Below, one piece after another: positions 1-25,212 of a DNA stretch of 25,212 nt. Within the stretch, counting starts at the first letter, position 1. Each line of letters starts with the position of its first letter. The notes under the pieces were generated by a model that saw nothing but the letters and a program-made list of their open reading frames with translations, ran no database searches and was not told the DNA's origin. Source of the stretch: a virus; IMG/VR virus record IMGVR_UViG_3300027759_000388, positions 1-25,212 of that record; one strand, 5' to 3'. Both the position numbers and the translations under genes were made by a program.

Positions 1-1
1 T

Positions 2-52
2 CTAAAAGCTGAGGTTATAAATTTAATAAAACACAAACAAGATGCTAATTAA
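2..52 (+). CDS. possible 3' end of an upstream gene (partial)
   Basis: The frame starting at base 2 stays open for 16 codons and ends in TAA, overlapping the start of the next gene by 11 bases. The visible tail is LKAEVINLIKHKQDAN, a plausible charged helical C-terminus. Short overlaps of this kind are common in this window, which is the main support. Nothing can be said about function, and a chance open frame this short is quite possible. Confidence 0.35.
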   Translation, partial: LKAEVINLIKHKQDAN

Positions 53-557
53 ACTATTTGATATAGTAAACAATAAAGTAGTGCCAACTGAGCATTGCTA
101 CACAATCTCTTCATTAAGAGATATAATGGAGTTACATCCAGATGATTTTCTTAAGATATATACCTACTTATTTTATATGACTTGTCCTAACCCTGATCTT
201 AACCCTTTCTTTAATGTTCCTGAACATGAAAAGGAGGAGATAATTATGGCTGAGATTGACATGGATATTTCTACGGAAGATGAATTAATCATCCGGGGTA
301 TGAGTACTTGTCAGAAGTTATATGAGACTCCCACGTATAGAACATATGTAGGAATTAAATCTATGTTAGATAGATTGGCACACTATATGGAGACTACAGA
401 AATACAACATGGTAGAGATGGTAATATTACAGCATTAGTAAATGCTGCTGCTAAATTTGATCAGATAAGACAATCTTTTAAAGGAGCTTATAAAGATTTA
501 GCAGAGGAACAAAAAAGTCAAGTAAGAGGTAATATAGGATTAGCATACGATCAATAA
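42..557 (+). CDS. conserved late phage protein upstream of the terminase (small-terminase candidate)
   Basis: A 171-aa acidic, mostly helical protein with no signal peptide or membrane segment. Its start follows the stretch ACACAAACAAG and the stop is TAA, two bases before the next gene. The middle contains a recognisable-looking block, YMTCPNPDLNPFFNVPEHEKE (about residues 45-65), and the C-terminal half has a helix with GRDGNITALVNAAAKFDQIR (about 124-143). I recall similar proteins directly upstream of the large terminase in crAss-like phages, but no function for them. Position two genes before the large terminase and the helical composition make a small terminase subunit or other packaging factor possible. 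No helix-turn-helix motif is obvious, so that is inference only. Confidence 0.85.
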   Translation: MLIKLFDIVNNKVVPTEHCYTISSLRDIMELHPDDFLKIYTYLFYMTCPNPDLNPFFNVPEHEKEEIIMAEIDMDISTEDELIIRGMSTCQKLYETPTYRTYVGIKSMLDRLAHYMETTEIQHGRDGNITALVNAAAKFDQIRQSFKGAYKDLAEEQKSQVRGNIGLAYDQ

Positions 558-559
558 TT

Positions 560-769
560 ATGGAAAATAGTTTATATGGATGGTTGTTTACATACAACAC
601 CTACACAAAAAAATGGTTTGCATTTAAATCAGAGGATAAAGAGGCATATTTTGGGAATGATAAAGAGTGTAACTCTATGATTTCCTCAAAGACAATTGAT
701 ACATTATTGTATATGATTATTACTACTGAAGGGAAACCTGAAGAATTTGATAAATTAGTGGATGAATAA
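560..769 (+). CDS. small conserved hypothetical protein
   Basis: A 69-aa protein opening MENSLYGWLFTYNTYTKKW, rich in aromatic residues at the N-terminus and acidic at the end. It starts two bases after the previous stop and its last codons overlap the terminase start by 8 bases, so it is probably translated as part of the packaging operon. The YGWLFTYN opening looks like small proteins I associate with the same place in crAss-like phages. No domain, catalytic motif or membrane segment can be seen, and no function is proposed. Confidence 0.75.
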   Translation: MENSLYGWLFTYNTYTKKWFAFKSEDKEAYFGNDKECNSMISSKTIDTLLYMIITTEGKPEEFDKLVDE

Positions 770-2954
770 TTTTGTTGAAATTCCTACTTGGGAAAATGGT
801 CAATGGACAACTACATGTTTTTCTACTAGAGAAGAATGGAGAGAATATTTGTTGTCATTGTTTAAAGAACCAGGTCAGTATAATTTCAATGAAACAGCAT
901 TAATATTTAATAAAGAAGCCGCTAATTTTAATAAGTATGGTTTTTATACAGTAGCCCCATTTAAATCTAAAGATTATATTTACTACTGGGATGACCAGAA
1001 AAAGAAATGTAAGAACGGGGTATTGTATAAAGATGGTATAGGGGTGTGGTATCTTTCTAGAGATTATTATATGTGGCTTAACTTCTTACCTATCTATGAT
1101 AAGGAAGAGAAGAAGTTTGGATTTGCTAAAGTCCGGGATGCTCAATATCACATGGCATTGTATGAAACATTAGCAGAGTTATATTATAAGCATGTTGCAA
1201 TTCTTAAGAAACGTCAGATAGCATCCTCATATTTTCATGCAGGTAAATTAATTAATTCATTATGGTTTGAGGAGGGGGTTACTTTAAAGATAGGGGCTTC
1301 ACTTAAAGATTATATAAATGATAAAGGTACTTGGAAATTTTTAGATGAATATGCATCTTTCTTAAATGAACATACTGCTTGGTATAGACCTATGAATCCA
1401 GATAAGGTTATGCTATGGCAACAAAAGATTGAGGTAAGAAAAGGTAATAAGAAAACTGAGGTAGGATTAAAAGGTACTATACAAGGTATGTCATTTGAGA
1501 AATCTGCAACAGCAGGTGTGGGTGGTCCTTGTCAGTATTTCTTCCATGAGGAAGCAGGTATTGCTCCTAAGATGGGGGAGACTTATGAGTACTTACGGCC
1601 AGCATTACAATCTGGGATGGTTACTACCGGGGTATTTATTGCAGCAGGATCAGTGGGGGACTTAGATCAATGTGAACCATTAAAGAATTTAATCATGAAC
1701 CCTGAAGCTAATGATATTTTTGCAGTAGAAACTAATTTATTAGATGCTAAAGGTACTATTGGTACAGCAGGATTATTTATTCCTGAGCAATGGTCTATGA
1801 TGCCATTTGTAGATAAGTATGGTAACTCATTAGTAGAAGAAGCTTTAGAAGCTATTAAAGAGGAGAGAATTAAATGGAAGAAAGAAATTGAACCAGATAA
1901 ATATCAGTTACGTATCTCTCAGAAACCTACAAATATTGAAGAGGCATTTGCATTTAGAAGAGAGTCTGTATTCTCTGTACATTTGTTAGCTGCACAATTA
2001 AGAAGAATTGAAGATAAAGAATATCCTTATGAACTATTAGAGTTATATAGGAATGAAAATAATATTTTAACAATAAAAGATTCAAATAAAATACCCATCA
2101 CTGAATTTCCTATCTCTAAAAAGACAGAGGATAAATCAGGTTGTTTAGTAGTATGGGAGAGACCAAAAAAAGATCCAACATTTGGAATGTATTATGCAAG
2201 TATTGACACGGTTTCTGAAGGTAAGACTACTACCTCTGATTCTTTATGTTCCATCTTTGTTTATAAAGCTCCTGTGGAGGTATGTAGAGAGGAGGGTGGA
2301 GAGCAGAAAACGCATATAGAACAGGATAAGATTGTAGCAGCGTGGTGTGGACGTTTTGATGATATCAAAAAAACACATGAAAGATTAGAGCTAATTATAG
2401 AGTGGTATAACGCCTGGACATTAGTGGAGAATAACGTATCTTTGTTTATTCAGTATATGATCTCTCAAAGAAAGCAAAGATATCTAGTAACAAAAGATCA
2501 GATATTATTTTTAAAAGATATTGGTAGTAATGCTAGTGTATATCAACAGTATGGTTGGAGAAATACCGGGACATTATTTAAGGCCCACCTTATCTCTTAT
2601 GCTATTGAGTTTTTAAGGGAGGAAATTGATCATGATTATAAAACAGATGGTACAATAGTAAAAACAACATTTGGTGTATCTAGAATTCCTGACCCTATGT
2701 TAATAAAAGAAATGTTAGCATACAGAGATGGATTAAACGTGGATAGACTTGTAGCATTTACTGCACTTGTAGCGTTTGCAAAAATCCAACAATCAAACCG
2801 TGGATATTTAAAACGTAAAGAAGTAAACTCTGAAAGTTTGGATAAGTCAAAAGATTTGTATAAATTAAAAGTAGGGGCATTCAGACATATTGGAAAAACG
2901 GTGTCTACAAGTGGTATGCAAAAACCAAAAATGGCATTTAAAAATATTAAATAA
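762..2954 (+). CDS. terL: terminase large subunit (TerL)
   Basis: A 730-aa DNA-packaging motor with an N-terminal ATPase and a C-terminal RNase H-fold nuclease, which cuts concatemers and pumps DNA through the portal. A divergent Walker A-like segment KKRQIASSY lies at about 149-157, and a Walker B with catalytic acid, YFFHEE, at 259-264. Nuclease acids fit D482 (in YASIDTVSEG), E556 (in VENN) and D661 (in NVDRLVAF). The Walker A lacks the usual GK[ST], as in many terminases of this lineage. Length is usual for a Bacteroidota phage terminase. The chosen ATG overlaps the previous gene by 8 bases; the frame then runs uninterrupted to TAA, which itself overlaps the next small start (TAATG). The portal follows after a homing endonuclease, which supports the call. 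Confidence 0.93.
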   Translation: MNNFVEIPTWENGQWTTTCFSTREEWREYLLSLFKEPGQYNFNETALIFNKEAANFNKYGFYTVAPFKSKDYIYYWDDQKKKCKNGVLYKDGIGVWYLSRDYYMWLNFLPIYDKEEKKFGFAKVRDAQYHMALYETLAELYYKHVAILKKRQIASSYFHAGKLINSLWFEEGVTLKIGASLKDYINDKGTWKFLDEYASFLNEHTAWYRPMNPDKVMLWQQKIEVRKGNKKTEVGLKGTIQGMSFEKSATAGVGGPCQYFFHEEAGIAPKMGETYEYLRPALQSGMVTTGVFIAAGSVGDLDQCEPLKNLIMNPEANDIFAVETNLLDAKGTIGTAGLFIPEQWSMMPFVDKYGNSLVEEALEAIKEERIKWKKEIEPDKYQLRISQKPTNIEEAFAFRRESVFSVHLLAAQLRRIEDKEYPYELLELYRNENNILTIKDSNKIPITEFPISKKTEDKSGCLVVWERPKKDPTFGMYYASIDTVSEGKTTTSDSLCSIFVYKAPVEVCREEGGEQKTHIEQDKIVAAWCGRFDDIKKTHERLELIIEWYNAWTLVENNVSLFIQYMISQRKQRYLVTKDQILFLKDIGSNASVYQQYGWRNTGTLFKAHLISYAIEFLREEIDHDYKTDGTIVKTTFGVSRIPDPMLIKEMLAYRDGLNVDRLVAFTALVAFAKIQQSNRGYLKRKEVNSESLDKSKDLYKLKVGAFRHIGKTVSTSGMQKPKMAFKNIK

Positions 2955-3115
2955 TGAATTGGTATATGAGTACAACTGCCCTTGACAATATTACCATAAA
3001 GGTAACTTACACCTCATATTATATTGAGGGTGAAGAAGACATGATTGAATTAAATTTAGAAGAATTATCAGAACAACCTAATACAACAATTACAGATTAT
3101 GGCTTATCTTTATAG
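2954..3115 (+). CDS. 53-aa hypothetical protein overlapped by the homing endonuclease
   Basis: The start ATG overlaps the terminase stop by one base (TAATG), a coupling arrangement that favours real translation. The product begins MNWYMSTTALDNITIKVTYT, is acidic in the middle and ends TDYGLSL. Its last 17 bases overlap the start of the GIY-YIG gene in another frame. It is the only supported gene here that stops with TAG. No family is recognised. It may be an intact small gene or one whose 3' end was remade when the endonuclease arrived. The open frame is short, so existence rests on position and overlap. Confidence 0.6.
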   Translation: MNWYMSTTALDNITIKVTYTSYYIEGEEDMIELNLEELSEQPNTTITDYGLSL

Positions 3116-3641
3116 ACATATTAGATTAGATAAGAATGAACCATTCTATATTGGGATTGGTAGTGATTCTAAATATAAAAGAGCTAACTCTATTAATCCT
3201 AGAACTAAACATTGGAAAAACATTATTTCTAAAACAGAATATAGAGTTGATATAATTATGGATAACTTGTCTTGGGAAGAAGCATGTGAAAAAGAAAAAG
3301 AATTTATTGCTATTTATAAAAGAAATTGTGATGGTGGAATTCTTTGTAATTTAACTATTGGAGGTGAAGGAGCATATGGTAGAATCTTATCAGAAGAAAC
3401 TAAAAGTAAAATTTCTAAAAAAGTATCTGGTATAAATCATGGCATGTATGGAAAATCTCATAGTGAAGCTGCAAAAAATAAAATTATAGAAACAGCATCA
3501 AAAAAAGTAATTAATATAGAAACTAATCAGATATTTACCTCTATAAAAAATGCTGCTATTAGTATGAATATTAGACCTAATACACTAACAAGAAAACTTT
3601 CTGGAATTAGAAAGAATGATACTGTTTTTAAATTAATTTAA
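3099..3641 (+). CDS. GIY-YIG homing endonuclease with NUMOD3 and NUMOD1 motifs
   Basis: A 180-aa free-standing homing endonuclease. The GIY-YIG domain occupies about residues 1-90: YLYRHI at 3-8, FYIGIG at 16-21, a likely catalytic Arg at 28 and Glu at about 66. A NUMOD3-type DNA-binding motif follows (SEETKSKIS at 98-106, then GINHGMYGKSHS), and a NUMOD1-like helix-turn-helix (SIKNAAISMNIRPNTLTRKL, 148-167) ends the protein. This is the usual architecture for enzymes that nick or cut a cognate site and promote their own spread by recombination. The gene sits between terminase and portal, a typical niche in late genes, and is followed by A-rich spacing before the portal start. The target is probably the allele lacking the gene nearby. 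All key residues look intact, so it is probably active. Confidence 0.93.
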   Translation: MAYLYRHIRLDKNEPFYIGIGSDSKYKRANSINPRTKHWKNIISKTEYRVDIIMDNLSWEEACEKEKEFIAIYKRNCDGGILCNLTIGGEGAYGRILSEETKSKISKKVSGINHGMYGKSHSEAAKNKIIETASKKVINIETNQIFTSIKNAAISMNIRPNTLTRKLSGIRKNDTVFKLI

Positions 3642-3651
3642 AAAAAATAAA

Positions 3652-6396
3652 ATGCAAATTTACAACGCACTGCAATTAAAAAATGGAGCAAAAGTAGAAC
3701 ATAATCGTATGTCTACTTTAACTCAACCTATACAATTTATTCCACGTAGTCAAAAAGATGATGATTGGAGTGCCCATAATCTTGATTGGTTAGAATGGCA
3801 GGGCATGAAACAATTGCGTAGAAATGCCAGAAGACTCTCTAAAAATTATAAACTTGCTAAAGGTATTATTGACCGCACTGATTATATTGTAGAAGAAGAT
3901 GTTGAGTATGCTCAATTAATTGATGTACTTACAAAACAAGATGAATCTGCATTAGAATTAAAATTCTACCCTATTATTCCTAATGTAATTAATGTATTAG
4001 TAGCAGAGTTTGCTAAAAGAAATACTAGAGTTAGTTTTAGGGCTGTAGATGAAATCTCATATAATGAATTACTAGATCAAAAAAGAGCCATGATTGAGCA
4101 GAAGTTACTTGCTGATGCTGAACGTAAAATGGTTATGAGTATGATTGAACAGGGTGCTGATCTAGAGGATCCTGAAATACAAAAAGCATTAAGTCCTGAA
4201 AACCTTAAATCATTACCAGAGATTGAGCAATTCTTTAAGAAAGACTATAGGTCTATGTTAGAAGAATGGGCTGAACATCAAATGCGTGTAGATGATGAGA
4301 GATTTAAAATGGATGAACTTGAAGAGAGAGGCTTCCGTGATATGTTAATCACTGATAGGGAGTTTTGGCACTTCAAGATGAATGAAGATGATTATGAAGT
4401 AGAGTTGTGGAATCCATTAATTACTTTTTATCATAAGTCTTCAGATGTAAGATATATCTCTCAAGGTAACTGGGTAGGTAAAATTGAAATGCTTACTGTA
4501 GCAGATATTATTGATAAATATGGTTATCTAATGACTGAAGATCAGATGCGTTCTATGGAGGCTATTTATCCTACAAGAGCAGCTGGTTATCCTTTACAGG
4601 GATATCAGAATGATGGTGCTTATTATGATTCTACTAAATCTCATGAATGGAATACTAATATGCCTTCTCTACAGTATAGACAGTTTATGTCTACATGGGA
4701 ACAAAATAGTACAGCCGGTAATGATATTGTTAGCCACATTATGTCTGAATCAGAGGATTGGTCTGATTATCAAAATACAGATATGTTGCGTGTTTCACAT
4801 ATTTATTGGAAATCACAACGTAAAGTTGGACATTTAACTAAGATAGATGAGACTGGTCAAGTAATACAAGATGTAGTAGATGAAGCATATGTTATCACTC
4901 AAAAACCTTTGTATGATACTAGTCTATTTAAAAATAAAAATAAAGAGAATTTACTTGCGGGTGAACATATTGATTGGATTTGGATTAATGAAGTATGGGG
5001 TGGTGTAAAAATTGGTCCTAATAATCCTGCTTATTTTGGTATGAATAATAATGCTAGTGGTATTAACCCTATTTATTTAGGTATTAATAATCCTAAAGCA
5101 GGACGTGTGCCTTTCCAATTTAAAGGTGATGCTACTTTGTATGGTTGTAAATTACCAGTAGAAGGTGCAGTATTCTCTGATAGAAATACTAAATCAACAT
5201 CATTAGTTGATTTGATGAAACCATTTCAAATTGGTTATAACATTGTAAATAACCAAATTGCTGATATACTTGTAGATGAATTAGGTACTGTGATCATGTT
5301 AGATCAAAATGCTTTACCTAAACATTCATTAGGAGAAGATTGGGGAAAGAATAATTTAGCAAAAGCTTATGTAGCAATGAAGAATTTCCAGATGTTACCA
5401 TTAGATACTTCTATTACTAATACTGAGAATGCACTTAACTTTCAACATTACCAAGTATTAAACTTAGAACAAACTCAACGTTTGATGTCTAGAACTCAAT
5501 TAGCTAATTATTTTAAACAACAAGCTTTTGAAGTAATAGGGATCACACCACAGCGTTTGGGAGAACAAGTGGAGCAAGCTACCGCAACAGGTGTTAGAAT
5601 GGCTGTATCAAACTCCTATGCGCAAACTGAGACATATTTTATTAACCATTGTGATTACTTAATGCCACGTGTACATCAAATGCGTACAGATTTGGCACAA
5701 TTCTATCATTCAACTAAACCTTCAGTTAGATTACAGTATGTTACTACAACTGATGAAAAGGTTAACTTTGAAATTAATGGTACTGATTTATTGCTTAGAG
5801 ATTTTAATATTTTTTGTACAACTAGAACAAATCACAGAGCTACATTAGAACAATTAAAACAATTAGCTCTAACTAATAATACAGCTGGTGCTTCTATATA
5901 TGATTTAGGTAATATTATGAAAGCTGAATCTATCTCTGAAGTTACTCATATCCTTAAATCTGCTGAAGCAAAACAGCAACAACAACGTCAACAAGAAATG
6001 CAACAACAACAGGCTATGCAGGAACAAGCTTTACAAGCTCAAACTGAAGAGACTAAAATGAAAATGCAATTTGAAGCTGATGAAAATGAAAAGGATAGAC
6101 AAAATAATCTTGTCATTGCTGAAATTAAATCTGCTGGTTATGGTTCTACTGTTGATATAAATCAAAACCAAGTCTCTGATTATCAAGATGCTATGAGAGA
6201 TATCCGTAAGAGTAATGAATTCCAACAGCAAATGGATCTTAAAAAAGAATCTGCTGCTACACAGAATTCTATAAATATGGATAAGATGGATATTGAGCGT
6301 GAGAGATTAGCTTCACAAAGAGAGATTGCTAATAAGCAATTGGAGATTGCTAGAGTTAATAAAAACAAATACGATAAACCAGAGAAGAAAAAGTAA
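3652..6396 (+). CDS. portal protein
   Basis: A 914-aa protein, the likely dodecameric ring at the unique capsid vertex through which DNA passes. Early residues include LKFYPIIPNVINVLVAEFAKRN (around 103-124 as a block), a pattern I associate with crAss-like portals. Long helical and mixed segments follow, with LNLEQTQRLMSRTQLANYFK and a GITPQRLGE motif in the last third, as in other portals. The last 150 residues are Gln-rich and coiled-coil-like with many heptads and end in a basic tail. Order terminase, portal, scaffold, capsid agrees with the call. The large size compared with about 500-700 aa in most phages is mostly the C-terminal coil, which may line the barrel or contact the scaffold. 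Confidence 0.88.
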   Translation: MQIYNALQLKNGAKVEHNRMSTLTQPIQFIPRSQKDDDWSAHNLDWLEWQGMKQLRRNARRLSKNYKLAKGIIDRTDYIVEEDVEYAQLIDVLTKQDESALELKFYPIIPNVINVLVAEFAKRNTRVSFRAVDEISYNELLDQKRAMIEQKLLADAERKMVMSMIEQGADLEDPEIQKALSPENLKSLPEIEQFFKKDYRSMLEEWAEHQMRVDDERFKMDELEERGFRDMLITDREFWHFKMNEDDYEVELWNPLITFYHKSSDVRYISQGNWVGKIEMLTVADIIDKYGYLMTEDQMRSMEAIYPTRAAGYPLQGYQNDGAYYDSTKSHEWNTNMPSLQYRQFMSTWEQNSTAGNDIVSHIMSESEDWSDYQNTDMLRVSHIYWKSQRKVGHLTKIDETGQVIQDVVDEAYVITQKPLYDTSLFKNKNKENLLAGEHIDWIWINEVWGGVKIGPNNPAYFGMNNNASGINPIYLGINNPKAGRVPFQFKGDATLYGCKLPVEGAVFSDRNTKSTSLVDLMKPFQIGYNIVNNQIADILVDELGTVIMLDQNALPKHSLGEDWGKNNLAKAYVAMKNFQMLPLDTSITNTENALNFQHYQVLNLEQTQRLMSRTQLANYFKQQAFEVIGITPQRLGEQVEQATATGVRMAVSNSYAQTETYFINHCDYLMPRVHQMRTDLAQFYHSTKPSVRLQYVTTTDEKVNFEINGTDLLLRDFNIFCTTRTNHRATLEQLKQLALTNNTAGASIYDLGNIMKAESISEVTHILKSAEAKQQQQRQQEMQQQQAMQEQALQAQTEETKMKMQFEADENEKDRQNNLVIAEIKSAGYGSTVDINQNQVSDYQDAMRDIRKSNEFQQQMDLKKESAATQNSINMDKMDIERERLASQREIANKQLEIARVNKNKYDKPEKKK

Positions 6397-6507
6397 TAGC
6401 GTTATATTACAACAAATAGACTTAGATTTACAAATTTTTAAAGTTTATAAAAAGTAATATGTTATATTCTTTATGTACAGTACAAACAAAAAAAACAAAC
6501 CAACAAT

Positions 6508-7737
6508 ATGAGTGAAAACAAACCAACAGAGCAAACCATAGTACAACAAGTAGATATTAACATTGATGATATCTTTGGTGGAGCTCCGGGGGCAGCTAGC
6601 ATTGTGTTACCTGCAGAAGAAGAGAAGAAACCCAATTTCTTTTCTACCCCAAAAACAGATTTATCGTTCTTAGACAAAGAAGAGGAAGATGAGGATGGAA
6701 ATCCTAAACCTTCTACCCAATCTGCTAATGAGTTATTAACTGAGTTAACTAATGATGTAGATGACTTAATTAATCAAGAAGAAGAGTTACCTAAAGGTGG
6801 CAGACCTAAAGTAGATAAGAGTGGGATGGTAGAAACCTTTTCTAAACTAATTGAAGAGGGTGTATTAATTGGTTTTGAAGATGAGAAATCAATGGAAGAC
6901 TACTCTCTTAAAGATTGGAAGGAACTCTTGCAAGCTAATTTTGAAGAAAAAGAGCGTGCAATTAAAGAGCAAACTCCAAAAGAGTTCTTTGAATCTCTTC
7001 CTGAAGAACTTCAGTATGCTGCACAATATGTAGCAAATGGAGGTAATGATCTCAGGGGGTTATTTAGTGCATTGGCACAAGTAGAAGAAGTACGTAGTTT
7101 AGATCCAACAGATGATATGGATCAAGAGCATATTGTACGTTCATACTTGCGTGCTACTGGATTTGGTAATGATGAGGAAATTAATGAGGAAATTGTAACT
7201 TGGAAAGACTTAGGTAAGTTAGAACAACAAGCTAATAAGTTTAAACCAAAGTTAGATAGAATGCAAGAATCTATTGTAGCTCAAAAAATTGCTGAACAAG
7301 AGCAAATGAAAGCACAACAAGAGCAAGCAGCTTCAGCATATATGGATAATGTATATGAAGCTCTCAAACCTTCAGAGTTAGCTGGTGTTAAGTTAGATAA
7401 GAAGACTCAAGCAATGTTATATGCTGGTCTTGTACAACCTAACTATCCATCTATCTCAGGAAGAAACACAAATCTATTGGGACACTTGTTAGAGAAGCAT
7501 CAATTTGTAGAACCTAACTACCCATTAGTAGCTGAAGCATTGTGGTTATTGGCTGATCCAGACGGATACAAGACAAAGATCATGGAACAAGGCAAAAACA
7601 AAGTGGTTGAAAACACTGTTAGACAACTCAAAACAGAACAGGGCAGAAAGATTTCTAGTACTGTACTTGAAGAAAAAGAGGAGGAACCAAAACAGCGTAA
7701 GATTCCAAGACAAACAAATATCTTTAAAAGATTTTAA
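6508..7737 (+). CDS. candidate capsid scaffolding protein
   Basis: A 409-aa, strongly acidic, helical protein immediately before the major capsid gene. The N-terminal third is low-complexity and acidic. Around residues 250-285 there is a Glu/Gln/Ala coiled-coil stretch, and the C-terminus is short and basic (KIPRQTNIFKRF). Scaffolding proteins usually have this composition: disordered acidic body, coil, and a basic C-terminal helix that binds the capsid protein. No protease motif is seen. A 111-base gap separates it from the portal, and only 34 bases separate it from the capsid gene. The role is inferred from position and composition; a head-internal or capsid-assembly protein of another kind is possible. 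Confidence 0.7.
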   Translation: MSENKPTEQTIVQQVDINIDDIFGGAPGAASIVLPAEEEKKPNFFSTPKTDLSFLDKEEEDEDGNPKPSTQSANELLTELTNDVDDLINQEEELPKGGRPKVDKSGMVETFSKLIEEGVLIGFEDEKSMEDYSLKDWKELLQANFEEKERAIKEQTPKEFFESLPEELQYAAQYVANGGNDLRGLFSALAQVEEVRSLDPTDDMDQEHIVRSYLRATGFGNDEEINEEIVTWKDLGKLEQQANKFKPKLDRMQESIVAQKIAEQEQMKAQQEQAASAYMDNVYEALKPSELAGVKLDKKTQAMLYAGLVQPNYPSISGRNTNLLGHLLEKHQFVEPNYPLVAEALWLLADPDGYKTKIMEQGKNKVVENTVRQLKTEQGRKISSTVLEEKEEEPKQRKIPRQTNIFKRF

Positions 7738-7771
7738 TAAGCAACAAACACAAAAAAATAAATAAATAATT

Positions 7772-9391
7772 ATGGCAACTCCAGTTTTAAACAACGGTAT
7801 ATTTCTGCGTGATACCAGCTACCAAGCTAGTTCACACGTAGATTCATATCACTTAGTAAACATGCTGAAAAGCAGTGAACCAATGGACTTAGGTCCAGTA
7901 GACATTTGGGCTATGGCTCAAAAAGTTGAAATGCCTCTTTACCAATTCTCTAGTTTTGGTGGTAAGAACGTTATCAATGTAGACAATGCTCGTGGAGAGT
8001 ACAAGTGGCAGGTTCCTGTTGCTCAAGATCTTCCTTACATTGTTACTGATATTGACTCTACCAATACTGTAAAAGGACAAGACGGTACTAACTTCCAAAT
8101 TAAATTGAACAAGCGTGTATTTGGTCATGGTGACATTGTTACCTATGATAAATATAACGGTTTAGAGATGTACATCACAGCTGATGATATTACTCCAACT
8201 GGTGATGGTTTTATCTACACAGTTCAATTAGTAAACAACAGCAATGGTGTTTCTTTGGATAACAAATATTTAGCATCTGGTACTAAAATGTTCCGTAAAG
8301 GTTCTGCTCGTGGTGAATACGGTGAGCGTTTCTCTGATATTGGACAATATGGTGCAGGTTTCCGTGAATTCTACAACTATGTAGGTGGAGCTGAAGCTCA
8401 CGTTCACTATTCTATCTCTTCTCGTGCAGATTTGATGTTGAAGGGTGGTTTAAATGCAGATGGTACTATTCCAGTAACTGAGATCTGGAGAAACTTTGAC
8501 AAGACTATGGATCCTTCTGTTACTAGTTTGGAATCTATGGTAGCTACTATGGGTAAAGATGCAGTTAAACGTGCATTTGACAATGGTAACTTGACACGTA
8601 CTTTCTTGACTACAATGGAAGCAGCTCACTTAACTAAAGTAGCTAATGACATTGAAACTTACTTAATGTGGGGACAAGGTGGTAAAATTAAACAAGATGG
8701 TCCAGATGATATTAGATTATCAGTGGGTCTTTGGAAACAGTTGGATAACAGCTTTAAGCGTGTATACAACAAATCTAGTTTCAACTTAGACTTGTTTAAA
8801 TCTGAGATTTATAACTTCTACTTAGGTAAAGTTGATTTCCAAGGTCCAGATCCTAAGCGTCAATTGATTGTACAAACCGGTATGGGTGGTATGAAATTGG
8901 TTAATGAAGCTATTAAGAAAGAAGCAATTCAATCTGGTATGCTTATTAATGCTCAAGAAATTGGAGCTATCACTGGTAAAGGTATGGACTTGAATTTTGG
9001 ATTTGCTTACACTAGTTATGTAATTCCTTTCTTGGCTAACGTTAAATTTGTACTTAATCCTGCATTTGATAACTTGCATACTAATGATATTGAAAATCCT
9101 TTAATTGATGGTTTCCCATTGAGTTCTTATAACTACATTATCTTTGATATCACAGATAACGTAAATGATAATATCTTCATGTTGAAATTATCTTGGGATA
9201 ATCAATTGAAATGGTTCTACCAAAATGGTACTATGGATTACATGGGACGTACTCAAGGCTTCCAAAGCTCTGGTCAGTTCAATGGATACCGTGTATACAT
9301 GAGCCAAACAATGCCTGCTATTTGGGTGAAAGATCCTACCAAGGTTCTCAAAATTGTTATGCGTAACCCTATCACTGGCGGTTCATTCTAA
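7772..9391 (+). CDS. major capsid protein
   Basis: A 539-aa protein, probably with the HK97 fold, forming the icosahedral shell. It follows terminase, portal and scaffold and has the size and mixed alpha/beta character of Bacteroidota phage capsid proteins. Residues 55-75 hold an MPLYQFSSFGGKN segment, 170-190 an FRKGSARGEYGERFSDIGQY segment, and the last third is beta-rich. Codon choice differs from neighbours: CGT for Arg, AAC and TTC are favoured, as expected of a very highly expressed gene. No N-terminal prodomain or cleavage site can be identified by eye. A stable hairpin lies 17 bases after the stop. The call rests on order, length and codon bias more than on a diagnostic motif. Confidence 0.85.
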   Translation: MATPVLNNGIFLRDTSYQASSHVDSYHLVNMLKSSEPMDLGPVDIWAMAQKVEMPLYQFSSFGGKNVINVDNARGEYKWQVPVAQDLPYIVTDIDSTNTVKGQDGTNFQIKLNKRVFGHGDIVTYDKYNGLEMYITADDITPTGDGFIYTVQLVNNSNGVSLDNKYLASGTKMFRKGSARGEYGERFSDIGQYGAGFREFYNYVGGAEAHVHYSISSRADLMLKGGLNADGTIPVTEIWRNFDKTMDPSVTSLESMVATMGKDAVKRAFDNGNLTRTFLTTMEAAHLTKVANDIETYLMWGQGGKIKQDGPDDIRLSVGLWKQLDNSFKRVYNKSSFNLDLFKSEIYNFYLGKVDFQGPDPKRQLIVQTGMGGMKLVNEAIKKEAIQSGMLINAQEIGAITGKGMDLNFGFAYTSYVIPFLANVKFVLNPAFDNLHTNDIENPLIDGFPLSSYNYIIFDITDNVNDNIFMLKLSWDNQLKWFYQNGTMDYMGRTQGFQSSGQFNGYRVYMSQTMPAIWVKDPTKVLKIVMRNPITGGSF

Positions 9392-9407
9392 TAACAATAA
9401 TATTAAT

Positions 9408-9434
9408 CTGGTGGAGGCTCGTACCTTCCACCAG
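9408..9434 (+). terminator. hairpin after the major capsid gene (terminator or mRNA end)
   Basis: The arms CTGGTGGA and TCCACCAG pair perfectly, with further GG/CC pairing inside and a GCTCGTA-containing loop. Only a weak T-rich run follows (GTTCTAATT), so it may be an attenuating terminator or a 3' stabiliser of capsid mRNA rather than a full stop. The loop heptamer recurs in the hairpin before the 12113 gene. Confidence 0.55.
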
Positions 9435-9450
9435 GTTCTAATTAAGTATA

Positions 9451-9858
9451 GTGATAACATTTATACTAATAGTTATAGTAGGTATTATAAATGCCCTGAT
9501 GGATATAATCATGGGAAGATATGATGATAGTATCTTCTCTAAATTTAATCCTGAATGGTGGGATCCAAAAATAAGTTGGAAGTATAAATGGGCTAGTCCA
9601 TTACAACCTCCAGTAAAAGCTTGGTATTATTTTGGGTTTTATCCAAGGTATAAAGAAAGATTTATATATAGTTCTACAATATTTGTATGGCTTACAGATG
9701 CTTGGCATTTTTTTAAAGCTATTTTTATATTAGCTATTGTGTTAGGTATTGTTTGCTATACCCCAATAATCAATCCTTATATAGATTGGTTGATATATTA
9801 TTTCTTATGGACTAGTATATTTACCGTTTTTTATGACTATATTTTTAATAAGAAGTAA
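9451..9858 (+). CDS. small multi-span membrane protein
   Basis: A 135-aa protein beginning at GTG; the next in-frame ATG is at codon 17 and would remove most of the first hydrophobic helix. Hydrophobic segments are at about 3-20, 88-103 and 110-128. Between them lies a Trp-, Tyr- and Pro-rich section with FNPEWWDPKISWKYKW (about 32-47), and TDAWHFFK at 82-89 precedes the second span. I have a vague memory of similar TDAWH proteins in Bacteroidota and their phages, without known function. The location between capsid and fibre genes is odd for a membrane protein. It could act in host membrane modification, lysis or superinfection exclusion, but nothing in the sequence decides this. It does not look like a typical holin because of the long polar insert. 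Confidence 0.8.
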   Translation: MITFILIVIVGIINALMDIIMGRYDDSIFSKFNPEWWDPKISWKYKWASPLQPPVKAWYYFGFYPRYKERFIYSSTIFVWLTDAWHFFKAIFILAIVLGIVCYTPIINPYIDWLIYYFLWTSIFTVFYDYIFNKK

Positions 9859-9870
9859 ATAATAAATAAA

Positions 9871-11253
9871 ATGTCATTAGAAAGATTTATACCGTTGTCA
9901 CCTGATAAGTTTATTAGAAATAGTCAGGATTTTGAAGTTGCCAAATTTGGGCATCTTAATGCTATTGTTGAATATATCAATGGTAATAATGCAGCTGGAT
10001 TAAAATTATCTGGTGATGGTTTAATAGCAATCACATTAAAATCTATATTAGATTCTAATGGAAATACTACACCTTTACTATTATCTAGTACTTCTGTTAC
10101 TAATTATGGTGCTGGAGGAATTACAACTAACACAGCTTTTGGTCAAGAAGCTTTAATTGCAAATACCACAGGTGCTTATAATGTGGCTATTGGTGAAACT
10201 TCTATGTTTTCTAATACTACAGGGTTTTCTAATACGTCAGTTGGTGAAGCTTCATTATTTTCTAATACTACAGGTTATGAAAATACAGCTATAGGTGAAA
10301 GTGCATTGTATTCTAATACAACAGGATTAAGAAATACAGCAATAGGACTAACTGCTTTATTAAGTAATGCTACAGGTGTTCAAAATACAGCAATTGGTAG
10401 ATCATCTCAGAGATTAAATATTTCGGGAAATTATAATATTTCTGTAGGTAGCGATTCTTTATATAGTAATACTGTTGGAATAAGTAATATTGCTATTGGT
10501 AATGATTCATTATTTAATAATATTGTCTCTAATAATGTTGCAATAGGACATTTTGCTGGAAATGCAAATACTACAGGAACACTTACGGCTATTGGTTATT
10601 TAGCGTTACAAGGAAATACAACAGGTGTTCAAAATACTGCTGTAGGAAATCGTTCTCAAACTGCTGCGGGAATGACAGGTAGTGCTAATACTTCTTTAGG
10701 AGAACGTTCTTTGCAAAGTGTAACAAGTGGTAGTTCGAATATTGCTGTTGGATTTGAGGCATTGAAATTAAGTACAACAGGTTTTTATAACGTTGCAATT
10801 GGGGACATAGCATTACGTTCAAATACTACAGGTACAGGTAATACGGGAGTAGGTGCTTCTAGTTTACGTTTAAATCAAACAGGAACTGGTAATACAGCAT
10901 TAGGTTATTTATCATTAGAAAATAATACTAACTCTAATAACACAGCTCTTGGATACCGTAGTTTAAATGCTAATACGAGTGGTACTGCAAATATAGCAGT
11001 AGGTGTAGATTCTTTATCAAGTAATACTACAGCTAATGATAATACTGCTATAGGATATAATACTCAAACAAGTAATTTTAGTGGTTCAGTAATATTAGGA
11101 TCAGCAGCAACAGCAACAGCAAATAATCAATTTGTAGTAGGTAGTACAACAATAAATGCTGGTGCTATAGATACAGCAGCAGTTACACCTACAAAAAGAT
11201 GGAAAGTAAAAATTAATGGTGTAGATTATTATATTGCTTTACAACCAGCTTAA
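9871..11253 (+). CDS. fibre protein with YadA-head-like repeats and shared anchor motif
   Basis: A 460-aa probable trimeric fibre. Residues 1-37 carry an anchor motif, RFIPLSPD followed by QDFEVAKFGHLNAIVEYIN, seen again in the genes at 11621 and 12113. From about residue 85 to 415 there are some twenty imperfect units of about 14-16 residues built on NTTG-x-x-NTAIG-x-x-AL, the pattern of left-handed beta-roll heads of trimeric autotransporters such as YadA. A short globular end closes the protein (KRWKVKINGVDYYIAL). This suggests an elongated head or tail fibre exposing a repetitive trimeric shaft, attached by its N-terminus. No peptidase S74 chaperone or lectin signature is seen. Receptor binding is likely but not shown. 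Confidence 0.85.
   Translation: MSLERFIPLSPDKFIRNSQDFEVAKFGHLNAIVEYINGNNAAGLKLSGDGLIAITLKSILDSNGNTTPLLLSSTSVTNYGAGGITTNTAFGQEALIANTTGAYNVAIGETSMFSNTTGFSNTSVGEASLFSNTTGYENTAIGESALYSNTTGLRNTAIGLTALLSNATGVQNTAIGRSSQRLNISGNYNISVGSDSLYSNTVGISNIAIGNDSLFNNIVSNNVAIGHFAGNANTTGTLTAIGYLALQGNTTGVQNTAVGNRSQTAAGMTGSANTSLGERSLQSVTSGSSNIAVGFEALKLSTTGFYNVAIGDIALRSNTTGTGNTGVGASSLRLNQTGTGNTALGYLSLENNTNSNNTALGYRSLNANTSGTANIAVGVDSLSSNTTANDNTAIGYNTQTSNFSGSVILGSAATATANNQFVVGSTTINAGAIDTAAVTPTKRWKVKINGVDYYIALQPA
10120..11110 (+). repeat. coding tandem repeats of the YadA-head-like type
   Basis: Within the 9871 gene, degenerate 42-48-base units encode NTTG/NTAIG repeats. DNA words such as AATACTACAGG and AATACAGC recur at regular spacing. 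Such arrays can lengthen or shorten by recombination between units, changing fibre length. Confidence 0.8.
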
Positions 11254-11277
11254 TAAATAAAATAAATAAAATAAATT

Positions 11278-11604
11278 ATGACAACATATAATTGGACAAT
11301 CACAAATCTTTATACTAAAACTGTAGACGGATTACAAGATTATGTAGTAAATGCTATGTACAATGTTACTGGAGTAGATGGTGAATTTTCTGCATCTATT
11401 GATAACTTTTCAATCTTTACTGTAAAAGAAGGATCTGAATTTATTCCTTATTCTGAGCTAACTCAAGATATTGTTCTTGACTGGATTAAAGAAGGATTAG
11501 GTGAAAATGGTTTAATTTCTATTACTACAAATATTGATGGACAAATAGAGTCACAAAAAAATCCACCAATAACTCCACAAAATACTCCTTTACCTTGGAT
11601 ATAA
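11278..11604 (+). CDS. small phage protein, DUF7936-like
   Basis: A 108-aa protein with the pattern WTITNLYTK near the start, then EFIPYSELTQDIVLDWI (about 56-72) and a C-terminus with QKNPP and LPWI. That order matches a small phage family I remember as DUF7936, found widely in tailed phages near structural genes; the name is from memory and the function is not known to me. It lies between two fibre genes with 17-25-base A/T-rich spacers, so co-expression with the fibres and a role as a fibre-associated or assembly protein are reasonable guesses. No membrane segment or catalytic motif is visible. Confidence 0.8.
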   Translation: MTTYNWTITNLYTKTVDGLQDYVVNAMYNVTGVDGEFSASIDNFSIFTVKEGSEFIPYSELTQDIVLDWIKEGLGENGLISITTNIDGQIESQKNPPITPQNTPLPWI

Positions 11605-11620
11605 ATAAAAAATAAATAAA

Positions 11621-12046
11621 ATGATTAATAAATTTACTCCGTTATCTCCTGATCCATTTTTGAATAATGATCAGGACATGTCATTGGCCAAATTTGGTCA
11701 CATTAATGCTATTGTTGATGAAGTTAATAAAGTAACCGGTAATACTGCAGTTGTAACACAAACTGTAGGAATTAGCAGTGCAGTAACTATTGATAGTTAT
11801 GCTGGTGTAATTACTACCGTGTCAGCTACTACTGTTGCTGGATCTAATGTAGCTTTTACTGTAAATAATAGTAAAGTTACTTCTGCATCAAAAGTATTAT
11901 TAACTCCAGTACATACAGGAGCAGGTATTCCAGTATTTACATTAGATTCTATTAGTAATGGAAGTTTTGTAATTAGGATTTATAATGTGCATGGTACTAA
12001 TGCCTTTAATAATATTTTTAAAATTAGTTTTCTAGTATTAGATTAA
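11621..12046 (+). CDS. short fibre/virion appendage protein with shared anchor motif
   Basis: A 141-aa protein whose first 38 residues (KFTPLSPD, then QDMSLAKFGHINAIV) match the anchor of the proteins at 9871 and 12113. The remainder is a short beta-rich domain with VTTVSATTVAG and a terminal FVIRIYNVHGTNAFNNIFKI, looking like a compact beta-sandwich without a repetitive shaft. It is therefore probably a short knob-like appendage using the same docking site as the longer fibres, or a plug for that site. The stop is TAA, and a structured 66-base spacer follows. No enzyme motif is visible. Confidence 0.82.
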   Translation: MINKFTPLSPDPFLNNDQDMSLAKFGHINAIVDEVNKVTGNTAVVTQTVGISSAVTIDSYAGVITTVSATTVAGSNVAFTVNNSKVTSASKVLLTPVHTGAGIPVFTLDSISNGSFVIRIYNVHGTNAFNNIFKISFLVLD

Positions 12047-12053
12047 AAAATTA

Positions 12054-12096
12054 ACCCGGTAATACGTTTTTAAAGAGCTCGTAACTCTTATCGGGT
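12054..12096 (+). promoter_or_regulatory. structured intergenic RNA upstream of the 12113 fibre gene
   Basis: Arms ACCCGGTAA (12054-12062) and TTATCGGGT (12088-12096) pair with one G-U wobble, enclosing an inner AAGAG/CTCTT hairpin with loop CTCGTAA that competes for the last outer bases. No T-run follows, and the start codon is 17 bases downstream, so it could act as a terminator-like processing site or a translational control element. The loop shares GCTCGTA with the hairpin at 9408. Confidence 0.4.
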
Positions 12097-12112
12097 ACTA
12101 ATAATAAATAAA

Positions 12113-13948
12113 ATGGCATTACAAAGATTTATACCGACCTCTCCTGATGTAAATATACGCAGTGGACAAGACCTTGAAGGAGCTAGATTTGGTCACCTTA
12201 ATGCTATTGTTGAATACATCAATAATAATACAGTATTACCAGCAGGATTAAACGGCTATGTACAGTTTAATGACAATAATGCATTAGGTGGTGATCCCGG
12301 ATTATTTTGGGATAATATCAATAAAAGATTAGGGGTTGGTACTACTACGCCTTTAGGTATTTTACACCTTAAAAGCACTGCTGCAACGACTAGGATGGTC
12401 ATTGATGGAGATGCTGGACAAAGTAAAATTATTACTTATAGAACAGCTGGATTACAACGTTTTGACTTATACGTTAATAATATTGCTGAAACTGGTTCTA
12501 ATGCTGGTAGCAATTTTGCGATAAGCGCTTATAGCGATGCTGGTACGCTTTTAAATACGCCTTTATCTATTAATAGAGCTAGTGGTCAAGTAACTTTTGA
12601 TGAAAGAGTAAAGCTAGAATCTGATTCTACAGTAACTACACAAACAAGTGCAGTAATACAATCATCTACAGCAAATGCAAGTTTAGTCATAGCTCCAAAT
12701 GGTACGGGTGCATTGATAGCTAATATTCCAGATGGAACTATAACGGGTGGAAATGCACGAGGACAATATGCTGTTGATTTGCAAATGATTAGAGATTCTA
12801 ATTTAAAAGTAGCTGGAGGAGCTAAATCAGTTATTACTGGTGGTCAATGGAATGGAATTGATATAAATTCAGGTTTAGCTTTTATAGGTGGTGGTTATTT
12901 TAATAGAATAGATAATGCTGGTTATGCTGTTCTTGTAGGAGGTTCTTCAAATTATATTAATGGAGGTTCTGGATTTTTTCATACAATTGTTGGAGGAAGT
13001 GCAAATACAACTGGTGGAGGAGGAGGTGGTTCTTTTATTGGTGGTGGTTTAAATAATAATGCAACTGGTGCTGGTGCTGGAACTATTTCTGGAGGTGCAA
13101 ACAACACAGCTTCTTCAAATTACAGTACAATCTCAGGCGGTCAATCCAACACAGCATCTACTGGCACACATACAACTGTTGTAGGTGGGCAAAGTAATGT
13201 TGCAAGTGGGCAGCATTCTGTAGCTGGTGGTTTAAGCAATACGGCAAGCGGGGCTAAATCTTTTTGTTTTGGCAATCTTAATGCTTCAAGTGGAATAGGT
13301 GTTTTTAATTTTAATGGACAGCCAGAAGGAAGTACTATTACTGGAAACTATGCAGTTAATTTAAGCGGTGGAGCTACAACAATCAGTGCAGAAAGTGGAT
13401 TTTCAACTGGGTACAATAATAATGTTTCAGCTTTAGGCGCTACTGCTTTTGGTTCTTTTGTTAGATCATATTTAAGAGGTCAATTTGCCACTAATAATGC
13501 TTTTATGTTTGGTAGTGATCGAGGTAGTTCACAACAATCAAATTTAACAGCTAGCAAACAAGCCGCACTTGCTTCAAATGCAACAACAGTTTTATCTTTG
13601 GACGGAACAGGAGTAACTGCTTTAATAATTCCAGAGGGCAATAACAGACTATGGGCAGTAAAAATAACCGCTACAGCATTTGTTTCTGTTGCTGGTGGTA
13701 CATTAGTACTAGGAGATTCTTATATGGGCGAATACACGTTACTATTTAAAAAAGTAGGGGGTGTAAGTTCTGTAGTAGGAGTATCTTCTGGTAATATTAT
13801 ATTTGATGCAAATATGGGTTCTGCTGCATTTACATTTGCTGCTGGTGCATCACAAGATTTACAAATCACATTTAAAGCTCCAACTACAGCAAGTGCAACA
13901 ACATTCCGTTGTGTAGCTAGGGTGGAATTAACAGAAGTAGCTTATTAA
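12113..13948 (+). CDS. long fibre protein with anchor, repeat shaft and beta-sandwich tip
   Basis: A 611-aa probable trimeric fibre. Order of parts: anchor motif (1-38; RFIPTSPD, GARFGHLNAIVEYIN); a phage-fibre linker (NGYVQFNDNNALGGD, RLGVGTTTP, about 44-80); a beta-rich domain to about 205; the conserved module GGNARGQYAVDLQMIR (about 212-227); a Gly/Asn/Ser-rich shaft with units of the GG-x-x-N-x-A-S-G type (230-400); and a C-terminal domain from LSLDGTGV (about 490) to the end, homologous to that of the next gene. The shaft resembles YadA/haemagglutinin beta-rolls. The tip is a good candidate for receptor contact. No self-cleaving chaperone is present. Confidence 0.88.
   Translation: MALQRFIPTSPDVNIRSGQDLEGARFGHLNAIVEYINNNTVLPAGLNGYVQFNDNNALGGDPGLFWDNINKRLGVGTTTPLGILHLKSTAATTRMVIDGDAGQSKIITYRTAGLQRFDLYVNNIAETGSNAGSNFAISAYSDAGTLLNTPLSINRASGQVTFDERVKLESDSTVTTQTSAVIQSSTANASLVIAPNGTGALIANIPDGTITGGNARGQYAVDLQMIRDSNLKVAGGAKSVITGGQWNGIDINSGLAFIGGGYFNRIDNAGYAVLVGGSSNYINGGSGFFHTIVGGSANTTGGGGGGSFIGGGLNNNATGAGAGTISGGANNTASSNYSTISGGQSNTASTGTHTTVVGGQSNVASGQHSVAGGLSNTASGAKSFCFGNLNASSGIGVFNFNGQPEGSTITGNYAVNLSGGATTISAESGFSTGYNNNVSALGATAFGSFVRSYLRGQFATNNAFMFGSDRGSSQQSNLTASKQAALASNATTVLSLDGTGVTALIIPEGNNRLWAVKITATAFVSVAGGTLVLGDSYMGEYTLLFKKVGGVSSVVGVSSGNIIFDANMGSAAFTFAAGASQDLQITFKAPTTASATTFRCVARVELTEVAY
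13173..13192 (+). repeat. 20-base direct repeat shared by tandem fibre genes (copy 1)
   Basis: These 20 bases are identical to 14363-14382 in the next gene and lie in matching shaft units of the two paralogues. They mark recent common origin or gene conversion and could serve as a recombination point between the two fibres. Confidence 0.75.
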
Positions 13949-13959
13949 TAAATAAAGAA

Positions 13960-15186
13960 ATGGGAAAAAAATTCGTACTAGACCAAGAAGATAGCACAGC
14001 CGCTGGTGGTAATCCTAGAGGTAACCAGTCTGTAGATTTGCAAATGTCAAGAAGTAATGCAAATGAAATTGCTGGTAATACACAAGCTGTTGTTCTAGGA
14101 GGTTCTGGAAATAAAGCAACCGCAGTACAATCTGTTGTTGTTGGTGGACAAAATAATAGTGCTGGAGCATTACAATCTTTTATAGGAGGAGGAAATTTAA
14201 ATACTACTTCTGGTGGTACAGAAAGTACTATTGTAGGTGGAACTTTAAATAATATGACTGGAACTTACGGATTTATTGGTGGTGGTTTGCAAAATACAGT
14301 ATCATCAACTCATTCTGTAGTTTCTGGCGGTCAAGGTAACACTGCATCAACAAACACACATGCAACTGTTGTAGGTGGGCAATCAAATACTGCAAGTGGA
14401 CCACGTGCAATTGTTTTAGGTGGTGGAAGTAATACATCAAGTGGTACAGATTCTATTGCTGGTGTAAATGGTAGTATTGCAAGTGGTACATGGGCTATTG
14501 CTTTGGGTTATCAAAATCTTTCAAATGCAACAGCAAGTTTTTCAAGTGGTAGAGAAGCTTATGCTATTGGAGCAGGTGCTATTGCTATGGGGAATGGTAA
14601 TCCAGTTGCATTAAATACAAATGCTATTGCAATTGGTAGTTCTTCAAGAGCTGAACAAGTAAATTCAGTTGCATTAGGTGGGGGTTCAGTTTCTAGTATG
14701 TATAATCAATTTTCTATTCTTGGAGCTGGTGGAGTGGGTCAAGCATCAGATTTAAAATCTTATAGAATAGCTAGTTTATTAACTGGTGGAACAACTATGT
14801 TATCTTTAGATGGTAGTGGGGTTTCATATTTTATTGTTCCTTCAAGTAATAATCAAGCATATAATGTTCAAGTTAATTGGGTAGCTGTTGTAACTGCAAT
14901 TACGGGAACTGCAACTGGTATAAGTGTAGGAGATGTTATAACTTCTGTAGACCTTTTAGGATTTAAAAGAGTAGGAGGTACTTCTAGTGCTTCTGCGCAT
15001 ACTTCAGCAGCAACTAAATTAATGGTAACAACACCAGCTGCCTATGCTGCCTGTGCAATTAATTATACAGCTGGAGCATCTCAAGAAATGTTATTAACAT
15101 TTACTGGACCTACTTTTGTGGGTGGAGGTAGTGTAACTATGTCAATAGTTGCTAAAGTAGAAATTACTCAAGTATTATGGACTTAA
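13960..15186 (+). CDS. anchorless fibre paralogue (distal fibre or second receptor-binding protein)
   Basis: A 408-aa protein that aligns with the second half of the preceding fibre but lacks the N-terminal anchor. It begins close to the shared module (GGNPRGNQSVDLQMSR, about 17-32), continues with a repeat shaft rich in VVGGQ-N-x-A-S-G units, and ends in a paralogous tip domain (from LSLDGSGV, about 280, to 408; FKRVGG and TAGASQEM match FKKVGG and AAGASQDL). A 20-base stretch is identical between the two genes. It starts 11 bases after the previous stop. Without its own anchor it may join the preceding fibre as a distal segment or heteromer, or be a swapped tip cassette. It does not look broken: the frame is complete with a normal start. 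Confidence 0.85.
   Translation: MGKKFVLDQEDSTAAGGNPRGNQSVDLQMSRSNANEIAGNTQAVVLGGSGNKATAVQSVVVGGQNNSAGALQSFIGGGNLNTTSGGTESTIVGGTLNNMTGTYGFIGGGLQNTVSSTHSVVSGGQGNTASTNTHATVVGGQSNTASGPRAIVLGGGSNTSSGTDSIAGVNGSIASGTWAIALGYQNLSNATASFSSGREAYAIGAGAIAMGNGNPVALNTNAIAIGSSSRAEQVNSVALGGGSVSSMYNQFSILGAGGVGQASDLKSYRIASLLTGGTTMLSLDGSGVSYFIVPSSNNQAYNVQVNWVAVVTAITGTATGISVGDVITSVDLLGFKRVGGTSSASAHTSAATKLMVTTPAAYAACAINYTAGASQEMLLTFTGPTFVGGGSVTMSIVAKVEITQVLWT
14363..14382 (+). repeat. 20-base direct repeat shared by tandem fibre genes (copy 2)
   Basis: Identical to 13173-13192. Surrounding bases also align, with codon-level differences (ACACATGCAACT against ACACATACAACT). Recombination here would fuse the anchor of the first fibre to the tip of the second. 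Confidence 0.75.
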
Positions 15187-15207
15187 TTCAATTAATAAAC
15201 AAACATT

Positions 15208-15519
15208 ATGGCAATAAAAATAAATACACCACTAACAACCGATGAAGGTTTTACAGTAGATAACGCTTTTGGTTATCTAAACATTTACATTTTAGCTCCA
15301 AATTCTAATTGGGTAAATTTAAACTATTACAAATCAGAAGCGGATTTTATCTCAGGTAAATCCCCTTTAAATGTTAGCGCTATTCCTTCACAGGTACAAA
15401 CAGAATTAACAAATACTGAGTTTTGGGGAACGGCCTTAGCAACTGTAATCACTGAAAAATGTGTAATCGCAATTGAAGCTGTTACTGGATCAGGAACAGT
15501 AGAGATTATAAAATCTTAA
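15208..15519 (+). CDS. small hypothetical protein at the end of the fibre block
   Basis: A 103-aa protein opening MAIKINTPLTTDEGFTVDNA and containing AFGYLNIYI, then a mixed, slightly acidic domain ending in GSGTVEIIKS. Strand-rich, no membrane span, no catalytic motif. It follows the anchorless fibre by 21 bases and is the last gene before a 99-base gap containing a promoter-like box. I do not recognise the family with certainty. The position suggests a small virion protein or fibre accessory. Confidence 0.75.
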   Translation: MAIKINTPLTTDEGFTVDNAFGYLNIYILAPNSNWVNLNYYKSEADFISGKSPLNVSAIPSQVQTELTNTEFWGTALATVITEKCVIAIEAVTGSGTVEIIKS

Positions 15520-15575
15520 TTTTATGACTGTTCATAAAGACATCTGGGAATTAATTTTAATAAGAAATAAATAAC

Positions 15576-15583
15576 TATATTTG
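15576..15583 (+). promoter_or_regulatory. Bacteroidota-type -7 box upstream of the 15619 gene
   Basis: TATATTTG is an exact match to the TAnnTTTG -7 element of Bacteroidota promoters. A clear TTG -33 element at the right distance is missing (only a TTTT run at 15555-15558), so strength is uncertain. It would give a leader of about 30 bases to the gene at 15619. Confidence 0.4.
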
Positions 15584-15618
15584 AAAAAGAAAAACCAACC
15601 AAATAATTATATAAACCA

Positions 15619-16629
15619 ATGAGTGTAACAATTGTAGACAAGTACCCACAAAACAAAAAAGGTACTTTGAGTATTAAATCTTACTTTGATCCTAATGTAA
15701 GTAACATGGGATTAGAGTCTTATGGTCTCTCCCTTTTTGATGGTGTATTCCATGAAGAGCAACTAGCTTGTCTAGAAATTAACGGTATTAAAAGATACAT
15801 TACTGGATTAAATGAATTTGCTCCAGAAGTTAAATTTTTACCTGATGTAGATAGAGAAGCTAAAATTAAAGAGATTAGAAAAATTATTTGTGAGCTAGAA
15901 AAAGAATTAGCAGCTAATGTTGTTAATCCTGAAGATGCTGAGTTCTGGAATAAAGTTAAATTACTAAGACCAGACAATGATGATTTCTGGAGTAAGATTG
16001 TAATTAGAGTTGGTAATGATCCACTTTATTTAGATCCTGCTACTGATCCTTATGATCTTATTAAACTTTATGCAATTGATGCAGGTGGGTTTAGTATTAT
16101 AGCTAAGTCTTATGATGATGCTAGAAAGATGTCAAAACCACCAAAATTCTTTTTGGATAGATTAGAGGAAACTGTAACTATTAAAACAGAGACTAAGAAA
16201 ACTAGGAATAAAGCTCTTGCAGAATTGCAAAAGATGTTTGATAAAAATCAAACTAAATTATTCTATGTTGCTAAGATCATTGATATTGATGGTGCACAAT
16301 ATAAAAAATCTACACCTAATGATATTATCTATGATAACATGGATAAATATATCAACGGTGAAAGTGTAGATAGAGATAAGAAAAAATGTGCAGAAAGATT
16401 CTTGGATGTATCTGAGAATGATTTGACCACATTAAAATTGAGAGCTATAGTTAGAGATGCAAATATTTATAAATATTTAGTCACTAAATCAGATGGATTT
16501 ATTTATCATTTATCAAGTAGCACTATGTTAGGTAAAACTTCTAGTGATGTTGTTGAATTCTTAAAGAACCCTCTTAACCAAGATGTAGCTGATTCAATCA
16601 TTAACAAAGTAGAACAACATTGGAAATAA
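15619..16629 (+). CDS. conserved late protein of unknown function
   Basis: A 336-aa, charged, mixed alpha/beta protein. Blocks that look conserved are KKGTLSIKSYFDPN (13-26), FHEEQLACLEINGIKRYITG, LELEKELAANVV-type text near 100, LYLDPATDPYDLIKLYAIDAGGFS (around 138-161), and YKKSTPNDIIYDNMDKYING. I associate this protein with late clusters of crAss-like and related Bacteroidota phages, but I know no function. It sits between the fibre block and the connector gene, behind a promoter-like box. Likely a virion or assembly protein; nuclease, protease and membrane features are not seen. Confidence 0.85.
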   Translation: MSVTIVDKYPQNKKGTLSIKSYFDPNVSNMGLESYGLSLFDGVFHEEQLACLEINGIKRYITGLNEFAPEVKFLPDVDREAKIKEIRKIICELEKELAANVVNPEDAEFWNKVKLLRPDNDDFWSKIVIRVGNDPLYLDPATDPYDLIKLYAIDAGGFSIIAKSYDDARKMSKPPKFFLDRLEETVTIKTETKKTRNKALAELQKMFDKNQTKLFYVAKIIDIDGAQYKKSTPNDIIYDNMDKYINGESVDRDKKKCAERFLDVSENDLTTLKLRAIVRDANIYKYLVTKSDGFIYHLSSSTMLGKTSSDVVEFLKNPLNQDVADSIINKVEQHWK

Positions 16630-16639
16630 TAATATAATC

Positions 16640-16783
16640 ATGGCAACTAAAAAAGTAAGCAAACCTAATTTCTCTAAACCTGTTCCTAAAGGTAGTTCTT
16701 CAGGACGTGAATCATCTATGATGGGTGGTTACATGAAAATGGGTGGATCAATTAAGAAATCTAGTACAAAGAAAAAATGTTAA
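16640..16783 (+). CDS. 47-aa basic Lys/Ser/Gly-rich protein
   Basis: Starts 10 bases after the previous stop. The product begins MATKKVSKPNFSKPVPKG, contains MMGGYMKMGG, and ends in a Lys-rich tail with a terminal Cys (STKKKC). The strongly basic, low-complexity composition and position in the head/connector region suggest a minor nucleic-acid-associated virion protein, a type often seen in phage late operons. It is followed at once by a hairpin terminator. No homologue is identified by eye. Confidence 0.7.
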   Translation: MATKKVSKPNFSKPVPKGSSSGRESSMMGGYMKMGGSIKKSSTKKKC

Positions 16784-16786
16784 AAT

Positions 16787-16811
16787 ATAGGGGGATAAGT
16801 AATCCCCCTAT
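16787..16811 (+). terminator. GC-rich hairpin terminator
   Basis: ATAGGGGGAT (16787-16796) pairs perfectly with ATCCCCCTAT (16802-16811) around the loop AAGTA. The T-run after it is weak (TATTATTATC), so it may be a partial terminator separating the 15619-16783 genes from the connector gene that starts 13 bases later. Confidence 0.65.
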
Positions 16812-16823
16812 TATTATCTATCT

Positions 16824-17525
16824 ATGAACAACTCTATACTACAACTAAAGATTAAGCAAAGACTTAATAAATTGGCTTCTAATGACTATGAGAATTTAGA
16901 GGGGTGGCAAATTATTGAAGCTTTTAATAAGGCTCAAATAGAGTGGGTTAGAAGACAATTACATGCTGGTAATGTTTATAGAGAAGGAGATGAAGGATCT
17001 AAAAGAAGGATTGATGATTTACAATTACTTCTTTTACAAGTTCCATTATTTGGAACACAAACTTTATTATACTTTGAAAGTAATCTTTTACCAACAGACT
17101 ATTTAGAATATAAAAGAGTTAGTACATTTGCTAAAACTGAATGTTGTAACCCTGAAACCATGACTGTTTATTTAGCTGAAGAAGCTAATGTAGATGAATT
17201 ATTAGATGATCAATTTAGAACTCCAAGTTATGAATGGGGTGAAACATTCTGTACATTAATGGGTAATAAAATTAGGATCTACACAAATAATCAATTTGAT
17301 GTAGTTAACCCTAATCTTACTTATTATAGAAAACCTAGATATATTCAAATCATTAATGTAGTAGATCCATATACTGGTTTAGTATCACCAACTGATGTTA
17401 CTTGTGAATTTAAAGATGATATTGTAGAATTACTAATAGATGAAGCCGCAAGTATTATTGCTGGTGATATTGAATCGGTTAATCAGTTTAGCCGTGGTAC
17501 TCAAAATTCTGAAAGAAATAATTAA
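16824..17525 (+). CDS. candidate head-tail connector / ring protein
   Basis: A 233-aa protein, helical at the N-terminus (WQIIEAFNKAQIEWVRRQLHAG, about 28-49 as a block), with a charged DDLQLLLLQVPL section, a beta-rich middle (NLLPTDYLEYKRVSTFAK, NKIRIYTNNQF, LTYYRKPRYIQI) and a C-terminal helix (DDIVELLIDEAASIIAGDIES). The helix, beta-sandwich, helix layout with an ILID.AA-type ending is what head-completion or adaptor proteins under the portal look like. I associate close relatives with the ring proteins of crAss-like phages. The order after portal and capsid, and immediately before other tail-side genes, supports this. Which ring it would be cannot be told from sequence. Confidence 0.65.
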   Translation: MNNSILQLKIKQRLNKLASNDYENLEGWQIIEAFNKAQIEWVRRQLHAGNVYREGDEGSKRRIDDLQLLLLQVPLFGTQTLLYFESNLLPTDYLEYKRVSTFAKTECCNPETMTVYLAEEANVDELLDDQFRTPSYEWGETFCTLMGNKIRIYTNNQFDVVNPNLTYYRKPRYIQIINVVDPYTGLVSPTDVTCEFKDDIVELLIDEAASIIAGDIESVNQFSRGTQNSERNN

Positions 17526-17536
17526 AAAATAATAAG

Positions 17537-18481
17537 ATGACAAATTTATCCCCCTTTGCTTTAAAAGATGCTACTGGTAATATAGTACCAGGATCATTAG
17601 TTTTATCTCAACAACTACCTTCCCCAGGAAATTGGTTTCTTGTAGCTGAAGGTGTGCAAAAAGCTTTTCCAACAAATCCTGAAACATATGATAGGACAGT
17701 AAGAACTACATATGCTTCTGCAGTATCTGCAGAAAGATTTGGTACTTCTGCTAAAAATTTTATTTTTCAGAGATATGGTTATCAACCTTCTAACATTGTA
17801 TTATCAAACTCTATTTGTTCTGATGATGTTGATGGTCCAGTATATGTTGATATTAATAATATTGGCCAAAATCCAGCATCAGTAAATCAGTTCTTAGGAG
17901 CTTTTATGTCTGGTGGTTTATCTGGATATCCTCATACAGGAGTATTAGGATTACAAGCTTGGGGTAGCCATGCTACAACAACAACCAATGGTGCTTTATT
18001 TTTAATCAATACTCCTCACATTGGTATCTCACAAGATGGTACTGTAGGAAGGATTATACGTAGAGGTAAATCTGGTAATGCTGGAGACAATACTTGTGGT
18101 GCAGTAGCAACAGCTATTGTATGGGTTGCTGCTAATGCTGTTGCCCCAGTAGCTGCAAATTTTCCAAATGACTATCAGAACTATGTTTTATGTAGTATAC
18201 TATTTCCATTTAAAGCAGCTTTAGCAGCTATTCCATTATATGGAGATAAAATGGTTTTTGCTACAGAAAAGATTAGGTTAGCTGGAGATGCATTTTTAAC
18301 TGGTGCTAGTGGTATTGTTACCCCAAATGTTCCAGCTAATACAAATGTATTTTATTGCAGTGGTATCTTTATTAATACAGATGATCAATACAATGCTTAT
18401 ATTAGTGTTACTTCATTTAAGAAGTATAACTCTGTAGGTGGTTGGGTTGATTTAACCTCATTATTTTTAGCTAGTCTATAA
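17537..18481 (+). CDS. LCIB-like beta-carbonic anhydrase homologue
   Basis: A 314-aa protein resembling the LCIB/LCIC family of zinc beta-type carbonic anhydrases (CO2 + H2O to bicarbonate), first known from algal carbon concentration. Candidate zinc ligands are C94 in NSICSDD (a C-x-D motif like that of beta-carbonic anhydrases), H161 in TPHIGISQDGTVG (159-171) and C187 in NTCGA. The family's Gly-rich loop appears as SGGLSGYPHTG (125-135), with GSHA at 143-146 and RRGK at 175-178, all in family order. No signal peptide or membrane span is seen. The region after about 200 is less family-like. It lies between the candidate connector and a Dps-like gene whose start overlaps its stop by one base (TAATG). 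Family membership is likely; catalysis, and whether it is packaged in the virion, are not shown. Confidence 0.8.
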   Translation: MTNLSPFALKDATGNIVPGSLVLSQQLPSPGNWFLVAEGVQKAFPTNPETYDRTVRTTYASAVSAERFGTSAKNFIFQRYGYQPSNIVLSNSICSDDVDGPVYVDINNIGQNPASVNQFLGAFMSGGLSGYPHTGVLGLQAWGSHATTTTNGALFLINTPHIGISQDGTVGRIIRRGKSGNAGDNTCGAVATAIVWVAANAVAPVAANFPNDYQNYVLCSILFPFKAALAAIPLYGDKMVFATEKIRLAGDAFLTGASGIVTPNVPANTNVFYCSGIFINTDDQYNAYISVTSFKKYNSVGGWVDLTSLFLASL

Positions 18482-18909
18482 TGATAAACAAACTACAACG
18501 CCCCGGTTTTCCTAGCGGTTCTGCAAATAGTGTAGACAAAGCCACATCTGACTTAGTTGTTGAGATGATGAATGCAGGAACTAAATTACATATAACACAT
18601 TTATTAGTAACAGGTGTTGGTTCATATGCTGCTCACAAAGCTCTTAATGATATTTATGATGCTCTTCCTGATCATGCTGATACTATTGCAGAAGCATATC
18701 AAGGAGCTTCAGAAAAATTACTTTCTTATGGGGAAGTAGCTCTACCTACTATTAAAACAAAAGATGAAGCTGTTGCTTATCTACGTTCTTTGTATGCTAA
18801 AATAAACAATTTACAGAGTATGATGCCTTATTCAGAGATAACTAATGAGTTAGATAATGTTAAGTCTAGTATTAATTCTGCTAAATATAAATTAATTTTC
18901 TTGCAATAA
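18481..18909 (+). CDS. Dps-like / ferritin-fold protein (DUF5856-like)
   Basis: A 142-aa helical protein. Spacing of metal-site residues follows Dps: H40, then H52 (12 later), N56 where Dps has Asp, then D67 and E71 (D-x-x-x-E). Text around them, HLLVTG and AHKALNDIYDAL, mirrors the Dps HW-x-V-x-G and H-x-x-L-D-x-h-Y pattern. Dps proteins oxidise Fe(II) with peroxide and form 12-subunit shells; phage relatives (I recall DUF5856) have no settled role. The start overlaps the carbonic anhydrase stop, indicating coupled translation. D57 next to N56 might replace the missing Asp. The N-terminal tail is short and only mildly charged, so DNA binding as in E. coli Dps is not obvious. Confidence 0.75.
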   Translation: MINKLQRPGFPSGSANSVDKATSDLVVEMMNAGTKLHITHLLVTGVGSYAAHKALNDIYDALPDHADTIAEAYQGASEKLLSYGEVALPTIKTKDEAVAYLRSLYAKINNLQSMMPYSEITNELDNVKSSINSAKYKLIFLQ

Positions 18910-18920
18910 TCAAAAATATT

Positions 18921-18936
18921 CACTATAATAATAGTG
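18921..18936 (+). promoter_or_regulatory. inverted repeat upstream of the 18960 gene
   Basis: CACTAT, AATA, ATAGTG forms a perfect 6-bp inverted repeat, followed by TATCTTTA (18937-18944), one base off a -7 box. It could be an operator, a small hairpin or part of a promoter. The half-site CACTAT recurs in the inverted repeat before the 22133 gene. Confidence 0.35.
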
Positions 18937-18959
18937 TATCTTTATAAAAATAAAAAATT

Positions 18960-20555
18960 ATGTATTTTAATCATTCGTTTCAGAAAGTGTTTGTTGCTAC
19001 AGGCACTTATCAACAAGGTTCCGCCAGTGGTAGCGGAGCTATTTTCACAGCAACCATCGCTGGTGGTGCTGTTACTGGTTTTGTTCAACTTGCCGGTGGA
19101 TCTAATTATGTAAGTGGTCAAGTTAATGTAACTTTAGTTGGTGGTAATGGTAATGGCGCAACTGCCGGTGCTATCACTGTAGCTGTTGGTGCAGTTACTG
19201 CTATTGCATTAGGAACTGGTGGAACTGGTTATTCAGTTGCTCCAACTGTAGTAATTACTCCTACTTCTTCTGGTATTGACACTTATACTCAATTAACTGG
19301 TACTGGTACTCTGGGTAATTTTGGTTTGTATGACGCTAAATCTTTCAAGAACATTGCTTCTACTAGTGGTGTTATTGGAGCTGAAGTTGGAAAACCATTT
19401 ATCTTTGCTAGTTCTAGTTTAACTCCTACTACTGATAAGGTTGGTCCTTTTCACGGTGGTTACTCTGAGTCTAATAAATCTAAAGTGATCAACCCTAAGT
19501 ATATTAAAGATGCTTATGTTGTTGCTCCTAAAACTGCTAGTCAAGCTGTAGTTTACATTGGTCAAACTTCAGTTACTGCTGCAAGTCCTTATAACTGTGT
19601 ATGTCCTGACTTCTTGTGTGGTGAAACTTACTACTTGCGTATTGATATTAAAGGAAGCCCAGCTTTGCGTTTCTTAAATCACAATGCTTACCAAGTATTA
19701 TCTTATTACACTGGATGTTGCTCTAGCACTACTCCTAATCAAATTGATCCAGCATTTGTATTTATCAATTGGTCTAAACAATTGGCTGGTACTCAAACCT
19801 CTCCATTTGATAATGCTAACCCAATTCTTTCTCCATTTGTATTCCCAGTAGTACAAATCAAAAACCCAACAACTTCTGTTTGGTCTTATTGGAGTAAAGC
19901 TGGTGGTAATGTAACTATCAATGGTGTTGTTATTACTACTTCTGCTTGGGATACTTATGTAACTCCAGTAGGTGTTACTGCTTCTGACGTATGTGCAGGT
20001 ATGATTTTAGTTGGTGCTTATGTTGATACCCGTTTTGGAGATTGCTCATTCCAACCAACTGATCATTTTGAAAAAGAGCCAATTCAAGTTTATGCATCTG
20101 AAATTGATGAGAGTGGTGATCCATGTATCTTCCAATCTTTATGTGTTAAACGTGGTTCTGGTGCTGCTGATGATACTGCTAATCCTGGTGTAGGACCAGT
20201 ATTGGGTATTCAAGGTGAAGGTTTTGGAGAAACAATTGTACGTGACTTGATCTTGTCTGAAAGATACCGTCAAAACAATTGGAATGATGATCCACGTATC
20301 CGTGAGATTACTTTGGGTGATGCTCCTTTGCAAGCTATTAGTCGTACTGCTAGCTACTGGAGATATGTTATCCAACATAGTGTTCCTCGTTTCAATAACC
20401 CAACTGGTACTTTTGATAACGATCAATACACTTTACACATCATTACTTCTGCTCGTCAGAATGCTGCTAATGGATTTGAAGCTGATTTAGCTGAAATTTT
20501 AGCTTCTTCTGGTCGTGTTGATTTAGTAGATAACGGTTTACTTTTTGTAAAATAA
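18960..20555 (+). CDS. abundant virion structural protein with inserted two-repeat beta domain
   Basis: A 531-aa protein, probably a major tail or head-exterior component. Codon use is like the capsid gene (nearly all Arg codons CGT, many AAC and TTC), which points to very high expression. Residues 24-102 are two copies of a roughly 39-residue Gly-rich unit (GSGA...GGAVTGF...GGSNY and GNGA...VGAVTAI...GGTGY), of the kind displayed on many phage surfaces. They sit between FVATGTYQ and GIDTYTQLTG, as if inserted. The rest contains VGPFHGGYSES, GSPALRFLNHN, a Cys-rich stretch (CVCPDFLC, CC at about 258) and HSVPRFNNPTGTFDNDQYTL near the end. The exact family is uncertain: a sheath, tube or decoration protein are all possible. 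It is followed by a strong terminator. Confidence 0.8.
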   Translation: MYFNHSFQKVFVATGTYQQGSASGSGAIFTATIAGGAVTGFVQLAGGSNYVSGQVNVTLVGGNGNGATAGAITVAVGAVTAIALGTGGTGYSVAPTVVITPTSSGIDTYTQLTGTGTLGNFGLYDAKSFKNIASTSGVIGAEVGKPFIFASSSLTPTTDKVGPFHGGYSESNKSKVINPKYIKDAYVVAPKTASQAVVYIGQTSVTAASPYNCVCPDFLCGETYYLRIDIKGSPALRFLNHNAYQVLSYYTGCCSSTTPNQIDPAFVFINWSKQLAGTQTSPFDNANPILSPFVFPVVQIKNPTTSVWSYWSKAGGNVTINGVVITTSAWDTYVTPVGVTASDVCAGMILVGAYVDTRFGDCSFQPTDHFEKEPIQVYASEIDESGDPCIFQSLCVKRGSGAADDTANPGVGPVLGIQGEGFGETIVRDLILSERYRQNNWNDDPRIREITLGDAPLQAISRTASYWRYVIQHSVPRFNNPTGTFDNDQYTLHIITSARQNAANGFEADLAEILASSGRVDLVDNGLLFVK

Positions 20556-20576
20556 ACTAAATCTAAAATAAAAATT

Positions 20577-20605
20577 AAGGGGAGGAGAAATCTTCCCCTT
20601 TTTTT
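20577..20605 (+). terminator. strong rho-independent terminator
   Basis: AAGGGGAGGA pairs with TCTTCCCCTT (10 bp with one G-U) around a GAAA tetraloop, followed directly by a run of seven T. This closes the transcript carrying the 531-aa virion protein. A weak -7-like box (TATATATG, 20627-20634) lies just downstream and could restart transcription for the gene at 20661. Confidence 0.9.
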
Positions 20606-20660
20606 ATTTGCAAATTATGATTAAATTATATATGAGTAGTTACTTCTACTTTAACAAATT

Positions 20661-21209
20661 ATGGCAAACAAACACATTCTAAGTTTAGATATTCCTGATA
20701 CACTTAATCTTAATGTATTAAGAGTTGTAGATACAAGCGTATACAGCACCGAATTGGCTGTAGCTTGTCCTACCTTACAAATATTAGTTCCTGGCTTTAC
20801 AGAGCCTGTAACAGTGACTATGGTGCAAGGTGGAGAGACACTACTTACAGCATGTTCATTAAATATACAACTCACTGATTGTACAACACAACAATCTTCT
20901 TTACCTGATGGTATTTATGTTATTCGTTATAGTGTAGCACCAAATGATAAAGTTTTCGTAGAATATAACTATCTTCGTATTACATCTGCTATGAATAAGT
21001 ATTATAAAATATTTTGTGATGTTAATTTATCAGGATGTGAACCCCTTCAACCGGAGAGAGATAAACTTAATAGGTTAAGATTATTAAGATCTATGTTAGA
21101 TGGAGCTAAAGCTAAAATAGAATTTTGTCACAATGCTGATCAAGGCATGGCAATTTATAATTATGCACTAGCTCAATTAGACAAACTCTCTTGTACTTAT
21201 TGTAATTAA
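20661..21209 (+). CDS. conserved late protein with C-terminal helical Cys motif
   Basis: A 182-aa protein. The N-terminal two thirds are beta-rich (ILSLDIPDTLNLNVLRVVDT at 6-25, LPDGIYVIRYSVAPNDKVFVE at about 80-101). The C-terminal third is helical (KLNRLRLLRSMLDGAKAKIEF) and ends with LDKLSCTYCN, a C-x-x-C pair at the end. I associate the SLDIPDT opening with a conserved protein in late clusters of crAss-like phages; function unknown. It heads a group of small cysteine-containing genes after the strong terminator, so it is probably a tail or fibre-assembly component. Alternatives cannot be excluded. Confidence 0.82.
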   Translation: MANKHILSLDIPDTLNLNVLRVVDTSVYSTELAVACPTLQILVPGFTEPVTVTMVQGGETLLTACSLNIQLTDCTTQQSSLPDGIYVIRYSVAPNDKVFVEYNYLRITSAMNKYYKIFCDVNLSGCEPLQPERDKLNRLRLLRSMLDGAKAKIEFCHNADQGMAIYNYALAQLDKLSCTYCN

Positions 21210-21216
21210 ACCAACA

Positions 21217-21393
21217 ATGGCTGTAAGATCTCATATGAAATGTTCAAATTGTAACACCCAGTTATCCTGTGGATGTCAGGTAAGAACTGCAAGTAATGGC
21301 ACTAAAGTGTGTAGTAGTTGTCTTAATAACTATGAAAATTTAATTAAACAAAAAATACAATGGAAAATTATACCTGCGGATCAGAAGCCATAA
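21217..21393 (+). CDS. 58-aa zinc-ribbon-like protein
   Basis: Starts 7 bases after the previous stop. Cysteines at 9, 12, 18, 20, 32 and 35 form C-x-x-C, C-x-C and C-x-x-C groups in MKCSNCNTQLSCGCQ and VCSSC, a zinc-ribbon-like pattern that could bind one or two zinc ions. The text LSCGCQVRTASNG is familiar from small proteins of Bacteroidota phages. The last 34 bases overlap the next gene in another frame. Regulatory (nucleic-acid-binding) or structural roles are equally open. Confidence 0.8.
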   Translation: MAVRSHMKCSNCNTQLSCGCQVRTASNGTKVCSSCLNNYENLIKQKIQWKIIPADQKP

Positions 21394-21560
21394 ACATGAA
21401 ATATGCTGAGGCTATATATACTATATTTAAAAGAACTAAATATGGTATTGCAACATGCTGTGATGATAACTTAGAAATTGATATCTATAACAAAGAGTTA
21501 TGTGATATGTATAATTTATTACAACCGGGATTAGTAGGTAATTCAGAAATAGTTCAATAA
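21360..21560 (+). CDS. 66-aa hypothetical protein
   Basis: A small acidic protein opening MENYTCGSEAINMKYAEAIY with a CC pair in the middle (ATCCDDNLEIDIYN). Starts inside the 3' end of the zinc-ribbon gene, which suggests coupled translation. No family or function recognised; the cysteines fit the character of the surrounding genes. It is followed by the promoter at 21568. Confidence 0.65.
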   Translation: MENYTCGSEAINMKYAEAIYTIFKRTKYGIATCCDDNLEIDIYNKELCDMYNLLQPGLVGNSEIVQ

Positions 21561-21567
21561 TATATAC

Positions 21568-21599
21568 TTGACATTATGATATATAATATATTATATTTG
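21568..21599 (+). promoter_or_regulatory. Bacteroidota-type promoter upstream of the 21605 gene
   Basis: TTG at 21568-21570 (-33 element), a 21-base spacer and TATATTTG at 21592-21599 (exact TAnnTTTG -7 element). It is the best promoter in the window. Transcription would begin only about 4-8 bases after the box, at or just beside the ATG at 21605, implying a leaderless or almost leaderless message. Confidence 0.7.
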
Positions 21600-21604
21600 T
21601 AAGC

Positions 21605-22045
21605 ATGGAAAAAATTAATTTAAAATTAGCTGAAGTAGTAAGTCTTGCCATTGAATTAAATGGTAACCCACAAAATCCTGAATCTGAGTATAAAGGTATT
21701 TTGAATGAAAAAATGTCATTAACAACTAGGTACTGGTTAAATCAAATTAACAAAGAAGTATCTGAAGAAAAAGTTGTTGTTGATAAGTTCCGTGATGAGT
21801 TAGTTGCCAAGTATGGTGATACTAATGAAGATGGTTCTATATCATTACCTGCATTTATTCAAGAAGAGGTTGATGGTAAAACTTTACAGAAGTTAAACCC
21901 TAATTTTATTGAGTTTCAAAAAGAGTTTGAAACATTATTAAATCAGGAAAAAGAGTTTAGTTATAAACCTTTAACCTTTGCTGAAGTAGAGAATATCCAA
22001 ACTTCAGAGAATTGCCCAATATTTTTAAAATTATTAATTGCCTAA
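21605..22045 (+). CDS. helical phage protein, possibly DUF1617-like
   Basis: A 146-aa acidic, helical protein (LKLAEVVSLAIELNG, then LTTRYWLNQINKEVSEEK, VDKFRDELVAKYGD, and a C-terminal LTFAEVENIQTSENCPIFLKLL). The layout of two helices, KYG, an acidic insert and a C-terminal strand-helix is like a small phage family I remember as DUF1617, without known function; this match is tentative. It has its own promoter and is followed by a stable hairpin, so it appears to form a single-gene transcription unit within the late block. That suggests a regulatory or chaperone-like job rather than a bulk structural one, but this is inference. Confidence 0.8.
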   Translation: MEKINLKLAEVVSLAIELNGNPQNPESEYKGILNEKMSLTTRYWLNQINKEVSEEKVVVDKFRDELVAKYGDTNEDGSISLPAFIQEEVDGKTLQKLNPNFIEFQKEFETLLNQEKEFSYKPLTFAEVENIQTSENCPIFLKLLIA

Positions 22046-22058
22046 TAGTAATTAATAG

Positions 22059-22091
22059 TTTTGATATTGTTAGAAAGTTTTCTTATATTAT
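22059..22091 (+). promoter_or_regulatory. weak promoter candidate before the 22133 gene
   Basis: TTTTG at 22059-22063, a 20-base spacer and TATATTAT at 22084-22091, matching TAnnTT but not the final TG. Spacing is right for a Bacteroidota promoter, sequence is imperfect. The -7 part overlaps the hairpin at 22089. Confidence 0.3.
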
Positions 22092-22124
22092 AGTGTATAC
22101 TATACCAGTATGCACTATATTTTT
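22089..22124 (+). terminator. 13-bp hairpin with T-run directly before a start codon
   Basis: TATAGTGTATACT (22089-22101) pairs with AGTATGCACTATA (22107-22119), one T-G wobble, loop ATACC, then TTTTT. It has the form of an intrinsic terminator ending the 21605 transcript, although the stem is AT-rich. The next ATG is only 8 bases after the T-run, so an attenuator or translational control role is also possible. Confidence 0.55.
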
Positions 22125-22132
22125 ATATAACC

Positions 22133-23662
22133 ATGTTACCTGTAGGATCAAATAATAAAAGCACACCATGTAGTGTGGTATCTTCAAACTGTGTATCTTG
22201 GCAAGGTCCAAACATTCCGTGTATTGGATTATGCAAAGGTGATACAGTTACTGATGTAGTAGCTAAACTTGGAGAGTTAGTATGTGAAATTAATACTACT
22301 GCTGCAACAGTTGATGTAAATGTTGCATGTTTAGGAGGAGCTACTTACTATACATATAATGATTTAATTCAATTTATTACAAATAAATTGTGTGATCTTT
22401 ATACTATTGTAGATGATATAGTTATTCCATCTCCAGTTAATCTTATATGTGATGTAGCTGTTTGTTTACAAAGTGAAGCAGGCGGAACTACTTTAGATGT
22501 AGTAAGTTACGCTGAATTAATTGGTGAGCAATTTTGTATTTTAGAAAATAATGTTGATATTTTATCTGATGTTGTATCTACTAATAGTTCAAGTATTGTA
22601 ACTATTAATAATACTCTTAATACTTTAAGTACTACTTATGGTCCTATAAATTCATCATATGTTTGTTTAGGAACTGGGGTAGATACTATTGTTAATATTC
22701 TTGCTACAGTAGAACAAGAGTTATGTGATCTAGAAGCTGTTACTGGAACACCTGCAGAATTAGCTGCTGAGATTGTTCCTTTTTGTAATTTAACAAATGA
22801 ACCGGCACTTTCTTTACCAGGTACAATGGCTTCTGCTTATCCTGATTGGAAAGTAACAGTAAATACATTAGCAGATACTGTTAATAATATTTGGATTGCT
22901 CTTTGTGATATGCGTGGTTTAGTTACCCAATTACAAGATTGTTGTAATAAAACTTGTGCTGATATTAATATAGGATTTTATGGTGTATTGGATGGTAGTA
23001 CTTTAAGTATTTTTGCAAATGCAGGAAGTGTATTACCAAGTCAATTTGTACAGTGTACATCGCCATCATCTTCTATTACTATTACAGATACTAGTTTACA
23101 TACTGCTAGTTTTGTATTTAATAATATTCCTGGTATATTAGATGGTGCTAGTTCTAGAGATTTTGATCTTTCTAGTACTTCTTTAAATTTATCTGAAGAT
23201 TTTACTATATCTGTACAGTATTGTTTTTATAATGGTACAAGTGATTTGACTTGTCAAAATGTAATTACATTCCCAATGGTTAATACTGTTGCATGTCCTA
23301 CATTAACTCTTACCTCTAATTATAGATTTAGTATTGGTGAAATTACATATTCTTTTCCTAACATTTATATTACTAGTCCAACAACTAAATACAGAATTAA
23401 TATTTATAATGCTTCATTAGTATTAGTATCTAGCTTTACTACAAATGATGCAACATTAATGGGTAACCCAATTACTGGAGTTGCCTCAGGTTTAGCTTTA
23501 GGAACTTATTATGTAGAGATTCAAATTATTTCTGTAATTACTGATCCAGTAGGTAACCCTTATGAAGTTATTACACGTACATGTCCTCAACAAGAAATTT
23601 CAATTGTTAACACAGGAACATGTGTATCACCAGAACCTATAGTAGCATTTTTAATTAACTAA
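22133..23662 (+). CDS. large cysteine-rich modular tail/fibre protein
   Basis: A 509-aa beta- and Cys-rich protein. It begins with a block CVSWQGPNIPCIGLCKGDT (20-38) that I associate with tail proteins of crAss-like phages. Then come four or five related modules of about 30-35 residues, each opening with a V-x-CL-type strand and closing with a helix that ends h-C-x-L or h-C-x-M (about 64-90, 110-137, 177-200 and 230-275, the last with CCNKTC). The second half (about 280-509) is beta-sandwich-like, with TKYRINIYNASLVLVSSFTT and LALGTYYVEIQI, resembling fibronectin-III/Ig domains. No signal peptide. The modules probably form a trimeric stalk bearing adhesin domains. Function as a tail-tip or side fibre is inferred. 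Confidence 0.82.
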   Translation: MLPVGSNNKSTPCSVVSSNCVSWQGPNIPCIGLCKGDTVTDVVAKLGELVCEINTTAATVDVNVACLGGATYYTYNDLIQFITNKLCDLYTIVDDIVIPSPVNLICDVAVCLQSEAGGTTLDVVSYAELIGEQFCILENNVDILSDVVSTNSSSIVTINNTLNTLSTTYGPINSSYVCLGTGVDTIVNILATVEQELCDLEAVTGTPAELAAEIVPFCNLTNEPALSLPGTMASAYPDWKVTVNTLADTVNNIWIALCDMRGLVTQLQDCCNKTCADINIGFYGVLDGSTLSIFANAGSVLPSQFVQCTSPSSSITITDTSLHTASFVFNNIPGILDGASSRDFDLSSTSLNLSEDFTISVQYCFYNGTSDLTCQNVITFPMVNTVACPTLTLTSNYRFSIGEITYSFPNIYITSPTTKYRINIYNASLVLVSSFTTNDATLMGNPITGVASGLALGTYYVEIQIISVITDPVGNPYEVITRTCPQQEISIVNTGTCVSPEPIVAFLIN

Positions 23663-23666
23663 ACTT

Positions 23667-24200
23667 ATGAACTGTAATTGTCAAGCAACACCTTGTGGAT
23701 GCACTGAAACCACACTCACTTCACCGGTAACAACTGTATGTAACAATGCAGAACCTTGTGAAGAGATAACTAATTTTGAGTGTGTTAACTATACGGGTAA
23801 TAATATTTATACTTTAGGTATTAATACAAATGATAGATTAGATGTTGTTATTAAAAAAATGGCATTATATTTAACTAATCCTAGTTGTTATGATCCTTCA
23901 GCTGCATGTCAAAGTATTAAAGATTTTGAAATCTTAGATATTAAAACTACTGAAGCTAGCATATTTTGGTCTTATCCTCCTGCTCCGGCTGCTATTACAG
24001 CAGTTAAGTTAGAGTATAGTATAGATCCAACATTTGTATCTGGGGTTGTACAAGTACCATTAGCTAGTACTTATACCCAACGGACAATTATTAATTTATT
24101 AGCTAATACAACTTATTACGTAAGAATTAAAACTAGTACATCATTATCTGTAGATTGTTGTACATCTATTACCTTAAGCTTTAAAACATTAACAGTATGA
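23667..24200 (+). CDS. cysteine-rich fibre protein with fibronectin-III-like domain
   Basis: A 177-aa protein. The N-terminus is strikingly Cys-rich (MNCNCQATPCGC, then CNNAEPC), followed by one module like those of the preceding gene (ECVNYTGNNIYTLGINTND, then DVVIKKMALYL, about 39-72). Residues 85-177 look like a fibronectin-III domain: WSYPPAPAAI, VKLEYSIDP, IINLLANTTYYVRIKT. It starts 4 bases after the previous stop and ends in TGA that overlaps the next start (ATGA). It probably uses the same docking module as the 22133 protein and displays an adhesive domain. Cysteines might bind metal or form disulphides once outside the cell. Confidence 0.82.
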   Translation: MNCNCQATPCGCTETTLTSPVTTVCNNAEPCEEITNFECVNYTGNNIYTLGINTNDRLDVVIKKMALYLTNPSCYDPSAACQSIKDFEILDIKTTEASIFWSYPPAPAAITAVKLEYSIDPTFVSGVVQVPLASTYTQRTIINLLANTTYYVRIKTSTSLSVDCCTSITLSFKTLTV

Positions 24201-24637
24201 GCACTTTATATGTAACATTTGTACCTCCGGTACCAACACCTACTCAATATAAGATTAGGTATAAAAGAACAACTGATCCTAGTTATACTGAAGTGATTGT
24301 ACCTAGTACTGGATTAAATCCTGAAGAATTTAATATTACTGGACTTACTAGTGGTGTAGATTATAATGTAGAAGTTCAATCTTATTGTGGTGGTGGAGTA
24401 TATGCAGCTGGATATAATGTTATATCTAATCCAATGGATTGCAGAACTTATGTAATTAATAATACAAGTAGTATTTCAACACAAGATGTATTTTATACAT
24501 TATGTGGAACAACTGAAGAAATAATGAGTTCTATATCACCATTAGGAAGTTTAACTGTTTGTGCGGATAGTAATACCCCACCAAACACTGTAGATCCTGA
24601 TATTACTATAACCCCTGGTGCACTTTGTATACCATAA
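24197..24637 (+). CDS. fibronectin-III-like protein with C-terminal Cys region
   Basis: A 146-aa protein beginning directly with a fibronectin-III-like domain (LYVTFVPPVPTPTQYKIRYK, then FNITGLTSGVDYNVEVQSYC, to about 80), followed by a beta-rich tail with CRTYVIN, LCGTTEEI and TPGALCIP. The start overlaps the previous stop (ATGA), so translation is probably coupled. The absence of an N-terminal anchor suggests it works with the preceding protein, perhaps as the distal half of the same appendage. The upstream frame is closed by TAA at 24182-24184 and no slippery heptamer is present, so a frameshift fusion is unlikely. Confidence 0.8.
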   Translation: MSTLYVTFVPPVPTPTQYKIRYKRTTDPSYTEVIVPSTGLNPEEFNITGLTSGVDYNVEVQSYCGGGVYAAGYNVISNPMDCRTYVINNTSSISTQDVFYTLCGTTEEIMSSISPLGSLTVCADSNTPPNTVDPDITITPGALCIP

Positions 24638-24654
24638 TTTAAAAAAATAAAAAA

Positions 24655-24957
24655 ATGCTAACTAAAAGTTTTGACGTTTGGACAAGATCTCTCATTGATA
24701 GATTATATAATGCAACAAGACGTGGTAATGATATTACCCGTACCGTTGCTTTAAGTGGTGCATTGACACCTTTAACTTCTGAATCAGCAGTATATGTAAC
24801 TGTAGTTAATACTACTGGTGCTAACATTAACATAGCAATTAATGGTGGTCCAGCTATTGTAATTCCAGATAAAGCTGGTCTTACTATAGATGTAATAGAT
24901 ACAGGTGTAATTTCTGTATCTGGAACTAACACATTGTCTTATATTGTAAGTAAATAA
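24655..24957 (+). CDS. small beta-rich virion-type protein
   Basis: A 100-aa protein. A basic amphipathic start (MLTKSFDVWTRSLIDRLYNA, then TRRGNDIT) leads into a strand-rich domain, AVYVTVVNTTGANINIAING, ending VSGTNTLSYIVSK. It lies 17 bases after the fibronectin-like gene and 2 bases before the next fibre start. The compact beta fold after an N-terminal helix suggests a small appendage or adaptor. No family recognised. Confidence 0.78.
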   Translation: MLTKSFDVWTRSLIDRLYNATRRGNDITRTVALSGALTPLTSESAVYVTVVNTTGANINIAINGGPAIVIPDKAGLTIDVIDTGVISVSGTNTLSYIVSK

Positions 24958-24959
24958 TC

Positions 24960-25212
24960 ATGGCTAGATACGCTAAATTCTTTTCAGTAGGTGGTGGTGG
25001 TGGTGGATTAACAAATTTCATTGATGGAGTTTGTAATGCTACACAAGCAACAGCTTTCATTGAAGTAATTGGTACAGCAGCAGATATTAACTTTGCTCTT
25101 AAACCAAAAGGTACAGGTGCTATTATTGCAGCTTGTCCAGATGCAACAGCCGTAGGTGGTAATTCACGTGGTCAGTATGCAGTTGATTTACAAATTATAA
25201 GAGCAACAGCTA
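24960..25212 (+). CDS. fibre protein with GGNxRG module (5' part, runs off the window)
   Basis: The first 84 codons of a longer gene. After a Gly-rich start (VGGGGGGLTNF, 10-20) come KPKGTGAIIAACPDATAVGG (49-68) and the module GGNSRGQYAVDLQIIR (66-81), almost the same as in the fibre at 12113 and related to the one at 13960. By analogy a YadA-like Gly/Asn repeat shaft and a tip domain should follow. The anchor motif of the earlier fibres is absent, so it docks differently. The start is 2 bases after the previous stop. Confidence 0.82.
   Translation, partial: MARYAKFFSVGGGGGGLTNFIDGVCNATQATAFIEVIGTAADINFALKPKGTGAIIAACPDATAVGGNSRGQYAVDLQIIRATA

Follow-up and report, generated by a model that had tools for sequence, protein, structure and literature searches.

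A virus-derived stretch of 25,212 nucleotides (IMG/VR virus record IMGVR_UViG_3300027759_000388, positions 1 to 25,212; hereafter, the window) encodes, at positions 17,537 to 18,481 of its plus strand, a homologue of the LCIB-type beta-carbonic anhydrases (CAs). Enzymes of this type are known from algal CO2-concentrating systems, and algae have supplied the family members studied best. The open reading frame begins with ATG, ends with TAA and specifies a protein of 314 aa. On balance, we lean towards regarding this protein as an accessory component of the virion, in which a short N-terminal module, inferred to be an anchor, carries a displayed and probably active LCIB-type CA domain; neither enzymatic activity nor location in the particle has been shown.

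The assignment to the LCIB family, first proposed in an initial annotation of the window, is upheld by profile comparison and by the predicted fold. The Pfam profile PF18599 (LCIB_C_CA) matches aa 74-295 (positions 17,756 to 18,421, plus strand) with an E-value of 6.8e-29 and 101.2 bits, against a curated cut-off of 25, and phmmer comparison with the PDB retrieves LCIB-family chains only, namely 6kfs (E 2e-14), 9vzj, PtLCIB4 (E 2e-11), CrLCIC and CrLCIB. The motifs on which the annotation had relied are each in place and follow one another in the LCIB order: C94-S-D96, SGGLSGYPHTG, GSH145A, TPH161IGISQDGTVG, R175R176GK and C187GA. AlphaFold2 modelling gave a pLDDT of 75.9 from a 27-sequence alignment, and a monomer model with a pLDDT of 83.9 and a pTM of 0.79 from a 65-sequence alignment. 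Foldseek comparison with the PDB returned eight chains below E 1e-3, every one of the LCIB family, with PtLCIB4 (E 5.9e-15, TM 0.84) and 6kfs (E 2e-14, TM 0.83) followed by CrLCIC (TM 0.71) and CrLCIB (TM 0.66-0.69). Of the two checks suggested with the annotation, the profile search is therefore highly significant and the structure prediction yields an LCIB-like fold, the geometry of the C94, H161 and C187 ligands lying outside what was shown. Taken together, profile, alignment and model confirm a true LCIB-type CA homologue, far above chance, which nevertheless shares only about 22-25% identity with the solved members of the family (PF18599; PtLCIB4 5b5y, 6kfs, CrLCIB 5k5w and CrLCIC 5b5x). 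Canonical beta-CAs such as CafB and psCA3 share with it a distant fold relation and a Cys2His zinc site, but they come next in the Foldseek list only at E 0.03 and above, and they lack the CxDxR motif.

By its gene content, the window belongs to a crAss-like phage (Crassvirales). Upstream of the CA gene, the terminase (phrog_6681), the P22/crAss-like portal (phrog_6547) and the crAss-type major capsid protein that serves as a lineage marker (PF23898, E 6.3e-31; positions 7,772 to 9,391, plus strand) stand in their usual order. Directly upstream of the CA gene lies a gene for a tail-ring-like virion protein (phrog_29507, E 2.8e-11; 16,824 to 17,525, plus strand) with weak hhalign similarity to the crAss001 ring proteins. 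Between the capsid and this ring-like gene, an array of adhesin-like fibre genes (9,871 to 15,186) shows matches to phrog_6002 and phrog_4636 ('virion structural', 'tail spike') and to a YadA head repeat. The description of the CA gene as embedded among connector and structural genes is thus accurate, and this position in the late block, near the ring-like protein, the capsid and the adhesin-like fibres, speaks for display on the particle. Comparison of the window late genes with crAss001 gp33-gp44 gave weak matches only. Directly downstream, a Dps-like gene (DUF5856/phrog_858; 18,481 to 18,909, plus strand) adjoins the ring-like gene in relatives without a CA gene, and it is kept beside that gene across this crAss group whether the CA gene is present or absent. 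Two further features of the window may be recorded: a NUMOD3/GIY-YIG-like homing endonuclease gene (3,099 to 3,641) lies between the terminase and the portal, and the genes at 9,871, 11,621 and 12,113 have a common N-terminal stretch, 'F.PLSPD....QD...AKFGHLNAIV', which is a second candidate attachment module.

The host can be approached only through related phages. The terminase (TerL) has its relatives mostly in crAss-like and Bacteroidota phages. The best GenBank match of the capsid by score is that of Leptolyngbya phage Lbo-JY46 (28.5% identity over the full length), while Cellulophaga phages match about half of the window capsid. Lbo-JY46, a cyanobacterial phage, also carries a large tRNA array. 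The host is probably a member of the Bacteroidota, with indirect support only, and a cyanobacterium is not excluded; the carrier phages as a whole probably infect aquatic Bacteroidota. The connection drawn in the initial annotation to CO2-requiring Bacteroidota is still an inference.

Relatives of the CA gene are widespread among uncultured viruses. Successive scans of IMG/VR recovered 11, then 102, then at least 143 loci, on contigs of up to 272 kb, and PF18599 scored above its cut-off in all 30 viral records tested. When 26 contigs were typed by their capsid gene, 12 had the crAss capsid and eight a T4-type Gp23, which in one member shares 57.5% identity with the Gp23 of Flavobacterium phage immuto; since the two never occurred on the same contig, the CA domain is carried by two unrelated groups of tailed phages, which on these marker genes are the Crassvirales and a T4-like group related to a Flavobacterium phage. 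The remark that no described phage example was known withstood five different queries of 50,697 GenBank phage records and searches of PHROGs, of BFVD by fold (nothing reached E 1e-3) and of the literature, none of which yielded a phage LCIB-type CA; in one literature match on homooligomeric phage proteins, carbonic anhydrase was merely a size marker. A plasmid search returned nothing, and scans of bacterial and archaeal genomes found no cellular relatives, with DNA patterns that were too specific to exclude them. Two adjacent CA copies each occur in one genome and in one shorter contig (L090, 9,599 to 11,668, and L088, 9,710 to 11,843) as divergent LCIB-type genes of the CSDD and CADD types; by analogy with LCIB and LCIC, the products of such a pair may assemble into a heteromer. 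In two other contigs (L087, 9,848 to 11,959, and L089, 9,851 to 11,962), the CA domain belongs to a 703-aa protein whose long C-terminal portion has an unknown fold.

Within each phage group, the CA gene is an exception. Among 38 close crAss relatives that have the whole capsid-to-c27 block and a capsid at least 82% identical, two carry it, and so do two of the 45 T4-like relatives that span 9.5 kb or more. A 93% identical copy occurs in the same gene context in one other contig (L002). In L137 and L144, the ring-like gene is followed at once by the DUF5856 gene and the flanks match the window at both exact gene borders, which identifies the CA gene as a clean one-gene insertion. In other members, it stands before the ring-like gene, so the insertion site varies. 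As judged from these comparisons, the CA gene is an accessory gene that is gained and lost as a unit.

The CA domain (aa ~72-314) is constant, whereas the part that precedes it varies between phages. In the window protein, this part begins with module A (aa ~1-48; positions 17,537 to 17,680, plus strand; 'LxPxALKD..NIVPGSLVL..PxPGxWxxV'), the proposed tether to the virion. Four types were defined: A, the crAss type ('VPGSLVL..PxxGxW'), B ('LTLRKTKGSALTxxEMDGNFEYF'), C ('TNNIEPVSGN') and D ('IRITSxNLSG..IPFNNI..YPYGTYEL'), and further N-terminal types occur in L087/L089 and in L088/L090. HMMs of modules A, B, C and D matched 22, 4, 2 and 7 ORFs without a CA domain, respectively, in the same set of phage contigs. 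Module A is followed by BspA-type leucine-rich repeats in L028 (E 5.5e-26) and by a Fib_succ_major domain in L034 (E 6e-36), others of these ORFs contain long TTTT linkers, and a 776-aa protein with repeats of the fibre type begins with module B. By these profile matches, the CA domain is therefore preceded by at least four different kinds of N-terminal module, each of them also found on non-CA proteins, an arrangement that is new here. Placing the modules on the tree of CA domains takes seven changes, the least possible number being six (L083, mis-trimmed in the domain tree, was left out of the reading). Tree and module sharing together give the pattern of exchangeable tips on attachment modules, as far as it can be read from sequence. 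As a separate observation, Fib_succ_major and BspA leucine-rich-repeat domains are found on phage attachment modules in L034 (11,002 to 12,042), L080 (5,957 to 7,174) and L028 (6,867 to 8,066).

Known fibres and enzymes of phages offer partial parallels. The head fibres of crAss001 are anchored by short N-terminal segments, aa 1-38 in the gp21 trimer and aa 1-58 in the gp29 dimer (PMC10172136). Like the window protein, gp21 and gp29 combine a short N-terminal anchor, of a length similar to module A, with an exposed C-terminal part, and a dimeric anchor such as that of gp29 would suit a dimeric CA. In contrast, they have no enzyme domain, and hhalign detects no sequence similarity between either protein and modules A, B or D (probability below 1%). 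Module A has no match in GenBank phages either, so the inference of attachment to the virion rests on the company that the modules keep. Phage depolymerases and tailspike hydrolases are likewise enzyme domains borne on attachment modules and swapped between phages, but they attack host polymers, and a CO2-hydrating domain in such a position is undescribed in the sources searched.

The modules also bear on the foremost alternative, in which the protein is a soluble auxiliary metabolic enzyme, made late together with the structural genes and free in the cytoplasm, that would supply bicarbonate for the carboxylations of fatty-acid, pyrimidine and arginine synthesis or buffer the pH, its N-terminal module being a folding or oligomerisation part only. 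Such a role would agree with the conserved active site described below and with an accessory distribution typical of auxiliary metabolic genes, and in one jumbo T4-like group the CA gene is found beside a DNA polymerase B gene with no clear run of structural genes. An ordinary cytoplasmic enzyme would, however, have no need of modules that the same phages also place on non-enzymatic adhesin-like, leucine-rich-repeat and fibre-repeat proteins. We consider a soluble enzyme unlikely, while granting it a real chance.

The predicted active site retains the CxD motif, the second His, the zinc-binding His, the Arg of RRG and the zinc-binding Cys of the LCIB family. C94 (17,816 to 17,818; this and the following codons on the plus strand) is a predicted zinc ligand that aligns to the Cys of CSD in PtLCIB4 and 6kfs; D96 (17,822 to 17,824), the predicted catalytic Asp, aligns to the Asp of the cellular CSDE; H161 (18,017 to 18,019), also a predicted zinc ligand, aligns to the His of G[PS]HVG in the solved LCIBs; and C187 (18,095 to 18,097), the predicted second Cys ligand, aligns to the second Cys of CCGSA. 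H145 (17,969 to 17,971) and R175 (18,059 to 18,061), additions to the initial annotation, belong to the conserved set as well. In the alignment to 5b5y/5b5z, H145 falls on H88 of PtLCIB4, the position of the H88A mutant, and by alignment it is the equivalent of His162/161 of CrLCIB/LCIC. R175, in the RRG motif that cellular RRGR retains, is probably the equivalent of Arg194/193, an inference from spacing. None of these residues varies in 81 viral sequences, nor in a 65-sequence viral alignment that takes in relatives down to 36% identity (36-40%) with the window protein. Their codons do vary synonymously (CAT in 36 and CAC in 37 sequences for H145; AGA in 54, CGT in 18 and CGA in one for R175), and dN/dS lies between 0.15 and 0.35 in close pairs of phage CA genes, distant pairs being unreliable because dS is saturated. 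It follows that selection, not recent descent, keeps these residues constant; by these codon-level measures, they are under strict purifying selection.

Apart from being phage-encoded and joined to phage N-terminal modules, the phage proteins show one constant difference from the cellular members: the Arg found four residues after the Asp (CSDEVNR) in the three cellular LCIBs compared is replaced by Gly or Ala in every one of the 81 phage sequences. This Arg is not known to be required for membership of the LCIB family or for activity. R172 of the phage protein, considered as a substitute, was ruled out, as it is Tyr in L087/L089 and varied elsewhere while R175 is invariant. A review of LCIB structures reports that Chlamydomonas LCIB has no detectable activity although its zinc site is built, and explains the inactivity of CrLCIB/LCIC by disordered His162/161 and Arg194/193, the latter being the active-site Arg reported for these proteins (PMC5876011). 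The phage model has low confidence next to the active site, at aa 100-109 and 126-130. The missing Arg, the inactive Chlamydomonas homologue and these poorly modelled segments count against the reading that we favour.

It is conceivable that the LCIB fold has been reused without catalysis as the receptor- or ligand-binding tip of a fibre, perhaps for bicarbonate or a surface glycan. A role as a noncatalytic barrier has been proposed for CrLCIB itself, the modules are of the fibre type, and both the loss of the CxDxxxR Arg and the silence of Chlamydomonas LCIB despite an intact zinc site would fit. Yet receptor-binding tips usually diversify fastest, while here, at 36-40% identity, the zinc and active-site residues are the most conserved, as they are in enzymes; a tip without catalysis appears to us improbable, somewhat more so than the soluble enzyme. 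These two are the main alternatives, and neither can be excluded on present evidence. A displayed hydrolase of the beta-CA fold acting on another small substrate, COS or CS2, deserves mention. Some canonical beta-CAs are COS or CS2 hydrolases, the fold having given rise to both. An altered specificity is made possible by the changed residue that follows the CxD motif, but neither sequence nor genomic context in the window points to sulfur metabolism, and such an activity seems very improbable. Contaminating or mis-assembled algal DNA, which the algal origin of the best-studied family members might suggest, is already refuted by the independent contigs, with at least 143 independent viral loci, the 93% identical copy of L002 in the same context and the fit of the L137/L144 empty site to the exact gene borders, and it retains a negligible chance.

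The reading that we favour, an anchored and displayed CA domain, would operate as follows. The short N-terminal module is inferred to attach the protein to the particle, on which the C-terminal LCIB-type domain would be displayed, possibly on head or collar fibres and as a dimer of the LCIB type. The domain would bind zinc and catalyse CO2 + H2O <-> HCO3- + H+. Faster exchange between CO2 and bicarbonate would then set pH and inorganic carbon locally, around the particle or at its contact with a respiring host cell, and this altered environment could favour adsorption or entry; a further, secondary gain late in infection, in the cytoplasm, is possible. Zinc binding, catalysis, dimerisation, location in the particle and benefit to the phage are all inferred, and the absence of particle proteomics, of a particle structure and of activity data for the phage protein weighs against this reading. 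The initial annotation had offered two readings, an enzyme acting on CO2 and pH and a fold reused as a virion protein. The evidence favours their merger, given a conserved active site and a CA domain joined to modules shared with fibre- and adhesin-like proteins.

The LCIB family was already known; what is new, with no precedent found in the sources searched, is its presence in phages, its occurrence in two phage lineages and its combination with swappable modules. The domain is widespread in uncultured phages, with at least 143 IMG/VR loci, and keeps its catalytic residues on modules of the fibre and adhesin type. That two unrelated groups of tailed phages display a working zinc CA on their particles as an exchangeable tip, and exploit CO2/bicarbonate chemistry (local pH or bicarbonate) where they meet a respiring host cell for adsorption or entry, is a tentative proposal to which we give a little less than an even chance. 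The phage set adds to the family LCIB enzymes remote from the algal ones. If displayed and active, the protein would make these the first virus particles with CO2 chemistry, as far as searched, and would give phages a way to act on inorganic carbon and pH around their hosts.
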